From Aurantiacibacter sediminis (GTDB lineage: Bacteria > Pseudomonadota > Alphaproteobacteria > Sphingomonadales > Sphingomonadaceae), in assembly GCF_016019885.1 (NCBI RefSeq), contig NZ_JAEANY010000001.1, positions 744,001 through 808,000 on the forward strand: a stretch of DNA of 64,000 nucleotides. Direction: 5' to 3'. Both the position numbers and the translations under genes were made by a program. The number at the start of each line of letters is the position of its first letter. Position 1 is the first letter of the stretch. Of the stretch, positions 1-64,000 are shown piece by piece. The notes beneath the pieces are model-generated. The model was not told the DNA's origin. It was given only the letters and a program-made list of their open reading frames with translations, and ran no database searches.

Positions 1-1281
1 ATCTTGCGGATGGCATTCGCCATTTCATCGACGGCGAGGGTGAGGAAACCTTCTGCCAGTTCGCCCAGCGCCATCGGCTCCGGCAGCGTTTCCGCGACCT
101 CCGCCAAGCGCGCGCGCGATGCTTCGGGATCGATCGGCTGGTCACCATCCGGCCCGAAGACGTGTGGGAATTCTTCGGGGTCGATCCGGCCGAGAACCAG
201 ATTGCAATCGGTCACCGTCAGCGGGCCGCCTTTGCGATAGCAGGCGGGGCCGGGGTCAGCGCCTGCGCTTTCCGGGCCGACGCGCAGGCGTTGACCGTCG
301 AAGCGGCAGATGGAACCTCCACCCGCCGCCACAGTGTGCACCTGCATCATCGGCGCGGCGATGCGCACGCCTGCGACAACGCTGTCTCCGGTGCGCTCAT
401 ATTCGCCCGAATAATGGCAGACATCGGTGCTCGTCCCGCCCATGTCGAAGCCGATCAACTTTGTGTAGCCGAGCGCCTCTGCCGTCCGGGCCATGCCCAC
501 AACGCCGCCTGCCGGGCCGGAGAGCACCGCATCCTTGCCGCGAAAGGCGTGGGCATCGGCGAGGCCGCCATTGGATTGCATGAAGCGCAAACTGCCGTGA
601 TCTGGTAAACGCTCTGCCAATTGTTCGACATAATCGCGGATCACGGGCGAGAGATAAGCGTCGGCAACGCTGGTATCGCCACGCGGGACGAGGCGGATCA
701 GCGGGGACACCTCATGACTGGCGCTGACCTGCGTAAAGCCCAGCTCGCGCGCAATCGCTGCGACGCGTTTCTCATGATCGGTGTAGGTCCAGCCGTGCAT
801 CAGCACGATAGCAAGCGCATCGAAACCTTCATCGCGCAGTGCCTGCAAGTCGCGCCTTGCTGCCGCTTCATCGAGAGGCGTCAGCACTTCGCCGTCAGCG
901 CCTAGGCGCTCGGTAATTTCGATCGTGCGCTGCTCCAGCCGCTCGGGCTTCACGATGTGCCGCGCGAAAATGTCCGGGCGCGACTGGTTGCCGATCCGCA
1001 GCGCATCGCGGTGGCCCTGCGTAATGGCGAGAGCAACGCGCGCACCCTGACGTTCCAGCAGGGCATTGGTGGCAATCGTTGTGCCGATGCGCAGCTCTGC
1101 AATCGGAGCCTCTCCATAGTCCTCCATCACGCGTCGCACCGCTTCGCTCGCGGCGTCGGGATATTGCTGCGGATTGCTGGACAGCAGCTTGGTTGTCACC
1201 AGCCGCCCATCGGGCAGCTGCGCCACCACATCGGTAAAGGTGCCGCCGCGATCTATGGCGAAGCGATAGGATGCCGTCATG
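1..1281 (-). CDS. Hydantoinase/5-oxoprolinase family protein, N-terminal part (cut by window edge)
   Basis: The first 427 codons are present and the gene continues past the left edge. The translation begins MTASYRFAIDRGGTFTDVVA, the N-terminal phosphate-binding segment (DRGGTFTD) of the hydantoinase A / 5-oxoprolinase superfamily. Further on it carries SGPAGGVVGMA and FDMGGTSTDV, the ATP-binding repeats of this ASKHA-like fold. Family members perform ATP-dependent opening of 5-oxoproline or hydantoin rings. Full 5-oxoprolinases fuse HyuA- and HyuB-like halves, about 1200 residues in all, and whether this one does cannot be seen. It starts 88 bp from, and divergent to, tonB. The ATG is the first in frame and directly precedes the conserved motif. 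Confidence 0.85.
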
Positions 1282-1369
1282 CGCCGATGTCTAGGCAAAG
1301 CGGAACACAATTGCCACGCTTGCGTCAGGCAAGGGAGCGCGCGAAAAGGTGCGTGAGGAGACAAGGGCA

Positions 1370-2098
1370 ATGGCGGAAACCGGATTTCTCGGCAAACGCA
1401 AGAAGCTGGACTGGAAGCTGGTGGTCGGCATCGTGCTGTTCCACCTGCTGGTGCTGTACGGTCTCGCCCGCGCGCTGGTGCCTGAATTCACCGCCAATGT
1501 GATCGAGCAGGCGACCTCTATCGTCACCGTCACCGTACGCACAGCGGAGCCCGAAGCCGAACCCAGCATTGCGCCGCCCCAGCCCGATGAAGGCGCTGCC
1601 GGAGAAGAAGGCCGCGAAGCGACGGCACGGGAAGTCACCGCGCCCGAGCAGCCCCTCCCGCGCCCCAGCCCGGCCCCTCGCGCATCCTCCACCGGCACCG
1701 CCAATGCCTCGGGCGCACGGCGCGAAGGCGAGGGCACCGGCGCTGGCGGCAATGGCGATGGCACGGGCAGCGGCAGGCGCGGATCGGGAAGCGGCGGTGC
1801 AGTCGCCGTGGGGCCGTCGGTGCGTTCCGGCGAGCTCAATGAAGCGCGCGATTTCCCCGTGCCCGAAGGTGGCAGGCAGGCGCGCTTCGGCGGATCGGTG
1901 ACCGTGCATTTCACCGTCACCACCGATGGCCGCGCGCGCAATTGCTCAGTCGCGTCCAGCAGTGTCGATGCCGCGACCACTGCACAGGTCTGCCCGCTGG
2001 TGGTCGAGCGCATCCGCTTCAATCCGGCGACGACGGCAGAGGGCACTCCGGTTGAAGCGCGATACGGGTACCGCGTGGATTTCCGCGCACGATCCTAG
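1370..2098 (+). CDS. tonB: Energy transducer TonB family protein
   Basis: A 242-residue protein with a short cytoplasmic N-terminus (GKRKKLDWK), one membrane anchor at about residues 18-38, and a long Pro/Glu-rich then Gly/Ser-rich periplasmic linker. The C-terminal TonB domain contains GGSVTVHFTVTTDGRARNC and a YGYRVDF end. Such proteins pass proton-motive force from ExbB/ExbD to outer-membrane receptors; three TonB-dependent receptors lie in this window, but exbB/exbD do not. The ATG at 1370 is preferred over an upstream in-frame GTG at 1349 because AGGAG lies 9 bases before it. The Gly-rich linker is an unusual detail. A mannose-1-phosphate guanylyltransferase follows 46 bases later on the same strand. 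Confidence 0.85.
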   Translation: MAETGFLGKRKKLDWKLVVGIVLFHLLVLYGLARALVPEFTANVIEQATSIVTVTVRTAEPEAEPSIAPPQPDEGAAGEEGREATAREVTAPEQPLPRPSPAPRASSTGTANASGARREGEGTGAGGNGDGTGSGRRGSGSGGAVAVGPSVRSGELNEARDFPVPEGGRQARFGGSVTVHFTVTTDGRARNCSVASSSVDAATTAQVCPLVVERIRFNPATTAEGTPVEARYGYRVDFRARS

Positions 2099-2144
2099 AG
2101 TTCGCACTTGCAGTCTTGGCCGCGTTTCCACACAGGATAGCGGC

Positions 2145-3176
2145 ATGAGCCTGATCCATCCCGTTATCATGTGCGGGGGCAGCGGAACGCGCCTCTGGCC
2201 GCGCAGTCGCAAGTCCAAGCCCAAGCCTTTCCTGCCGCTGGTAGGAGAGACGACTTTGTTCGAGCAGACGCTCGCCCGCGCGAGCGATCCTGCCCAATTC
2301 GCGCCGCCTGTGGTTGTTACCGGCAAAGCACATCTGCCGCACGTCGAGGCGCAGCTGTCTGCTGACGATGCGCAAATCATCGTCGAGCCGGAGGCTAAGA
2401 ACACTGCCGCCGCGATTGCGCTCGCCGCGCTCCGACTGCCGGAAGATGCGGTGATGCTGGTGTGCCCCAGCGACCATCACATCGCCGATGTGCCCGCTTT
2501 CCAGGCCGCAGCGCAGGCCGCGGCAAAGCTGGCGCGAGACGATCACATGGTAGCTTTCGGCATCACGCCGACGCATCCTGAAACGGGCTATGGCTACATC
2601 CTTCAAGGTGATGCGCTGGAGGGCGGCTTCGCTGTCCGGCGATTCGTCGAAAAGCCCGATCTTGAACGCGCCACGCAGTTTCTCGCCGATGGCGGATATA
2701 GCTGGAACGGCGGGATTTTCGCCTTCCGAGCTGGCGCTTTCATCGCCGAGCTTGAAGCGCATCGTCCTGAGCTGGCGGCAGCGGTCAGGGCGTCCGTGTA
2801 TGAGGGCAAGCAGGATGGCGCGCGATTCCATCCGGCGGCCGATGCCTTCGCCCAGATCCAGTCTGAATCGGTCGATTATGCAGTGATGGAAGAGACATCC
2901 CGCGCGGCCATGGTGCCTGTTTCCATGGGCTGGTCCGATATCGGCAGCTGGCATTCGCTGCGCGATGCGCGCGAGGCTGATGAACAGGGCAACCGGGTGC
3001 GCGGCAAGGCCGATCTGGTCGATTGCAGCAATGTGCTGGTCGATAGCGACGGGCCGCGCGTTTCCGTGATAGGCCTCAGCGATGTGGCCATCGTGGTCGA
3101 TGGCGATGATGTGCTCGTCACCACCATGGCTGGCGCACAGAAAGTTGGCTCGCTTCCGGGCGCGAAAAACCAGTAA
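2145..3176 (+). CDS. manC: Mannose-1-phosphate guanylyltransferase (single-domain form)
   Basis: A 343-residue nucleotidyltransferase making GDP-mannose from mannose-1-phosphate and GTP, a precursor of polysaccharides and glycosylated surface structures. The signature GGSGTRLWPRSRKSKPKPFL sits at residues 10-29; FVEKPD and the segment WNGGIFAFRAG are the later sugar-nucleotide pocket motifs. It ends without the C-terminal cupin of bifunctional AlgA/XanB enzymes (about 480 residues), so no phosphomannose isomerase activity is expected. The ATG follows AGGAT at about 8 bases. It converges on the bacteriophytochrome gene, leaving only 6 bases between stops. No other polysaccharide genes flank it. 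Confidence 0.88.
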   Translation: MSLIHPVIMCGGSGTRLWPRSRKSKPKPFLPLVGETTLFEQTLARASDPAQFAPPVVVTGKAHLPHVEAQLSADDAQIIVEPEAKNTAAAIALAALRLPEDAVMLVCPSDHHIADVPAFQAAAQAAAKLARDDHMVAFGITPTHPETGYGYILQGDALEGGFAVRRFVEKPDLERATQFLADGGYSWNGGIFAFRAGAFIAELEAHRPELAAAVRASVYEGKQDGARFHPAADAFAQIQSESVDYAVMEETSRAAMVPVSMGWSDIGSWHSLRDAREADEQGNRVRGKADLVDCSNVLVDSDGPRVSVIGLSDVAIVVDGDDVLVTTMAGAQKVGSLPGAKNQ

Positions 3177-3182
3177 TCGCGC

Positions 3183-5744
3183 CTAGCTTTTCAGGTCCGC
3201 GACGATTTTTTCGAGATCGGATTTGGCGTAAGGTTTCTGGATGACGCCGCGCGCTTCCGTGCGGGAAAGCTTCTCCATCGCTTCGCCATACCCGGTGACA
3301 AACCAGAACGGGATGCCGCGCTCGCTCAGAGCCTGCGCGACAGGCTCACTGGTTTCGTCTCCCAGATTGAAGTCGAGCATGGCAAAAGCGGGAGAGCTGC
3401 TTCCCAGCACATCGAGGGCCGAAGCGCAGCTGGCGGCGACATTGATATTGGCAAAGCCCATGTCGGACAGCATTTCTTCTGCGTCCATGGCGATGATCAT
3501 GCTGTCTTCCACGACCAGCACGCCGTCTCGCCGATCCGATTTGCTCACCCGATAGGCTCCCTTATTATCATTGGCAGCATCGTCTGCATCTTCCTCTGCT
3601 TCATTTTCCGAAGGTTCAACCAGATTGGATGGGATGATGAAATCGGCCTCTACACCTGACAATTCGTAACGAACATCCGCGCTCCCTTTGAGCTCAAAGG
3701 GAATCGATTTCTGGATTATCGTAGTGCCAAAACCGCGCCGCTCTGGGGCCTTGACCGGAGGCCCGCCAATTTCGCGCCAGTGGATTTCCAAATCGGTATG
3801 GCGATTAAATTCCAGCCCGATTTCCAAATGCCCCTTGCGATCGCACAGGCAGCCATATTTGGCCGAATTGGTCATCATCTCGTGGATCACGAGGGCCATC
3901 ACGGTGAAGGCTTCGGGCGAAATCAGCGCGTCCGGCCCGGTGATAATCACCCGGTCGACCTTTCCTGACAGATAGGCTTCGGCCTCCGCCAGAATAAGCT
4001 CTTTCAGCGAAGCGGGAGACCATTGCTTGCGGGTAATCTGATCGTGCGCCAGTGCCAACGCGCGAATGCGCCCGCCGACCATGTCTGCGAACTGGCCAAT
4101 GTCGTTCGCTTCGCTCTTGCTTTGCCCAATCAGGCTGCGGATCAGCGTCAGAATATTGCGCACGCGGTGATTGAGCTCGGCGATCAGCAGTTCCTGTCGC
4201 TCCTGCGCGCGGGTGCGTTCCTGCATCTGCTCGTCAGTGATGCGCAGGATGACTTCGAGCAGCGTAACGCGCAGGTTTTCTGCAATCAGCAGTTCTTCTT
4301 CGGTCCAGGGTGAGGATTTTCCGCTGACTTCTTCCTTCCACGCCGCAAAGCTTTCGCGCGGGGTCAGCCGGTCGCCATCTGGGCCCGTTTGCACAGGCTT
4401 TTGCGGATTTCCGGCCCATGTCACTACCCGCGCCATTTCCCGCCGCCACAGCACGACATAATCGCGGGGCCGACGGGAGACAGGAATGATCAGCGCGCCC
4501 GTTGCCTTATCGGCAAAAGCTGCCGCGGCTGGAATGATCCCGGCAAGCGCATCATTGTGAACAAGACTGCCGGTAGAGGACGTGTTGAGCGAAGGAATGA
4601 TGGCCGCAAATTCGCTCTCGCTCGGCGCATGGCCGCGCGAGGTATATTCGCCATCGACATAGGCGCTCATCCCGTCATGCGGAATGATCTTCTCGATCGA
4701 ATCTTCGATCAAGCCGAGATTCTTCGACAGCGAACCACCGCCAACCAGCACGCTCATCAGCTTTTCGTGCAGGCTGTGGGCTTGATCGCGCACCTTGTGC
4801 CCTGCCGAAGCGATGGCGAGATCAAGCTGCATGGAGAACAGCTGTGAAAACAATTCGGCCATGGTGCGAACCGGGAAAGGCAGGACTTTCGCCGAGTAAT
4901 TGTGACAGGCAAACAGGCCCCACAATTTGCCACGCACGACAATGGATACGCTCACGCTCGCTTTCACACCCATGTTGTGCAGATATTGGATGTGGATCGG
5001 TGACACCGAGCGCAGCGTGCTCATGGACAGATCGATCGGCGCGCCGTCTAGCGTTGTTGCGGGCTCGATCGGAACAGGCGTTGCATCGACATCGCTGATG
5101 ATGCGGAACAGGTTGCGCAGATAGAGCTGGCGGGCCTGTTTGGGAATGTCGCTCGCCGGATAGCGCAGGCCGTGGAAGGCATCGAGTTCGCGTTCTTTCG
5201 CTTCGGCAATCACTTCACCGCTTTCATCGGGATGGAAGCGGTAGACCATGACGCGATCGAAGCCGAGCAGGGTCTTGAGCTCCTTCGCGGCGGCCTCGCA
5301 CAGCTCTGGGATGGTCGACATGCGCTCAAGCCGGCTCATGACAGGACGCAGCGTGCTTGTTTGCTGGCTCGCGCCGTCACGTGTCGTCGGCTCCAGCTCG
5401 ATCACGATATAGGTGCCGGTGACATGCACCGCGACATCGAAAATGCGATTATCGTGGAGCAGATCCACACCGAAGATGCGCTCGACCTCGTCCATTTCAC
5501 GGGCGTGCGCAACGCGTTCACGAAGTGTGGCGAGCGCATCGGCGCTCAGATGGTCGGAGAGCCGATCTCCGATGGCGATGGAGCTGCGCGGACTCAGCAG
5601 TTCATCTAGATTGGCCGAACGAAAGGCGACATTCCAATCGGCGGTAACAGCGATCAGAGCACCGAAGTCCTGAATATGGCCGAGCTGGTGGATCGGCTCC
5701 CGATCGCAGCTGGTCAGATCGACTGGTTGCGAGTGAACATTCAT
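3183..5744 (-). CDS. bphP: Bacteriophytochrome hybrid histidine kinase (PAS-GAF-PHY-HWE kinase-REC)
   Basis: An 853-residue red/far-red photoreceptor. The biliverdin-attaching Cys is at residue 13 in LTSCDREPIH, followed by the PAS core. The GAF domain has YRFHPDESGEVIAE and RYPASDIP, and the PHY tongue has WAGNPQKP and TPRESFAAW. The kinase is of the HWE class: ELNHRVRN at about residue 512 with its phospho-accepting His, HEMMTNSAKYG as N-box and IHWREIGG. A C-terminal receiver (VLVVEDS, phospho-acceptor in AMLDFNLGD, Lys in IQKPYAK) occupies the last 120 residues, so this is a hybrid kinase. It overlaps the heme oxygenase gene by 4 bases, giving a self-sufficient chromophore-photoreceptor operon. 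The output partner is not in the window. Confidence 0.93.
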   Translation of the reverse strand: MNVHSQPVDLTSCDREPIHQLGHIQDFGALIAVTADWNVAFRSANLDELLSPRSSIAIGDRLSDHLSADALATLRERVAHAREMDEVERIFGVDLLHDNRIFDVAVHVTGTYIVIELEPTTRDGASQQTSTLRPVMSRLERMSTIPELCEAAAKELKTLLGFDRVMVYRFHPDESGEVIAEAKERELDAFHGLRYPASDIPKQARQLYLRNLFRIISDVDATPVPIEPATTLDGAPIDLSMSTLRSVSPIHIQYLHNMGVKASVSVSIVVRGKLWGLFACHNYSAKVLPFPVRTMAELFSQLFSMQLDLAIASAGHKVRDQAHSLHEKLMSVLVGGGSLSKNLGLIEDSIEKIIPHDGMSAYVDGEYTSRGHAPSESEFAAIIPSLNTSSTGSLVHNDALAGIIPAAAAFADKATGALIIPVSRRPRDYVVLWRREMARVVTWAGNPQKPVQTGPDGDRLTPRESFAAWKEEVSGKSSPWTEEELLIAENLRVTLLEVILRITDEQMQERTRAQERQELLIAELNHRVRNILTLIRSLIGQSKSEANDIGQFADMVGGRIRALALAHDQITRKQWSPASLKELILAEAEAYLSGKVDRVIITGPDALISPEAFTVMALVIHEMMTNSAKYGCLCDRKGHLEIGLEFNRHTDLEIHWREIGGPPVKAPERRGFGTTIIQKSIPFELKGSADVRYELSGVEADFIIPSNLVEPSENEAEEDADDAANDNKGAYRVSKSDRRDGVLVVEDSMIIAMDAEEMLSDMGFANINVAASCASALDVLGSSSPAFAMLDFNLGDETSEPVAQALSERGIPFWFVTGYGEAMEKLSRTEARGVIQKPYAKSDLEKIVADLKS

Positions 5745-6304
5745 GCGGCCGCTTTGCTTTCTGCCTGCTCGGCAAAGATGGTCAAAAAGTGAGCAAAAAC
5801 CGATGAAGCAGCGGTGATCGCAGGTTGCGCATGGACTTTGGACATCGGGCGGTCAAGCTGCGGGCGTAGGCTGCGCCAGAATTGTCGCATTGTTTCATCC
5901 GCGAGGAAGCTGTCCGGCAGTCCTGATGACGCATCTTTGAGTGTTTTCAGCATCATGCGATTGCCCAGGTGCGACCCGGCGATGGCCCATGCCAAGCCGA
6001 TCGGATCGCTGCTTTTCGGCAGCTCGAACCGCAGGGAGGGTGCCGGGACCGACCGACCCATGGCGCTGAGATCAGCAGCGATCAGAAGGGCGACCTGAGG
6101 AGGAGAAAAGTCGGACGGACAGTCCCGCGCGACCCACTCCTCTATCGGCAGGCGCGCACAATATTGACGCGTCAGAAAGCGGGCATAGCTCTCTGCATCG
6201 GTCAGTTCATCAGCGTCGGTCGTCGCATCAAGGGCGGCGTGGTGCTTTGCCGTTTCCTGTCGCAACAAAAGCCGCAAAGTGGTGGTATGGTCCGTGCCGG
6301 ACAA
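5741..6304 (-). CDS. bphO: Biliverdin-producing heme oxygenase
   Basis: A 187-residue alpha-helical heme oxygenase that would open heme to biliverdin, the bacteriophytochrome chromophore. LRQETAKHHAALD near the N-terminus carries the proximal heme His region; a Gly-containing distal helix is likely at AIAGSHLGNRM. The stop overlaps the bphP start in an ATGA arrangement, so translation is probably coupled. The first in-frame ATG would give a 57-residue Cys-containing extension that does not look like the family. I chose TTG at 6304 because AGGAG lies 9 bases upstream and the length then matches bacterial BphO proteins. A DUF2721 gene is divergent to it. Confidence 0.85.
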   Translation of the reverse strand: MSGTDHTTTLRLLLRQETAKHHAALDATTDADELTDAESYARFLTRQYCARLPIEEWVARDCPSDFSPPQVALLIAADLSAMGRSVPAPSLRFELPKSSDPIGLAWAIAGSHLGNRMMLKTLKDASSGLPDSFLADETMRQFWRSLRPQLDRPMSKVHAQPAITAASSVFAHFLTIFAEQAESKAAA

Positions 6305-6432
6305 CTCTTCTCTCTCCTGCACGGCACACTTGCACTGGAAACCTGAATTAGCGACCTTATACGCAAATATGCCCAAGCATGGGACACAAGCTGACTGCAC
6401 CGGAAAAGTCCAGCAAAATTCGGAACTTCCAT

Positions 6433-6900
6433 ATGATTCAGACAATCGAATCCGGCGGAATGATCGCCCAGACAATCCAGTTGGCGTTGGCGCCCGTCTT
6501 CGTGCTTGTCGCTATCGGAACGATCATCGCCACGTTGACCCAGCGGCTTGGCCGTGTCGTCGATCGCAGCCGCGAGCTGCAGGCGCTACATGCAAAGACC
6601 GAGGGCGCGGAGCATGACATGGTCGTGCGCGAAATTCGCCAGCTTGACCGCCGGATCGATCTCATCAGCAGCGCGCTGAGGGTCCTTGTGCAATCGGCGC
6701 TGGCTATCGGGGTCACCGTGGTGCTGCTATTTGCAGAGGAGTTCGCGCATATCGGGCTCAATCCGATAGCGGCAGGCACTTTCATTCTCGCGATCGGACT
6801 GCTGATGTGGGCGCTGGTACTGTTTTTGCGCGAAACACGCGAAGCGACCGAAGCCCTTCGCATTCCGGAAAGCTATCTGGAGAAAGAGCGCAAGCTCTGA
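6433..6900 (+). CDS. DUF2721 family membrane protein
   Basis: About 155 residues with three predicted membrane helices. The first spans IQLALAPVFVLVAIGTIIATL, followed by the family hallmark TQRLGRVVDRSRELQ and then two C-terminal helices (residues about 85-105 and 110-130). The family has no established function. The start is uncertain: ATG 6433 is called, while ATG 6379 would add 18 residues and neither has a clear ribosome site. The gene is divergent to bphO, sharing a short upstream region, and converges on the PHA-granule-region protein with 4 bases between stops. Confidence 0.75.
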   Translation: MIQTIESGGMIAQTIQLALAPVFVLVAIGTIIATLTQRLGRVVDRSRELQALHAKTEGAEHDMVVREIRQLDRRIDLISSALRVLVQSALAIGVTVVLLFAEEFAHIGLNPIAAGTFILAIGLLMWALVLFLRETREATEALRIPESYLEKERKL

Positions 6901-6904
6901 GCGC

Positions 6905-7213
6905 TCAGTCTTTCGGCGGTTCAAGCAAGCGAGGACCCTGATCGGCAATCGCGCCTTCGACAATCGGCTTCAAAAAGCCGAGGGCTGGCGGCAGCGTCAT
7001 TTCGAACAGCACCTGTTCGTCCTCAATATCGATGGTGCCGCTCAGCACTTGACCAATGGCGCTGACAGAGAGAGCGAGGCGGTCTTGCGTCGGCCAGCTG
7101 GTCGTCACCTCGGCCATGCCACCCGGTATATTGTCGGCAATCTTGTGGCTGTTGGCCTGCAAGCGGCGGCGCACTTCTTCCCGACCCAGATTATGCGGTA
7201 TCGCAACGCGCAT
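6905..7213 (-). CDS. Polyhydroxyalkanoic acid system family protein (PHA_gran_rgn type)
   Basis: A 102-residue protein beginning MRVAIPHNLGREEVRRRL, followed by a beta-rich domain in which alternating strands (VTTSWPTQDRLALSVSA, GTIDIEDEQVLFEMTLP) resemble the small family found near polyhydroxyalkanoate genes. Its biochemical role is not known, and no PHA synthase or phasin gene is in the window, so a storage-granule link is only by family. Its ATG overlaps the stop of the upstream XpaC-like gene by one base (TGATG), so it is the last gene of a telA-xpaC-like operon. Confidence 0.7.
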   Translation of the reverse strand: MRVAIPHNLGREEVRRRLQANSHKIADNIPGGMAEVTTSWPTQDRLALSVSAIGQVLSGTIDIEDEQVLFEMTLPPALGFLKPIVEGAIADQGPRLLEPPKD

Positions 7214-8073
7214 CAGCGCTTCGCCTTGGATCGGTCAAGCTCGGGAAGCGGAACGCCCGATCCTTCATTAAGCGGCACGCCATTTTCCAGCGGATTGCCA
7301 TCGGCATCGCCATAGCGATAGTCGAGGTAGCGATCCTTGATGGCAAGTGCGTCGAGCGACCCTTCGGCAAGTTGGCGGGTAACGCTGTCGATTTCCTTGC
7401 TAATCTTTCCAAGGCTGCTGACGAGCTGCCTGTCCGGCGTCGATCCGGCGCGCTCCTCACCGCGCAAATGGGCCGGGATGCGGGTGTAGCTTTCGATCGT
7501 TTCGGGCAGGATCTCTCCCACCAGCTTACGCACTTCGCCCGCCGCCGGATGATCGGGATCGACATGTACCAGCTGTTTGCCGAGCGCATCCAATTGCTGT
7601 CCCATGGTCCCGACGATATTTTGCGCAGGGGCAGGCAAGTTTGCTCGCTGGCTTTCCAGCCAAATCTCTGTCTGGGCGACAAGACGCTTTGCGTCCTGCG
7701 TCCGGCGTAGATCGACGCGCTGCGGTGTCTTCATCCTTGGGAAAGCCAAAAACAGCGTAAAGAGCGTCATGGCGAGAAGACCGGCAATCATCACGCCGAT
7801 GACATCAATCCCGCCCATCAGCAGGCCGACCACGACGGCGCCTACGATCACAACGCCCACGCTACCAAAAGCCCGGATCAATTTCTTGATCCAGTGCTTG
7901 GCTTTCATCCGCACGGAATGGCTGCCGATCGATTTTTTGAAGGCGTGCCCTGCCAGATCGATGGCCAGGTCCTTGCCATCGCGCCGGTGCCGACCACCCT
8001 TGCGATTGTCATCAAGCACACGGCGGGCATCGTCCATGATGCGTTCGCTGAACCGGATAAGGTCCTTGTCCAT
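7213..8073 (-). CDS. XpaC-like (5-bromo-4-chloroindolyl phosphate hydrolysis family) membrane protein
   Basis: 286 residues. A basic, cytoplasmic-looking N-terminus (DDNRKGGRHRRDGKD) is followed by two adjacent membrane helices at about residues 70-115 (VGVVIVGAVVVGLLMGG and VIGVMIAGLLAMTLFTLFLAF). A long soluble helical tail contains a conserved YTRIPAHLRGEE-type segment and ends in acidic, Pro-rich sequence. The layout and its position directly behind a TelA gene match the XpaC/TelA pairs of many bacteria. Despite the family name, no catalytic motif for phosphate hydrolysis is visible. The function is unknown; a membrane partner for the TelA coiled-coil protein is an inference. Confidence 0.62.
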   Translation of the reverse strand: MDKDLIRFSERIMDDARRVLDDNRKGGRHRRDGKDLAIDLAGHAFKKSIGSHSVRMKAKHWIKKLIRAFGSVGVVIVGAVVVGLLMGGIDVIGVMIAGLLAMTLFTLFLAFPRMKTPQRVDLRRTQDAKRLVAQTEIWLESQRANLPAPAQNIVGTMGQQLDALGKQLVHVDPDHPAAGEVRKLVGEILPETIESYTRIPAHLRGEERAGSTPDRQLVSSLGKISKEIDSVTRQLAEGSLDALAIKDRYLDYRYGDADGNPLENGVPLNEGSGVPLPELDRSKAKR

Positions 8074-8083
8074 CGTCTTCTCT

Positions 8084-9292
8084 TTACGACTCCAGCGTCA
8101 GCAGGCCGCTATCCTGCACTTGCTGCGCAGCCTGCGCCTGCCCCTCGGCACGGGCGATATAGCCCTTGGATTTCTCGACTTCGGTCGAAAGCACATCCAC
8201 GGTCTGCTTCATGCTGTCGAGCGCGCGGATCTTGAAGCTGTCGACTTCGTCCATCGTGTCGTAAATGTTCTGGAAGGCGCGTTGCAGCGTTTCCATCGGG
8301 ATGGTGCTGCTGGCGGCCTGCTCGTGGATCTTGGCGGTGTTCTCGCGCAGCATTTCGCCGGTGGAATCGATGATGCCCGCCGTCGTCTGGTTGAGCGCGG
8401 TAATCTGGCCCAGCACCAGTTTCTGGTTCGTCATCGCCTGTGCCACCGTAACCGCCGTGCGCAGCGCACCGACAGTCGTCGTGCTGGCGCGGTCCACGCC
8501 CTTCACCAGTTCGACATTGTTCTTTTTGACGAGGTCGAGCGCGAGATAGCCCTGCACCGACACTGCCATCTGGGTGAGCAGATCCTGCGTGCGTTGGCGA
8601 ACGTAGAACAGCGCGGTTTCACGGATAGCCTTGGCCTTTTCCGGATCGGTCGCGTCGAGTTCTGCGGCCTTTTCCTCAAGCTCTCCATCCAGCGTCTTGG
8701 CGATATGGATCATCTGCTCAAGCTTGCCCATGGCTTCCCAAAGCTTCTGGCGCTCCACATCGATGGCGGCATTGTCCATTATCAGCTCATCCTTGCCGCT
8801 GGAAAGCCGGGCGAGGATCGACTGGATATGGCCCTGCGCAGATGTGTAGCCGTCGAAATAGTTTTTCAGCTTGTTGCCGAACGGGATGATGCCGAAGAGC
8901 TTGCGACCGGTCATCTTGCCCTTGCGACCCGGATCGAGATCTTCGACCGTGCGGCGCAGTTCGGCAAGGTCTGCGCCAACGCCCGAATCCTGATCCATCG
9001 CGCGCACCGGGCGGTCGAGGAAGCGATTGGACATCTGGCTCGCCGCCATGATTTCCTTGCGCCCCATATTGGTGATCTGATCGACCTTCTTGCCGAAATC
9101 GGGAGAATTGGCATCGAGCGCGATCAGTTCGTCGACAAAGCCATCGACCTTTTGCTGCAGCTTGCTCTTCTGCTCTTCATCCACGGGGACGAGGCCGGCA
9201 GCCCGTTCGGGCGCGACATGCGGCACCGGATCGGGCGGCGTCAGGTCAAAATCGTTTTCGGTTTTGGTCGTCGTCTGGTTCGTCGTGGCCAT
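8084..9292 (-). CDS. Toxic anion resistance protein, TelA family
   Basis: 402 residues, almost entirely helical with coiled-coil-like heptads, and no membrane segment. Recognisable TelA segments are ISNRFLDRPVRAM-like (MSNRFLDRPVRAMD), the KGKMTGRKLFGIIPFGNKLKNYF stretch near residue 140, and the C-terminal TTVGALRTAVTVAQAMTNQKLVL repeat. Named after plasmid tellurite resistance (KlaA/TelA), chromosomal members are poorly characterised and may act on envelope stress. It leads the minus-strand operon with the XpaC-like and PHA-region genes, and diverges from the DUF389 gene across 100 bp. No other tellurite-resistance gene (terBCD, tehAB) is nearby, so a specific tellurite role is doubtful. 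Confidence 0.85.
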   Translation of the reverse strand: MATTNQTTTKTENDFDLTPPDPVPHVAPERAAGLVPVDEEQKSKLQQKVDGFVDELIALDANSPDFGKKVDQITNMGRKEIMAASQMSNRFLDRPVRAMDQDSGVGADLAELRRTVEDLDPGRKGKMTGRKLFGIIPFGNKLKNYFDGYTSAQGHIQSILARLSSGKDELIMDNAAIDVERQKLWEAMGKLEQMIHIAKTLDGELEEKAAELDATDPEKAKAIRETALFYVRQRTQDLLTQMAVSVQGYLALDLVKKNNVELVKGVDRASTTTVGALRTAVTVAQAMTNQKLVLGQITALNQTTAGIIDSTGEMLRENTAKIHEQAASSTIPMETLQRAFQNIYDTMDEVDSFKIRALDSMKQTVDVLSTEVEKSKGYIARAEGQAQAAQQVQDSGLLTLES

Positions 9293-9392
9293 CGCGGCAA
9301 AAATCCCTCTCTGCTCCTACTTCACTGTATTAATGATGCAAGACACGTGTTTCAACCTTTGTCACAGGGAGTTTCCGCGATAATAGGCTGCA

Positions 9393-10973
9393 ATGCAAAC
9401 ACCAAACGCACCTGAGGCGGAGAAGGCGAACGCGGCCGAGCAGCCGCTGCAAAAAGCCAAGGCCAATCTCGCCGAGATATTGACCCATTTCAACAGCTGG
9501 TGGCGCAAGGATGTCAGCGGCTCGGTAGATCAGATTGCGGTGATCGAAAAGCGCCGCGCGGAATGTGCACTGTCGGCCCGCTATTTGCTGATGACCTGTA
9601 TGAGCGCTGGCATCGCTGTGCTCGGCCTGTTGCAAGGCTCCACTGCCGTCGTGATCGGCGCGATGTTGCTGAGCCCCTTGATGGACCCCATCATGGGCGT
9701 TGGCTTTGCGCTTGCTATCGGCGATTTCCAATGGCTGCGGCAATCGGCCAAGTCCTTGGCGGTCGGGGTGCTGTTCGCCATCCTGTTCTGCGCGCTCATC
9801 GTGTTTTTCTCGCCAGTGCAGCAGATCACCTCGGAAATTGCCGCGCGCACCCGGCCGACTTTGCTGGATCTGGGCGTCGCAATTTTTTCCTCGGTCGCGG
9901 GTGCCTACGCGATGATCCGCGGGCGCGAAGGCACCATTGTGGGTGTGGCGATTGCCACCGCCTTGATGCCGCCGCTCGCCGTGGTCGGTTTCGGCCTTGC
10001 GGTGTGGAACGGCACGGTCTTCTGGGGCGCGCTCTTCCTGTTCATCACCAACCTTACCGCCATCGCGCTGACCGCCACGGCGATGGCGCGCGCATACGGT
10101 TTTTCGACGAGCCTATCGGACAAGCAGACGCAGTTGCAGGCTTTTCTGATTTTCAGCGCCTTCGTTGTGCTGGCAATCCCGCTGTTCCTCTCACTGCGCC
10201 AAATTGTCTGGGAATCGGCCGCCACGCGCACGATGAATACGGCGATAGTCGAGATTTTCGATGGCCGCGCCCGCGTCGACAGGATGGAGCCCAATTATGA
10301 GGGTGAGACGATCCAGATCGTCACCACCGTACTGACACCTGAAGTGATTGCGAATGCCGAAGGCCTTGCCGAGACCGCGATTACAGAGCGGCTGGGCCGC
10401 GCCGTCGATGTCTCGCTGACGCAGATACCTGTTGGCACAAGCGAGGGTGCAGCTGAGGAGGCTCAGCTCGCCGCTGCCCGTCAACGTGAAGCCGAAGCGG
10501 CAGAGCAGATGAAAGATATTGCGGACCGGTTGGCGCTACTTGCAGGAGTTTCAGAGGACGATGTGACGATTGATCGTCAGCGGCGCCGCGCTCTCGTTGT
10601 CGCGCGCCCGCTGACCGGGGCGACCATGGCGACCTATGCAGAGCTTGAGCGCCGCATCGATGCGACCGAGCCCGAATGGGACATCCGCTTTACGCCCCCT
10701 GTCCGCCCGTTGTCCGACATCCCGTTCGAGCGCGTGGCGGCTGATGGCGAGGGCGATGGTCCGGCGTGGCGACCCACCGCAGAGGGGCGCCGCGCGCTTC
10801 TGGTGGCGAGCTGGGCGCAGGACCGCACCAGTATTCCCGTCCGCCTAACAGGACCAGCCGACTCCGTCGCCATGCTGCGCACGATCCTCTCGGCTGAAGA
10901 GCGAACGATGATGGAAGAGGTCACCGGTCCCGGCTATGGCACCGTCAACGTCGAATGGGTGACAGGGGAATAA
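9393..10973 (+). CDS. DUF389 domain-containing multi-pass membrane protein
   Basis: 526 residues. The first half holds the DUF389 core: MSAGIAVLGLLQGSTAVVIGAMLLSPLMDPIMG (residues about 70-102), then helices around GVLFAILFCALIVFF and GREGTIVGVAIATALMPPLAVVGFG, at least six in all. The second half is a soluble region with an Ala/Glu-rich helix (about residues 345-385), probably periplasmic or cytoplasmic sensory. The family is widespread and its transport substrate, if any, is unknown. The N-terminus is charged and has no signal peptide. It diverges from telA and is followed after 2 bases by a MAPEG gene, so the two are likely cotranscribed. Confidence 0.8.
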   Translation: MQTPNAPEAEKANAAEQPLQKAKANLAEILTHFNSWWRKDVSGSVDQIAVIEKRRAECALSARYLLMTCMSAGIAVLGLLQGSTAVVIGAMLLSPLMDPIMGVGFALAIGDFQWLRQSAKSLAVGVLFAILFCALIVFFSPVQQITSEIAARTRPTLLDLGVAIFSSVAGAYAMIRGREGTIVGVAIATALMPPLAVVGFGLAVWNGTVFWGALFLFITNLTAIALTATAMARAYGFSTSLSDKQTQLQAFLIFSAFVVLAIPLFLSLRQIVWESAATRTMNTAIVEIFDGRARVDRMEPNYEGETIQIVTTVLTPEVIANAEGLAETAITERLGRAVDVSLTQIPVGTSEGAAEEAQLAAARQREAEAAEQMKDIADRLALLAGVSEDDVTIDRQRRRALVVARPLTGATMATYAELERRIDATEPEWDIRFTPPVRPLSDIPFERVAADGEGDGPAWRPTAEGRRALLVASWAQDRTSIPVRLTGPADSVAMLRTILSAEERTMMEEVTGPGYGTVNVEWVTGE

Positions 10974-10975
10974 TC

Positions 10976-11371
10976 ATGCCAGCCGAACTTACCGTCCTTG
11001 CACTTTCCGGCGTGCTGCTAATCGTCCACATCTTCGCTGCGATCCATTACAAGACGAAGCAATATGGCGTCGACTGGAACATGGGCGCGCGCGATGAAGA
11101 TACAGAGCCGCTCAACGATATCGCCGGACGGCTCCAGCGCGCGTCAGACAATTTCCGCGAAACCCTTCCGCTCGCAATCATCGCGCTGCTGGGCATAGTG
11201 CTGGCCGATAAGGCGAACGAATGGACAGTCATCGCCGCCTGGGTGTGGCTCGGCGCGCGGCTGGTGTATCTTCCGCTCTACTGGGCAGGTATTCCGAAGG
11301 TGCGCACCTACGTATGGACGGTAAGCCTCCTGGCGCTGCTGTATGTGCTGGGCGTTTTGCTGTTGGGTTAA
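10976..11371 (+). CDS. MAPEG family membrane protein
   Basis: 131 residues with four membrane helices and the MAPEG-type loop RLQRASDNFRETLPLAIIALL between helices 1 and 2. Eukaryotic MAPEG members are glutathione transferases or eicosanoid enzymes, while bacterial ones are mostly uncharacterised. The Asn and Arg of the ASDNFRET motif fit the glutathione-binding pattern of the family. The ATG at 10976 follows the DUF389 stop by two bases; an in-frame extension to 10955 would overlap that gene. Its TAA overlaps the TAA of the convergent fatty-acyl-AMP ligase gene by 3 bases. Confidence 0.8.
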   Translation: MPAELTVLALSGVLLIVHIFAAIHYKTKQYGVDWNMGARDEDTEPLNDIAGRLQRASDNFRETLPLAIIALLGIVLADKANEWTVIAAWVWLGARLVYLPLYWAGIPKVRTYVWTVSLLALLYVLGVLLLG

Positions 11372-13095
11372 GCCGCCAGCTCCAGCGGGGCGATTTCACC
11401 TGAGAGGTACAGCTTTTTCGCTTTCGCCCTGCTCAGCTTGCCACTGCTGGTGCGTGGCAGGGTGCGGGGCGGGATCAGCTCGACGACGCAGTTCATGCCG
11501 GTGACGGAGCGGACCTTGTCGGCGATTTCGTTGCGCAGTTTTACGCGCTCTTCCGGATCGCTCACGCGGCAATGGACGAGCACGGCGGGTGCTTCTTCGC
11601 CATTGTCGGTTTCGACCGAGAAGGCGGCGATGTCGCCATGGTTGAAGCCGGGCAATTGCTCCACCGCCCATTCGATATCCTGCGGCCAGTGGTTCTTGCC
11701 GTTGATGATGATCATGTCTTTCGCACGGCCGACGATGAACAGATAGCCATCGGCCATGTAGCCCATGTCACCAGTGTCCAGCCACCCGTCCACCAGGCAA
11801 TCCTCGGTCGCGCCCGGATCGCGGAAATAGGAGTGCATGACGCTGGGGCCGCGGCACCAGACCTTGCCGATCTGGTGGTCGCCTTTTACCTCATCATTCT
11901 CTCCGCGGATTTCGACATCCATGTCGGGCAGCGGCTTGCCGCAATTGACGATGGCGCGGTAGCGCGCGGGGCGCGAGAGGTCGCGCTTTCCGCCTGACAG
12001 GCGCTCTTCCTCGACCAGTTCCACGCGAATGCCTTCGCCCGGCGGCATCACCGTGACGGCGAGCGTCGCTTCAGCGAGGCCATAAGACGGCGTAAAAGCA
12101 GAAGCTTTGAAGCCCGCATCGGCAAAGGCGTTGACGAATTGCTGCATCACATCGGGGCGGATCATGTCTGCGCCATTGCCTGCAAGCCTCCAGCGGGAGA
12201 GGTCGAACCGGTCCGCCACATGGCTTTGGCTGGAAATGCGGCGGGCGCAAATGTCATAGCCGAAAGTGGGCGAGTAGCTCATCGAATTGCCTTCGTTTCG
12301 GCTGATCAGATCGAGCCAGGCAAGCGGGCGGCGGGCGAAATGCTCTGTGCGCAGATAATCCGCGCTCACCTGATTGCCCACCATCGAGAGGAAGCAACCG
12401 ACAAGACCCATATCGTGGTAGAAGGGCAGCCAGCTGACACCGCGATCGCCTTCGCCGATATTCATGCTGGCGGCATGGCCATAAAGATTGTGCAGCAGCG
12501 CGCGATGGGTGACCGCGACACCGGTGGGAAAGCGGGTCGAGCCGGAGCTGTATTGCAGATAGCAGATGTCGTCCGGGTCGGCTTCGGGCAGCTCGATATC
12601 GGACGCATCCAGCTCTGCAAATTGATCCCAGTTGAGGCCCTTGCAGCCCTGCTTGTCAGCAGCGGCGCGCGCCATCTCGTCGATTTCAGCGGGGAACAGC
12701 AGTACGGCGGGATCGCTCGAGGACAGCTGCACGCCCAGCTGATCGATATAGCTATCCTTGCCGCCAAAAGTGGTCGGCAGCGGCAACGGCACCGGCCATG
12801 CCCCGGCGAGCACGCAGGCGCAGAAGGCGGAGACGAATTCAGGGCTGGTTTCCGCGATCAGGGCGACACGGTCCCCCTTGCTGATTCCCATGCCCGCAAG
12901 GCGGCGCGCCTGCACCAGCGCGTCTTCACGCATCTGCGAATAGGGATAGACCCGCTCCAGCGTGGCGCGCGGATCGTAGAAGTTCAGACCCTTTTCGCTA
13001 CGCGCAGCATAATCAATCGCCTCGTTGAACGTGGCGAAATCGGATCGGCGGCGCGGCAGCGGACAATCGTTGGGCGTCGGCGTGAGCTCGGTCAT
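11368..13095 (-). CDS. Fatty-acyl-AMP ligase (FAAL)
   Basis: 575 residues of the adenylate-forming superfamily. The phosphate loop reads YLQYSSGSTRFPTGVAVTH (about residue 180), with YHDMGLVG, PSYGLAEATLAVT and GWLDTGDMGYM as further adenylation motifs. The C-terminal catalytic Lys lies in RTSSGKLSRAKAKKLYLSG. FAALs activate fatty acids as acyl-AMP and pass them to acyl carrier proteins rather than CoA. A stand-alone FAAL with no polyketide synthase, peptide synthetase or carrier protein nearby leaves the product open; lipid or sphingolipid remodelling is a guess. It is divergent to recX across 131 bp and convergent with the MAPEG gene. Confidence 0.87.
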   Translation of the reverse strand: MTELTPTPNDCPLPRRRSDFATFNEAIDYAARSEKGLNFYDPRATLERVYPYSQMREDALVQARRLAGMGISKGDRVALIAETSPEFVSAFCACVLAGAWPVPLPLPTTFGGKDSYIDQLGVQLSSSDPAVLLFPAEIDEMARAAADKQGCKGLNWDQFAELDASDIELPEADPDDICYLQYSSGSTRFPTGVAVTHRALLHNLYGHAASMNIGEGDRGVSWLPFYHDMGLVGCFLSMVGNQVSADYLRTEHFARRPLAWLDLISRNEGNSMSYSPTFGYDICARRISSQSHVADRFDLSRWRLAGNGADMIRPDVMQQFVNAFADAGFKASAFTPSYGLAEATLAVTVMPPGEGIRVELVEEERLSGGKRDLSRPARYRAIVNCGKPLPDMDVEIRGENDEVKGDHQIGKVWCRGPSVMHSYFRDPGATEDCLVDGWLDTGDMGYMADGYLFIVGRAKDMIIINGKNHWPQDIEWAVEQLPGFNHGDIAAFSVETDNGEEAPAVLVHCRVSDPEERVKLRNEIADKVRSVTGMNCVVELIPPRTLPRTSSGKLSRAKAKKLYLSGEIAPLELAA

Positions 13096-13226
13096 GTCTG
13101 TAATGGGGAACCCTCATATAAAGCGCGCCTTGTTGACGCTTCCCACATATAAATTCGGCGAGGAAGTATCACTTACCACGCCGTAAACTTTCCCATTTGA
13201 AGGGAAGTGTGGCACGAATAAGGCCA

Positions 13227-13823
13227 ATGGACAGCAATCGACAAGGGGGAACGCGCAAGAGACGGGCGCCAAAACCGCTTTCAGCCGCCTCAATGGAGGA
13301 GCTGGCGCTGTCCTATGTCGCGCGGTTTTCCACCACCGCAGCCAAGCTGGAACGCTATCTTGCGCGCAAATTGCGCGAGCGCGGGTGGGAGGATGATCGG
13401 GAGGCCGATGTGCCCGCATTGGTCCGCCGCTTCGTCGATAAAGGCTATGTCGATGACGAGGTTTGGGCGCGGGCGAAAACGGGCGATCTTCTGCGGCGCG
13501 GCTATGGCGAGCGGCGGGTCAACCAAGCGCTCGGCCAGGCGGGTGTGGGCGAAGGCATTCGCGAATCGATGCGGCCCGGCGATGCGACGAAGCGGCAAGC
13601 GGCCATGCGGCTGGCCCAGCGGCGGCGCTTTGGTCCGTTCGCAGTCGAGCCGCCGGATAAGGATAAGCGCGAAAAACAGATTGCGGCCATGCTGCGCGCA
13701 GGCCATTCCTTCGATCACGCCCGCGCGGTGATCGATGCGCCGGATGAAGCAGCAGTGACAGATTGGGTGTCCGAAGCGGAGGATGCCGAAGAGGAGAATG
13801 ATGGTGGGTTCGGTTTTTCCTAA
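13227..13823 (+). CDS. recX: RecX family regulatory protein
   Basis: 198 residues, basic at the N-terminus and helical throughout. The three-helix RecX repeats are visible in ALSYVARFSTTAAKLERYLARKLRERGW, in LVRRFVDKGYVDDEVWARAKTGDLLRRGYGERRV, and in a third, degenerate repeat ending in a Glu/Asp-rich tail. RecX binds the RecA filament and limits strand exchange; recA is not adjacent here. ATG 13227, preceded by AAGG at about 5 bases, is preferred to an in-frame TTG at 13197. Its last 26 bases overlap the DUF192 lipoprotein gene, suggesting coupled expression. Confidence 0.82.
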   Translation: MDSNRQGGTRKRRAPKPLSAASMEELALSYVARFSTTAAKLERYLARKLRERGWEDDREADVPALVRRFVDKGYVDDEVWARAKTGDLLRRGYGERRVNQALGQAGVGEGIRESMRPGDATKRQAAMRLAQRRRFGPFAVEPPDKDKREKQIAAMLRAGHSFDHARAVIDAPDEAAVTDWVSEAEDAEEENDGGFGFS

Positions 13824-14304
13824 GCGCGCTCTGGCGGCATTCGCGGCGCTGGCTCTTGCTGCTTGCGGAGGCGAGTCTTCGCAGGAAAATGCTTCGCCCG
13901 CGGTTGAGGAGCAGGCAGCGGACACGCATCCGGTTTCCGGCCTGCAGATAATCCCGGTCACGCTCAACACATCCGACGGCACGCATGTGGTGCAGGCTGA
14001 AGTCGCCAATACGCCTGAGGCGCAATCGCGCGGCCTCATGTTCCGCGACGAAATGGGCCCCGATGAAGGCATGATCTTCACCTATGATGCGCCGCAGCCG
14101 CAAAGTTTCTGGATGCGCAACACCTTCATCCCGCTCGACCTCATTTTCATCGATGAGAACAACCAGGTAATCAATATCGCTCAGGGTGAGCCTTATAATG
14201 AAGAGCCCGTGACATCGGACGGTGAGGCGATCGCCGTGCTCGAACTCAACGCCGGCCGCGCCGAGGAACTGGGGCTGGAGCCCGGCGACACGGTGGAGTG
14301 GTAA
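13798..14304 (+). CDS. DUF192 family lipoprotein
   Basis: About 168 residues. A lipoprotein signal precedes the lipobox LAAC at about residue 22, followed by a Ser/Gln linker. The DUF192 beta-barrel shows VEVANTPEAQSRGLMFRDEMGP-like sequence, FWMRNTFIPLDLIFID, and a C-terminal LELNAGRAEELGLEPGDTVEW. The family is common in Alphaproteobacteria and of unknown function. Start choice is ambiguous: ATG 13798, ATG 13801 and GTG 13804 are all close to GAGGAG at 13791-13796, and ATG 13783 is also possible. It overlaps recX and is followed after 43 bases by the NDUFA12-like gene. Confidence 0.82.
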   Translation: MMVGSVFPKRALAAFAALALAACGGESSQENASPAVEEQAADTHPVSGLQIIPVTLNTSDGTHVVQAEVANTPEAQSRGLMFRDEMGPDEGMIFTYDAPQPQSFWMRNTFIPLDLIFIDENNQVINIAQGEPYNEEPVTSDGEAIAVLELNAGRAEELGLEPGDTVEW

Positions 14305-14347
14305 TGTCTATTGGCCTCGCCAGCCGAATCCGCTAATCGCGCATCCC

Positions 14348-14746
14348 ATGAACTTTCTGATGAAAATCTTCACCTGGTGGGAAGGCGCCACCATCGGCAC
14401 GATCCTGTGGAGCGCCCGTAATGGCGAGCATGTCGGCACCGATGCGCAGGGCAATAAATATTATCGCTCCAAGAAAGTGAAGGAAGGCCAGCAGGAACGC
14501 CGCTGGGTCATCTATGACGGCGCGAATGATTCAAGCCGCGTGCCTGCCGAATGGCACGGCTGGCTGCACGGATCATACGATGCGCTGCCCGAAAGCCACC
14601 TGCCGCCGCCCAAGATTTGGGAAGTCGACTACACGCCCAATGCTACTGGTACCGATGCGCGTTACCTGCCCGCAGGCGCGCTGGAGCGCGGCGGGAAGCG
14701 TGCCCCGGCACGCGGTGACTATGAAGCATGGTCGCCAGACGCGTGA
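14348..14746 (+). CDS. NADH:ubiquinone oxidoreductase accessory subunit, NDUFA12 family
   Basis: 132 residues beginning MNFLMKIFTWWEGATIGT, followed by the family core GTDAQGNKYYRSKK, RRWVIYDGANDSSRVPAEWHGWLH and a Pro-rich C-terminus. This matches the B17.2/NDUFA12 accessory subunit of complex I, which Alphaproteobacteria share with mitochondria. The subunit sits on the peripheral arm near the membrane and helps assembly or stability. The main nuo operon is not in the window; the gene is embedded instead between DUF192 and DUF2155, a common alphaproteobacterial arrangement. Its end overlaps the DUF2155 start by 19 bases. Confidence 0.9.
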   Translation: MNFLMKIFTWWEGATIGTILWSARNGEHVGTDAQGNKYYRSKKVKEGQQERRWVIYDGANDSSRVPAEWHGWLHGSYDALPESHLPPPKIWEVDYTPNATGTDARYLPAGALERGGKRAPARGDYEAWSPDA

Positions 14747-15270
14747 TCGTCTTACGGCGCGCCCTTGGTCCGGCAATCCTGCTGGCAGGAGTAGCGCTGC
14801 TTTCGGCCTGCGGCGGCGATGCGCCTGAGCCCGACACGCAACAGACCGAAATCCCGGAAGAATTGCAGGCTGAGCCGGAGCCGCAGATCGGCAATCCCGA
14901 AGCCATCGGCACGCCCATGGAAGAACGGCTTGCCACCATCGGCCTCGTCAACAAACGCAATAATGAAACACGCGATATCGAAATGTATCCGGGCGAAACG
15001 CGCCGTTTCGATGATGTGATCGTGCGGCTCGCTGCGTGTGAGCGCACCGCGCCGTGGGAAGCCCCTGAAATGACTGGCGCATTCGTTCAGGTTTTCGTGA
15101 ATGAGCGGCAAGAAGCGGGCGAGGACACGCAGTGGAACCGCATCTTCTCAGGCTGGCTGTTCAAGGAATCGCCAAGCCTGAATGTGGTCGAACACCCGGT
15201 CTATGATGTCTGGGTCAAGGATTGCGCGATGAGCTTCCCCGGCGAAGAGGAAGCTGTCGCGGCGTCCTGA
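14728..15270 (+). CDS. DUF2155 domain-containing lipoprotein
   Basis: 180 residues. An N-terminal signal with lipobox LLSAC (Cys at about residue 28) is followed by a Glu/Pro-rich linker. The DUF2155 domain shows LNKRNNETRDIEMYPGE-like sequence (here VNKRNNETRDIEMYPG), the Cys-containing VRLAACERTAPWE and FSGWLFKESPSLNVVEHPVYDVWVKDC. The paired Cys residues could form a periplasmic disulfide. The function is unknown, but the family is typical of Alphaproteobacteria and occurs next to NDUFA12-like and aat genes. Its last 70 bases overlap the convergent aat gene on the other strand, an unusually long antisense overlap. Confidence 0.85.
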   Translation: MVARRVIVLRRALGPAILLAGVALLSACGGDAPEPDTQQTEIPEELQAEPEPQIGNPEAIGTPMEERLATIGLVNKRNNETRDIEMYPGETRRFDDVIVRLAACERTAPWEAPEMTGAFVQVFVNERQEAGEDTQWNRIFSGWLFKESPSLNVVEHPVYDVWVKDCAMSFPGEEEAVAAS

Positions 15271-15914
15271 CGCAAGCGCTCCAGCGCTTCAGCCAAAGAA
15301 TATTTCGGCACCCCTGAAGCAGCCGCTGCCAGTCTGTCCTGATACTCATCACGCGTGATCTCCACCGCGCCCAGCGAAGCGAGGTGATCGGTGATGAATT
15401 GGCAATCGAGCAATTGGTATTCCGCACGCCGCATCAGCACGACAAGCGCAGCGAGCGCCACCTTGCTGGCATTTGCGGTGCGCGCAAACATGCTTTCACC
15501 GCAAAACACCCGGTCGAACGCAACGCCGTAAAGACCGCCCACCAATTCTTCACCCTGCCAGCACTCGACCGAATGCGCATGGCCGAGCGCGTTGAGGTTG
15601 CAATAACTCGCCTCGATCACTTCGCTGATCCAGGTTTCCGGATGGTCGATGCGTGGCTGCGCGCAGGCGCGAATGACGCTGGCAAAATCGCCGTTCACCC
15701 GGATCGTGAAGCGATCCTGCTTGAGCAATTTGGCAAGCGATTTCGAGCAGCGAAAGCCATCAAAGGGCAGGATTGCCCGCTTGCGCGGTTCGACCCAGAA
15801 AATCTCCGTGTCGTCGCGCGAATCGGCCATCGGAAAGACGCCGCTGCGATAGGCCAGCAGCAGGATTTCCGGCGGAATGATCTTCGGCGCTGTCGGTATG
15901 GTAGGCGCGTGCAT
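15201..15914 (-). CDS. aat: Leucyl/phenylalanyl-tRNA-protein transferase
   Basis: 237 residues. This cytosolic enzyme adds Leu or Phe from aminoacyl-tRNA to proteins with N-terminal Lys or Arg, marking them for ClpS/ClpAP degradation. Core motifs are YRSGVFPMADS near residue 20, FWVEPRKRAILP, WISEVIEASYCNLNALGHAHSVECW, GGLYGVAFDRVFCGESMF and LLDCQFITDHLASLGAVEI. ATG 15914 is chosen because the family starts shortly before the YRSGVFPM motif; upstream in-frame ATGs at 15956 and 15941 are possible and no clear ribosome site discriminates. Its 3' end is antisense to the last 70 bases of the DUF2155 gene. Confidence 0.93.
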   Translation of the reverse strand: MHAPTIPTAPKIIPPEILLLAYRSGVFPMADSRDDTEIFWVEPRKRAILPFDGFRCSKSLAKLLKQDRFTIRVNGDFASVIRACAQPRIDHPETWISEVIEASYCNLNALGHAHSVECWQGEELVGGLYGVAFDRVFCGESMFARTANASKVALAALVVLMRRAEYQLLDCQFITDHLASLGAVEITRDEYQDRLAAAASGVPKYSLAEALERLRQDAATASSSPGKLIAQSLTQTS

Positions 15915-15949
15915 TGTGCGATTGTAGCATGCCGAATGCATGTCGTCGC

Positions 15950-15978
15950 TTGCCATCGCGCAATTCGCATATTAGAGG
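15950..15978 (+). promoter_or_regulatory. Probable sigma-70 promoter of tRNA-Trp
   Basis: TTGCCA at 15950-15955, a 17-base spacer and TAGAGG at 15973-15978, which would start transcription about 10 bases before the tRNA. The same TTGCCA-17-TAGAxx form precedes secE. Seen by eye, not tested. Confidence 0.42.
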
Positions 15979-15994
15979 CGGCGCTCCTGAATGC

Positions 15995-16070
15995 AGGGGT
16001 GTAGCTCAGCTGGTAGAGCATCGGTCTCCAAAACCGAGGGCCACGGGTTCGAATCCTGTCACCCCTGCCA
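15995..16070 (+). tRNA. tRNA-Trp (anticodon CCA)
   Basis: A 76-base cloverleaf. The acceptor arm AGGGGTG (15995-16001) pairs with CACCCCT (16060-16066), followed by discriminator G and an encoded CCA at 16068-16070. The D-arm is GCTCAGCTGGTAGAGC, the anticodon CCA is at 16028-16030, and the T-loop is GGTTCGAATCC. In many Alphaproteobacteria this tRNA directly precedes secE-nusG; here secE lies 3.6 kb downstream. Confidence 0.97.
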
Positions 16071-16408
16071 TCTCTCTTTTCGAAACCGCATCCGCGCTTT
16101 CGTCCTCGGTGCTGATCGCTCCGGCGGGCTTCGTCCGCCTGCGCGGCACCTGCGGGCTTCGCGTTTGCTCGCTGTCACTAGCCTGCGGCCAGCGATTCTT
16201 GCGCTTCGGCCGATCGGTATCGCGGAGCACGGGCCGCAGGCCCGCAAGCGCGAGTGCGCGCCCGCAGCCGCCCCGCAGCGAAGCGGAGGGATTCAGGCGA
16301 GGATAGCTTAAGGGAGCGGATGCGACCGCCGGCGTCTGAGGCAAAAACAAAAACGTGATCCAGCTACTTTCTATCCCCCGTTAACCATATTGCGCTAATC
16401 CACCCCGA
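16071..16408 (+). repeat. Gene-free block downstream of tRNA-Trp with nested inverted repeats
   Basis: 338 bases without a believable gene. CGCATCCGC at 16087-16095 and GCGGATGCG at 16316-16324 are perfect 9-base inverted arms enclosing about 220 bases. Inside lie further inverted pairs, including GGCGG...CCGCC around 16124-16140 and AGCCTGCGGCC (about 16179-16189) against GGGCCGCAGGC (about 16231-16241). It may be a structured element or a decayed repeat. The last 60 bases are AT-richer and could hold the promoter of the next gene. Confidence 0.4.
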
Positions 16409-17593
16409 ATGAGAGCGCCGTTTTTCCAACACATCCGCACAGCCGACTGGCTCACGCCTGAGCGCGTGCGCGGGTATGCGGTGATCCTTGGCATTGCTTC
16501 GCTGGCTCTGCTGGTGAACTCGTATCTCAAGGCCATGGGGCCTAGTGGGACCGATTTCCTCGCCTTTTGGGGAGCGGGGCGGCTCACTGCCGGTGGGGAT
16601 CCGGCATTGGCATATCATTTGGTCGCGCAGGAACAGGTGCAGACGAGCACGGGCAGCGAAGGCTGGTTTGCCTTCGTCAATCCGCCGCCATTTCTTTTTG
16701 CTGCGACCCCTTTCGGAGCTCTACCATTCCCGCTCGCATGGATCGCCTGGGTGGCGATCACATTCGCGCTGTGGGCCTGGGCGAGTATCACAGCGTTTCC
16801 GCGTCTGTGGCCGGTAGTGCTGGTATTCCCCGGCGCACTGCTTGCAGCGGGTCATGCGCAGACCGGGCTGTTGACCGGCGCCCTGCTGGTGGGCGCTGTC
16901 GCCGCTTTGGGGCAACGCCCAATACTGGCGGGCGCGCTGATTGGCGCATTGGTGATCAAGCCGCATTTGGCGATCCTGATCCCCTTTTGGTTGGCCGGAG
17001 CACAACAGTGGCGCGCATTCTTCGCCGCCGGGGCGAGCGCGATTGGCCTTCTGCTGCTGAGCTGGATGGTCTTCGGCACGGCGACCATGGTGAGCTACGC
17101 CGATAGCTGGAATGCGAGCGCGGCGATCATGCGCGGCGATGATCCGGAATTCTATCTGCGGATGGCGACCTTTTACAGCCAGCTGCGCCTGTTCATGCCG
17201 ATGCCCGTGGCGCTGGCGGTAAATGCAGCGGTGGCACTAGTGATGATCGCGCTGGCTTTCCTGTCATGGAAGCGTTTTGGCGGCGATCCGCTGGCGAGCG
17301 GCGCGTTGGTGTTGGCGGCGACCGCGCTCACCTCGCCATACCTTTTCAATTACGACCTGCCATTCCTGATACTGCCGATCCTCTGGCTGGTGCATGTGGG
17401 GCTGCGCGATGGATTTCGCGAATACGAAAAACTTGCGCTCGTGCTGCTGTTCTTTGCGCCCTATGCAACGCGGGCGGCAGCATTGCCGTTGGGCATCAAT
17501 CTCATGCCGCTCGCATCGCTGGCTTTGGTGTGGCTGATCTGGTCGCGCGGAGGCAAAACATGGGCTTCGGTCCAGCACAGGAACCTTCTATAA
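16409..17593 (+). CDS. Glycosyltransferase family 87 (DUF2029) membrane protein
   Basis: 394 residues with about ten membrane helices. GT-C-type features are the early periplasmic loop acid SGTDFLAFWGAGRL (Asp at about residue 49), AYHLVAQEQVQ and the FVNPPPFLFAATPFG segment, all typical of DUF2029/GT87 polyprenyl-phosphate-sugar-using mannosyltransferases. The acceptor is unknown, and no polysaccharide operon surrounds it. It sits between tRNA-Trp and a small protein gene, apparently as an insertion into the usual tRNA-Trp-secE neighbourhood. The ATG has no strong ribosome site but is the first in frame and leads directly into the first helix. Confidence 0.78.
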   Translation: MRAPFFQHIRTADWLTPERVRGYAVILGIASLALLVNSYLKAMGPSGTDFLAFWGAGRLTAGGDPALAYHLVAQEQVQTSTGSEGWFAFVNPPPFLFAATPFGALPFPLAWIAWVAITFALWAWASITAFPRLWPVVLVFPGALLAAGHAQTGLLTGALLVGAVAALGQRPILAGALIGALVIKPHLAILIPFWLAGAQQWRAFFAAGASAIGLLLLSWMVFGTATMVSYADSWNASAAIMRGDDPEFYLRMATFYSQLRLFMPMPVALAVNAAVALVMIALAFLSWKRFGGDPLASGALVLAATALTSPYLFNYDLPFLILPILWLVHVGLRDGFREYEKLALVLLFFAPYATRAAALPLGINLMPLASLALVWLIWSRGGKTWASVQHRNLL

Positions 17594-17637
17594 TCCTTGG
17601 GCATTGTTCTCGCGGATGGGCTTTTACGGAGGCTTAG

Positions 17638-17784
17638 ATGCGCAGAATTTTCAGATCGGGCAGGCGTGATGCCTGGAACGAACCGATTTCGACCGAGAGA
17701 CTGAACCAGCCGACGATTTCGCGCGGCAAGATCCTGCCGATGGAAGAACCCAGCTGGCTCGATCGCCTGCTCGGTCGTTACTGA
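17638..17784 (+). CDS. Small basic protein of unknown function (48 residues)
   Basis: A short gene starting at ATG 17638 with an excellent ribosome site (GGAGG about 6 bases upstream) and ending at TGA 17782-17784. It begins MRRIFRSGRRDAWNEP and ends EEPSWLDRLLGRY. The N-terminus is strongly basic (five Arg in the first ten residues) and the C-terminus is amphipathic (WLDRLLGRY); there is no membrane segment or Cys. I do not recognise the family. A strong terminator follows within 20 bases, which supports this being the end of a real transcript, probably with the upstream GT87-like gene 44 bases away. Confidence 0.55.
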   Translation: MRRIFRSGRRDAWNEPISTERLNQPTISRGKILPMEEPSWLDRLLGRY

Positions 17785-17802
17785 TTTTTTCTCAGGCAAA
17801 AT

Positions 17803-17839
17803 AAAGGGCCGGAGCGAGGGTAAGCCGCTCCGGCCCTTT
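17803..17839. terminator. Bidirectional intrinsic terminator
   Basis: Perfect 14-base arms, 17803-17816 and 17826-17839 (AAAGGGCCGGAGCG and its complement), around a 9-base loop. T-rich sequence follows on both strands. It separates the small protein gene from the convergent alanine symporter gene. Confidence 0.9.
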
Positions 17840-17883
17840 GTCTTGTTAAGGCGATGGCCGCGACCAGCGCGGCCCCATTCATA

Positions 17884-19407
17884 TTAATACTCGTTCGGCT
17901 CTTCAGGCGTCTCCACCGTGTGCGTGTGTCCGGCATCCTTCTCGCCCTTCGCGAGCTTGAACACCACGCCCGAAAGCAGCAGCAGCGCGATCAGGTTTGG
18001 CACCACCATCGATCCGTTGGAGATGTCTCCGAGACGCCAGACGAAGTCCGACTTCTGGCTGGCGCCGACCACGATGATCAGGCACCAGAAAACGCGCCAT
18101 GCAATATGCAGCTTTTTCTCGCCTGCGCGTGTCGAGCCCGGGATGCGATCATACAGGAAAGTGATAGCTCGTTCGCCGTAATAGCTCCACGTCAGCAGGG
18201 TCGTGAAAACAAACAGGATCAGCACAAGGCTGACGATGATCGTGCCGATCGGCGTCCCCGCAATTTCGAAAGGAAGCGCCGTGCCGAATGATGTCGCAGT
18301 CATGGAGAAAGGCTCCATCGCGGTCTGCCAGGTGTAGCTGACGATTTCGGTGCTTCCCGTTTCACCACCGACCTGGAAACTGCCCTGCACAGTCAGGATC
18401 ACCAGCGCCGTCATGGTGCACACAACGATAGTGTCGATGAACGTGCCGAGCATCGCCATGCGGCCCTGCTGTTCCGGGTCATTGGTCTGCGCGACAGCGT
18501 GAGCGATCGGGGTCGAACCCTGGCCTGCCTCGTTGGAGAACAGGCCGCGAGCAACACCTGCGCGAATGGCCAGGATCATCAGCGCCCCTGCGAAGCCGCC
18601 CGTTGCCGCTGCCGGATTGAACGCGCTGTAGAAGATGAGGCCGAAAGTCTCAGGGATCAGCGGCGCATTCATCAGCAACACGATCAACGCGATGATGAGG
18701 TAAAGGCCAGCCATGAAGGGAATGACCTTTTCCGCCACGCTGCCGATCGATTTAATGCCGCCGATGATCACCGCGAACACCGCGATGGCGACGATGATGC
18801 CGCCGACAATCTCCGTGATCCCGAAAAGCTCTTTCAGGCCGTCGGCAACGGCATTGGCCTGAATGGCATTGCCGGTGACCATCGCCGAAAACAGCAGAAG
18901 GATACAGAAGATGATTGCCAGCCAGGCATACTTCGGACCGAGCCCCATCATGATGTAGGTCATCGGGCCCCCGCGATAGACACCGTCCGACGTCTTCTCA
19001 CGAAAGCGAATGGCCAGCGAGCCCTCGGCAAAGGCAAGCGCCATGCCGACCAGCGCCGTGATCCACATCCAGAAGATCGCCCCCGGGCCGCCCAGCGCGA
19101 TCGCCGAGGCGACGCCGGCGAGGTTACCCGTACCGACCTGGCCTGAAAGCGCTGTCGAAAGCGCGGCAAAGGGTGAGATCTCGCCTTCGCCTTCGCTTTT
19201 ACGGCCTTTGAACAGGCCCTTGAAAGCGCTACCCAGTTTCAGGATCGGGTAAAAGCGCAGGCCGATCATGATGTAAAGCCCGCCACCCAGCAGCAGGAGC
19301 GCTAGCGGCGGAAAAGGCAGTATTGCCTCGCCGCCCCAGGAGCCGCCCCACAGGAAATCGGCAATATTCGTGACCAGCTCCAGCGCTGGATCGTTCGTGG
19401 CAGACAT
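17884..19407 (-). CDS. Alanine/glycine:cation symporter (AGCS family)
   Basis: A 507-residue sodium-coupled amino-acid carrier with about eleven membrane helices. Family motifs include GQVGTGNLAGVASAIALGGPGAIFWMW at about residues 90-117, AIRFREKTSDGVYRGGPMTYI, and GVARGLFSNEAGQGSTPIAHA, the conserved N-E-A-G-Q-G substrate/cation loop. Uptake of alanine or glycine with Na+ into the cytoplasm is expected. ATG 19407 is preferred over an upstream in-frame ATG at 19602: it has AGGGG about 10 bases before it and the extension is not hydrophobic. A Na+-coupled carrier near a probable Na+-pumping rhodopsin is a suggestive neighbour. Confidence 0.9.
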   Translation of the reverse strand: MSATNDPALELVTNIADFLWGGSWGGEAILPFPPLALLLLGGGLYIMIGLRFYPILKLGSAFKGLFKGRKSEGEGEISPFAALSTALSGQVGTGNLAGVASAIALGGPGAIFWMWITALVGMALAFAEGSLAIRFREKTSDGVYRGGPMTYIMMGLGPKYAWLAIIFCILLLFSAMVTGNAIQANAVADGLKELFGITEIVGGIIVAIAVFAVIIGGIKSIGSVAEKVIPFMAGLYLIIALIVLLMNAPLIPETFGLIFYSAFNPAAATGGFAGALMILAIRAGVARGLFSNEAGQGSTPIAHAVAQTNDPEQQGRMAMLGTFIDTIVVCTMTALVILTVQGSFQVGGETGSTEIVSYTWQTAMEPFSMTATSFGTALPFEIAGTPIGTIIVSLVLILFVFTTLLTWSYYGERAITFLYDRIPGSTRAGEKKLHIAWRVFWCLIIVVGASQKSDFVWRLGDISNGSMVVPNLIALLLLSGVVFKLAKGEKDAGHTHTVETPEEPNEY

Positions 19408-19540
19408 TAGCGAAATCCCCTCGCGTCCCTCAAGAATTATGCGCGCCTTGCTATCGGCGGCGAGCGGCCATGCATAGCCCCCATGTGAAAATTGCGCCGG
19501 ATAGCTGGAAGATTCTCTGCGCTGAGCCCATTTCCCACTC

Positions 19541-19569
19541 TTGCCAAGGCGCAGGCACGCGCCTAGATA
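19541..19569 (+). promoter_or_regulatory. Probable sigma-70 promoter of secE-nusG
   Basis: TTGCCA at 19541-19546, a 17-base spacer and TAGATA at 19564-19569, about 120 bases before secE. It lies in the 280-base intergenic region between the divergent alanine symporter gene and secE. Confidence 0.5.
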
Positions 19570-19687
19570 GCCAATCGTCTTTCCGACATTAGTGATCTTC
19601 AAGCCCCTCCCGGACCTAGCCCGGGGCGGCGAGAGACCCTACCCGGAAGGCGCGAAACAGTTTTTGAATAGCGGAAAGAGCGCCATC

Positions 19688-19900
19688 ATGGCCGAACCAA
19701 CACCGAAGAAGAAAACCAGCCCCGGCGAATTCGTGCGTCAGGTGCGCTCGGAAATGAGCAAGGTCGTCTGGCCGACGCGTGAGGAAACCATCCGCACCGC
19801 GATCTTCGTGTTCATCCTCGTGGTGATCCTCTCGCTGTTCTTCCTTGGCGTTGATTCGCTGTTCGGCTGGGTCGTGCAATCGCTGCTCGACCTGCTTTGA
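19688..19900 (+). CDS. secE: Preprotein translocase subunit SecE
   Basis: 70 residues, the short single-helix form typical of Alphaproteobacteria. The amphipathic cytoplasmic segment FVRQVRSEMSKVVWPTREET carries the conserved KVVWPT motif, followed by one membrane helix (IFVFILVVILSLFFLGVDSLF). SecE clamps SecY in the inner-membrane translocon. nusG follows after 45 bases on the same strand, the classic pair. ATG 19688 is the only start that fits; upstream in-frame codons give no family sequence. Confidence 0.95.
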   Translation: MAEPTPKKKTSPGEFVRQVRSEMSKVVWPTREETIRTAIFVFILVVILSLFFLGVDSLFGWVVQSLLDLL

Positions 19901-19945
19901 TCGCGCACACGCGCCAACAGGATTATTGAGGGAAAAGGGACTATT

Positions 19946-20485
19946 ATGGCAGCCCGCTGGTACATCATTCACGCCTATTCCGGTTTCGAGAACAAGGTGC
20001 GCGACGCGATCCTTTCCGAAGCGGAGCGCCTCGGCCTGTCGCAGGGCGTCGAGGAAGTGGAAGTCCCGACCGAAACCGTTACCGAGATCAAGCGCGGCAA
20101 GAAGGTTCAGGTCGAACGCAAGTTCATGCCGGGCTACGTGCTCGCAAAGCTCAACATGACGGACGATGTCTATCACCTTGTGAAGAACACACCGAAAGTC
20201 ACCGGCTTCCTTGGCAGCGGCAACAAGCCGCAAGCCATTAGCGAGAAGGAAGCCGCGCGTTATTTCGGCGGTGTGGAAGAAGCCAAGTCCGCGCCCAAGA
20301 AGGACATCCACGTCGATTACGAAATCGGCGATCAGGTCAAAGTGCTCGAAGGCCCGTTTGCAAGCTTCAACGGCGAAGTCGAAGAACTCGATTTCGACAA
20401 GGCGAAGGTCAAGGTCAGCGTCTCGATCTTTGGCCGCGCAACGCCGGTGGAACTGGATTTCGACCAAGTCGAACTGGTCAAGTAA
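19946..20485 (+). CDS. nusG: Transcription termination/antitermination protein NusG
   Basis: 179 residues. The NGN domain (AARWYIIHAYSGFENKVRD, VERKFMPGYVLAKLNMTDDVYHLVKNTPKVTGFLG) binds RNA polymerase. The C-terminal KOW domain starts at YEIGDQVKVLEGPFASFNGEVEELD and contacts Rho or NusE/S10. AAGGGA precedes the ATG by about 8 bases. In most Alphaproteobacteria rplK follows directly; here the next plus-strand ribosomal gene is 3.8 kb away, and trkH begins on the opposite strand only 24 bases after the stop, with no intrinsic terminator visible between them. Confidence 0.97.
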   Translation: MAARWYIIHAYSGFENKVRDAILSEAERLGLSQGVEEVEVPTETVTEIKRGKKVQVERKFMPGYVLAKLNMTDDVYHLVKNTPKVTGFLGSGNKPQAISEKEAARYFGGVEEAKSAPKKDIHVDYEIGDQVKVLEGPFASFNGEVEELDFDKAKVKVSVSIFGRATPVELDFDQVELVK

Positions 20486-20509
20486 GTCAGCGGCGCCTCT
20501 TTGTTGGGG

Positions 20510-21877
20510 CTACCCGATATGGATATGCGCCGAGCCTTCGCAGTCGGGCGCATGCTTGGGGGCCATCAGGAAATAGGCGAGGAATAGCGGGCTGACGCGG
20601 CCTGCGAACATCAGCGCCATCACGATGGCCTGACCGACCCGGTCGAGCGCACCCGTTGCGCCTTGGCTGAGCCCGACGGTGCCAAAGGCGCTGACCGCTT
20701 CGAACATCAGCGCTTCGAACCCCGCATCCTGCGTCAGCATAAGCGCGAAGACGCCGGTCACCACGATCATGCCCGAAGCGCACAGCGCGGCGAGCGCGGC
20801 GAACAGTTTCTCGCGCGTGATCGTGTGGCCGAAAACGCTCGGCTCCCGGTGGTGGCGGAAGAAAGCGATGGTGGCGAGCAGCACGATGGCTGCCGTCGTC
20901 ACTTTCACCCCGCCGCCCGTCGAGCCGACGCCTGCGCCGATGAACATGAGCACGGTGGATGCAAAACCGGTCTCCTGCCGCATCGCCCCGAAATCGAGCG
21001 TGGCAAAGCCGGCGGTGCGCGTCGTGGCGGATTGAAAAAGGGCGGCGACAAGCCTCTCCCCGTCATCGGCGAGGCCGCCCAGCGTCGCAGGATTGCTCCA
21101 TTCGGTCGCGGCAAACATCAGCATGCCTGCTGCAAGCAGGACGAGCGTAGAGGCCAACATCAGACGCGAATGCACCGATAAGCCTTTACCGCTCCGAAGA
21201 TTGCCCAGCTCCAGCAGCACCAGCCAGCCCAGCCCGCCCATGATGAAAAGCGCGGCGAGCGGAAGCGTGACTTGCGGCAAATCAGTGTAATCCTGGAAAC
21301 TGTTCCCTTGCAGGTCGAAGCCCGCATTGTTGAACGCGGCAATTGAATGGAAGACGCTGCGCCAAACGCCATACCAGCCTTCTTGCGGGACCCAATGCAA
21401 CGCAAGGATGGCAGCGCCCACTGTTTGCACAATCAATGCGACGAGGATCACTTTACGCGCGATTTTTCCGATCCCGCGAACATTGGGTCGCCCAAGCTCG
21501 GTTTGCAGCAGCGATACCTTTGCCCCGCCGTCATTCTCATTGAGGAACGCGATGAGCGGGTAAGCGAAAACGATGAGGCCGAGCCCGCCGACCTGCATCA
21601 GCACTGCGATCACCGCCTCGCCGAAAAGCGTATAGCTTTCCCCGGTCGCAACCACAGTAAGTCCGGTCACGGTCGTCGCGCTGACCGAGGTGAAAAACGC
21701 ATCGCCCAGATCGACCGGCTGCGATTGGGCGAAAGGCATTGAAAGCAACAATGTGCCGATCGTGATGGCCGTAAGATAAAGCGCGCAAAGCGCCACGGGC
21801 GGCGACATATTTGCCAGTCCGGCCGCCTCTTCTTTCGAGACGTCCGACGCCTCTTTATCTGTGTCGCCTGTCGCCAT
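20510..21877 (-). CDS. trkH: TrkH family potassium uptake protein
   Basis: 455 residues, the channel-like membrane subunit of Trk/Ktr potassium uptake. Four pore repeats are visible: SATTVTGLTVVATGESYT, AFNNAGFDLQG, ATTRTAGFATLDFGAM and AFGTVGLSQGATG, each with the filter-loop Gly. GVGSTGGGVKVTT precedes the intracellular gating loop. The regulatory TrkA/KtrA partner is not in the window. ATG 21877 is preferred to 21934 because the extension is polar and lacks a ribosome site, but this is not certain. The gene is divergent to the rhodopsin gene, so the two share a 208-base upstream region; both concern monovalent cations. Confidence 0.9.
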   Translation of the reverse strand: MATGDTDKEASDVSKEEAAGLANMSPPVALCALYLTAITIGTLLLSMPFAQSQPVDLGDAFFTSVSATTVTGLTVVATGESYTLFGEAVIAVLMQVGGLGLIVFAYPLIAFLNENDGGAKVSLLQTELGRPNVRGIGKIARKVILVALIVQTVGAAILALHWVPQEGWYGVWRSVFHSIAAFNNAGFDLQGNSFQDYTDLPQVTLPLAALFIMGGLGWLVLLELGNLRSGKGLSVHSRLMLASTLVLLAAGMLMFAATEWSNPATLGGLADDGERLVAALFQSATTRTAGFATLDFGAMRQETGFASTVLMFIGAGVGSTGGGVKVTTAAIVLLATIAFFRHHREPSVFGHTITREKLFAALAALCASGMIVVTGVFALMLTQDAGFEALMFEAVSAFGTVGLSQGATGALDRVGQAIVMALMFAGRVSPLFLAYFLMAPKHAPDCEGSAHIHIG

Positions 21878-21973
21878 GTGTCGGCTATTCAATTGAGCGT
21901 TCTCGTTATTGTTCCGGTGCCGGGCACCGACCATTTCCCGTAGTCAGGCCCCCAAATTTCTCGGCACTCTTTC

Positions 21974-22036
21974 CGCCCGCATGCGTTTGCAGACCGATAA
22001 CCGACCGGAAATCCAGTCGTCCAAACGCATCGGGCG
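21974..22036 (+). repeat. Interrupted inverted repeat in the rhodopsin leader
   Basis: The arm at 21974-21989 (CGCCCG, one bulged C, ATGCGTTTG) is complementary to 22022-22036 (CAAACGCAT, CGGGCG), giving 15 paired bases around a 32-base loop. It ends 49 bases before the rhodopsin ATG, so it could fold in the mRNA leader or bind a regulator. A second palindrome, CGGTGCC-G-GGCACCG, lies at 21915-21929. Confidence 0.55.
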
Positions 22037-22085
22037 GGGGCATCTGGCAGCTTGATCGCAATGCGACTGAAAAGGGGAACGCGCT

Positions 22086-22985
22086 ATGCCGACAATTGAG
22101 AATTTCGTGGAGATGGCCGTCTGGCAATATGACGTCGTCCGCCACGCTTTCGCCTTTACCGTCGCGGTGTTCGCGGCCGGTCTCGTCTATTTTGCGATGA
22201 CTGCATACCAGACCGCGCCTGCCTATCGCGCGACTTCGATTATCTCCGCCGTCGTGATGGTCTCGGCCGCTCTCGAAATTGGCCAGCTGTGGATGCTGTG
22301 GAATGCGAGCTTCGACTTCAATCCGGAGACGCAGATGTTTGCGGTCGTCGATGGAGAGCGTTTCTCCAACGGCTACAGATACATGAACTGGATGATCGAC
22401 GTGCCGATGTTGATGACGCAATTGGTCGTCGTTGCAGGCTTTGCGGGCGCTGCCCTGTTCCGCAAATGGGCGCTCCTGACCTTCACCGGTATCGCCATGA
22501 TCCTGACCGGCTATGTCGGCCAGTATTACGAGCCTGCTGCTGCCGGCATCCCCGGCTATGAAGGCGGTGAGTGGCTGTGGATCTGGGGCGCGATCAGCAC
22601 CGTCTTCATGATCTGGATGATTATGATCCTCTCGGGAGCGGTCCGCAATATTCAGGGTGAGCATAGCGATGCGGTGCGCAAGGGCCTCGTCCAGTGCTTC
22701 TGGTTCCTCGTCATCACATGGGCCATCTACCCGATCGCCTATATGTGGCCGGTGGTCGATTCCTCGGCCAATGGCGTGGTCGTTCGCCAGACGCTCTACA
22801 CCATCGCCGATGTCACTTCGAAGCTGGTCTTCGGCGTGATGCTGAGCCAGGTGGCCCTGCGCCGCTCGGCAGAGCTGGGCTATCGCAATGCAGCCTTCTC
22901 GATGATGGACCGCACGCCCAGTTCGGATATGATCGCGGCTGAAGATCGCATCGCCGGACAGGTGACGGAAACCAAGACGCGCTGA
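22086..22985 (+). CDS. NDQ-type microbial rhodopsin, probable light-driven sodium pump
   Basis: A 299-residue seven-helix retinal protein. Helix C reads [16 protein letters not shown], giving Asn101, Asp105 and Gln112 at the positions that are D-T-E in proton-pumping proteorhodopsin. N-D-Q is the signature of sodium-pumping rhodopsins such as KR2. Helix G reads [12 protein letters not shown] with Asp242 and the retinal Schiff-base Lys246. Leu109 at the spectral-tuning position suggests green absorption. AAGGGGA lies about 8 bases before the ATG. The C-terminal tail (after about residue 262) is polar and long. No carotenoid or retinal-forming gene (blh, crt) is in the window. Neighbours are trkH (divergent) and a CPBP protease (convergent). 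Confidence 0.94.
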
Positions 22986-22991
22986 TTGCTC

Positions 22992-23016
22992 GGCCTGCGG
23001 AATAATTCTGCGGGCC
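22992..23016. terminator. Hairpin between convergent rhodopsin and CPBP genes
   Basis: GGCCTGCGGAAT and ATTCTGCGGGCC pair over 12 bases (two wobble pairs) around a one-base centre. Only a weak T-rich tail (AGTATTTC) follows, so termination efficiency is uncertain. Confidence 0.5.
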
Positions 23017-23027
23017 AGTATTTCGCC

Positions 23028-23852
23028 TTAGACAGCAAACCATCCCATGGCGTCTGCGTAAAACAGGGCCATGGCGATGGTGTCTACGGCGGCATGGGCA
23101 ATGATGCAGGCCCACAGATTGCCCTTTTGCTGCATGCGCAGCCAGCCGAGGAACAGGCCGACCGTGCCCGTTACCACCACTCCGCCCCAGCCTTGATAAG
23201 CGTGCGGCAGGCCGAACAGGACGGCCTGGATGACGATCACCAGCCATGGTTTGCCGCGCAGCCCAGATACGCGGGCGAGGCGATCCATCAGGAACCCGCG
23301 ATAGAGCAATTCTTCGCCCGTGCCCGCCGCCAGCCATGCCACGCCCACGACCCATAGTGCGAACATCATCGGGCTTTCGATGACCATATTGAGCACCAGG
23401 CTGGCATCGGGCATGCCGAGGCCGATCGCCTCGACGGCCGCGCCGACAAGGCCGAAAATCAGGAAAATCACGGCGGTCGCCACCGCCGCCAAGGCCAGCG
23501 TTTTGCCCCAGCCGCTCGGCGGCGCGGTAAGCGTCCATGCCTCTAAGACGCGACCCTCGCGCCGCAGCCACAGGAATGCGACGATTAGCCCGAGCGTCAT
23601 GCCCACGACCACGGTCGACCATGTGACGAAAGAGCTTAGCTCCGGTTCACCTTCGGCTCCGCTTGCAGCATATTCGAAAAGCGACGGAAGCGCGGGCAGG
23701 GCGCTGCCGAAGAAGTAGACAAAGCCGACCGTTATGATTTGGGCGAGAAGCAGGCCCCAGCCGATGGTTTCGAGCGAAGGTGGGGGGAACGTCCTCCGGC
23801 TGCGCGCTGTCACGTCTCTGCGATCGTCAAAAACATCTGCCGGATTTGTCAT
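23028..23852 (-). CDS. CPBP family intramembrane metalloprotease
   Basis: 274 residues, about seven membrane helices. The three CPBP (Abi/CAAX-like) motifs are present: GTGEELLYRGFLMDRL with the Glu-Glu and Arg, VLFGLPHAYQGWGG with FxxxH, and IIAHAAVDTIAM with the third metal or catalytic His-Asp. The substrate is unknown; members process prenylated proteins in eukaryotes and bacteriocin-related or other membrane substrates in bacteria. The gene converges on the rhodopsin gene with a hairpin between. Its start region faces the 425-base leader of rplK. There is no obvious partner gene. Confidence 0.88.
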   Translation of the reverse strand: MTNPADVFDDRRDVTARSRRTFPPPSLETIGWGLLLAQIITVGFVYFFGSALPALPSLFEYAASGAEGEPELSSFVTWSTVVVGMTLGLIVAFLWLRREGRVLEAWTLTAPPSGWGKTLALAAVATAVIFLIFGLVGAAVEAIGLGMPDASLVLNMVIESPMMFALWVVGVAWLAAGTGEELLYRGFLMDRLARVSGLRGKPWLVIVIQAVLFGLPHAYQGWGGVVVTGTVGLFLGWLRMQQKGNLWACIIAHAAVDTIAMALFYADAMGWFAV

Positions 23853-24277
23853 TTCGCGCCCTTTCCCCTGTGCTTCGCCGCATTTTGCGCGGGACGAGGC
23901 CTAAGGCAAGCTGCTCGGCGCGCTTTCCTACAGAAGTCAGATATGATCCGACGGGCGCATGACCTTGGTATTTTGCCTCGAACCATCATCCTCGCCGAAG
24001 GCTTTGCAATCCGCAGAAATGCGCCATTTCTGCCGCGCCGGATTTTCCGCTTTGGACACTGTCACACCTGTCACACCCCGCGCTTCGCCACCCGGCCAAG
24101 CCGAGGGCGAATCGCTTGCATTTGCCGCCAGAAGCGCTAAGTGCGCGCTCTCTCGTTCACAGTATCGGGAAACCCGTGCGGGAGGCTCGCCCCGGCAAGC
24201 CGTTCGACCGCTTAACATGATCCTTCGTTAGGCTCAGGACAGGGCCGCGAGGGAGACAGTGAGAAAAGGAGGCCATC
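23853..24277 (+). other. Gene-free region upstream of rplK
   Basis: 425 bases between the divergent CPBP gene and rplK with no believable gene. It contains a perfect 9-base tandem repeat TGTCACACC at about 24060-24077, a candidate rplK promoter near 24116, and the long untranslated leader and ribosome site of rplK. Confidence 0.6.
24116..24143 (+). promoter_or_regulatory. Candidate promoter of rplK-rplA
   Basis: TTGCAT at 24116-24121, a 16-base spacer and TAAGTG at 24138-24143. The -10 match is weak, but position and form resemble the secE and tRNA-Trp promoters. The implied leader is about 125 bases. Confidence 0.38.
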
Positions 24278-24709
24278 ATGGCCAAGAAGATCGAAGGTTA
24301 CATCAACCTTCAGGTGCCCGCTGGCACCGCCAACCCGTCGCCGCCCATCGGCCCTGCGCTGGGCCAGCGCGGCGTGAACATCATGGAATTCTGCAAGGCC
24401 TTCAACGCCGCTACGCAGGACATGGAAAAAGGCGCGCCGATCCCCACGAAGATCACCGTCTATGCCGACCGCAGCTTCACCTTCGTCACGAAGACGCCGC
24501 CCGCTAGCTACATGATCAAGAAGGCGATGAAGATCAAATCGGGTTCAAAAGAGCCCGGCAAGGACATCATCGGCTCGATCAAGACCAGCCAGCTGGCCGA
24601 GATCGCCGAAGCCAAGATGGCTGATCTGAACGCCAACGACATCGATCAGGCAACCAAGATCATCGCCGGTTCCGCCCGCTCGATGGGCATCGAAGTGGTG
24701 GAGGGCTGA
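24278..24709 (+). CDS. rplK: 50S ribosomal protein L11
   Basis: 143 residues, full length. The N-terminal thiostrepton-binding domain shows [37 protein letters not shown]. The C-terminal rRNA-binding domain ends [15 protein letters not shown]11 forms the GTPase-associated centre of the large subunit. GGAGG is 6 bases before the ATG. rplA follows after 4 bases. Unlike the usual order, nusG is not directly upstream and rplJ/rplL are not directly downstream. Confidence 0.98.
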
Positions 24710-24713
24710 TACC

Positions 24714-25403
24714 ATGGCACAGACAAAGAAGCAGCAGAAGGTCGCAGAACTCGACCGTGAGAAGCTCTACACTGTAGACGAAGCCATCGCGACGCTGCGT
24801 GAGCACAAGGCCAATTTCGACGAGACCGTCGAAGTCGCCATGAACCTGGGCGTCGATCCGCGCCATGCAGACCAGATGGTCCGCGGCATGGTCTCGCTGC
24901 CGGGTGGCACGGGCAAGGACGTGAAAGTCGCCGTGTTCGCCCGCGGTGACAATGCCGAGAAGGCTACCGCCGCAGGTGCTGACAAGGTTGGCGCCGAAGA
25001 CCTGATGGAGGACATGCAGAACGGCAATCTCGATTATGACCGCGTGATCGCCACGCCGGACATGATGGGCGTTGTCGGCCGCCTCGGTAAGGTGCTGGGC
25101 CCCAAGGGCCTGATGCCGAACCCGAAGCTGGGCACCGTCACCCCGAATGTGGAACAGGCCGTGAAGGACGCCAAGGGCGGCCAGGTCGAATTCCGCGTCG
25201 AGAAGATGGGCATCATCCACTCCGGCATCGGCAAGCTCTCCTTCAAGGATGAAGACCTGAAGAAGAACTTCACCGCTCTGACGCAGGCCATCGTGAAAGC
25301 GAAGCCATCGGGCGCGAAGGGCAAATATGTCAAGAAGGTCTCCCTGACCTCGACTATGGGCCCCGGCCTGAAGGTCGATCTGGCCGAGATCGAAGGCGCG
25401 TAA
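24714..25403 (+). CDS. rplA: 50S ribosomal protein L1
   Basis: 229 residues, full length. Typical L1 segments are [68 protein letters not shown] and the C-terminal [12 protein letters not shown]1 forms the mobile stalk at the E site and in enterobacteria represses its own operon by binding the mRNA. It is 4 bases after rplK and followed by an intrinsic terminator, so rplK-rplA form a two-gene unit here. Confidence 0.98.
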
Positions 25404-25454
25404 GCTTCAGGCGCTACACAAATCGCTTCCCTACAGGGTTGGGAAAGCCGACTG

Positions 25455-25486
25455 AAAGGGCCGTGGGAGCGATTCCACGGCCCTTT
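25455..25486 (+). terminator. Intrinsic terminator after rplA
   Basis: Arms 25455-25466 (AAAGGGCCGTGG) and 25475-25486 pair perfectly around an 8-base loop; the 3' arm ends in TTTT. Confidence 0.85.
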
Positions 25487-25550
25487 TGCCGTAGAACGCT
25501 CTCGGAAAGATCAGGCGCGCCATGCGTTGAGTGGTGTGAAAGGACGTATC

Positions 25551-25754
25551 ATGAATAAGACCCTTATCACCATTATCGCGATTGCCGCGTTCGTCACCGG
25601 CCTCGCGTTGTGGACCGACACACGCATTGCAGCAGGCGCAGGCGCGCTGGCCCTGCTCGGCGTGATTATCTACGGCTATATCAGCAATAAGCGCGCAAGC
25701 GACGCAACCTATCGTAAAGCGGAGCGCAACGCGCGTGAAATGCGCAAATCATAA
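25551..25754 (+). CDS. Small two-helix membrane protein of unknown function
   Basis: 67 residues. Two membrane helices (LITIIAIAAFVTGLALW and AGAGALALLGVIIYGYI) are joined by a short TDTRIA loop, followed by a charged tail NKRASDATYRKAERNAREMRKS that should be cytoplasmic. ATG 25551 has AAAGGA about 8 bases upstream; an in-frame start at 25527 has none. I do not recognise a named family. It is separated from rplA by a terminator, so it is a monocistronic gene, and it converges on the DUF2339 gene with a GC-rich hairpin between them. Confidence 0.65.
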   Translation: MNKTLITIIAIAAFVTGLALWTDTRIAAGAGALALLGVIIYGYISNKRASDATYRKAERNAREMRKS

Positions 25755-25765
25755 ATACCGTTGAT

Positions 25766-25795
25766 GCAGCGCGGGCGGATGAACGCTCGCGCTGC
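25766..25795. terminator. GC-rich hairpin between convergent genes
   Basis: GCAGCGCGGGCG (25766-25777) pairs with CGCTCGCGCTGC (25784-25795) over 12 bases around GATGAA. The T-tract is poor on both sides. Confidence 0.5.
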
Positions 25796-28701
25796 TAACT
25801 TTCCGCCGGATCAGCGTTCCGACCGGTCAATTGCTTGGAATAGAACCAGCCGATCCCGATCAGGCTGAAGCCAAGGGCGATAAAGCTGACGACCCGCAAC
25901 AAGTCCTCCAGCCCTGCCGTATCGAGCAAAAACACCTTCAACACCGCAAGCACCATCAGCACGAGCGATCCAATGCGCCAGCGCCGCTGATCCTTGCGTG
26001 ACCCCCACAACAAGAAGCCTATTGCCAGCACGATGCCTGTGAGTGATCGGAGCAAGTCCTCGGTCTGGCTCATCGACGTCGAGATTAGAACACTGCCCGA
26101 AAAGGCATGGCGAAGTTCGCTCAGCGCCCAAAGCAGAATAAGCCCCATGATCGCAGCATCGCCCAATTGCCGCACCCGCATCCGCATGGCTCCCTCGCTC
26201 TGACAAGACAGCCACCAAGTGCCGAAACCGGCGACCAGATAGGCGGGCGCAAGCCAATTCAAGATCGGCAGCACACCGACCGCCTGCTCACTCCACAGCG
26301 GATTGTGCAGGATCAAGGTGAACCAGGCGAAATGCGCGAGGCCGGCGATAAGCAAGCCGATGCCAAGCATGCGTGAGACTGCAGCAAATCGTAGCATCGC
26401 TATGCCAGAGCCAATCAGGAGGATCTGCCAAAGCGTCCGCTCTGCCAGTCCCAATTGGGTGAAGGTGTCCAAACCGTCGATGCTGAAAAGCTGCTTCCAA
26501 AGCGAATGCACCACCACCGTGGCGCTGAATGCCGCCAATATGGCGAACGCCCGTTCCAGCTTTGGCCGGCCGGCAATACGCCATGTGGCGAAAATGCAGG
26601 CTCCGGCAAAAGGCAGAACGTACAGCAGCGCTTCATCCGTCTCGAGCACGTCCGATGCAAAAATCGGCATGCCGCCCGCCGCGCTCAGAGCGTGCACAGC
26701 CCACTCGCCCATGCGGAACAGGCCCCACAGGAAAGCGAGGCCGAGTGACGTGGCCCAGAGTCCCGTTCGCATGGGCAAGAACCAGAGCGCGGCAGTCGCT
26801 GCTATTGCGCAGCTCCATGCGAGGAGCTCGGCAGGCACAAATTGCGAAAGCGCGACGTAAGCGATCGCGATGAATATGGCCTCGGCGATCCGCAGGGGAA
26901 CACCCCGCCAATCGATAAAAGCGAGCGCCGCGAAGGGCAGGGCGGCGGCGCTCCACCGCGCGATTGCTTGCAGCAGATCGCGCTCACCATAGGGATCGCC
27001 AACTGCATAAGAGAGCTCGCGCCCGGTCGCGCCAGTCCCGATCAGCGTGAAGAGCGCAAGCGCCGCGAAGCCCCAAGCTGTCCCTGCGAGAGGAACGTCG
27101 TGCCGTCGTCTTAGCAGCTCGACAATCACCAGCGCTATCGCAGCAGCGCCGATGACTTCGGACCATTCGGGCAGCAGCGCATGTGTGGCGCCATAAGTTA
27201 GAATGGCAACGGCAGCGACGGGAAGCGCAATCAGCCGGGACAGCGTGCTGTCCTTCATCCAGAGACGCCCCGCGCCGAGCGCCACGACAGCGGCGAGCAG
27301 GATCAGCGTCGTCGCCAGCCAAGGCTGGAAAGCGTCGGTAAACGGAATCGCAAAGCGCGCGTGGTTCGCCCAGCCTAGGCCCACTGCGCCAAGGCTCAAC
27401 TGCGCAAGCTCCAGAGGCGTCGCGTGGTTTCGCCAAACCAGCATCAGCGGCAGGCCAAGGCCGATCAGCGCCAGCACCTGCGTGACCCGGGCGAATTCGG
27501 CAGGCGGCGCATCGGGCCAGATGAAGAGCAGCACCACGCCGAGGCCGAGAGCCATCGCATTGGCAACGCGCAGGCGATTCTCGCCCCAACTGAGTATCGC
27601 GAGCGCTGCGGCCAGCAGCAGATAAAGGCCCCATGTCAGTATGGAAAACTCCGCCAACGCCACCAGCGCGGCGAGTTGCACGGTCGCAATTGTACCCGCC
27701 ACGATCCGCATGAAGGGCAGCTCCGTCTCGCGCCCCAGGATCAGGGGCAACGCGGCGCCAAGGGCCAGCAGATACAGACCGATTGCCAATTGGTCGCTTG
27801 GCTCGGAGGATTGACCCAGCAGCATCAGCACGCCCCAGCCAAATCCGCCTGCCAGCGCAGATGCACCGAGCCAGCGATAGCCGAGCCGCCGCGCCGTCAA
27901 CGCAAGGCCTGCGGTAAGCAGAGCGAGATAGAAAGCGAGGACAGGCAGATTGGCATCTTCGCTCGCCACCAGCATGGGTGTTGCAAACCCGCCGACCAGG
28001 CCAAGCACGGCTGTCGGCAAGCCAAAGCGGAACGACAGCGCCAATGCGCCCGCCGTCACAAGTGCAAGTCCGCCAAACGCCACGCCCGGACCAATCAAGC
28101 CATATTGCGCACCGGCAAGATAGAAGGCGGCGTAGAGTGTGGCGATTCCAGCGCCTGCCAACGCTTGCCGCACGCGCGAATCGTTTACTCGCTCCTCAAA
28201 ACGATAAGCAGCCTCTGCTCCGGCAAGCAGCAGCAAACCGAACACGAAGCTCAGCGCAACGCGCACCTGCGGGCCGAGTAGACCCGCTTCGATTGAATAG
28301 CGAACGAGAAAAATGCCGCCGACAGCCAGCGCGATGCCGCCCGCCCAGATCGGCAGTTTTCGACCCAAAATGTCCTCGAAATCGATCTTGGGCAGGTTGA
28401 AATCGAAATTGCTCGGCTTCCGCCAGGAAGCGACAGGGTCGGGATCTGCCTCGCGCTCGACCGGTGGTGGCAGTTCTTCACTGATCGGTGCTTCAAGCGG
28501 CGCGCTGCGTGTAATCGTCCCGCGAGGTTCTTCGGGCGCAATCGTTCTCGGCTCCTCCAGCTTTTGCGGCTCGTCAATCAGTTCGGGAAGGTCGGAATAA
28601 TCGAATCGCTCGATCCGCTGCATCCGCGCTTCGAGTGCTTGCAGACGCGTGAACATGATCGCGACGATCACGCTTAGCCCGATTATGATCAGCCATTCCA
28701 T
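25795..28701 (-). CDS. DUF2339 domain-containing large membrane protein
   Basis: 968 residues. An N-terminal membrane helix (residues 3-16) is followed by a coiled-coil-like segment (TRLQALEARMQRIERF), a Pro/Glu-rich linker to about residue 100, and then roughly 25 or more consecutive helices. The second helical block begins LPIWAGGIALAVGGIFLVRYSIEAGLLGPQVRVA, the conserved opening of DUF2339 proteins. The family function is unknown; the size and topology suggest an envelope or transport role. It is the first of a run of minus-strand genes (folD, monooxygenase, cinA-like, DUF2339), but 62 bases separate it from the cinA-like gene, so cotranscription is uncertain. Confidence 0.85.
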   Translation of the reverse strand: MEWLIIIGLSVIVAIMFTRLQALEARMQRIERFDYSDLPELIDEPQKLEEPRTIAPEEPRGTITRSAPLEAPISEELPPPVEREADPDPVASWRKPSNFDFNLPKIDFEDILGRKLPIWAGGIALAVGGIFLVRYSIEAGLLGPQVRVALSFVFGLLLLAGAEAAYRFEERVNDSRVRQALAGAGIATLYAAFYLAGAQYGLIGPGVAFGGLALVTAGALALSFRFGLPTAVLGLVGGFATPMLVASEDANLPVLAFYLALLTAGLALTARRLGYRWLGASALAGGFGWGVLMLLGQSSEPSDQLAIGLYLLALGAALPLILGRETELPFMRIVAGTIATVQLAALVALAEFSILTWGLYLLLAAALAILSWGENRLRVANAMALGLGVVLLFIWPDAPPAEFARVTQVLALIGLGLPLMLVWRNHATPLELAQLSLGAVGLGWANHARFAIPFTDAFQPWLATTLILLAAVVALGAGRLWMKDSTLSRLIALPVAAVAILTYGATHALLPEWSEVIGAAAIALVIVELLRRRHDVPLAGTAWGFAALALFTLIGTGATGRELSYAVGDPYGERDLLQAIARWSAAALPFAALAFIDWRGVPLRIAEAIFIAIAYVALSQFVPAELLAWSCAIAATAALWFLPMRTGLWATSLGLAFLWGLFRMGEWAVHALSAAGGMPIFASDVLETDEALLYVLPFAGACIFATWRIAGRPKLERAFAILAAFSATVVVHSLWKQLFSIDGLDTFTQLGLAERTLWQILLIGSGIAMLRFAAVSRMLGIGLLIAGLAHFAWFTLILHNPLWSEQAVGVLPILNWLAPAYLVAGFGTWWLSCQSEGAMRMRVRQLGDAAIMGLILLWALSELRHAFSGSVLISTSMSQTEDLLRSLTGIVLAIGFLLWGSRKDQRRWRIGSLVLMVLAVLKVFLLDTAGLEDLLRVVSFIALGFSLIGIGWFYSKQLTGRNADPAES

Positions 28702-28763
28702 GATGCTGCGACCCCCGAGGCCGCGAGATTAGCGCCGCCTTACCGCTTCACAAGACAAAAGCG

Positions 28764-29528
28764 TCAGATGCCGCCGGGGGTGAAATCGAAGCCCTCTTCG
28801 CCGAGCGCTTCGCACAGAGTTTGAACTGCGCTTTCAAGCACTTCCTTGCTGGTGGAGCGGATTACGAAATTCGCCCCCACCCGGCCTTCGCGGAAGAAGG
28901 GATAGCTGCCGATCTGGCAATCATCGTGCCCGTCCTCGACCGCGCGCAGGATATCGGCGATTTCGCTTTCCTGCGCCCAGCAACCGATGGTTTCGGAAAT
29001 GAGCGGCCTGCCGCCTTCAAGCTGCCCGGTAAGACCCTCCAGCATCTGCGCGGTAATATTGGGCACGCCGGCCATCAGGAAGATATTGCCATGGCGAATC
29101 CCGGGAGCGCCCGAGATGCGGTTCTTGATGAGCTGCGCGCCGTCAGGAACGCGCGCCATGCGCAATCGCGCTTCGTTCAACCCGCCGGGCTTGCTGGCAT
29201 AGTAGGCTGCGAGCATGTCGCGCGCTTCGGGATGGATCACAACTTCGACGCCAAGCGCCCTCGCCACAGCATCCACCGTGATGTCATCATGCGTCGGGCC
29301 GATGCCGCCGGTGGTGAAAAGGTAGTCATGCGATTGGCGCAGAGCGTTGACCGCGCCGCCAATGGCATCGAGATCATCCGGCACCACGCGCACTTCATTC
29401 AGGCGAATGCCCTGCAGCTGTAGCCAGCTGGCGACCTGGGCAATGTTCCTGTCCTGCGTGCGCCCGGACAGGATTTCATCGCCGATAACGATCAGCGCCG
29501 CTGTCCAGATCTTGTCCGATGCCGTCAT
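28764..29528 (-). CDS. CinA-like competence/damage-inducible protein, molybdopterin-binding domain only
   Basis: 254 residues, matching the COG1058 N-terminal half of CinA. It shows ALIVIGDEILSGRTQDRNIAQVASWL at the start, the MoaB/MogA-like pocket LFTTGGIGPTHDDITVDAVARALG, and FLMAGVPNITAQMLEGL. The C-terminal nicotinamide-nucleotide amidase domain of full CinA (about 410 residues) is absent, so the product is probably a pyrophosphatase-like or pterin-fold protein of uncertain substrate. It starts 12 bases after the monooxygenase stop on the same strand, suggesting one transcript. Confidence 0.85.
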   Translation of the reverse strand: MTASDKIWTAALIVIGDEILSGRTQDRNIAQVASWLQLQGIRLNEVRVVPDDLDAIGGAVNALRQSHDYLFTTGGIGPTHDDITVDAVARALGVEVVIHPEARDMLAAYYASKPGGLNEARLRMARVPDGAQLIKNRISGAPGIRHGNIFLMAGVPNITAQMLEGLTGQLEGGRPLISETIGCWAQESEIADILRAVEDGHDDCQIGSYPFFREGRVGANFVIRSTSKEVLESAVQTLCEALGEEGFDFTPGGI

Positions 29529-29540
29529 GAAAGCGCGCGG

Positions 29541-31070
29541 TTATTCGGCGGCGATGGCAGAGTGATCGGCCTCGCCCTGATTGGCCGCCTCCGGCTGAGT
29601 AGCGCTGCTTGCGGCCTCGACCTTGTAAAAGCGCAGCACGCCGTCACGCACCGGGCGCTGGCGGAAATCGCGCACATCGGCGAGATATTCGTGCTTTAGC
29701 GACCACGGTCGATCCTTGCCGACCTTTGGCATCAGATTGCGCGCGCGCTGCAAATAACCGGAAGAATAATCCCACGGCTCGACCGTTTCGGGCTCATCTT
29801 CGGGCGCAAGTTCAGGCACGGCCACATTGGCGCCTGCCGCCGCCATGTCATTCAGCACATCGCAGGCATATTGCGCGTTGCAATCGGCACGCAGCGTCCA
29901 GCTGGCATTGAGATAGCCGAAAACGAAGCTGAGGTTCGGCATGTTGGAGAACATCGTGCCGCGGTAGAAATAGTGGTCCGTGAAATCGACCGGCTCGCCA
30001 TCTTTGCTGACCTGGACCTTGCCCGCCAGTGCAAGCTTCAGCCCGGTAGCGGTGATGACGATATCCGCAGGCAGGTAGTCGCCCGATTTCAGCTTGACGC
30101 CCGATGCATCGAAGCCTGCAATATGGTCGGTGACGATTTGCGCCTTTCCGCTGCGCATCGCCTTGTAAAGATCACCATCGGGGATCAGGCACAGGCGCTG
30201 CTCCCACGGATTATAGGGCGGCTCAAAATGCTTCGGATCATACAGTTCGCCCAGACTGTCCCGCTGCATGCCGCGCAGCTTGTCTGCCAGCTTTTGCGGG
30301 TTACGGCGCGAGAGGCTGAAGATGTAGGCGCGAAAGAGGATATTCTTGTGGCGCGTCATCCAATAGGCGACTTTTTCCGGGAACCAGCGGCGGAAACGGT
30401 GATCCCACTTGTCGCGGCGCGGCCCCTTGCCCATCCATGTGGGTGTGCGCTGAAGCATGGTGACGCTTTCGGCATCCTCGGCCATTGATGGCACCAGCGT
30501 GACGGCAGTTGCACCCGAGCCGATAACGACGACTTTCTTGCCGCTGTAATCGAGATCTTCGGGCCAAAATTGCGGGTGGATGACCTGCCCGCCAAACTTG
30601 TCCATCTCGGGGATCTGCGCATCATGCGGATTGTCGTAATCGTAATATCCGCTGCCGAAATAGAGCCAGCTCGCCGTGAGCGTGCTTTCCTTGCCATCCT
30701 TGTCGCGGCTGGTGATTGTCCAGCGCGCAGTGTCGCTGTCCCAATCGGCGCTCAGCACAGTCTCGCCGAAACGCATGTGCTCACGAATGCCGCGCTCATC
30801 CACGACGCGGTCGAGATATTCGAGGATCGCCGGGCCATCGGCAATCGCATCGTCATGTTTCCACGGCTCGAAACTGAAGCCAAGCGTGTGCATGTCCGAA
30901 TCCGAGCGTACGCCGGGATAGCGGAACAAATCCCAAGTGCCGCCAAGCTGATCGCGGCGATCGAGGATGACGAAGTCGCGATCCGGGCAGTGCATCTTCA
31001 TATGGCCAGCCATGGAAATGCCGGACAGGCCTGCTCCGATAATCAGGACGTCAGTGTCGGGCTTGCTCAT
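29541..31070 (-). CDS. Flavin-dependent monooxygenase, Baeyer-Villiger type
   Basis: 509 residues with two Rossmann motifs: FAD-binding LIIGAGLSGISMAGHM at residues 9-24 and NADPH-binding VVVIGSGATAVTL near residue 185. Between them FGGQVIHPQFWPED fits the Baeyer-Villiger fingerprint FxGxxxHxxxW exactly. Such enzymes insert oxygen into ketones or oxidise soft heteroatoms using NADPH and O2; the substrate cannot be read from the sequence. ATG 31070 (MSKPDTDV) is preferred to the ATG 12 bases earlier because it leads straight into the Rossmann strand. It lies between folD and cinA on the same strand; the neighbours do not point to a pathway. Confidence 0.9.
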   Translation of the reverse strand: MSKPDTDVLIIGAGLSGISMAGHMKMHCPDRDFVILDRRDQLGGTWDLFRYPGVRSDSDMHTLGFSFEPWKHDDAIADGPAILEYLDRVVDERGIREHMRFGETVLSADWDSDTARWTITSRDKDGKESTLTASWLYFGSGYYDYDNPHDAQIPEMDKFGGQVIHPQFWPEDLDYSGKKVVVIGSGATAVTLVPSMAEDAESVTMLQRTPTWMGKGPRRDKWDHRFRRWFPEKVAYWMTRHKNILFRAYIFSLSRRNPQKLADKLRGMQRDSLGELYDPKHFEPPYNPWEQRLCLIPDGDLYKAMRSGKAQIVTDHIAGFDASGVKLKSGDYLPADIVITATGLKLALAGKVQVSKDGEPVDFTDHYFYRGTMFSNMPNLSFVFGYLNASWTLRADCNAQYACDVLNDMAAAGANVAVPELAPEDEPETVEPWDYSSGYLQRARNLMPKVGKDRPWSLKHEYLADVRDFRQRPVRDGVLRFYKVEAASSATQPEAANQGEADHSAIAAE

Positions 31071-31109
31071 GCGCTGTTCCAATTCTTGCGTGTCATTCCG
31101 GGCGGCCGC

Positions 31110-32048
31110 CTAGTTCGGCAGGCTGCCTGATGCTGTAAATGTATGATGCCCGCTATCCCGGTCAATGTCACTATTGACATCGGTGTTCACACCGTAGGCG
31201 GCACGTGCGGCCTTCACCGTGTTGGACAAAAGGCAGGCAATCGTCATCGGGCCGACGCCGCCGGGTACGGGCGTGACGGCTTTCGCGTGCTGCACTTCGT
31301 CGAAGGCGACATCGCCCACCAGCTTGGTCTTGCCATCCTCGCCCGGAACGCGGGTAATTCCGACATCGATGATGACAGCGCCTTCCTTCACCCAGAAGCC
31401 GCGCACCAGACGCGGCGCGCCCGCTGCCGCCACGATGATATCTGCCTTGCGCACGATGTCAGGCAAGCCGTGGGTGTGGATATGCGTGACCGTAACGGTC
31501 GCCTCTTCCTCCAGCAGCAGGTTCGCGACCGGCTTGCCGACGATATTGGACTTGCCGATCACCACCACATCCTTGCCCGTCAGATCATCGATCACCGTAT
31601 GGATCAGTTTCATGATGCCGAGCGGCGTGCAGGGCACGATGCCGCCCGTGCCGGTCGAGAGGCGGCCGACATTCACCGGGTGGAAGCCGTCGACGTCTTT
31701 CTCAGGCACGATGGCCCCCAATACTTTGCCTGTGTCGATATGCTCAGGCAGCGGGACCTGGCACAGTATACCGTGCACTTCGGGATCGACATTGAGGCGC
31801 GCGATCAGGGTCAGCAGCGCTTCCTGCGTGATCGTATCGGGAAGGCGGTGCTCGCTTGAGCGGATGCCAACGCGCTCACACGCCTCGATCTTGCGGCGGA
31901 CATACACTTCGCTTGCCGGATCATTTCCAACAAGGATCACGGTCAGGCCTGGCGCAGGGTGGCCGGCAGCGACCAGCGCATCCACGTCTGCCTTGGTCTG
32001 CTCGTCGAGTTGGCCGGCAATTGCGCGTCCGTCTATGATATCTGCCAT
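31110..32048 (-). CDS. folD: Bifunctional methylenetetrahydrofolate dehydrogenase/cyclohydrolase
   Basis: 312 residues. FolD interconverts 5,10-methylene- and 10-formyl-tetrahydrofolate with NADP. Motifs: YVRRKIEACERVGI (catalytic Tyr and Lys), GILCQVPLPEHID, KDVDGFHPVNVGRL, GKSNIVGKPVANLLL (nucleotide loop) and TPVPGGVGPMTIACLLSNT. ATG 32048 is taken because MADIIDGRAIA is the canonical start; the open frame continues upstream without family similarity. About twenty extra C-terminal residues (SDIDRDSGHHTFTASGSLPN) extend beyond the usual end. The monooxygenase gene starts 39 bases downstream on the same strand. Confidence 0.95.
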   Translation of the reverse strand: MADIIDGRAIAGQLDEQTKADVDALVAAGHPAPGLTVILVGNDPASEVYVRRKIEACERVGIRSSEHRLPDTITQEALLTLIARLNVDPEVHGILCQVPLPEHIDTGKVLGAIVPEKDVDGFHPVNVGRLSTGTGGIVPCTPLGIMKLIHTVIDDLTGKDVVVIGKSNIVGKPVANLLLEEEATVTVTHIHTHGLPDIVRKADIIVAAAGAPRLVRGFWVKEGAVIIDVGITRVPGEDGKTKLVGDVAFDEVQHAKAVTPVPGGVGPMTIACLLSNTVKAARAAYGVNTDVNSDIDRDSGHHTFTASGSLPN

Positions 32049-32215
32049 CGGCGTAATCCTGCTTTTGCCATTCTCTGGCGAGCGCTGCGTACGCTCTTCT
32101 CTATAGGAGGTGTGGACGCGATTGGCACCCCTGCGGCGCACGATCACTGGCTTTCGTCCGCTTTTTCCGACACATTTTGGGGGAGGGCCCTGCCTCAAAC
32201 GAAAAGGAATCTTCG

Positions 32216-32902
32216 ATGCTCGTCTTCTGCCCAGGCCTCTTATGCGATTCGCGGGTTTTTGCGCCGCAAAAAGCGGCTTTTCCGGACGCGCTTTTGATCG
32301 ATGGCTTTGGCATAGCAGATTCGCTGGGGCAGATGGCGCGGCATGTGCTGGCGCTGGCGGATGAGCGCGGTGAAACGCAATTGCAGCTCTTCGGCCATTC
32401 GATGGGCGGGCGGGTCGCTGCCGAGGTTCTGCGCATCGCGCCAGACCGGGTAACGCATTTGGCTCTCGTTTCGAGCGGTCTCAGCCCCGCGATGCCGGGT
32501 GAAGCTGAGAAACGCGAGTCGATGCAACGCTTCGGTTATGAGAAAGGATATGAGGCGCTTGTGGACCGGTGGATGGGAATCCTCTTGTCAGAAGATGAAA
32601 CAGGCGCGCCCTATGCCGATAATTTTCGTGCCATGTGCATCGCGCAAGGCCAGGCCGTATTCGACGCGCATAACAGGGCGTTGCTCGCCCGCCCGCCATT
32701 CGCCGAACTGCTAAGCGCGTTCACTGGCCCCGTGCTGAGCATGACGGGCGAGCATGATCGCATGGCACCACCTGCCGAGCATGAAGCGATTGCAGAGCAC
32801 GCGCCAGTTTCCGCATTGCTGGTGATCGAAGGCGCGGCACATCTGATTACCCTCCAGCGCGCGGAAGAGGTCAATACCGCCATCGCGCGCTGGCTGGCGT
32901 AA
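32216..32902 (+). CDS. Alpha/beta hydrolase
   Basis: 228 residues. It has the nucleophile elbow GHSMGGR with Ser62, an acid in TGEHDRMAPP (Asp near residue 185) and a His in EGAAHLITLQ (near residue 211), so the triad is complete. An oxyanion-region FCPGLLCDSRVF opens the fold. There is no signal peptide, so it is probably cytosolic. The substrate is unknown; esterase or small-molecule hydrolase is all that can be said. AAGGA precedes the ATG by about 7 bases. It is divergent to folD, and the next gene on this strand follows after 56 bases containing a small hairpin. Confidence 0.85.
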   Translation: MLVFCPGLLCDSRVFAPQKAAFPDALLIDGFGIADSLGQMARHVLALADERGETQLQLFGHSMGGRVAAEVLRIAPDRVTHLALVSSGLSPAMPGEAEKRESMQRFGYEKGYEALVDRWMGILLSEDETGAPYADNFRAMCIAQGQAVFDAHNRALLARPPFAELLSAFTGPVLSMTGEHDRMAPPAEHEAIAEHAPVSALLVIEGAAHLITLQRAEEVNTAIARWLA

Positions 32903-32923
32903 AGCGGCTCAGTTCTTTTGCTT

Positions 32924-32940
32924 GCAAGACAGCGTCTTGC
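32924..32940 (+). repeat. Small perfect hairpin upstream of a secreted-protein gene
   Basis: GCAAGAC and GTCTTGC around AGC, lying 18 bases before the ATG at 32959. There is no T-tract, so it is more likely a leader structure or chance than a terminator. Confidence 0.35.
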
Positions 32941-32958
32941 TGCGGCACAAGCTTTGCC

Positions 32959-33777
32959 ATGTTGAAGCGGATCGCCATTCTCATCGCCGCCTTGCTGGCA
33001 TTCCCGGCGCAGGCTCTTGCCAATGATCTGGAAGGTGCCTGGGCGCTGAAGATTGACGACGCGATAATCTTCATTTTCGAGCTCGATCAGGCCGAAGACG
33101 GAGCATGGAGTGGTAGCTGGACAAGGCCTGCCGAATTCGGAACCAATGGCGCCGTCTTTGGGCGGATAAGCGGATCGACCACCCTTCAGGCCGTTGGCGG
33201 AGCCGAACGCGACGGCGCCGTCCGGTTGGTCTTCCGTGAGCGAGGACAATCAAACGTCTTCCAGTTCGAACAGACCGGCGAGCACCAGGTGCGCATGACC
33301 TATGTCGATACGCCGCTCGAGCCATTCCCGCTGATCCGCGTTGCCCCGGGCTCGGCGATCGGCCCTTTCGAAGAGGGCCGGATTTACGATCGCGACAATG
33401 CGGTGACCGAGGAGCCGTATGTCGACATCGTGCCAGATGCAGAAGAAGCGAGCGAACAGCCTGAAGAGATGACCGAACGCGATGGCCTGAGCGATGATTT
33501 TCTCACCGATCTCGATGAGGCACGAGCTTCGGAAGAAACGGATGCAGCCATTGAGAGCGCATCCTCCGAAGAAGTGGCCGAGGAGCGCGCTTGCGAAGAC
33601 CTGCGGGGGGACACTCCGCCAACTGCCGCTGAACTCGACGCCTTGTGGGGCGATGATTACGAAGCGATTGGCAGCGGCCTCGATATCCGGGAATATACGC
33701 TCAGTAATGGCGACACCGCTCGCGTGACGATCTTGGGTGAACGCATTTACGTCAATCGTTGCGGCGCTGAGGATTGA
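32959..33777 (+). CDS. Secreted acidic protein of unknown function
   Basis: 272 residues. A clear signal peptide (MLKRIAILIAALLAFPAQALA) is followed by a beta-rich domain of about 110 residues (LEGAWALKIDDAIIFIFELDQ, GSWTRPAEF, RLVFRERGQSNVFQF) that resembles small lipocalin-like or secreted barrel domains. A Glu/Asp/Ser-rich low-complexity stretch spans residues 150-215, and a short C-terminal domain has two Cys residues (RACEDL, VNRCGAED). I do not recognise the family. Its position just before a TonB receptor on the same strand could mean a shared role, but the 100-base gap leaves that open. Confidence 0.6.
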   Translation: MLKRIAILIAALLAFPAQALANDLEGAWALKIDDAIIFIFELDQAEDGAWSGSWTRPAEFGTNGAVFGRISGSTTLQAVGGAERDGAVRLVFRERGQSNVFQFEQTGEHQVRMTYVDTPLEPFPLIRVAPGSAIGPFEEGRIYDRDNAVTEEPYVDIVPDAEEASEQPEEMTERDGLSDDFLTDLDEARASEETDAAIESASSEEVAEERACEDLRGDTPPTAAELDALWGDDYEAIGSGLDIREYTLSNGDTARVTILGERIYVNRCGAED

Positions 33778-33877
33778 TCCGCCTTGAGTATGAAGCAGGA
33801 ACGCCCGTAGCTGTCACGTTTTGGTTGTGCGGCGGCCCGCGCCCTGACAATTTCCCCACTCGTCTGGAAGATCCATC

Positions 33878-35959
33878 ATGAAACGCCTGCTGCTCACCAG
33901 CTCCGCCGCCATGCTGACTGCCCTTCCGGCGTCGGCGCAGGACCATGCGCAAGAGCGCGATGATCCGTGTCGCTTTACTCCGGGAGAGAGAGCTAATCTC
34001 CAAAACTGCGAACCCGTCAGCGTTACGGACACGACAATCGTGGTCCTCGGCGAAGGCTTGCCGGAGACGCCAGCCGCACCTGCATATTCGACCATTACGA
34101 TAGATCGCGACGCGCTCATCTCGACAGGCAGTGGGCGCCTTGAAGACGCGCTGTCCAATGTCGCGGGCTTCCAGCAATTCCGCCGGTCGGACAGCCGCGC
34201 CGCCAATCCCAGCGCACAGGGCGCGACGCTTCGCGCGCTTGGCGGTAATGCCACAAGCCGCGCGCTCATCCTGCTCGACGGCGTTCCGATTTCCGATCCC
34301 TTCTTCGGCTATATTCCATTCAGCTCGATCGGCCCTGAACAGCTCAGCTCAGTGCGTGTCACGCGCGGCGGCGGTTCCGGCCCGTTCGGCGCGGGTGCAC
34401 TTGCAGGCACGATTCGCTTGCAGAGCGCGGGGGCAGATGCGCTTGGCCTGTTCAATGTAAGCGCGCTGGTCAATCATCGGGGCGACACTGAGTTATCTGC
34501 GAGCCTGGCGCCGGAAGTCGGCGATGGGTTTGCGGTGATCAACGGGCGCTGGGATCGCGGCGATGGCTTCTTCACTACGCCTGAAGACCAACGTGTTCCG
34601 GCATCGAGCAGGGCCAATTTCGATTCCTGGTCGCTTGGCGGGCGTATCGTGCAGCCACTGGGTGATAACCTCGAGGTGCAGGCCCGCGTGCTGGCATTCG
34701 AGGACAATCGCACGCTGCGCTTTGAAGGTGCGGACAATTCTTCGGAGGGGCAGGACATCGCCCTGCGGTTGGTCAGCCGGGGCGATTGGGAAGTCGATGT
34801 GCTTGGCTATGCGCAATGGCGCAATTTCACCAATGTCGTTATCTCGTCGACGCGTTTTGTGCGCGTGCTCGACCAGAAAGACACGCCCGCGACGGGCCTA
34901 GGCGGCAGGATTGAAATTCGACCCCCAGTGGGCGGCGGACACACGTTGCGCTTCGGAGCCGACTATCGCCGCAGCGATGGTGAACTCTTCGAAGATTCCT
35001 TCTCCGCGTTTACCGGTGCATTGCGCGAAAACCGCTTTGCTGGCGGCGTAAACACCGATCTGGGGTTGTTCGTCGAGGATGACTGGGAAATCGGCGATCT
35101 TCTCCTGACAGGCGGCGTGCGCGCAGATCGATACACAATCAATGATGGCTTCTACCGCGCGATTGCGGCGGACGGGACAGTGGTGCGCGATGATGTATTT
35201 GCCGATCGGGCGGACTGGGAAGTCACCTGGCGTGCCGGCGCGCTTTATCCGCTGAGCGATGCGGTTGAAGTGCGCGGGGCCGTTTATTCAGGTTTCCGCC
35301 TGCCCACTCTCAACGAACTCTATAGGCCTTTTGTTGTGTTTCCCGTGGTCACGCAGGCGAATGAGAATCTTGAGCCGGAGCGGCTCGAGGGCTGGGAGTT
35401 GGGCGTTGACATCTTCCCGGCTGCGGGCGCCGCACTATCGGCCACTTTCTTCGATAATCAGGTGGAAGGCGCAATTGCCAATGTCACGCTGGAGCCGAAT
35501 TTGCGCCAGCGCCGCAATCTCGATGCGATAGACGCTCAAGGTCTGGAATTCGCGGCAAGTATCGAGCGCGGACCTTTCAGCTTAAACGGCACACTGGTCT
35601 ACACCGATGCGGAAGTTGTCGGCACGGGCTCGGCAGCAAATCTCGACGGCAACCGCCCGCCGCAAACGCCCGAATTCTCAGCCAGCGTCACGGCGGCCTA
35701 TGCCTTTATGGATGACGGCCGGATTTCCGCCACTCTGCGCCATGTCGGATCGCAATTCGAAGGCGATCAGGAAAACGATGTGCTGCCCGCCGCGACCCCG
35801 ATCGACCTGTTTGCGCAGGTGCCTATCGTGGATCGGCTGTCCTTCACGGCCCGCGCAGAAAACTTGCTTGATGAGGGAATCGTCACCCGCAACCAAGGCG
35901 ACAGCATCGATCTCGGCATTCCGCGCACAGTGTGGGTCGGGCTGCGCTGGGGCTTTTAG
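33878..35959 (+). CDS. TonB-dependent receptor
   Basis: 693 residues. The signal peptide ends at about ALPASAQ. The plug domain runs from about residue 60 to 185: RLEDALSNVAGFQQFRRSDS, NPSAQGATLRALGGNATSRALILLDG, and VTRGGGSGPFGAGALAGTIRL. A 22-strand-type beta barrel follows, ending in the aromatic residue of VWVGLRWGF, as needed for BAM recognition. The length and plug resemble vitamin or siderophore receptors (BtuB/FepA-like), but no ligand can be named and no riboswitch or Fur box is visible upstream. It converges on ppx with 6 bases between stops. Confidence 0.9.
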   Translation: MKRLLLTSSAAMLTALPASAQDHAQERDDPCRFTPGERANLQNCEPVSVTDTTIVVLGEGLPETPAAPAYSTITIDRDALISTGSGRLEDALSNVAGFQQFRRSDSRAANPSAQGATLRALGGNATSRALILLDGVPISDPFFGYIPFSSIGPEQLSSVRVTRGGGSGPFGAGALAGTIRLQSAGADALGLFNVSALVNHRGDTELSASLAPEVGDGFAVINGRWDRGDGFFTTPEDQRVPASSRANFDSWSLGGRIVQPLGDNLEVQARVLAFEDNRTLRFEGADNSSEGQDIALRLVSRGDWEVDVLGYAQWRNFTNVVISSTRFVRVLDQKDTPATGLGGRIEIRPPVGGGHTLRFGADYRRSDGELFEDSFSAFTGALRENRFAGGVNTDLGLFVEDDWEIGDLLLTGGVRADRYTINDGFYRAIAADGTVVRDDVFADRADWEVTWRAGALYPLSDAVEVRGAVYSGFRLPTLNELYRPFVVFPVVTQANENLEPERLEGWELGVDIFPAAGAALSATFFDNQVEGAIANVTLEPNLRQRRNLDAIDAQGLEFAASIERGPFSLNGTLVYTDAEVVGTGSAANLDGNRPPQTPEFSASVTAAYAFMDDGRISATLRHVGSQFEGDQENDVLPAATPIDLFAQVPIVDRLSFTARAENLLDEGIVTRNQGDSIDLGIPRTVWVGLRWGF

Positions 35960-35977
35960 GCTGAGCTAGCTCAAGCC
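35959..35977. terminator. Possible bidirectional hairpin between TonB receptor and ppx
   Basis: GGCT and AAGCC flank the perfect palindrome GAGCTAGCTC at the junction of two convergent genes. There is only a short T-run on the ppx side. Confidence 0.4.
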
Positions 35978-37462
35978 CACTGTCATGCGATGATCGAGTT
36001 CCAGCCACTCGGCCAGATTGGCGAGCTCCGATTCCACAGTATCGGCCATCAGATAGGCGCGGCTTTCATCGAAACGCAGAACGAGCGTATCGTCTTCCCG
36101 CCGCAATGCGCTGCCGGTGAGTGAAATGCGCGTGCCGGCACCGATCTTGCGACAGAGGCGATTGGCGAGGCCCCAAGCGGAGGCGCGATGGAGCTGCTTT
36201 TCGCTCGCCATCCGTGTGTACTCGTCCACGATCTTAGGCGAGCCGCAGCTTGCGCGCAGGCACTGGGCGATCATGGCACGGCCCGTATGGTCGAGCCCCA
36301 GCCAGCGTTTCTCAAGCGCCCAATCCACCGAATGGGCGAGGCGCAGGTTCGGCTCGATCCGCGCCGCGGCCTGTGTGAGCAAAGTCGCAGCCAAGCGGAT
36401 CCGCTCGCTGCCGCGGTTGCGTCCGTCGACAGCTTCTGCGGTCCAGGCTGCAGTGAGGGTGGCATTGGTTATATCCGCTCCGCGCGGAGTGGTGAAATGC
36501 GTGACAGCCGACAGCAGCGGATCCTGCTTGCGGGCGACCGTGCTCAACTGTTCGAACAGCAAACCTTCGCGAATGCCCCAGGCGGAAATGACCAGTGCCT
36601 CCGGCTGCAGTTCTGCAATGATGACGCGCAGCATGGCGGCAGCATCGGGCAAACCGGAAGCGCGGCTGGACGAAATGCCGGAAATGGATGTGAGGTCATC
36701 GGGATTGGCTTCTGACAATTCGGCGGCAGTCGCATCCGCCTCTTGCGGAGACATGCAGAACGCCTGCGGATCGGTCAGCGGGTAATCCTGCTTGTGCATG
36801 GCGTAGCTCGCGAGCGCGCGCCACGTTCCTCCGACGAGGTAGAGATTGCCGTCCTGCTCTTTCGCCCACTTGGCATCGGCAAGATGCGCTGTGATTGCTT
36901 CATCGAAGCTGGCACCGCCGTCGGCCCTCAGCGCGGGCAGACGCAAAGTGCCGAGCGGTAGGCTGATGCCATCGTGACAGGCAGCGTCTTCAACCGCGAC
37001 AAGTTCAAGACTGCCGCCGCCCATGTCGGCCACAATTCCGCGAGCGCCCGGGAACGCGCCAATAACACCAAAGGCAGAGGTCGTCGCTTCTTCCACGCCG
37101 GACAGGACGCGGGGATGAATGCCGAGCGCGCGGACTTTCGCGATAAACTCCGGGCCATTCTCGGCTTCGCGCGCGGCGGCAGTTGCCACAGCCGCCACAT
37201 CCGTGACGCCCAGATCGTCGATTATGGCGGCGAAGCGTTCGAGACCAGATAGCGCCAGATCCTCCGCTTCTTGCGGTATTAGACCAGTGGCGGTCAGATC
37301 ACGGCCAAGCCGCGCGGTGACTTTTTCATTAAGCCAGACATTGGAGGCACGCGGCGGGCCGGAATAGATGACAAGCCGTACGGTATTGGAACCGATGTCG
37401 ATCACGGCCCGGTCTGGCCGCTCAATCATCACTTTGCCCCGCTTCGCCGCTACGCCGTTCAT
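35966..37462 (-). CDS. ppx: Exopolyphosphatase (Ppx/GppA family)
   Basis: 498 residues of the ASKHA fold. Phosphate loop 1 reads AVIDIGSNTVRLVIYSG (about residues 19-35) and the second loop GIVADMGGGSLELVAV (about residue 145). A C-terminal helical domain with HD-like features follows (LAHSVDWALEKRWLGLDHTGRAMIAQCL). Ppx removes terminal phosphate from polyphosphate, and some members act on pppGpp. Its start overlaps the ppk1 stop by 4 bases, so synthesis and breakdown enzymes are translationally coupled. The two genes lie downstream of, and in the same direction as, the virB cluster. Confidence 0.93.
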   Translation of the reverse strand: MNGVAAKRGKVMIERPDRAVIDIGSNTVRLVIYSGPPRASNVWLNEKVTARLGRDLTATGLIPQEAEDLALSGLERFAAIIDDLGVTDVAAVATAAAREAENGPEFIAKVRALGIHPRVLSGVEEATTSAFGVIGAFPGARGIVADMGGGSLELVAVEDAACHDGISLPLGTLRLPALRADGGASFDEAITAHLADAKWAKEQDGNLYLVGGTWRALASYAMHKQDYPLTDPQAFCMSPQEADATAAELSEANPDDLTSISGISSSRASGLPDAAAMLRVIIAELQPEALVISAWGIREGLLFEQLSTVARKQDPLLSAVTHFTTPRGADITNATLTAAWTAEAVDGRNRGSERIRLAATLLTQAAARIEPNLRLAHSVDWALEKRWLGLDHTGRAMIAQCLRASCGSPKIVDEYTRMASEKQLHRASAWGLANRLCRKIGAGTRISLTGSALRREDDTLVLRFDESRAYLMADTVESELANLAEWLELDHRMTVGLS

Positions 37463-39642
37463 TGTGTCTCTTTGCGCAGAGTGAGCTTGGGTACGCCGCC
37501 CTGTTTCAGGGCTTCGCCGCGCCCGCTTAAGGATGGGTTGGTCATGAAGTATTCGTGGCAGTTGAAGCCCTCTGTATCGTGCTCCACCCGCTCGTAATCC
37601 CCCGTCTCACCATCGAGGAGCCAGCTTTGCTGGGTATCGAGCAAATTGGCGAGCAGCACCTGGTCGAGGACCTGATCGTGTACGGTGGGATTGATGATTG
37701 GCACAAGGGCTTCAACCCGTCGATGCAGATTGCGTTCCATCAGGTCCGCGCTGGAAATGAACACCTTGGCCTTGTCACCCGGCATCGGCTCGCCATTGCC
37801 GAAGGCGTATATACGGCTGTGTTCAAGGAAACGGCCGATAATGGATTTGACCGAGATATTCTCGGAAAGGCCGGGTACGCCCGGGCGCAGGCAACAGATT
37901 CCGCGCACAATCAGCACCACATCGACGCCCGCCTGGCTCGCTTCATAAAGCTTGTCGATCATCGCCTGTTCGGTGAGCGAATTCATCTTCATCCAGATGG
38001 TCGCAGGTCTGCCTTCGCGCGCCAGGGCGATCTCATTGTCGATATTCGCCATTATCGTATCGTCCAGCGTCAGTGGACTGATTGCGAGGCGCTCCATCCT
38101 TTGCGGTTCGACATAGCCGGTGACGAAATTGAAAAGTTTCGCCGCATCCCGGCTGAGCGCGGGATCAGCGGTGAAATAGGACAGATCGGTGTAAATGCGC
38201 GCGGTGACAGGGTGATAATTGCCGGTGCCGAAATGGCAGTAGGTGCGGACGCCTTCGTCTTCCTTGCGCACCACCATGCTTACTTTGGCGTGGGTCTTCA
38301 TGTCGATGAAACCGTAGATGACCTGAACGCCGGCACGTTCCAGCTCGCCTGCCCATTTGAGGTTTTGCTCCTCATCGAAACGGGCTTTCAGTTCGACCAC
38401 GGCGGTGACGGATTTGCCGGCCTCCGCGGCTTCGATCAGCGCGTTGATCAGGGTCGGCTGGTTGCCTGCGCGATACAGCGTCTGCTTGATCGAGACCACT
38501 TTGGGATCGGCAGCTGCCTGACGCAGGAAATCGACCACCACTTCGAAACTTTCATAGGGGTGGTGGATGATGATGTCTTTCGCTCCGATAGCGGCGAACA
38601 GGTCTCCGTCATGTTGCAGCACGCGTTCTGGATAGCGCGGCGAATAACTGGGGAACTTAAGATCAGGCCGCTCTTCCTCGACCACCTCGGACAGGCCGGA
38701 AATGCCCAGCATGCCTTCGGTGGTGGCAATGGCCGCTTGGCTCAAGCCAAGCTTCTCGCGCAGCAATTCCTCGGCTTCGGGATCGAAGCTCTCATCGATT
38801 TCAAGCATGATGACCTGCCCGCGGCGGCGGCGCTGGATGGCGCTGCGGAACAGGCGCACCAGATCCTCGGCATCTTCCTCGATTTCGATGTCGCTATCCC
38901 GCAGCACGCGGAACACACCGTCGCCTAGCACTTCGAAACCGGGGAACAGTAAATCGGCGTAGCGGCAGACGAGCCGCTCTATGGCTACGTAAATCGCTTC
39001 ATCGCCCGGTATGCGGATGAAGCGGGGCAGGGCGCTGGGGATCAGCACCATTTCGATGAGCTTGCTGCCGGTGCCCTGGCGCTTCAGATTGAATAGTGCG
39101 CCGATTCCGCCATTCGCCACGAAAGGGAAGGGATGCGCCGGATCGAGCGCCTGCGGCGTGATGACCGGCATGATGTGATCGAGGAAATAGGCGCGCAGCC
39201 AGCTTTCCGCTTCATCGTCGATCCGGTCTTCGCCGGTAATATGGATGCCTTCTTCTTCAAGCAGCGGCCTCAGGGTCGCGAGAGCTTGTTGCTGCGCCTG
39301 CTCCAGCTCATCCACCCGCGAATTGATGGCGCTCAATTGCTGGCGCGGCGTGCGGCCATCGATGCTGGTCTCCGAAACGCCGCTGCGCACCTGACCAATC
39401 AGGCCGGCAACGCGGATCATCATGAATTCATCGAGATTGCTGCCGGAAATCGACAGGAAGCGCAGCCGTTCCAGCAGCGGGTAGGCTTCGTTATTGGCTT
39501 CTTCGAGCACGCGATCGTTGAACGCGAGCCATGACAATTCGCGATTGAAATAGCGATCTTCCGCGCTCATCGGCGCGCCGATTGTCTCGCCATCATTGGC
39601 AGCGGTGGGGGGCAGGTTCGGATCGCTCGCCATGCGTGTCAT
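37459..39642 (-). CDS. ppk1: Polyphosphate kinase 1
   Basis: 727 residues, all four PPK1 domains. The N-terminal helical domain has YFNRELSWLAFNDRVLEEA and ISGSNLDEFMMIRVAGL, the head domain follows, and the catalytic C1/C2 domains contain RTYCHFGTGNYHPVTARIYTDLSYFT with the phospho-accepting His near residue 468. KARFDEEQNLKWAGELERAGVQVIYG and VKSIIGRFLEHSRIY are further hallmarks. It makes polyphosphate from ATP, reversibly. ATG 39642 is called; a second ATG three codons on (39633) is equally possible. virB11 ends 58 bases upstream on the same strand and no terminator lies between, so read-through from the virB operon is plausible. Confidence 0.95.
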   Translation of the reverse strand: MTRMASDPNLPPTAANDGETIGAPMSAEDRYFNRELSWLAFNDRVLEEANNEAYPLLERLRFLSISGSNLDEFMMIRVAGLIGQVRSGVSETSIDGRTPRQQLSAINSRVDELEQAQQQALATLRPLLEEEGIHITGEDRIDDEAESWLRAYFLDHIMPVITPQALDPAHPFPFVANGGIGALFNLKRQGTGSKLIEMVLIPSALPRFIRIPGDEAIYVAIERLVCRYADLLFPGFEVLGDGVFRVLRDSDIEIEEDAEDLVRLFRSAIQRRRRGQVIMLEIDESFDPEAEELLREKLGLSQAAIATTEGMLGISGLSEVVEEERPDLKFPSYSPRYPERVLQHDGDLFAAIGAKDIIIHHPYESFEVVVDFLRQAAADPKVVSIKQTLYRAGNQPTLINALIEAAEAGKSVTAVVELKARFDEEQNLKWAGELERAGVQVIYGFIDMKTHAKVSMVVRKEDEGVRTYCHFGTGNYHPVTARIYTDLSYFTADPALSRDAAKLFNFVTGYVEPQRMERLAISPLTLDDTIMANIDNEIALAREGRPATIWMKMNSLTEQAMIDKLYEASQAGVDVVLIVRGICCLRPGVPGLSENISVKSIIGRFLEHSRIYAFGNGEPMPGDKAKVFISSADLMERNLHRRVEALVPIINPTVHDQVLDQVLLANLLDTQQSWLLDGETGDYERVEHDTEGFNCHEYFMTNPSLSGRGEALKQGGVPKLTLRKETQ

Positions 39643-39700
39643 GTGGCGCGTCTATCGCCGCTACGCAAGACAGCAGCGCGCCGAGTCACATTTCGCCGCG

Positions 39701-40735
39701 TCAGGCCCAGCTGTCCGCCAATTTGTGCGCTTCGGCAATCGCACTGATCCCGCGTTTGCCATTGGTGCGATCAAGCTGCACGATCACATCGATGACACTC
39801 GCGGCGTAGGCGATCGTGTCCGAGCGGGTGAGGCCGATGCCGGTCTGCATGACCATCAGGCTTAACTGCTCCAGTGCGCCGCGCAGGGAGTTCGCGTGAA
39901 TAGTCGAGAAGCTGCCCGGGTGGCCGGTGTTGATGGCTCGCAGGAAGCTGACGCTTTCTGCACCGCGCAGCTCGCCTAATACGATCCGGTCAGGCCGCAA
40001 GCGCAGGGCCGATTGCAACAGCTCATTAGCCGTGACTTTCGCTTCGCCAAGCTCGCCTTTGACGGCCACCAGGCCAACACCATTGGCACCCGGTATTTTG
40101 AGTTCAGGCGTATCCTCCACCAGCACGACGCGCTCGTCGCGGGGAATTTCAGCCAGCATGGCGTTGAGGAAGGTTGTCTTGCCGGTGCTGGTGCCGCCCG
40201 AAATCAGGATCGTCTTGCGCGCCTTGATGGCAGCGCGGAGGAAAGCGATCGGCTCGGCCTGGGCATCGGGCAGTTCTGGCTGCTGGGGCGGTGCGAGCGC
40301 GCCTGCGTCATAAGCGTCCAATGTCAGGTCGAGCCTGCGGTGACGCCGGATAGCCATGGCCCAATGCTTGCGCGTGGCAGGCGGCCCGCAAAACTGGATG
40401 CGCGCGCCATCCGGCAGCGTCGCGCCGAGCAGGGGATGCTCGCGGTTGATACCTTGGTGGCTGATCCGCGCGACCTGCTCGGCGAGGCGCTGCACCAGCT
40501 TGTCGTCAATCGCGGCAAGCTCAATTCCCTGCATCGGACCCGGCACAGCGGCGTCCTCCACCCACATCTCGCCCGGCTTGTTGACGAGAATTTCGGTGAC
40601 CGTGTCTCGCTCCAGCCATTGGCGAAACGGCGCGAGATATGCATCGAGATAGACCGAGCCGCCCGCAGCGAGCGGCTTGTCGGAAACCGGCGTAACGCCC
40701 GCCTCCTGGCCCAGATCGTAGACTTCTGCGCTCAT
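39701..40735 (-). CDS. virB11: P-type DNA transfer ATPase VirB11
   Basis: 344 residues. This hexameric ATPase powers type IV secretion. The Walker A loop ISGGTSTGKTTFLNAML is near residue 175, the Asp box VVLVEDTPELKIPGANGVG follows, then Walker B in RIVLGELRGAESVSFLRAINTGHPGSFSTIHANS with the His box. The N-terminal domain begins YLDAYLAPFRQWLERDTVTEILVNKPGEMWV. ATG 40735 is chosen; a TTG at 40753 overlapping virB10 is possible. It is the last vir gene; ppk1 follows after 58 bases. Confidence 0.94.
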   Translation of the reverse strand: MSAEVYDLGQEAGVTPVSDKPLAAGGSVYLDAYLAPFRQWLERDTVTEILVNKPGEMWVEDAAVPGPMQGIELAAIDDKLVQRLAEQVARISHQGINREHPLLGATLPDGARIQFCGPPATRKHWAMAIRRHRRLDLTLDAYDAGALAPPQQPELPDAQAEPIAFLRAAIKARKTILISGGTSTGKTTFLNAMLAEIPRDERVVLVEDTPELKIPGANGVGLVAVKGELGEAKVTANELLQSALRLRPDRIVLGELRGAESVSFLRAINTGHPGSFSTIHANSLRGALEQLSLMVMQTGIGLTRSDTIAYAASVIDVIVQLDRTNGKRGISAIAEAHKLADSWA

Positions 40736-40749
40736 CGTTGTCTCGATCC

Positions 40750-41901
40750 TCAACGAACCGCCGGCGCGCTGCCGAAATCAAGATCACGCGCGGTGTAAAC
40801 GCGGATCGGCTCACCCATGCGCACCCGGATGGTCGGCGGGCGCTGGCCGTCCTGCTGCAAAGCGGTGCTGGCCGCGCTCTGGCCGCCGCCGAGCACAACC
40901 GAGGCACCGCCACTAGCTACGGTGGTCAGCCCGCCAATGACCGACAGCAACATGGCCGAGCCAAAGCGGCTGAAGAAGTGGTTGTCGACATCGCCCTGCA
41001 GACCTGCAGTGCCATCGAACGCGGTCGCCGGGCTACGCAGCTGCACCGACACGCCATCGGGGCGGATCACCCGCTCCCAGATCACGTAAGCGCGGCGCTG
41101 GCCTGCCTGCAGGCCGGACTGGTATTGGCCGACGAGGCGGCTTGAGCGCGGGATCAGTACGCGTGCGCCGTCATGGCTGCGCACGTCCTGGCTCACCACC
41201 GCGCGAACATATCCCGGCACGTCTGTATTGATCGCGGTTTCGAGGATCGCGGGGATCATCGTTCCCTGCGTCACCGTGGTGGCCGGATTGAAATCCTGTG
41301 TCGCGCTTGCCGGTCCGCCACCGACCCCTCCGATGCGTGCGGCAAATTCACCCGCGCCGCCTGCGCCCGGAACGGTGCCGGTGTCAGATGCGGGAGGCAC
41401 CGCCGCGCCTGTAGCTGTGGCAGCGCCGCTCGCCGTGGGAGCTGCGGTTCCGTCGAAAACCAGTGCGGGGGAATTGTAGGGATTGCCAGCAGGAGCAGGT
41501 GATCGCGCCACTCCCACACCGGGCGCGGGCGCCAGAACGGCGCCTTGGGCAGCGACTGGCGCTGGCACTTCAGCCGAAACAGCATTGGCGCTCGGCAAGC
41601 CGTCGGCTGGCGATACGCCGACCGCTACTGGCGGCGGCGCTGCAACGCCCGCTTCCTCTGCGGTCTGCGCATTCTGGTCTTCAAGGCGGCTTGAACTCAA
41701 GCCCCAAAGGACAGCCGCGCCCAAAATTCCGACAAAGCCGATACCCGCTGCCAGACCCAGCGCATCCGAGCGCGGGTTGCGATTGGCGACAACGGGATAA
41801 CCCGTCCGGCTCGCCAGATCGATGACTGCGGTGTCCATCGCTTCGCGCGGATCGGTGTCGGCTCCGGTTCCTTTTTCAGGCATTCGCATGGCGAGTTTCA
41901 T
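40750..41901 (-). CDS. virB10: Type IV secretion system channel protein VirB10
   Basis: 383 residues. A short cytoplasmic N-terminus is followed by one membrane helix (GLAAGIGFVGILGAAVLWGL, about residues 45-64) and a long Ala/Pro/Gly-rich periplasmic linker. The C-terminal TrbI/VirB10 barrel shows TMIPAILETAINTDVPGYVRAVVSQDVRSHDG, RVLIPRSSRLVGQYQSG and GDVDNHFFSRFGSAMLLSV. VirB10 spans both membranes and gates the outer-membrane core complex with VirB7/VirB9. ATG 41901 has AAGGGA about 9 bases upstream; the virB9 stop lies 15 bases before it. Confidence 0.92.
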   Translation of the reverse strand: MKLAMRMPEKGTGADTDPREAMDTAVIDLASRTGYPVVANRNPRSDALGLAAGIGFVGILGAAVLWGLSSSRLEDQNAQTAEEAGVAAPPPVAVGVSPADGLPSANAVSAEVPAPVAAQGAVLAPAPGVGVARSPAPAGNPYNSPALVFDGTAAPTASGAATATGAAVPPASDTGTVPGAGGAGEFAARIGGVGGGPASATQDFNPATTVTQGTMIPAILETAINTDVPGYVRAVVSQDVRSHDGARVLIPRSSRLVGQYQSGLQAGQRRAYVIWERVIRPDGVSVQLRSPATAFDGTAGLQGDVDNHFFSRFGSAMLLSVIGGLTTVASGGASVVLGGGQSAASTALQQDGQRPPTIRVRMGEPIRVYTARDLDFGSAPAVR

Positions 41902-41915
41902 GGCGTCATTTCCCT

Positions 41916-42716
41916 TCAATCCCGATCCGCATCGGCGCGTGCGGTGCCGTCCGCGAGGAAAGCACCCGCAATGCCGAAATTGACAAGGCGCGCTTCGTCA
42001 TCACCTGATCGCAGGATTATTTCGCCAGGCACCAGGTCGAGCACGATCGTGTCTCCGCGCACGGCGTAATTGACGGGGCCTTCGTTTCCGTCCCGATCCA
42101 TCAGCAGAATTGCGGGCAACGCGCGGTCTTCCGGCCAGTTCAAGAAGGTGGCGCGGCCATTGTCGTAAATTTCTTCAGGGACAAGCGCGGCAGTGCCGGT
42201 GCTCGACCACTGGAAGTTGAGGTCAGCCGGATCCAGTACAGCGAGATCGTCATTGGCAGCAGCCATTTCGAGAGAATTGGCTTCTGGGAGCGGCGTCATC
42301 GCCATGCCCGTCTCGTCGTCGGGCACCAATTCCTCAGGATAGGTAAAAGTGAGGATGTAGAGCGGCGTGCGATTGCCCGGATTGGCGACCAGATCGAACA
42401 AATAGGTGTGGCGATTGGTCACCACCGTCATATTGGTCGCGGCGCGCGGTTCCAGCGGTTTGACGAACAGCAAATTGGCGCTGCGGCTGGGCGTCACCTG
42501 CCATGTCGCGGAATTGCCGACCGCAACATTTTCGATCCGCTCGCCTTCGCCGAACTGGATCGTCGTCTGCACATTGGTGCGGCCTTCGATGCGCACGACC
42601 TGCGTCGGATCGTAAAGCCGCTCCAACAGGCGCGGATCCTGCGCATGGGCGGCAGGCGCCGCGAGGGTGGTGAAGGCCAGAGCTGCTGCAATGCTGCAAG
42701 ACAGGGCGCGTAACAT
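41916..42716 (-). CDS. virB9: Type IV secretion system protein VirB9
   Basis: 266 residues. The signal peptide ends at about APAAHA. The N-terminal domain has QVVRIEGRTNVQTTIQFGEGERIENVAVGNSATWQVTPS and NLLFVKPLEPRAATNMTVVTNRHTYLFDL, typical VirB9/TrbG strands. The C-terminal domain contains FNFQWSSTG-like DLNFQWSSTGTAALVPEEIYDNG and FLNWPEDRALPAILLMDRDG. It forms the outer-membrane core with VirB7 and VirB10. No VirB7-like lipoprotein gene is adjacent. Its ATG overlaps the virB6 stop by one base (TGATG). Confidence 0.92.
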   Translation of the reverse strand: MLRALSCSIAAALAFTTLAAPAAHAQDPRLLERLYDPTQVVRIEGRTNVQTTIQFGEGERIENVAVGNSATWQVTPSRSANLLFVKPLEPRAATNMTVVTNRHTYLFDLVANPGNRTPLYILTFTYPEELVPDDETGMAMTPLPEANSLEMAAANDDLAVLDPADLNFQWSSTGTAALVPEEIYDNGRATFLNWPEDRALPAILLMDRDGNEGPVNYAVRGDTIVLDLVPGEIILRSGDDEARLVNFGIAGAFLADGTARADADRD

Positions 42717-43921
42717 CAGATTTTCTCCGTGGAGCGATTGGGCGCGGATTTGAAGCGGCTGCCGATGCCGCGGGCGCGCGAAGGGGCTGAGCTGGCGGGG
42801 CCATCGCTAGAGCCGGATGGGCCGCCCGAAATGATGCGCGTTTCCCGCACGCTAGTGCTGCTTGATCCGGGATCATTGGCAGGCAGCGGAACGGTCGACG
42901 CGACACGAATGGCGCGGCGCGAAGGGGCTCCGGTATCGCCAGCGCGGTCCTGCGCCCGGGTGCTGGCAATCGCGGCAGAGATCGCCTGCGGTGTGCTCGC
43001 AGCCGCAGCAACATTCGCAGCGCGGTCGGCAACTCGCTCGGGATTGGCGAAGCCAAACACAGTCCAGCCGGACACCATGGTCGAAAGCACTTTGAGCACC
43101 ATGAACATCAGCGCCAGATGCACCGCGCCAATCATGAAGAAAGCCATGGCTGGCCGCACGTCGATTTCGCCGGGTGTGGTCGCGAGGCTGGACAGGACGG
43201 GCACCGCCAGTTCCAGCATCAGCGATCCGCCGAGCACCGCGAAGAGCGGGGCGAGCGCCATCAGAACAACGGCTTTCAGCCAACCGGTGAACAGGCCGCG
43301 CGTGCTTTCGAACAGGGCTGTCAGGATGAAAATCGGGCCGAGACCCATCAGAATAGCGAGCGCGATCTTGGTTGTCGCCAGCACGCCGACCGTGCCAAGC
43401 AGCAACATGGTTCCGCCCGACCAGAGCAGGCCCGGTGGCGAAAAGATGGAAGTGTTCGCATCCATCGCATCGCCGCCCGATGCTTCCATCAGCGCGAGCA
43501 TCACCGCATCCAGCTTGTCGGCGAAAATCGTGGTGGCGGAGCCATCGGTCCCCATCAGCGCGGTGGCGATCGAGTCCGGGCCCCATACGAACAGGTTGTA
43601 GAAGAAAATCTGGAAAATGAACCAGCTGGTGGCGAAGGTCACCACGGCAACCAGCGTCACCATTTTTGGCGTCAGCGAAGCAACGCCGATGCGGGTGCGG
43701 CCGGTGATGAGCGCATAGCCCAGCAGCGCCACGAAAATGGTCAGGACAGCGGTGAGCGTCGGGCCGAGGAAGCCGCCTTCGGTGAAGAGGTTGTTGAACG
43801 TCGCTTCGCTCATGGCATTGGCAGCGCAATCGACGCCGCGCAAAGACGCGCCGATACCGGCGCCGACCTCTTCCATCTGGCGCTGGCATGCCGCCGTCAC
43901 ACTGCCAAGGGTGGAGCTCAC
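42716..43921 (-). CDS. virB6: Type IV secretion system inner-membrane protein VirB6/TrbL
   Basis: 401 residues with about six membrane helices between residues 35 and 275. It includes the conserved central region ASGGDAMDANTSIFSPPGLLWSGGTMLLLGTVGVLATTKIALAILMGLGPIF. A polar Ala/Ser/Arg-rich C-terminal tail of about 110 residues follows. VirB6 forms part of the inner-membrane channel and contacts substrate during transfer. Translation starts at a GTG (43921) that overlaps the virB4 TGA (GTGA), so the pair is probably coupled. The next gene is virB9; virB7 and virB8, which usually lie here, are missing. Confidence 0.88.
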   Translation of the reverse strand: MSSTLGSVTAACQRQMEEVGAGIGASLRGVDCAANAMSEATFNNLFTEGGFLGPTLTAVLTIFVALLGYALITGRTRIGVASLTPKMVTLVAVVTFATSWFIFQIFFYNLFVWGPDSIATALMGTDGSATTIFADKLDAVMLALMEASGGDAMDANTSIFSPPGLLWSGGTMLLLGTVGVLATTKIALAILMGLGPIFILTALFESTRGLFTGWLKAVVLMALAPLFAVLGGSLMLELAVPVLSSLATTPGEIDVRPAMAFFMIGAVHLALMFMVLKVLSTMVSGWTVFGFANPERVADRAANVAAAASTPQAISAAIASTRAQDRAGDTGAPSRRAIRVASTVPLPANDPGSSSTSVRETRIISGGPSGSSDGPASSAPSRARGIGSRFKSAPNRSTEKI

Positions 43922-46341
43922 TCGGCCGCCTCCCTCTTGTCGGGACTATCAGGGCCGGGCCACGGCGTGTTGGTGAGCTCGGGATACCATTGTGCAGGCG
44001 CGTCACCAAGATTGCCGCGCAGGTGGTCGAGCCGCCGCACGCTGCTTTCGCGGCCCGAAAGAATGGTCAGCACTTCAGGTGCATTTGACAAGTCGAGCCG
44101 CACCACAACGCTCGCATCGGGCTGGCGGACAAGGAAGCAGCGGCTATGGGCAGGCAAGGTGCGGATGAGGGCCAGTTCGTGCTCGGTCAGGCCGAAACCG
44201 TCGCAATAATCCTCGGCCCGCGCCTTGGCATTGGGCATGAACAGCATCGTCGCAGTCTGTTCGACCAGCGCGGTCGAAATCTTACTGTCGAGAGCATCGC
44301 GCGCGCTCTGTGTCGCAAAGCCGACCAGCGCGTTGCGCTTCCGCAGGGTCTTGAGCCAATCGCGGATACGCGCGGCGAAGACTTCATCGTCGAGCGCCTT
44401 CCAGCCTTCATCGATCAGGATTATCGTCGGCTGCCCGTCGAGCCGTTCATCGATGCGATGGAACAGGTACATCATGACCGGGGTGCGCAGCTTGGGATTT
44501 TCCAGCAGCGCAGTCATGTCGAAGCCCATGACGCGGGTTTCGAGATCGAGATTGTCGGTCGCGTTGTCGAAGAGCCAGCCATGCTCGCCATCGTCAATCC
44601 AGGCGGAGAGGCGGTCTGCCAGATCGCCCGGTTCGGGGCGGCGGCTGCCCGAGACCAGTTCCTTGAAATGCCTGAGGCGGCGCAGCGAGCTGTCATTGGC
44701 ATAAGCCGCATCGACCGCAGCCGCGATTGTCGCGCTTTCTTCCGGGCCCTGTGCGTTGAGCAGGACGGAAAGCCAATCGCGCAGGAAGCCGCGATTGACC
44801 GGCGTATCGGGCAGGGCGAGCGGATTGAAGCCCGTCGGCTGTCCCGAAGAAATGCGATCGTAATTGCCGCCGATGCCGCGAATGAACAGCTCCGCACCGC
44901 GATCCTTGTCAAACAGGACTGTGCGGGGGCGGAATTTCTGCGCCTGCGCGGCGAGGAAATTCATCACCACGGTCTTGCCCGAACCCGACGGGCCGATGAC
45001 GGAGAAATTGCCTAGGTCGCCATCGTGGAAATTGAAGAAAAACGGCGTTGAGCTGGTCGTCTGCAAAAGGGTGACGGCATCGCCCCAGTGATTTCCTTCC
45101 GCCTGCCCCAACGCAAAGCCGTGGAAGCTTCCGAAGCTCGCCATGTTGGCCGTCGATATCATCGCGCGGCGCACGAGGTATTGCTCATTACCGGGGAACT
45201 GGCCCCAGAAGGCGGGCTCCAGATTGGTGTCTTCACGCACGGCAATCGCGCCCGTATCGGCGAGGCTTGCAGCGATAGACGCAGTTGCATCGTCAAGCCG
45301 CGCGAGGTCACGCTCCCGCACGAGGACGGAGAGGTGATGATCGCCAAAGGCCACGCTGCCAGCGCCCAGCTCATCGCGCGCGGCCAGCATATCTCCACGC
45401 TCGGCCTGCGCTTCTTCATCGGCGCTCCGAAGGCGGCGAATGGCGAGGTCGATCCGTTCGCGCGCGCTCTGGCGCTCCTGCGGCGCGAAGGTTTCGGTCA
45501 CCACCATTTCATGTGGCAGGCGCAGCATGGCATCGAGTAGGCCGGGGCTGGTCGCGTCGGGGTAATCTTTCAGGCTGAGGATCGAGGCAAAGTCGACACC
45601 GCCCGCACCGCGCAGCTCCATGGCATCGAGGCCGAAGCTCGCGCGGCGATAGGGGAGCATGTCGCCGATATCGGCTTCCGGATCGGGGCGGCGCACCGGG
45701 CGCATTTCGCCATTGTAGAGCGCGGAAAGCAGCTCCAGCAGCTCATTATGCGTGTGGCCGGAATTGCCCGTATAATCGCCCAGCGGCTGCGCATCATATT
45801 CGCCGAGGCTGGCTGCGAGAGACTGGACCGCGCCGCGCAGGGAGCGCAGATCTTTGACGTCAATCTCTTCAGCTTCCGTCGGCGTGCGGCGGAAGAATTT
45901 GCTCACCCGCTCAACCAGGCCTGCCTTGCCGCGCGCAGGACGGCGGACCAGAGTGATGAACTGATCGTTCACGAAGAGCGAGCCTGAAGTCAGCCTTTGC
46001 CGCCAGCGCTGATCGATATGCGCGGAAAGCGGATCGGGGAATTCTGCGTCGAGTTCCACGCTCACCCGGCGGCGGATGACGTGGTGATACATGATAAAGC
46101 GCGCATCCAGATTGCTGCGCAGCATCACTTCGCGCGTCGCGGCATGGGCGTTGAGCGCTTCTGTATCTTCGGTTTCGAACAGCAGGCCCGGAACCTGCAG
46201 CGCCGCTATCAGCGACCCATCGCGCAGAAGCATGACACCGGGTTCGACCAGCTGCGCATAGGGCAGGCGATCGCCGGCATGCGCTTCCTTGGCGCTCCAC
46301 GCGGCGGCTCCCAGCCAGTTTTTGGGCCCAGTGCCCGTCAT
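43918..46341 (-). CDS. virB4: Type IV secretion system ATPase VirB4
   Basis: 807 residues. An N-terminal CagE/VirB4 domain (RLPYAQLVEPGVMLLRDGSLIAALQVPGL onward) is followed by the C-terminal ATPase. Walker A is SVIGPSGSGKTVVMNFLAAQ near residue 450 and Walker B is PTIILIDEGWKALDDE near residue 637, then FATQSARDALDS as a conserved sensor region. VirB4 is the universal motor of type IV secretion and organises the inner-membrane complex. virB3 ends 25 bases upstream; virB6 overlaps its end by 4 bases. Confidence 0.94.
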   Translation of the reverse strand: MTGTGPKNWLGAAAWSAKEAHAGDRLPYAQLVEPGVMLLRDGSLIAALQVPGLLFETEDTEALNAHAATREVMLRSNLDARFIMYHHVIRRRVSVELDAEFPDPLSAHIDQRWRQRLTSGSLFVNDQFITLVRRPARGKAGLVERVSKFFRRTPTEAEEIDVKDLRSLRGAVQSLAASLGEYDAQPLGDYTGNSGHTHNELLELLSALYNGEMRPVRRPDPEADIGDMLPYRRASFGLDAMELRGAGGVDFASILSLKDYPDATSPGLLDAMLRLPHEMVVTETFAPQERQSARERIDLAIRRLRSADEEAQAERGDMLAARDELGAGSVAFGDHHLSVLVRERDLARLDDATASIAASLADTGAIAVREDTNLEPAFWGQFPGNEQYLVRRAMISTANMASFGSFHGFALGQAEGNHWGDAVTLLQTTSSTPFFFNFHDGDLGNFSVIGPSGSGKTVVMNFLAAQAQKFRPRTVLFDKDRGAELFIRGIGGNYDRISSGQPTGFNPLALPDTPVNRGFLRDWLSVLLNAQGPEESATIAAAVDAAYANDSSLRRLRHFKELVSGSRRPEPGDLADRLSAWIDDGEHGWLFDNATDNLDLETRVMGFDMTALLENPKLRTPVMMYLFHRIDERLDGQPTIILIDEGWKALDDEVFAARIRDWLKTLRKRNALVGFATQSARDALDSKISTALVEQTATMLFMPNAKARAEDYCDGFGLTEHELALIRTLPAHSRCFLVRQPDASVVVRLDLSNAPEVLTILSGRESSVRRLDHLRGNLGDAPAQWYPELTNTPWPGPDSPDKREAAE

Positions 46342-46366
46342 GTCTCTGCTCCCATCCGCATTATCA

Positions 46367-46648
46367 TCACGCGGCGTATGAGTTGCAGCCCCAGCGTTTG
46401 TAATTCTTTACGCGGGGGCATTTGCTGACCTTAGTGATCCACAGGTCGAAAAAGCGCGGCTCTCTTAAACAAGCAAAATAGCCGATGGCATGCATGATGA
46501 AGGGGATGGGCAGGATCCACCAGCTTTTGAGGATCAGGAAGGCCTCCACCGTTACCAATGCATTGATGATGAAGTAATTATAGGTCACCCCGGCAAACAT
46601 TTGCGGGCGGGTCAGCGCGCGGTGAACGGGGTAACGGACAAGCTGCAT
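46367..46648 (-). CDS. virB3: Type IV secretion system protein VirB3
   Basis: 93 residues. The family pattern begins YPVHRALTRPQMFAGVTYNYFIIN, leading to one or two helices (INALVTVEAFLILKSWWILPIPFIMHAIGYFAC), then REPRFFDLW and a Cys-containing basic tail (KVSKCPRVKNYKRWGCNSYAA). VirB3 is a small inner-membrane partner of VirB4. ATG 46648 is chosen because it directly precedes MQLVRYPVHRA; the open frame upstream overlaps virB2 and is not VirB3-like. The two Cys residues in the tail are unusual. Confidence 0.86.
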   Translation of the reverse strand: MQLVRYPVHRALTRPQMFAGVTYNYFIINALVTVEAFLILKSWWILPIPFIMHAIGYFACLREPRFFDLWITKVSKCPRVKNYKRWGCNSYAA

Positions 46649-46661
46649 GATCTCTCTCGCG

Positions 46662-46967
46662 TCAGGCGGCAGCCGACTGGATTCCGGCAACAATCGATGC
46701 CGCGCCGAAAATGATGAATACGCCAACGATCACGGTCGCGCCGAAACGCCAGTTGACCCGGCCTGTCAGCATCATGAAGCCGACTGCAGCAACGGCCATC
46801 ACCGCAACCGTGGTGGCCAGCGTGCCGAGCAGCGTGCCCTGCATCCACTGGGCGGCATTGTTGATCGGATCGGAACCCGCCGGGTCTTGCGCATAAGCGG
46901 TAGCAGGCAGCGACATCACGGTCAGGAAGGCAGCCAGTCGGGTAAAAAAGCGAGCGAGCAATTGCAT
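46662..46967 (-). CDS. virB2: TrbC/VirB2 family pilin
   Basis: 101 residues. A cleavable signal ends near ATAYAQ, leaving a mature protein of about 74 residues. It has two hydrophobic helices (TLLGTLATTVAVMAVAAVGFMMLTG and FGATVIVGVFIIFGAASIVAGI) joined by a short basic loop RVNWR, exactly the VirB2 pilin layout. It would form the pilus or surface-exposed filament. The gene lies between virB1 (2 bases before it) and virB3. No VirB5 minor pilin gene is present. Confidence 0.88.
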   Translation of the reverse strand: MQLLARFFTRLAAFLTVMSLPATAYAQDPAGSDPINNAAQWMQGTLLGTLATTVAVMAVAAVGFMMLTGRVNWRFGATVIVGVFIIFGAASIVAGIQSAAA

Positions 46968-46969
46968 TG

Positions 46970-47611
46970 TTATTCAGAACTCCGGGAATGGTCAGATAGG
47001 CGGCCCATAATGGCCGCCACATAGTTTTGTGTCTCACGAATATTCGGAACGCGGCCTGAACGCGCAACGCGCGCGGGGCCTGCATTATAGGCGGCAAGGG
47101 CAAGTTCGAGATCACCGTCGAAACGATCGAGCTGCTGGCGCAGGTAACGCGCGCCGCCTTCAAGATTGGCGAAGGGATCGTCCGGATCGACCCCAAGCTC
47201 ACGCGCCGTCCCAGGCATCAGCTGGGCAAGACCGCGCGCTCCTGCCGGAGAAATCGCGTTCTCGCGCCAACGGCTTTCCTGCCACACGAGTGCCTCCAGC
47301 AGTGCCGGGCTGAGATCGTATTGCGCGGCCAGAGCGGCGATGGTGGCGGTGTAGGTTGCGGGAACGCCTGCGGCATGTTGCTGCGTATCGGCAATCGCGC
47401 TGTCCGGCACGGCTGTGGCGATCTCTAAGGGCACGTCCGCCACGGGCGTGGCAGGAATGGCAGCCGGGTTCACATATTGCCCCTGCGCCGCGCCATCGAC
47501 CCAGCGCGCATCGCCGTCGCCGCCGATTTCCAGCACTTGTGCCTGCGCGGAAGGCGCAGTCAGCACGGCCAGCACACTCGCGGCCATTAAGGTGGCAAAA
47601 CGCAGAATCAT
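46970..47611 (-). CDS. virB1: VirB1-like lytic transglycosylase
   Basis: 213 residues. The signal peptide ends at about APSAQAQ, then a spacer, then an SLT domain: LSPALLEALVWQESRWRENAISPAGARGLAQLMPGTA with the catalytic Glu of QESRW, and LELALAAYNAGPARVARSGRVPNIRETQNYVAAI. It cuts peptidoglycan to let the secretion channel through. ATG 47611 is preceded by AGGG at about 7 bases, and the upstream in-frame ATG at 47677 would put the PHO-like repeat inside the gene. It is the first gene of the virB operon. Confidence 0.9.
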   Translation of the reverse strand: MILRFATLMAASVLAVLTAPSAQAQVLEIGGDGDARWVDGAAQGQYVNPAAIPATPVADVPLEIATAVPDSAIADTQQHAAGVPATYTATIAALAAQYDLSPALLEALVWQESRWRENAISPAGARGLAQLMPGTARELGVDPDDPFANLEGGARYLRQQLDRFDGDLELALAAYNAGPARVARSGRVPNIRETQNYVAAIMGRLSDHSRSSE

Positions 47612-47644
47612 CAAATCCCTCGGGTCCGTACGGCCAATGCTTAC

Positions 47645-47667
47645 AACAAATGACACAGACGTGACAG
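47645..47667 (-). promoter_or_regulatory. PHO-box-like direct repeat upstream of virB1
   Basis: On the minus strand two 11-base units follow each other exactly: TGTCACGTCTG (47666-47656) and TGTCATTTGTT (47655-47645), preceded by C. This matches the TGTCA-n6-TGTCA layout of PhoB sites. It ends 33 bases before the virB1 ATG. The role is inferred. Confidence 0.5.
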
Positions 47668-47753
47668 TCTTCGCCAAATGTCGTTGCAGAGTGCTTGGAC
47701 AGCACGCTTACTGAGCAGCGTTAACGGGAGCGAGAGAAAGGCTACAGAAACGC

Positions 47754-47785
47754 AAAAGGGCCGGCGGCTTTGTGCCTACCGACCC
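47754..47785 (-). terminator. Terminator after the TPR gene
   Basis: On the minus strand GGGTCGGTAGGC (from 47785) pairs with GCCGCCGGCCC (ending 47758), with a bulged A and ACAAA loop, followed by TTTT at 47757-47754. Confidence 0.7.
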
Positions 47786-47827
47786 GTTAATTATGCGTTC
47801 CCGAAAGACGCGCGTCGCCGTTTCCTA

Positions 47828-48196
47828 TCAGCGTGAGGCAAGTGCCTCAAACTCGACGCTGGCGAGTGCCAAACGCGCGGCATCGCGCGAGTCGAGCCAG
47901 CGGCCATTGGCGAGCTCAAGCTGATACTCTTCATCGGAATCGCGGGCTGCCTGATAATATGCCTCTGCCTGTTCGTAATTGCCCAACTGCGCATGGGCGC
48001 TGCCCAGATTAATCAGGATCGCAGGATCGCCCGGATTGGCCTCGAGCTCTGCTTCGAGACGCGTCACTGCCGCAGCGGCATCGCCTTCAATCAGCTGCTC
48101 GAAAGCGACTTCGCGCGTTTCATACTGCTGCTCGACCATTTCCGCAGTCACAGCCTGACCTGCCATCAGGGGTGCCAAAACCAGCGTTGCAAACAT
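47828..48196 (-). CDS. Small secreted tetratricopeptide-repeat protein
   Basis: 122 residues. A short hydrophobic N-terminus (MFATLVLAPLMAGQAVTA) may be a signal peptide. It is followed by one clear TPR pair: RLEAELEANPGDPAILINLGSAHAQLGNYEQAEAYYQAARDS carries the conserved L-G-AY-A-P positions. The C-terminus is helical (RDAARLALASVEFEALASR). AAGGAG lies 8 bases before the ATG. A scaffold or assembly role in the periplasm is the usual guess for such proteins. It is transcribed away from the lipoprotein gene 48476 and separated from virB1 by a terminator. Confidence 0.68.
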   Translation of the reverse strand: MFATLVLAPLMAGQAVTAEMVEQQYETREVAFEQLIEGDAAAAVTRLEAELEANPGDPAILINLGSAHAQLGNYEQAEAYYQAARDSDEEYQLELANGRWLDSRDAARLALASVEFEALASR

Positions 48197-48221
48197 CTCT
48201 CTCTCCTTGAGTTCTGGCCAC

Positions 48222-48273
48222 TTTATGGCCTGCGAAGAGATCGACTGCAACAAAACTGTCACATTGTCACAAA
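48222..48273 (-). promoter_or_regulatory. Promoter of the TPR gene with upstream TGTGAC tandem
   Basis: On the minus strand TTGCAG (48250-48245), 17 bases, then CATAAA (48227-48222), 26 bases before the start codon. Immediately upstream of the -35 lies a close tandem of TGTGACA and TGTGACAG (about 48270-48256), spaced 8 bases apart, at a typical activator position. Confidence 0.5.
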
Positions 48274-48375
48274 TCTGAAATATTGGGCCGGGGAATGAGG
48301 TCCGGTGCTGGCTGTGTATAAATAAAACGTCTTCATTCCAGATAGATAGATGCGGCGTCCGGCGATTCTCCATAG

Positions 48376-48419
48376 CGTCACATAACCGCAAATAAAGTGT
48401 CACCTCGCGGGCCTAGATG
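48376..48419 (+). promoter_or_regulatory. PHO-box-like promoter of the surface lipoprotein gene
   Basis: Three 11-base units in register: CGTCACATAAC (48376-48386), CGCAAATAAAG (48387-48397) and TGTCACCTCGC (48398-48408). A TAGATG -10 candidate is at 48414-48419 and there is no -35. That is the shape of a PhoB-activated promoter. The CAAATAAAG core recurs upstream of the regulator gene at 53.7 kb. Confidence 0.45.
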
Positions 48420-48475
48420 CCTCTCTCAACGACAAGTCCAATTTTCACTTTCGGATTTTTGAGGGGTCCATAGCC

Positions 48476-50050
48476 GTGACACTACTTTCCCGTTCGCTCA
48501 TCCTTGGCGTATCCGCTTTTGCCCTTTCGGCTTGCGGCGCTGACGACATTGCTTCGCCCGGTACCGGCGGCAACGTTATCATCAACAACCCGCCGGCAAC
48601 GCCGACGCCGTCGCCGACCCCGACGTCAAGCGCGGTTACCCCGGCAGGCGGTTGCCCGACGATCGCCGATCCGCAGGGTCTCACCGATGAAGGCACGATT
48701 TCCGGCCCTGAAGGCGAGTGGCGCGTTTGCGCTCTTCCACAGCGCATCAATGTTTCGACCACCCTGCCGCGCTTCGACGGCCTGCTCTATCGCCTTCCCG
48801 GCGAAGTGAATGTCGGCACCGATGGTGGTCCGGCCCCTGACGCATCGGACGGTCTCTCGGACACCAATGTCGAACTCTCGATCGATCCGGGTGTGATCCT
48901 TTATGCCAGCGGCTCGGGCTTCCTGAACGTGACGCGTGGTAACACGATCAATGCTGTCGGCACCGAAGACCTGCCGATCATCTTCACCAGCCGTGACAAC
49001 ATTCTCGGCCAGAACAACGCCAACTCGTCCGGTCAGTGGGGCGGGGTGGTCCTTTCGGGCCGTGCTCCTGTCACCGATTGCCGTACGCCGGGCGCAACGC
49101 CGGGCACCGTCGATTGCGAACGTCAGGTTGAAGGCGCCGTCAATCCTGCACTCTTCGGCGGCGCGACCGAAGACGATAGCTCGGGTACCATGCGCTACGT
49201 CCAGATCCGCTTCTCCGGTTTCGTGCTTTCGGGCGATAGCGAGCTGCAGGCGCTGACCACCGGCGGTACCGGCTCCGGCACCGATCTCAGCTTCATCCAG
49301 TCGGTCAACTCTTCGGATGACGGCGTCGAATTCTTCGGCGGTCTCGTGAACATCAAGAACTTGATCGTCGCCGGCGCAGAAGACGACTCGATCGATACCG
49401 ACACGGGCGTGAAAGCGAACATGCAGTTCGTGATCGCTGCGCAGCGCGATGGCATTGGTGACACAATCATCGAAGCCGACTCGAACAATGGCCTGGAAGA
49501 CCAGACCCCGCGTCAGAACACTACGATCGCCAATGCGACTTTCATTCAGCGCAAGGACGATGATCAGGTTGTGCGCATCCGTGGCGGCACGGATTACGGC
49601 CTTTACAACACGCTGATCTGGGACGCTTCGGCGGCAGGCACGCCTTGCATCCGGATCGATCTCGACGAAACGGTTCGCGCCGCCAATGCAGGGCTCGACG
49701 ATGTCGGCCCGCCGCGCTTCGAATCGGTTGCGCTTCAGTGTGGCACCGATTTCCGTGACGGCAGCGGTGGCATTTCTGCTGCACAGGCCGAAGGCATTTT
49801 CGACAGCGGCACCGGCAACGACAAGAGCTACACCAACACGCTGGTGAACGGTTACCTTAACGGCGCGAATGAAAATGGCTTCATGACCATTTTCGACGTG
49901 ACCACGCTCGGCAGCTTCTTCGAAGCGACCAACTTCATCGGCGCGGTTTCCGATAGCGATGACTGGACCCAGGGCTGGACCTGCGATTCTTCGGCGGTGA
50001 GCTTCGGCAACAACACCGGCAATTGCATCGACATCCCGGTCTTCAACTGA
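48476..50050 (+). CDS. Surface lipoprotein, probable right-handed beta-helix
   Basis: 524 residues starting at GTG 48476. The lipoprotein signal ends at ALSAC (Cys at about residue 20), followed by a Pro/Thr/Ser linker (NPPATPTPSPTPTSS). The body is rich in short repeats ending in Gly-Asn turns and carries IIFTSRDNILGQ...GQWGGVVLSGRAPV, a signature of a beta-helix family seen beside TonB receptors. Cys pairs (VTDCRTPGA/VDCERQ, GTPCIR/LQCGTD, WTCDSS/NCIDIP) suggest disulfides on the cell surface. The function is unknown; a nutrient-binding partner of the next receptor is inferred. No Tat or secretion motif beyond the lipobox is seen. Confidence 0.75.
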   Translation: MTLLSRSLILGVSAFALSACGADDIASPGTGGNVIINNPPATPTPSPTPTSSAVTPAGGCPTIADPQGLTDEGTISGPEGEWRVCALPQRINVSTTLPRFDGLLYRLPGEVNVGTDGGPAPDASDGLSDTNVELSIDPGVILYASGSGFLNVTRGNTINAVGTEDLPIIFTSRDNILGQNNANSSGQWGGVVLSGRAPVTDCRTPGATPGTVDCERQVEGAVNPALFGGATEDDSSGTMRYVQIRFSGFVLSGDSELQALTTGGTGSGTDLSFIQSVNSSDDGVEFFGGLVNIKNLIVAGAEDDSIDTDTGVKANMQFVIAAQRDGIGDTIIEADSNNGLEDQTPRQNTTIANATFIQRKDDDQVVRIRGGTDYGLYNTLIWDASAAGTPCIRIDLDETVRAANAGLDDVGPPRFESVALQCGTDFRDGSGGISAAQAEGIFDSGTGNDKSYTNTLVNGYLNGANENGFMTIFDVTTLGSFFEATNFIGAVSDSDDWTQGWTCDSSAVSFGNNTGNCIDIPVFN

Positions 50051-50058
50051 TCGAGCAT

Positions 50059-50098
50059 GGGGAGCGGCGCGCAGGGTAAGGCGCGGCGCTCCCCTTTT
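50059..50098 (+). terminator. Terminator or attenuator between lipoprotein and receptor genes
   Basis: GGGGAGCG (50059-50066) pairs with CGCTCCCC (50087-50094), followed by TTTT. The receptor gene starts 63 bases later, so partial read-through would let the lipoprotein be made in excess. Confidence 0.65.
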
Positions 50099-50160
50099 GC
50101 TCACCGGCAATCCGGCTGCGGCCTGATGCGATATTTTGGATCGAAATGAGGGGTTCCCCG

Positions 50161-52890
50161 ATGATCACCACTGGCAAGAAGCTGGCGGCCCTGCTTCTCC
50201 TGTCCACCGCGCTCACCATACCGGGCGCGGCTTTTGCGCAAGATACGCAGCTTCCGCCGCAGGATGTCGACCCGACGCCGCCGGAAGACCTGAGCACGCC
50301 GCAGGACGATGACCTGCAGGATGAGGACCTGCAGGACGAAGACGAGCAGGTCGACGAATCCGACATCTCGATCCCGGGCGGAGCGATCATCGTAACGGGC
50401 CGGATCAATCGCGATCCAACCCAGAGCTCCAGCCAGGTTGTCAGTGTCCTTTCGACCGAGCAGATTGCCCGTACGGGTGAAGGCGACATCGCAGGCGCGC
50501 TTGGCCGCGTGACCGGCCTCTCGGTCCAGGGTCAGGGTTTTGTGTATGTCCGCGGTCTGGGCGATCGCTACTCGCTCGCCCTGTTGAACGGCCTCCCGCT
50601 GCCTTCGCCCCAGCCTCTCAGCCGCGTTGTTCCGCTCGACATCTTTCCGACCAATGTGGTCGCATCCAGCCTGGTGCAGAAAACCTATTCGGCGAACTTC
50701 CCGGGCGAATTCGGTGGGGGTGTGATCAACCTCACCACGCGCGCCGTGCCTGATGAAAGCTTCCTCACGATTGGCGGCGGCATCAGCGGGAATAGCGAGA
50801 CGACGTTCCAGCCGGGTCTTTCCTATTACGGTTCGGATTTCGACTGGTTCGGCTTCGATGACGGCACGCGCGATGTGCCGCCCGCGCTGCAAACCTATTT
50901 CGACAGCGGCCTGCAGCTGAGCGACATTCCGCTCGATGACAGCCAGAATTTTGACGGCGCGCCTGTCACGCAGACGGCAATCGGACAGCAGCTTGGCGAT
51001 CCGAACCTCATCCTGCTGCAACGCATTGGCGATATTCCGGCCAATTGGTCTGCCAGCCTGACAGCGGGCACGGCGGTCGATGTGGGTTCCGACGGACAGC
51101 TCGGCGTGGTCTTTACAGGATCGATCAGCAATCAATGGCGCACACGCGACATTATCTCGCAGAGCATTCTGGCCGACTTCTCGCTGGACAATGACTTCCG
51201 CGATGTGGTGACGGATAACCGCATTCTTGCCAACGCCATGCTCGGCATCGGCCTTGAAATCGGCGATCATCGCTTCCGCTTCACCAACCTCTTCATTCGC
51301 GACTCGCTGAAGCAGGCGCGGCTTTCGGTCGGTGAAGATTTCCAGGACGATGACAGCATCCAGCAGACCCAGACGGCCTGGTTCGAGCGCCAGCTGATCG
51401 ACAGCCAGCTCGTCGCTGAACTTGAATTCGGTGATCTCTCGCTGGATCTGCGCGGCGGCTATGCCCGTACCGATCGTGAAGCGCCTTACGAATACACATT
51501 CACCTATGTCCGGGACAATTCCTCGGGCGAATTCGGCGATCGTTTCATCAACGTGCTCGATCGCCAGACGGGTGACGCGGCAGTCGTGTTCTCTGACTTG
51601 CAGGAAGAATTGTGGTCCGGCGGTGCGGACGTCAGCTATCCGATTTTCGATAGCTTCGTGGTGACCGTAGGCGGTGCTTACACGGATACTCAGCGTTTCT
51701 CCGAACGCCGCGAGTTCCTGTTCAACGCTCCCACAAGCCTGCCCGACGGCGTCGGCGCGCTGCGGCCTGACTTGCTTCTCGGCAATGCCATTATCGAATT
51801 CTTCGACATCGGCCTCATCGAATCGACGCAGTCCGATCCGGCTTTCGATGCCGCGCTCGAAATTTGGGCGGGCTATGGCAAGATCAATTGGGAGCCGGTT
51901 CTCGGCCTCAGCATCGACGCTGGTGTCCGTTACGAAGATGCCGAGCAGAGCGTAAATCCGGCGCAGGTCTTCGACGTTGCACCTGTCTCTTCGGCCTCGA
52001 CATTGCTCGAAAACAGCTATTGGTTGCCTGCCGCCACGGTCACTTGGGAGCCGATTGAAGATCTGCAGATCCGCGCCAACGCAAGCCGCACTATCGCGCG
52101 CCCGCAATTCCGCGAATTGATTTTCCAGACCTATTACGATCCGGAAACCAACCGCCAGTTCAACGGCAACCCGCTGCTCATCGATAGCGAGCTGACCAAT
52201 TACGAAGTGCGCGTCGAATATTACATGGGCGGGCCGGATCGCGTTTCGGTTGCCGGTTTCTACAAGGATATCGAGAATCCGATCGAGGCATTCTCGAGCT
52301 TCTCCGACAACCAGCAGCTGACCAGCTTCGCCAACGCGCCGAGCGCCACGCTCTACGGTATCGAAGCCGATCTCGCCTATACGATCGACCTCCTCAATTG
52401 GGGCGGCTGGTTCGAGAGCAAGCAGATCGCGCTGTTTGCCAACTATACCTGGACCCAATCGGACATCGCGGTGGACGCTGCTGATGTGACGCAGCTGTTC
52501 CCAGGCGGCCCCGTGCCGGCGACGAACCTGTTCGTCGACGGCGTTCCGCTAACGGGACAATCCGATCACCTCGCAAACTTCCAGGTCAGCCTGGAAGACG
52601 TCGATCAATTGCAGCAATTCACCTTGCTGATGAATTATGGCAGCGAACGCGTGACCAGTCGCGGGACCGCCGGATTGCCGGACATCGTCGAAGATCCAGG
52701 CTTGAGAGTCGATTTCGTCTACCGCCAGGGTTTCGATCTTTTCGGAAGCGAAGCCGAGCTCAAGCTCGAAGCACGCAATATCTTCGGCCAGGACAATGAA
52801 GAGTTCCAGACCAACGGTGTCGATCGCGTGGAGATCAACAGCTTCGATATCGGCACAACATTTGGGGCATCGCTTTCGATCACTTTCTGA
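50161..52890 (+). CDS. TonB-dependent receptor (partner of surface lipoprotein)
   Basis: 909 residues. The signal peptide is MITTGKKLAALLLLSTALTI to about FAQ. An acidic repeat-like stretch (DDDLQDEDLQDEDEQVDE) follows at about residues 50-70. The plug contains VVSVLSTEQIARTGEGDIAGALGRVTGLSVQGQGFVYVRGLGDRYSLALLNGLPLPSPQPLSRVVPLDIFPTNVV, and the barrel ends in GASLSITF. ATG 50161 is preferred to 50146 because AGGGG lies 8 bases before it. The LPSPQPLSRVVPLDIFPT segment marks a receptor subfamily shared with this lipoprotein type. The ligand is unknown; a phosphorus compound is only suggested by the PHO-like promoter and the regulator downstream. Confidence 0.88.
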   Translation: MITTGKKLAALLLLSTALTIPGAAFAQDTQLPPQDVDPTPPEDLSTPQDDDLQDEDLQDEDEQVDESDISIPGGAIIVTGRINRDPTQSSSQVVSVLSTEQIARTGEGDIAGALGRVTGLSVQGQGFVYVRGLGDRYSLALLNGLPLPSPQPLSRVVPLDIFPTNVVASSLVQKTYSANFPGEFGGGVINLTTRAVPDESFLTIGGGISGNSETTFQPGLSYYGSDFDWFGFDDGTRDVPPALQTYFDSGLQLSDIPLDDSQNFDGAPVTQTAIGQQLGDPNLILLQRIGDIPANWSASLTAGTAVDVGSDGQLGVVFTGSISNQWRTRDIISQSILADFSLDNDFRDVVTDNRILANAMLGIGLEIGDHRFRFTNLFIRDSLKQARLSVGEDFQDDDSIQQTQTAWFERQLIDSQLVAELEFGDLSLDLRGGYARTDREAPYEYTFTYVRDNSSGEFGDRFINVLDRQTGDAAVVFSDLQEELWSGGADVSYPIFDSFVVTVGGAYTDTQRFSERREFLFNAPTSLPDGVGALRPDLLLGNAIIEFFDIGLIESTQSDPAFDAALEIWAGYGKINWEPVLGLSIDAGVRYEDAEQSVNPAQVFDVAPVSSASTLLENSYWLPAATVTWEPIEDLQIRANASRTIARPQFRELIFQTYYDPETNRQFNGNPLLIDSELTNYEVRVEYYMGGPDRVSVAGFYKDIENPIEAFSSFSDNQQLTSFANAPSATLYGIEADLAYTIDLLNWGGWFESKQIALFANYTWTQSDIAVDAADVTQLFPGGPVPATNLFVDGVPLTGQSDHLANFQVSLEDVDQLQQFTLLMNYGSERVTSRGTAGLPDIVEDPGLRVDFVYRQGFDLFGSEAELKLEARNIFGQDNEEFQTNGVDRVEINSFDIGTTFGASLSITF

Positions 52891-52913
52891 TCGCCAACGT
52901 CCAAACGCGTTAC

Positions 52914-52955
52914 AAAAAGACCCGCCGCGCTCCAAAAAGCGCGGCGGGTCTTTTT
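52914..52955. terminator. Strong bidirectional terminator
   Basis: An 18-base perfect inverted repeat (52914-52931 with 52938-52955) whose arms end in AAAAA and TTTTT. It lies between the convergent TonB receptor and response-regulator genes. Confidence 0.93.
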
Positions 52956-52986
52956 CTGGAATCACTGGATGACTAGCGATGCCAGT

Positions 52987-53661
52987 TCAGGGGCGATCGA
53001 AGACGTAACCCCTGCCGTGAACCGTGCGCAGCAAGTGTTCTGCGCCGACCTTTCGCAAACCAGCGCGCAGGCGCTTGATCCAAACATCGACCGTGCGCAG
53101 ATATTCCGGATCGCCCTCTTTGCCGAGTGCATCGATCAGCTGCTGGCGCGAAAATATCCGCTCGGGATTTTCGGCGAGATAGCGCAGCACGCGAAACTCG
53201 TTTGGTCGCAATTCGATGCGCTCGCCATTCCAGCGTGCAAGCTCGCTATTTACGAAGATTTCCAGGTCGCCATGCACGATCTGGCGCTCTGTGGCCGATC
53301 GACCTGCGCCGTCGTCTAATGCGAGAACCCGGTCCAGCATGGCCTGCCGATCAAGCGGGGCCACGGCATAGTCATCGGCGCCTGCTTTCAACGCGCGGCG
53401 GCGATCCTCTGCATCGTCTTCATCGAGAACAAGCGTGATATGCGCATCTTTAGTGCGCTCATCAGCGCGAAGACGGCGCACCATTTCGAGGCCTGAAAGG
53501 TCGTCCATCACCCAATCCACAAAGGCCCATACAGAACCTTCGATCAGCAGTGTGGGCCCTTGCGGGGAGAGATGCGCAAAGATGAATTCGGTTTCGCCGT
53601 TGGCGAAAGACGAGAATTGCGCGGCGGCACTATCGGTGCTGAAAATCGTAACGCGGTCCAT
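52987..53661 (-). CDS. PhoB-like response regulator with degenerate receiver
   Basis: About 224 residues. The C-terminal winged helix is PhoB-like: IELRPNEFRVLRYLAENPERIFSRQQLIDAL, then RTVDVWIKRLRAGLRK and LLRTVHGRGYVFD. The receiver keeps an Asp at residue 49 (FVDWVMDD) and Asp10. But the switch Thr is replaced (LVLDEDD) and the conserved Lys is Ala (DDYAVAPLD), so normal phosphorylation-dependent switching is doubtful. The start is ATG 53661; ATG 53673, four codons up, has AGG too close to it. No histidine kinase is adjacent. It converges on the receptor gene, and a PHO-like repeat precedes it, fitting autoregulation. Confidence 0.85.
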   Translation of the reverse strand: MDRVTIFSTDSAAAQFSSFANGETEFIFAHLSPQGPTLLIEGSVWAFVDWVMDDLSGLEMVRRLRADERTKDAHITLVLDEDDAEDRRRALKAGADDYAVAPLDRQAMLDRVLALDDGAGRSATERQIVHGDLEIFVNSELARWNGERIELRPNEFRVLRYLAENPERIFSRQQLIDALGKEGDPEYLRTVDVWIKRLRAGLRKVGAEHLLRTVHGRGYVFDRP

Positions 53662-53700
53662 CGCTCTCGCCATCCTGAGATACGAGAGGTGTCGTGCCGT

Positions 53701-53724
53701 CTTTATTTGACTCGCTTATGACAA
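53701..53724 (-). promoter_or_regulatory. PHO-box-like repeat upstream of the response-regulator gene
   Basis: On the minus strand unit TGTCATAAGCG (53723-53713) is followed directly by AGTCAAATAAA (53712-53702). The CAAATAAAG core is shared with the element at 48376-48408. It lies 40 bases before the start codon. Confidence 0.45.
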
Positions 53725-53761
53725 TTTCCGCGCAAATCGCGGGGGTTGTGCGGAAATTATC

Positions 53762-55270
53762 TCAGGTCGCTGTTGCCGGGCAATATCGCGCCAGATACTC
53801 GCCATGCGAAGGCATGTGCTGAACGAGGAAGCGGATGGATTTCTCGATCTCGTCGAGTTCCTTCTTCGTCTCCGTCGGATCGAGCGTTGCCGCCATCGCG
53901 TTATGCCCCTGCATCGATATGCCTTGCCCCATCATCACCGCAGCCCAGCTGGTTTCAGTGAAAAGCTCGTCCTCCTCGCGGAAGATTTGGCCGTTCAGTT
54001 TGAACAATTCCATCTTCTCGGTGAGGCTGTCAGGCACACTCATCGTGCGGCAGTAGTTCCAGAATTCGGAATCGTCCCTGTCGGTGGCATGATAATGCAG
54101 GATCAGGAAATCGCGAATTTTCTCATATTCCTTATTGGTCAGCCGGTTGAAGGACCGGGCCTGCGTTTCGGTCACCTCGTCGAGCGATAGCAGCGCGATC
54201 AGCTTGTTAATGCCGGTGTTGATCAGGTGGATCGATGTCGATTCCAGCGGCTCCATGAAGCCTGCTGCAAGGCCAAGTGCGACGACATTCTTGTTCCAGA
54301 ATTTCTTGCGCCGTCCCGTCACGAAGCGCAGGTGGTTGGGATCGGCTGTCGGCTTGCCGGCCATATGCTCGATCAGGATATCGGTCGCTTCATCGGCTTC
54401 CATAAAGGCATCGCAATAGACATGGCCATTACCATTTCGGTGCTGCAGCGGGACTTGCCACTGCCAGCCCGCCGAATGCGCTGTGGCGCGAGTAAAGGGC
54501 GGAGCAGGGCTGCCATCATCGCGATTGCAAGGTAGGGCGACCGCGCGGTTACACGGAAGCCAATGCGTCCATTCTTCGTATCCGGTCTCCAACGCCTGCT
54601 CGATTAAAAGCCCGCGGAAGCCCGAACAATCGACAAAGAAATCGCCTTTGATTTCCTGTCCGCTTTCCAGCGTGACCGATGAAACGAAGCCGCTCTCGCT
54701 GTCGAGTTGGACGTCGCTGATCTTACCTTCCTGCCGCACAACGCCGCGCTTTTCTGCGTATTTACGAAGGAAGGCGGCATAGGCCGTCGCATTGATATGG
54801 TAAGCGTAATTGATCGGCGGCAGATCGTCGCGCCGCATATCGTCGGTCCGCGCAAATTTGCCGAAATAGGCGGCCATGGTCTCGGCATTGAAAACCTGGA
54901 TCGGGCGATTGTCGCCGGTCGATTGCTGATGATGCCAGATGTGGTGAAAGCTCAGACCACCCATTTCATAGCCATAATTGCCGAAGGGGTGGATATAGCT
55001 GTCGCCAAGCTTGCCCCAATTCACAAATTGGATGCCGAGCTTGAAAGAACCCTGCACGGCAGAAAGCATCTCCGCTTCATCGATTTCAAGCAGGCGCTGA
55101 AAATCGACAAATGGCGGGATCGTCGCTTCGCCAACACCGACGGTGCCGATCACTTCCGATTCGACCAAGGTGATCCCAAGCTCACGCCCTTCGCGCAGCC
55201 GTGAAAGCGCCGCCGCCGCCATCCAGCCGGCGGTGCCACCACCGACAATTACGATTTGATCAATAGCCAT
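53762..55270 (-). CDS. Tryptophan-halogenase-family flavoprotein
   Basis: 502 residues. The FAD motif IVIVGGGTAGWMAAAAL is at residues 6-22, and GVGEATIPPF matches the flavin-binding strap. The halogenase fingerprint WxWxIP appears as WQWQVP near residue 270, and a Lys in GSFKLGIQFVNW is at the catalytic-Lys position. Members beside TonB receptors in carbohydrate loci of Proteobacteria are common but their reaction is unproven; chlorination of free tryptophan is unlikely here. ATG 55270 (MAIDQIVIV) is the natural start. It is divergent to the large receptor gene across 263 bases containing two LacI-type palindromes, so both may be regulated together. Confidence 0.88.
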   Translation of the reverse strand: MAIDQIVIVGGGTAGWMAAAALSRLREGRELGITLVESEVIGTVGVGEATIPPFVDFQRLLEIDEAEMLSAVQGSFKLGIQFVNWGKLGDSYIHPFGNYGYEMGGLSFHHIWHHQQSTGDNRPIQVFNAETMAAYFGKFARTDDMRRDDLPPINYAYHINATAYAAFLRKYAEKRGVVRQEGKISDVQLDSESGFVSSVTLESGQEIKGDFFVDCSGFRGLLIEQALETGYEEWTHWLPCNRAVALPCNRDDGSPAPPFTRATAHSAGWQWQVPLQHRNGNGHVYCDAFMEADEATDILIEHMAGKPTADPNHLRFVTGRRKKFWNKNVVALGLAAGFMEPLESTSIHLINTGINKLIALLSLDEVTETQARSFNRLTNKEYEKIRDFLILHYHATDRDDSEFWNYCRTMSVPDSLTEKMELFKLNGQIFREEDELFTETSWAAVMMGQGISMQGHNAMAATLDPTETKKELDEIEKSIRFLVQHMPSHGEYLARYCPATAT

Positions 55271-55402
55271 AATCGCCCCACTCCCTCGGGCAGTCAGTTC
55301 CGATATTTCGCGCAATCTATCCGTTCATGCCGCCAATCGGAAGGGTGGGCCTTTGGCGGTGGAGGCAGATAATTGCAAAAATGTTACACCAAGCATGGGT
55401 GA

Positions 55403-55440
55403 ATGTGAACGTTCATATTTTTGTGTTGTGAACGCTCACA
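55403..55440 (+). promoter_or_regulatory. Two LacI-type operators upstream of the glucan receptor gene
   Basis: TGTGAACGTTCATA (core TGAACGTTCA perfect, 55406-55415) and TGTGAACGCTCACA (55427-55440). Both have the central CG typical of LacI-family sites; their centres are 23 bases apart. They lie about 95-130 bases before the receptor start. Confidence 0.7.
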
Positions 55441-55533
55441 TCGCTGGTATGTAAATGCTGATTCCTCGTGCGAGGATCAGTCAGGTGCCGACGACAGGCG
55501 GTGTGCAAAGCCTGCGTCGAAGGGGAGATTACA

Positions 55534-58500
55534 GTGCGCAAATCCATCATTTCACCCGCAGGACGGGTTCGTTCGCTTGCTACCGTTTCCAGCCTCGCGC
55601 TGGTCGCAGCAGTTCCGAATGTCGCGCTGGCGCAGGACGCGCCGGCTGACGAGGATCCTGAAGAAGAAGTCGCCGATGAGAATGTCATCATCGTCAGCGG
55701 CATCCGCGCCTCGCTTCAAAGTGCGCAGGATTTCAAGGAAGACGCCGATACGGTTGTCGATGTCATCACCGCTGAAGATATCGGCGCTCTGGCAGACCGC
55801 TCCGTTGCAGAAGCGCTGCAGCGCGTTCCGGGTGTCAACATCGACCGCTTTATCGGTAACGATGATCCGGACCGTTTCTCGGTCGAAGGTTCGGGAGTGA
55901 TCATCCGTGGCCTTCCTTTCGTGCAGGCCAATCTGAATGGTCGTGACGTATTCTCGGCCAATGGCGGTCGCGGCCTCGATTTCAACAATGTTTCGCCTGA
56001 GCTTCTCGGCCGTGTCGAAGTGTTCAAGAACGTCACCGCAGATATGATCGATGGCGGCATTTCGGGCACCGTGAACCTCGTTACTCGCAAGCCGCTGGAT
56101 AACCCTGGCCTGAACATCGCGGGCACTTTCGAGTATAATTACGGCGATCTCGCGCAGGAGTGGTCGCCCGGTTTCTCTGTTCTCGCTTCGAACACGTTCG
56201 ACACCGGTATCGGGACTTTTGGTTTACAGCTTGGCTATGCACAGCAAGAGCTCATCACGCGTTCCGATGCTTCGCAGATTACTGACCCCTGCTATCGGAA
56301 TGCCGATTTCAGCGGTGGTTGTATCCGCGTCGCTCCGGCGAGTTCGGCTGGTATCGGCGAACAGCAGTTCGACGAGACCAACTTCCCGCCTGAAGGCGCG
56401 GTCATCATTCCGAAGGGCGCGGGCGTTCGCACAAGCGACTTCGAGCGCGATCGCCGCGCCTATTCTGTTGTAGCGCAGTACGAAACAGCAGATCGCCGTA
56501 TGCTGATTACGGCAGAATATCTGCGCGCCGAAACCGACGGGTCGCTGCGCGAATTCTCCGCACTCGCTCTTGTCAATGATGACGGGCTTTTCCCGGGTTT
56601 CCGCGATGGCACTACGCCGGTCTTCGACGGCAATGCATTCCAGAGCGGCATTCTGACGCAGAACAACCCGTTCGGTGGCATCAATGGCATTCCGACGGAA
56701 CTGCTGCGCCTTGACCAGGAAGATGAAGATCTTGTCGAGGATTACTCGCTGCAGATCTTCATGGAACCGACGGATCGCCTGCGCTTCAATTTCGAAGGTC
56801 AGTACATCAACAATGCTCGTTCGCTCGATGGCTTCATCGCGGCGATGCAAACCTATTCCGACCTGTCGATCGACAATTCCGGCGAGACCCCGCAGGTTGT
56901 GTTCCTGTCGCCGGGCGATGCCACTTCGGATCCAAGCTATTTCACCGATCCGGCGCGCACCTTCTACTGGTTCGCTCTGGACAACCAGGCAGAAAACGAC
57001 GGCGAAATGTACTCGCTGCGCGGTGATGTCGAATATGACATTTCCGACACGGGTTTCTTCCGCAGCGCGCGTTTTGGTGCTCGCTGGTCGGAACGTGATC
57101 GCACCACGCGGAACGCCAACTTCTCCAATTGGGGTAACCTCGGCGCGCCGTGGACGGGACGCGGCGGCAATTGGAACTGCGGCGATTTCCAGGCCTTCGG
57201 CTGCGGCGGCGCGTATGTTTTCGACTTCCCTGAAAGCGCCAATCTTTACACGCCATTCGAAGGTGACTTCCAGCGCGGCAATGCGCCAACACCTTTTGGA
57301 AACGGTACGGCCTTCTACTTCGGTGGAGACGATGTGCTGCAGCGCTACCTTGATGGCAGCCTGGAAGAGCAGACCGATGCCATCACGGCATTCACGCTGA
57401 CGCCGAACGCATGGAACCCGATCTATTCGCGTTCAAATCTCGTGCCCGGTACGCCCTTCACTCCGGCTGAAATTTCCTCGATCGATGAAGAAACGCGTGC
57501 GGCCTATGCCCGCCTCGACTTCGGTCTCGATTTCGATAGCGGCGCGGAATTCTCCGGCAATGTCGGCGTTCGTTACGTCGAAACTACCGTAGGCGTACGT
57601 GGAGACATCGCTTTCCCGGGCGCCGATGCGCTTGGACTGCCGCTTGGAACGGTCGTGACGGTTGCTGGCCTGCGTGACGTCTGCGCGAACGCGCCGGCCG
57701 GCACGCCGGGTCTCGATTACTGTCTGCTGTCAGATGCGCGCCTTGCGGAATTCGCTCAGGCGTTCACTGGCGAGTCGCTGGCTGACGGATCGGATGTCGT
57801 TTATGACAACTGGCTGCCCGCGGCGAACCTGCGCTTCGACACCGGAACAGGCTTCGTGTTCCGCGGTGCCGTTTCGCGCGGCCTTTTCCGTCCAGATCTC
57901 GCGGCATTCCAGACTGGCGGAACGCTCGGAAACAACACTGGCGTGCTGCGGGAAGCTGGCACGCTTGAAAGTGGGCCGCTGTTTGCGATCCAGAGCGGCA
58001 ACCGCTTCCTTCAGCCAACGAGATCGTGGAACTATGACCTTTCGGCAGAGTGGTATTTCGATGATGTGGGCTCGCTGACGGCCGCCTTCTTCATGAAGGA
58101 TATCGAAGGGATTGTCAGTGGTGGCGCTGAAATCCGCAATTACACGACGCCAAGCGGCGCGACCGCAGAAGTACTTTATAGCGGACCGTTCAACCGCGAA
58201 GGCGGGACTCTGAAAGGGGTCGAGGTTGCCTATCAGCAGACCTATGACTTCCTTCCGGGTGCACTCGGAGGTCTGGGCTTCCAGGGCACCTACACATATG
58301 TCGATGCGGGATCGTTCAACAATACGAACCTCGCTGGCGCTAGCCCGATTGCCCCAAGCCTGCCGCTCGAGGGTGTTTCGGAACACACCGTCAACGCCGT
58401 GCTTTTCTACGAAATGTACGGTATCTCGGCTCGTGCGGCGTATAACTGGCGGTCCGACTTCCTGATTACGCCCCGCGATGTCATCTTCCCATTCTCGCCA

Positions 58501-58704
58501 ATCTACGGTGAGAGCACAGGGCAGCTCGACGCGTCGATCTTCTATGAGCTCACCGACAACATCAAAATCGGTGTCCAAGGTGTGAACCTGCTCGATGAAG
58601 TCACTCAGACGAGCCAGGTGATCGATTTTGACGGGACGCGAATAACCCGCTCGGCATTCCGAAACGACCGCCGCTATACCTTCCTCGTCAGGTTCAACTT
58701 CTAA
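55534..58704 (+). CDS. TonB-dependent receptor of a beta-glucan locus
   Basis: 1056 residues, a size typical of oligosaccharide receptors. The start is GTG 55534 with GGGGAG about 7 bases before it; an ATG at 55468 would add 22 residues that disrupt the signal peptide. The signal ends near NVALAQ. The plug shows VIIVSGIRASLQSAQDFKEDADTVVDVITAEDIGALADRSVAEALQRVPGVNI, the strong consensus of carbohydrate receptors, and the barrel ends RRYTFLVRFNF. Cys pairs (DPCYRNADFSGGC, NWNCGDFQAFGC, DVCANAP/DYC) lie in loops. Neighbouring GH16, GH3, LacI and MFS genes point to beta-glucan fragments as ligand. Confidence 0.92.
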   Translation: MRKSIISPAGRVRSLATVSSLALVAAVPNVALAQDAPADEDPEEEVADENVIIVSGIRASLQSAQDFKEDADTVVDVITAEDIGALADRSVAEALQRVPGVNIDRFIGNDDPDRFSVEGSGVIIRGLPFVQANLNGRDVFSANGGRGLDFNNVSPELLGRVEVFKNVTADMIDGGISGTVNLVTRKPLDNPGLNIAGTFEYNYGDLAQEWSPGFSVLASNTFDTGIGTFGLQLGYAQQELITRSDASQITDPCYRNADFSGGCIRVAPASSAGIGEQQFDETNFPPEGAVIIPKGAGVRTSDFERDRRAYSVVAQYETADRRMLITAEYLRAETDGSLREFSALALVNDDGLFPGFRDGTTPVFDGNAFQSGILTQNNPFGGINGIPTELLRLDQEDEDLVEDYSLQIFMEPTDRLRFNFEGQYINNARSLDGFIAAMQTYSDLSIDNSGETPQVVFLSPGDATSDPSYFTDPARTFYWFALDNQAENDGEMYSLRGDVEYDISDTGFFRSARFGARWSERDRTTRNANFSNWGNLGAPWTGRGGNWNCGDFQAFGCGGAYVFDFPESANLYTPFEGDFQRGNAPTPFGNGTAFYFGGDDVLQRYLDGSLEEQTDAITAFTLTPNAWNPIYSRSNLVPGTPFTPAEISSIDEETRAAYARLDFGLDFDSGAEFSGNVGVRYVETTVGVRGDIAFPGADALGLPLGTVVTVAGLRDVCANAPAGTPGLDYCLLSDARLAEFAQAFTGESLADGSDVVYDNWLPAANLRFDTGTGFVFRGAVSRGLFRPDLAAFQTGGTLGNNTGVLREAGTLESGPLFAIQSGNRFLQPTRSWNYDLSAEWYFDDVGSLTAAFFMKDIEGIVSGGAEIRNYTTPSGATAEVLYSGPFNREGGTLKGVEVAYQQTYDFLPGALGGLGFQGTYTYVDAGSFNNTNLAGASPIAPSLPLEGVSEHTVNAVLFYEMYGISARAAYNWRSDFLITPRDVIFPFSPIYGESTGQLDASIFYELTDNIKIGVQGVNLLDEVTQTSQVIDFDGTRITRSAFRNDRRYTFLVRFNF

Positions 58705-58735
58705 AGTCGGAGCCTCATCATTTGAGTGAGGGCAG

Positions 58736-58777
58736 ATGGGCTCCGGCGCGGTAAGTGCGTCGGGGCCCATTCTTTTT
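58736..58777 (+). terminator. Terminator after the glucan receptor gene
   Basis: ATGGGCTCCG (58736-58745) pairs with CGGGGCCCAT (58761-58770), one wobble, followed by TCTTTTT. GH16 starts 47 bases later, so it needs read-through or its own promoter. Confidence 0.75.
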
Positions 58778-58824
58778 CTGGAATAGGCGCAAGGATATGC
58801 GCTATCCAGATAACGGATGGGACG

Positions 58825-59841
58825 ATGAGATCTTTGCGAAACTGCACTGGCAGTGCCACTTTGGCAGCTGCATGTATGACGCTCGCGAGTTGCGGCGGGG
58901 GCGGCGCTTCCGGCGCGCAAGCCAGCGTATCTGCTCCCGCGCCCTCGCCAAGCACGGCAGCGGCGCCGACTGGCGATTGGCAGCTTGTCTGGTCGGATGA
59001 ATTCGATGGCCCGGCGCTCGATAGGTCCCGGTGGAATTTCATCGAGGATTGCTGGGGCGGCGGGAATAATGAGCAGCAATGCTACACCGCGCGCCCGCAA
59101 AATGTTTCGCAGGAAGGCGGAATGCTGATCCTTCGCGCGCATGAGGAAAGCTGGACGGGCGCCGCCTGGCCGCCGCACATCGCGCAATATCGATCTGATC
59201 CGGACGCGCAGAACACCAAGCCGTTCACATCGGGAAAAGTCACGACGCAAGGCAATGCCAGCTGGCGATACGGGCGCATCGAATTGCGTGCACGCCTGCC
59301 GCAAGGGCAGGGAGCGTGGCCGGCATTCTGGATGCTGCCTGAAGACGATGTTTACGGCTCATGGCCGCTTTCGGGCGAAATCGACATCATGGAAACGGTC
59401 AATCTCGGCGTCGAATGCGCGGAGTGCGAACTGGGTGGCGAAAACTCGGTGCTCGGCACGTTGCATTTCGGTGATCGCTTTCCTGACAACGTCTATGCCA
59501 ATCGAGAGACGTCATTCCCCGGTGTGCTGGATGGCGAGTTCCACACATATGGCGTCGTCTGGGAAGAGGGCCGTTTCACCTGGACAATCGATGGAGAGCC
59601 TTTCGGCAGTATGGAAGCGAGCGAATGGTGGACCTCCGCCAGCAGCGTCGCCAACGCCCCGTTCGACCAGGAATTCCACCTGATCATCAATCTCGCCATC
59701 GGCGGTAATTGGCCCGAAAGCGCCAATCTGGGCGGCGTATCGACAGAAGGCTTTCCCAAGCAAGTGGAAGTCGACTGGGTCCGCGTATGGCAATGTGATG
59801 CAGACCCTGCCACCGGGCGTGGCTGCATGGAGGGAAATTGA
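58825..59841 (+). CDS. GH16 family glycoside hydrolase lipoprotein (laminarinase/lichenase type)
   Basis: 338 residues. The lipoprotein signal ends at TLASC, followed by a Ser/Ala/Pro linker. The GH16 jelly roll carries the catalytic motif GEIDIMETVN with Glu185, Asp187 and Glu190 (the E-x-D-x-x-E form of laminarinases), preceded by GAWPAFWMLPEDDVYGSWP. WSDEFDGPALDRSRW is the conserved start of the fold. It should cut beta-1,3 or mixed-linkage glucans at the cell surface. The chosen ATG 58825 gives the shortest clean lipoprotein signal. lacI begins 1 base after its stop, with its ribosome site inside this gene. Confidence 0.9.
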   Translation: MRSLRNCTGSATLAAACMTLASCGGGGASGAQASVSAPAPSPSTAAAPTGDWQLVWSDEFDGPALDRSRWNFIEDCWGGGNNEQQCYTARPQNVSQEGGMLILRAHEESWTGAAWPPHIAQYRSDPDAQNTKPFTSGKVTTQGNASWRYGRIELRARLPQGQGAWPAFWMLPEDDVYGSWPLSGEIDIMETVNLGVECAECELGGENSVLGTLHFGDRFPDNVYANRETSFPGVLDGEFHTYGVVWEEGRFTWTIDGEPFGSMEASEWWTSASSVANAPFDQEFHLIINLAIGGNWPESANLGGVSTEGFPKQVEVDWVRVWQCDADPATGRGCMEGN

Positions 59842-59842
59842 G

Positions 59843-60910
59843 ATGGCGCGCCGTCGTCAATCGGTCACGATCAAGCATGTTGCAGCCGATGCAGGTGTGT
59901 CGCTGCAAACGGTCAGCCGTGTAATCAACAATGAAGCCAATGTCCGCCCGGAAATGAAGGAGCGGGTGCAGGCCTCCATCGACAAGCTCGGCTATGTCCC
60001 ATCCATCGCGGCCCAGCGGATGAGCGGATCGCGATCCTACATCATCCTCGCGCTCAATGACCGTGAGCGCACGATCGAAGCATGGAATGCTCGTGAAGGC
60101 AGTGACTGGGTCGATCAGATGCTGATGGGCGGCATGCTCAAATGTGCCGAGCACGGCTATCGCCTGCTGTTCGAGCTGGTCGATACGCATGATGATAATA
60201 TCCAGCGCGAACTGAAAGCGACAATCGCCGCGATCCAGCCCGATGGCGTTATTCTGACGCCGCCGCACTCGGATAATCAGCTGATCACGGACCTGCTCGA
60301 CAAGTTCAAGATCCCCTATGCACGCATCGGATCGCGCGCGAATGGCGGCAGTATTTCGCTCACCATGGCGGATAGCCGGATGGCGGCCACGGCAACGCGC
60401 TATCTGATCGATAAGGGTCACGAGCGGATTGCGATGATCGCCGGGCCTGAAGAATATGCGGTCAGCAATCGCCGCAAGATGGGCTGGAAAGACGCGATGC
60501 AGGAGGCAGGCCTGCCGACTGAAGGCCTGTGCGAACGCGGCGATTTCTCTTTCGCATCGGGAGAGCGCGCGGCGCGGTCGCTGCTGCAAAAATCATCCCG
60601 GCCAACGGCTATTATCGCCAGCAACGACCAGATGGCTATGGCGACAAACTCCGTCGCCCATTCGCTCGGGCTTCGTGTGCCGGGGGATGTTTCACTAATT
60701 AGTTTCGACAATTCGCCAGTGGTCCGTTTCATCCAGCCAGCTCTTACAGCCATCGACCAGCCGGTTGCTGAAACGGTTGGCCGCGCTGTCGAATTACTGA
60801 TTGCAAAGCAGCGCGGCGAGGAATTGCCGGAAATGCCGGTGGTGATCGAAGGCAAGCTGATCGAGCGCGAATCCGTCGCCTCGCCCGCCAAGCTGCGCCT
60901 GCATGGCTGA
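59843..60910 (+). CDS. LacI family transcriptional regulator
   Basis: 355 residues. The helix-turn-helix VTIKHVAADAGVSLQTVSRVINNEANVRPEMKERV is followed by the hinge helix (PSIAAQRMSGSRS) and a periplasmic-binding-like effector domain (FASGERAARSLL, ASNDQMAMATNSVAHSLGLRVPGDVSLISFDNS). ATG 59843 has GGAGG about 9 bases upstream. It probably binds the palindromes before the receptor and GH3 genes and is released by a glucan-derived sugar. The effector is unknown. It overlaps the MFS gene by 8 bases. Confidence 0.93.
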   Translation: MARRRQSVTIKHVAADAGVSLQTVSRVINNEANVRPEMKERVQASIDKLGYVPSIAAQRMSGSRSYIILALNDRERTIEAWNAREGSDWVDQMLMGGMLKCAEHGYRLLFELVDTHDDNIQRELKATIAAIQPDGVILTPPHSDNQLITDLLDKFKIPYARIGSRANGGSISLTMADSRMAATATRYLIDKGHERIAMIAGPEEYAVSNRRKMGWKDAMQEAGLPTEGLCERGDFSFASGERAARSLLQKSSRPTAIIASNDQMAMATNSVAHSLGLRVPGDVSLISFDNSPVVRFIQPALTAIDQPVAETVGRAVELLIAKQRGEELPEMPVVIEGKLIERESVASPAKLRLHG

Positions 60911-62114
60911 TCAGGATAGTGGACGTGCCGCAGTAAAGCGCCAGTCCACCCGCTTTCTCTTGCTTTATGCGCTGGCGGTGGCGGGCGGCGCGGTCGCCTA
61001 TGTGCCTTTCCTTACCATCCTGCTGCCTGTTCGGGTCGAGAGCATGGCAGGAGGGGAAAGCGTCGGCTGGCTTGCCTATGCCGCTTTTGTCGGGGCAATT
61101 GCCGCGAGCGTGGCGAATATCGGGTTTGGCTGGCTATCGGATCTGACACGCGACCGTCGCTACTGGATACTGGGCGGTCTTGTGATCAGCAGCATTTTGC
61201 TGGTCGCCTTACGCTCTGCGGATGATCTGGCGACTTTGCTCGGCTTGCTCGTCTTATGGCAATTGGGGCTCAACATGATGCTGAGCCCGCTTGCGGCTTG
61301 GGCGGGCGATACCGTGCCCGATCAGCAGAAGGGCCTGCTGGGCGGCTTGCTCGCATTTGCGCCCGCCATGGGGGCTCTAAGCGGTGCGGTGCTTACAATT
61401 CCCGGCATGCTGAGCGCAGACATGCGCATGGTTGCGGTCGCTGCAATCGTGGCGACGTGCGTTTTGCCTGTGCTCTTGTTTGGAAGGCCGGTCGCCCTTC
61501 CGGACTTGCTCGCGGCCACGACCTCGCAGCGCAACCTGCACTCGGGCGACCGCCGCCGTCTGGTCGCGCGCATGTGGGTCGCACGCCTGCTGGTGCAGAT
61601 CGCCGAGGCGGCGCTGTTCGCTTATCTCTATCTCTGGCTGCGATCGATAAATCCGGACATTGGAGATGATGATGCGGCGCAGATTTTCTTCGGCGTGCTT
61701 TTCCTGACAGTGCCGGTCAGCATGCTGGTCGGCCGCTGGATGGACCGCAATGACCGGCCGATCTTTCCTCTCGGCATTACCGCGGGGATAAGCGCGCTCG
61801 CACTCCTCGGTATGGCCGCCGCGCCCGATCTGGCACTGGCTTTGGCAGGTTACGCGGTGTTCGGTCTTGTCTCGCACGTCTTCCTGTCGCTGCACACCGC
61901 ACAGACGCTGCGTGTGCTGCCGCGCCCGGAAAGCCGTGGGCGCGATCTCGGCATCTTCAATCTCACCAATACGGTGCCGTCACCGATCATGTCCGTGCTG
62001 ACGATTATGCTGGTGCCGGTGTTCGGATTTGCAGGATTGTTTGGCTTGCTGGCAGGCCTTTCGGGTCTGGCGTGCGTTATCCTCCTGACAGCCAAGAGAG
62101 CGTCAAAAACGTGA
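60903..62114 (+). CDS. MFS transporter, probable sugar permease
   Basis: 403 residues with twelve predicted helices. The A-motif-like loop after helix 2 reads GFGWLSDLTRDRR, and a related loop VGRWMDRNDRP follows helix 8. The N-terminus is short and basic. Placed between lacI and a beta-glucosidase gene, it most likely imports glucose or short beta-glucosides released in the periplasm across the inner membrane, but the sequence does not show the substrate. Translation is likely coupled to lacI through an 8-base overlap. Confidence 0.88.
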   Translation: MADQDSGRAAVKRQSTRFLLLYALAVAGGAVAYVPFLTILLPVRVESMAGGESVGWLAYAAFVGAIAASVANIGFGWLSDLTRDRRYWILGGLVISSILLVALRSADDLATLLGLLVLWQLGLNMMLSPLAAWAGDTVPDQQKGLLGGLLAFAPAMGALSGAVLTIPGMLSADMRMVAVAAIVATCVLPVLLFGRPVALPDLLAATTSQRNLHSGDRRRLVARMWVARLLVQIAEAALFAYLYLWLRSINPDIGDDDAAQIFFGVLFLTVPVSMLVGRWMDRNDRPIFPLGITAGISALALLGMAAAPDLALALAGYAVFGLVSHVFLSLHTAQTLRVLPRPESRGRDLGIFNLTNTVPSPIMSVLTIMLVPVFGFAGLFGLLAGLSGLACVILLTAKRASKT

Positions 62115-62123
62115 AATGACTGC

Positions 62124-62176
62124 TTGCCTTGGTAGCCCTGCGGTGTAAAACCGGATCAATTGAGAACGTTCTCAAT
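62124..62176 (+). promoter_or_regulatory. GH3 promoter with perfect LacI-type operator
   Basis: TTGCCT (62124-62129), a 16-base spacer and TAAAAC (62146-62151), followed at 62159-62176 by the 18-base perfect palindrome ATTGAGAAC-GTTCTCAAT. The palindrome covers the expected start of transcription, a repressor position. Its half-site (GAGAAC) differs from those before the receptor gene (TGTGAAC). Confidence 0.7.
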
Positions 62177-62201
62177 CGGGGAAACTGGAGAGAGGTTTAC
62201 T

Positions 62202-64000
62202 ATGCGGTCGGGATTGAATTTGCGGGCGAGTGTTGCCGGAACTGTCTTGGCATTGGCTCTTGCGGGCTGTGCTACGACACCTGTGGCAGAGCCGCAGGCA
62301 ATCACCGAGACGGCGAGCCTTTACGGCGATGAGGATGCGTATATCGCCGATCTCGTCTCGCGCATGTCGCTTGAGCACAAGATCGGCCAGTTGATCCAGC
62401 CGCAGATCAATTCTTTCACCCCTGAAGACATGGAGCGCTATCGCTTCGGCAGCTATCTGAATGGCGGTAATGGCGGCCCTTATGGCGACGAATTCGCGCC
62501 TGCTTCCGAGTGGCTGCGCTATGCCGATGAAATGTACGCCGCATCGGTTCAGCCGCTGCCGAATGGCGAACCGGTAATCCCGACGATGTGGGGTACGGAC
62601 GCAGTTCACGGCCACACCAATGTGGTTGGCGCGACGATCTTCCCGCACAATATCGCGCTTGGCGCTGCAGGCGATGCCGATCTGGTCCGCCGGATCGGTC
62701 AGGCGACTGCCGTCGAAATCGAAGTCACCGGCATCGACTGGAATTTCTCTCCCACCGTCGCTGTCGCGCGGGACGATCGGTGGGGCCGGACATATGAAAG
62801 CTATTCCGAGAACCCCGATCTCGTCGCCGAACTCGGCGCTGCACTGGTCGAGGGCTTGCAGGGCGCGCGCGGCGCGGATGATTACCTCGGCACCGGCCGG
62901 GTGATCGCGACCGCCAAGCACTTCTTCGGCGATGGCGGCACCGAACAGGGCGTCGACCAGGGCGATGTGAATGGCGATATCGATGAGCTTCTGGCTCTGC
63001 ACGGCCGCCCCTATCCCGCGACAATCGATGCCGGTGTCGAGACGATCATGGCGAGCTTCAACTCGATCAATGGCCGCAAGATGCACGGCAATGAAGCGCT
63101 GCTGACGGATGTGCTGCGCGGCGAAATGGGTTTTGATGGCCTGGTGGTGGGTGACTGGAACGGTCACGGCCAGGTGCGCGGTTGCACGGTGACCAATTGT
63201 CCGCAATCGCTGCTTGCAGGGCTCGACATCTACATGGTGCCCGATGACTGGCGCGAACTGACGCAAAACCTGATCGCGCAGGTGAATGACGGCACCATTC
63301 CCATGGAGCGCGTCGATGAAGCGGTGACCCGCGTGCTGCGCGTCAAATACCGCGCCGGCCTGCTCGGGCCCGATGCTGTGCGCCCATCGGAACGCGGCGT
63401 TGCAGGACAGTATGAATTGCTCGCATCGCCTGAACACCGCGCACTGGCGCGCGAAGCCGTGGCGCGTTCGCAGGTAATCCTGCAAAATGACGGGATCCTG
63501 CCGCTTGTTGCTGGTTCCAATGTGCTTGTTGCAGGCTCTGCTGCCGACGACATCGGTCAGGCCTCCGGCGGCTGGACTCTGGAATGGCAGGGTGGCCTCG
63601 AAGGCGAAATGGGCGCGGACGCGGGTATCGCTGACCGCCTTTTCCCCAATGCCGAATCGATCTGGGAAGGCTTGGAAGAAGCGATCACCAGCAATGGCGG
63701 AACAGCAACGCTTTCCGAAGATGGCAGCTTTACGACGCGGCCCGATGTTGCCGTCGTCGTGTTCGGTGAGAAGCCTTACGCCGAATTCGCAGGCGACCAG
63801 CGCGATCTGGCCTTCCGCGACGAGGAAGGGCTCGAACTGCTGCGCTCGTTCGAAGAGCAGGGCATCCCGACCGTTGCCGTTTTCCTTTCCGGCCGTCCGC
63901 TGTGGATGAACCGCGAAATGAACGCCTCCAACGCCTTTGTCGCATCTTGGCTTCCGGGAAGCGAAGGCGGCGGTGTTGCAGATATTCTGACCGGTGCAGT
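62202..64000 (+). CDS. GH3 family beta-glucosidase lipoprotein (cut by window edge)
   Basis: The first 599 codons; the 3' end lies outside. The lipoprotein signal ends at LALAGC. The TIM-barrel has PTMWGTDAVHGHTNVVGATIFPHNI, ATAKHFFGDGGTEQGVDQGDV and the nucleophile in GLVVGDWNGH (Asp318). The following C-terminal sandwich starts near VILQNDGILPLV. The G-D-W-N-G form is that of exo-1,3/1,4-beta-glucosidases such as ExoP/Cel3 types, which release glucose from beta-glucan oligomers. ATG 62202 follows GGAG at about 10 bases. It is 88 bases after the MFS stop with its own operator, so it forms a separate transcription unit. Confidence 0.93.
   Translation, partial: MRSGLNLRASVAGTVLALALAGCATTPVAEPQAITETASLYGDEDAYIADLVSRMSLEHKIGQLIQPQINSFTPEDMERYRFGSYLNGGNGGPYGDEFAPASEWLRYADEMYAASVQPLPNGEPVIPTMWGTDAVHGHTNVVGATIFPHNIALGAAGDADLVRRIGQATAVEIEVTGIDWNFSPTVAVARDDRWGRTYESYSENPDLVAELGAALVEGLQGARGADDYLGTGRVIATAKHFFGDGGTEQGVDQGDVNGDIDELLALHGRPYPATIDAGVETIMASFNSINGRKMHGNEALLTDVLRGEMGFDGLVVGDWNGHGQVRGCTVTNCPQSLLAGLDIYMVPDDWRELTQNLIAQVNDGTIPMERVDEAVTRVLRVKYRAGLLGPDAVRPSERGVAGQYELLASPEHRALAREAVARSQVILQNDGILPLVAGSNVLVAGSAADDIGQASGGWTLEWQGGLEGEMGADAGIADRLFPNAESIWEGLEEAITSNGGTATLSEDGSFTTRPDVAVVVFGEKPYAEFAGDQRDLAFRDEEGLELLRSFEEQGIPTVAVFLSGRPLWMNREMNASNAFVASWLPGSEGGGVADILTGA

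Follow-up and report, generated by a model that had tools for sequence, protein, structure and literature searches.

NDQ rhodopsins have been divided into two subgroups according to one residue: Subgroup 1, for example KR2 of Krokinobacter eikastus, has Leu or Ile at the position of KR2 Leu74, while Subgroup 2 has Glu (PMC11006869). The traits of Subgroup 2, the ErNaR type, include a spectrum and a pumping activity with little pH dependence and a pentameric state. ErNaR of Erythrobacter sp. HL-111 (PDB 8QLE, 8QLF, 8QQZ, 8QR0) is described as moving Na+ outward, with a negligible proton current and little effect of pH, and the bond between its E64 and D105 as very short (PMC11006869). Several light-driven systems can also share one cell. 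NDQ and NTQ rhodopsins are reported together in Nonlabens sp. YIK11, which adds a DTE proton pump (PMC4831467). According to PMC13043013, bacteriochlorophyll and rhodopsin in one cell are already known, and the Erythrobacter MAG E1-EBD-20 holds a photosynthesis gene cluster, a Na-pumping rhodopsin and additionally a xanthorhodopsin proton pump; its Na-pumping rhodopsin was "not further considered" in that paper.

We analyzed a 64,000 nucleotide stretch of the genome of Aurantiacibacter sediminis (hereafter the window), which contains an NDQ rhodopsin gene (NaR). Like YIK11, this genome combines NDQ with NTQ, but it has reaction-centre genes in place of a DTE pump. As in E1-EBD-20, photosynthesis genes and a sodium-pump rhodopsin stand in one genome, whereas the rhodopsins here are NDQ and NTQ only (PF01036). 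By its sequence the window protein is a further member of an already described, small and recently reported sodium-pump subgroup. The interest lies in its setting, a probably photosynthetic cell with only these two rhodopsins and with a KtrB-like gene next to NaR.

Residues and subgroup of the window rhodopsin

The rhodopsin gene and its functional codons were located as follows.

22086..22985, plus strand: NDQ rhodopsin (NaR), 299 aa, ATG start
22275..22277, plus strand: Glu64 codon, helix B; additional Schiff-base counterion position defining Subgroup 2 (PMC11006869)
22386..22421, plus strand: helix C motif; Asn101 22386-22388, Asp105 22398-22400, Gln112 22419-22421
22587..22589, plus strand: Gly168 codon, aligned with xanthorhodopsin Gly156 (carotenoid-antenna position)
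22809..22823, plus strand: helix G; Asp242 22809-22811, retinal-binding Lys246 22821-22823

The composition of the open reading frame is coding-like (GC3 0.78, GC2 0.44), and a chance reading frame was excluded because an intact orthologue, 91% identical and in the same gene order, is present in a second genome of the genus (G015). The protein matches PF01036 with an E-value of 6.2e-32 (111.3 bits, cut-off 24.6). In a search of solved structures the closest protein was 8qle (E 5.7e-117, residues 1-271 without gaps), which is ErNaR (PMC11006869), followed by the Nonlabens chloride pumps (E ~1e-46) and KR2 (E ~1e-42). The window protein and ErNaR are identical at 180 of 271 residues (66%); 34% of the aligned residues differ. 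A simple scan of positions 21800-23200 revealed no sigma-70-like promoter upstream of the gene. The single promoter-like site lay inside the rhodopsin gene (shuffles 0.5, sd 1.0), and terminator-like sites numbered 0 (shuffles 0.9, sd 0.8).

Alignment with KR2 placed Asn101, Asp105 and Gln112 opposite N112, D116 and Q123, and Asp242 and Lys246 opposite D251 and K255, exactly where the original prediction had put them. That prediction had named D-T-E or N-T-Q at these positions as evidence to the contrary. The alignment gives NDQ, and the DTE proton-pump and the NTQ chloride-pump readings were both rejected. Besides NDQ, the protein shares with KR2 the equivalents of D251, K255, R109, E11, E160 and R243. 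It differs in having Glu64, Leu68 and Glu91 where KR2 has Leu74, Gln78 and Asp102, and overall similarity to KR2 is far lower than to ErNaR. On the cytoplasmic side, KR2 N61 and G263 correspond to S51 and S254, and to A and S in ErNaR. Assignment to the KR2 type was ruled out because Glu64 stands in place of Leu74; this Glu, which the original prediction had not mentioned, is the residue that defines Subgroup 2. All 17 functional positions compared with ErNaR (5, 19, 20, 60, 64, 68, 98, 101, 102, 105, 112, 149, 168, 234, 242, 245 and 246) are identical. Gly168 is non-specific, since KR2 and Nonlabens ClR likewise have Gly there.

In a 29-row tree the window protein grouped with ErNaR (support 100/99). 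Their clade has six NDQ rows, two of which, ErNaR and the protein of genome G913, are identical over 271 residues. KR2 joined Nonlabens ClR (87/80), both being long branches and KR2 a single one. Neither a single NDQ clade (p-AU 0.368) nor a single NTQ clade (p-AU 0.278) was rejected, and Subgroup 2 may or may not have arisen independently among NTQ rhodopsins. Motif, residue set and clade thus support the predicted light-driven sodium pump of the NDQ class. The gene product is very probably a retinal-binding protein of the ErNaR subgroup that pumps Na+ outward in the light.

The shared residues allow a mechanism to be proposed by analogy with ErNaR and KR2. Light would isomerise the retinal on Lys246, the Schiff-base proton would move to Asp105, and Na+ would enter from the cytoplasm and leave past Arg98 and the Glu5-Glu149-Arg234 triad. 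D105, tied to E64, would act as the main counterion. Glu64 should hold Asp105 deprotonated, and we propose that pumping would therefore be nearly independent of pH, with Na+ pumping expected even at mildly acid pH. In its native cell the protein might instead pump protons, alone or together with Na+: KR2 is reported to pump protons without Na+, and protons and Na+ compete for uptake in ErNaR (PMC11006869). We consider this very improbable, as the currents of ErNaR, with its 17 identical positions, were immeasurably small without intracellular Na+, pH 5 included (PMC11006869), and as the DTE motif is absent from the window rhodopsin. In the cell, a sodium pump of this kind would carry Na+ out and thereby raise the membrane potential, while the proton gradient would come from the reaction centre.

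A KtrB-like gene beside the rhodopsin gene

The genes around NaR are the following.

17884-19602, minus strand: AGCS symporter; secE, nusG and the ktrB-like gene lie between it and the rhodopsin gene
20510..21934, minus strand: KtrB-like K+ transporter gene (PF02386), divergent, 151 bases from the rhodopsin ORF
23028..23852, minus strand: CPBP/Rce1-like membrane protease gene, convergent neighbour of NaR, adjacent to NaR in G015 too

Uptake by the AGCS symporter may draw on the light-made Na+ gradient, as originally suggested. The gene at 20510-21934 had been taken for trkH. Its best solved relatives are KtrB proteins (E 1.2e-92, compared to 3.2e-4 for TrkH), so KtrB-like is the better description; PF02386 and TIGR00933 (300 bits, under the cut-off of 331) indicate the TrkH family only. 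The gene order in the window is secE-nusG, ktrB-like (minus), NaR (plus), CPBP protease (minus) and rplK-rplA, and that in G015 is the same but for one further large ORF after nusG. In genome G447 (locus L013) a KtrB-like gene is divergent to NaR (best KtrB E 1.6e-55), and the one in G340 follows NaR downstream with the same orientation. The KtrB-like proteins of G447 and G340 share 47% identity, and each is ~31% identical to that of the window. Four KtrB-like queries gave no match within 18 kb at NaR in G913. Over 271 residues the rhodopsin of this genome (L096:8742-9590) does not differ from ErNaR; G913 is therefore HL-111 or a very near relative. Altogether, NaR and a KtrB-like gene are adjacent in four of five NaR genomes, in three genomic settings, two orientations and two KtrB subfamilies. 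In the open-licence literature searched, no paper was found that treats a sodium-pumping rhodopsin together with trkH, and a search for KtrB with rhodopsin and light-driven sodium gave no KtrB paper among the matches listed. On the basis of gene order, the linkage of NaR and KtrB is the one possibly new element here.

What the adjacency means can be read in two ways. It may have arisen by chance from a gene that is mobile and patchy in its distribution, with no functional pair behind it, and we give this reading an even chance. The sample comprises five NaR genomes, NaR is rare (3 of 40 genomes in the genus), and no KtrB-like match lies within 18 kb in the genome that encodes ErNaR; on the other side stands the recurrence of the arrangement in different settings and orientations with KtrB-like subfamilies just ~31% identical. 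Alternatively, the two genes may serve a light-driven Na+/K+ exchange, in which Na+ export by NaR would charge the membrane and K+ would enter through KtrB in return, keeping the ion balance under changing salinity. The potential made by the pump could be used by the neighbouring KtrB-like protein for K+ uptake, as gene order suggests. Na+ is reported to activate KtrAB of B. subtilis (PMC11078986), and together with the adjacency this makes the exchange a reasonable idea, for which gene order is the basis. However, in B. subtilis the activation acts through binding to KtrA and by intracellular Na+ (PMC11078986), which a Na+ exporter would lower, and G913 does without the neighbour. We therefore regard light-driven Na+/K+ exchange as possible but rather unlikely. 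In place of general energy supply, the recurring neighbourhood suggests Na+/K+ balance as a concrete physiological hypothesis.

Retinal supply and further light-related genes

The window's genome, given as 99.98% complete, encodes two rhodopsins by PF01036, one NDQ and one NTQ, the latter of the chloride-pump type by motif; the same search found no proton-pump rhodopsin. A blh-like gene lies three bases after the NTQ rhodopsin. It matches PF15461 weakly (28.1 bits, cut-off 28) and TIGR03753 with an E-value of 2.9e-15 (56.6 bits, under the cut-off of 95.25). The genes crtB, crtI and crtY (PF00494, PF01593, PF05834) are clustered at about G000:C6:890949-895352, G000 being the window's genome. 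The search of the genome for blh and crt genes, suggested along with the original prediction, thus yielded all three crt genes and a weak blh-like gene. The cell probably makes its own retinal via crtB, crtI and crtY and then the blh-like gene. The window itself contains no visible retinal gene, as had been noted, but the remark that the chromophore must come from elsewhere calls for correction: a source outside the cell is not needed because the genome has the crt genes and the blh-like gene.

Of 8 NTQ loci with long stretches, 5 have a blh-like gene next to the rhodopsin, namely those of G000, G015, G340, G391 (copy on C2) and G874, and 3 do not, namely those of G391 (C1 copy), G159 (C1 copy) and G369 (C1:2381638); other rhodopsin copies of G159 and G369 are outside this count. 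In L013, where NaR is alone, a blh-like gene lies ~6 kb downstream of NaR on the same strand. A pair of neighbouring genes that diverges from the NTQ rhodopsin looks similar across G000, G015 and G340. In G000 both encode DUF2254 membrane proteins (Pfam), and the pairs of G015 and G340 were matched by eye.

L042:10502-13167, L044:8799-11449 and L047:4900-7601: gene pair divergent from the NTQ rhodopsin
G000:C6:1026148-1029016 (L099:12148-15016): pufL, pufM, pufC

Owing to the presence of pufL, pufM and pufC, the organism is a potential aerobic anoxygenic phototroph. With reaction-centre genes, NDQ and NTQ in one genome, light could power H+ transport by the reaction centre, and that of Na+ and Cl- by the rhodopsins. 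The combination of NDQ, NTQ and a reaction centre without a proton-pump rhodopsin was not met among the matches listed from the open-licence literature searched. A division of the light work by ion can be imagined, in which the reaction centre would supply the proton gradient, the rhodopsins would move Na+ out and Cl- in, and NaR, genetically paired with KtrB, would take part in light-driven Na+/K+ exchange. As a whole this scheme is doubtful, and we hold it to be improbable. If true, NaR and KtrB would form a rhodopsin counterpart of the Na+/K+ pump. In this organism the role of NaRs in the cell could be studied alongside a second, independent proton source that runs on light.

The window also encodes a bacteriophytochrome-like histidine kinase (3183-6475, minus strand) with PAS_2, GAF, PHY, HWE_HK and response regulator domains. 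It adjoins a heme-oxygenase-like gene (weak, E 3.1e-6), and the two together point to a red-light sensor within the rhodopsin window. A TonB-dependent receptor gene is found near a tryptophan-halogenase family gene at 50146-55315.

Distribution of NaR, NTQ rhodopsins and reaction centres

Among 40 genomes of the genus, the NDQ protein occurs in three (G000; G015, 91% identical; G340, 82% identical) and NTQ in five (G000, G015, G340, G026 and G036). NTQ is therefore present in all three NaR genomes as against 5 of 40 (hypergeometric p 0.001, uncorrected for descent). The named relatives of NaR (L013 and ErNaR) belong to Erythrobacter. In the genus of G447, 3 of 114 genomes match P0001, namely G447 and G913 (NDQ, 66%) and G874 (NTQ). 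An obligate pair of NaR and NTQ was rejected, as NaR is alone in G447 (PF01036) and G913 has no second rhodopsin (P0001 search). NaR together with a reaction centre is likewise not a rule: it was found in two of four genomes (G000 and G447, as opposed to G015 and G340), G913 lying outside this test.

In an even draw of the family, 55 of 397 genomes match P0001, 24 of them with NTQ by motif; G000 and G340 are among these and each also has NDQ. Of the other 31 matching genomes, eight were read by motif (all DTE), and the 23 unread ones are 28 to 38% identical, short pieces aside. The Photo_RC cut-off was passed by 76 of 397 family genomes; both draws were assumed to contain the same genomes, as total and handles agree. 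A reaction centre is present in 9 of the 24 NTQ genomes compared to 76 of 397 overall (Fisher p 0.03). A general association of NTQ and reaction centre was discarded as weak, since seven of the nine co-occurring genomes come from one genus (g28).

In a draw of the class, 32 of 385 genomes match P0001. The 29 new loci gave 28 distinct sequences (two being identical), comprising 26 DTE and 2 DTQ, and three weak matches had no locus. Among 72,556 plasmid records three match at ~28-29% identity; these are matches by similarity, with motifs unread. Six genomes of g28 (G066, G159, G220, G268, G369 and G429) have four Photo_RC matches each, as well as NTQ rhodopsins; the four matches correspond to two separately placed pufLM-like pairs. 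Genome G145 has a second rhodopsin besides NTQ (L052:4178-4927); its motif is DTG, which is cited as another Na+-pumping group (PMC11006869).
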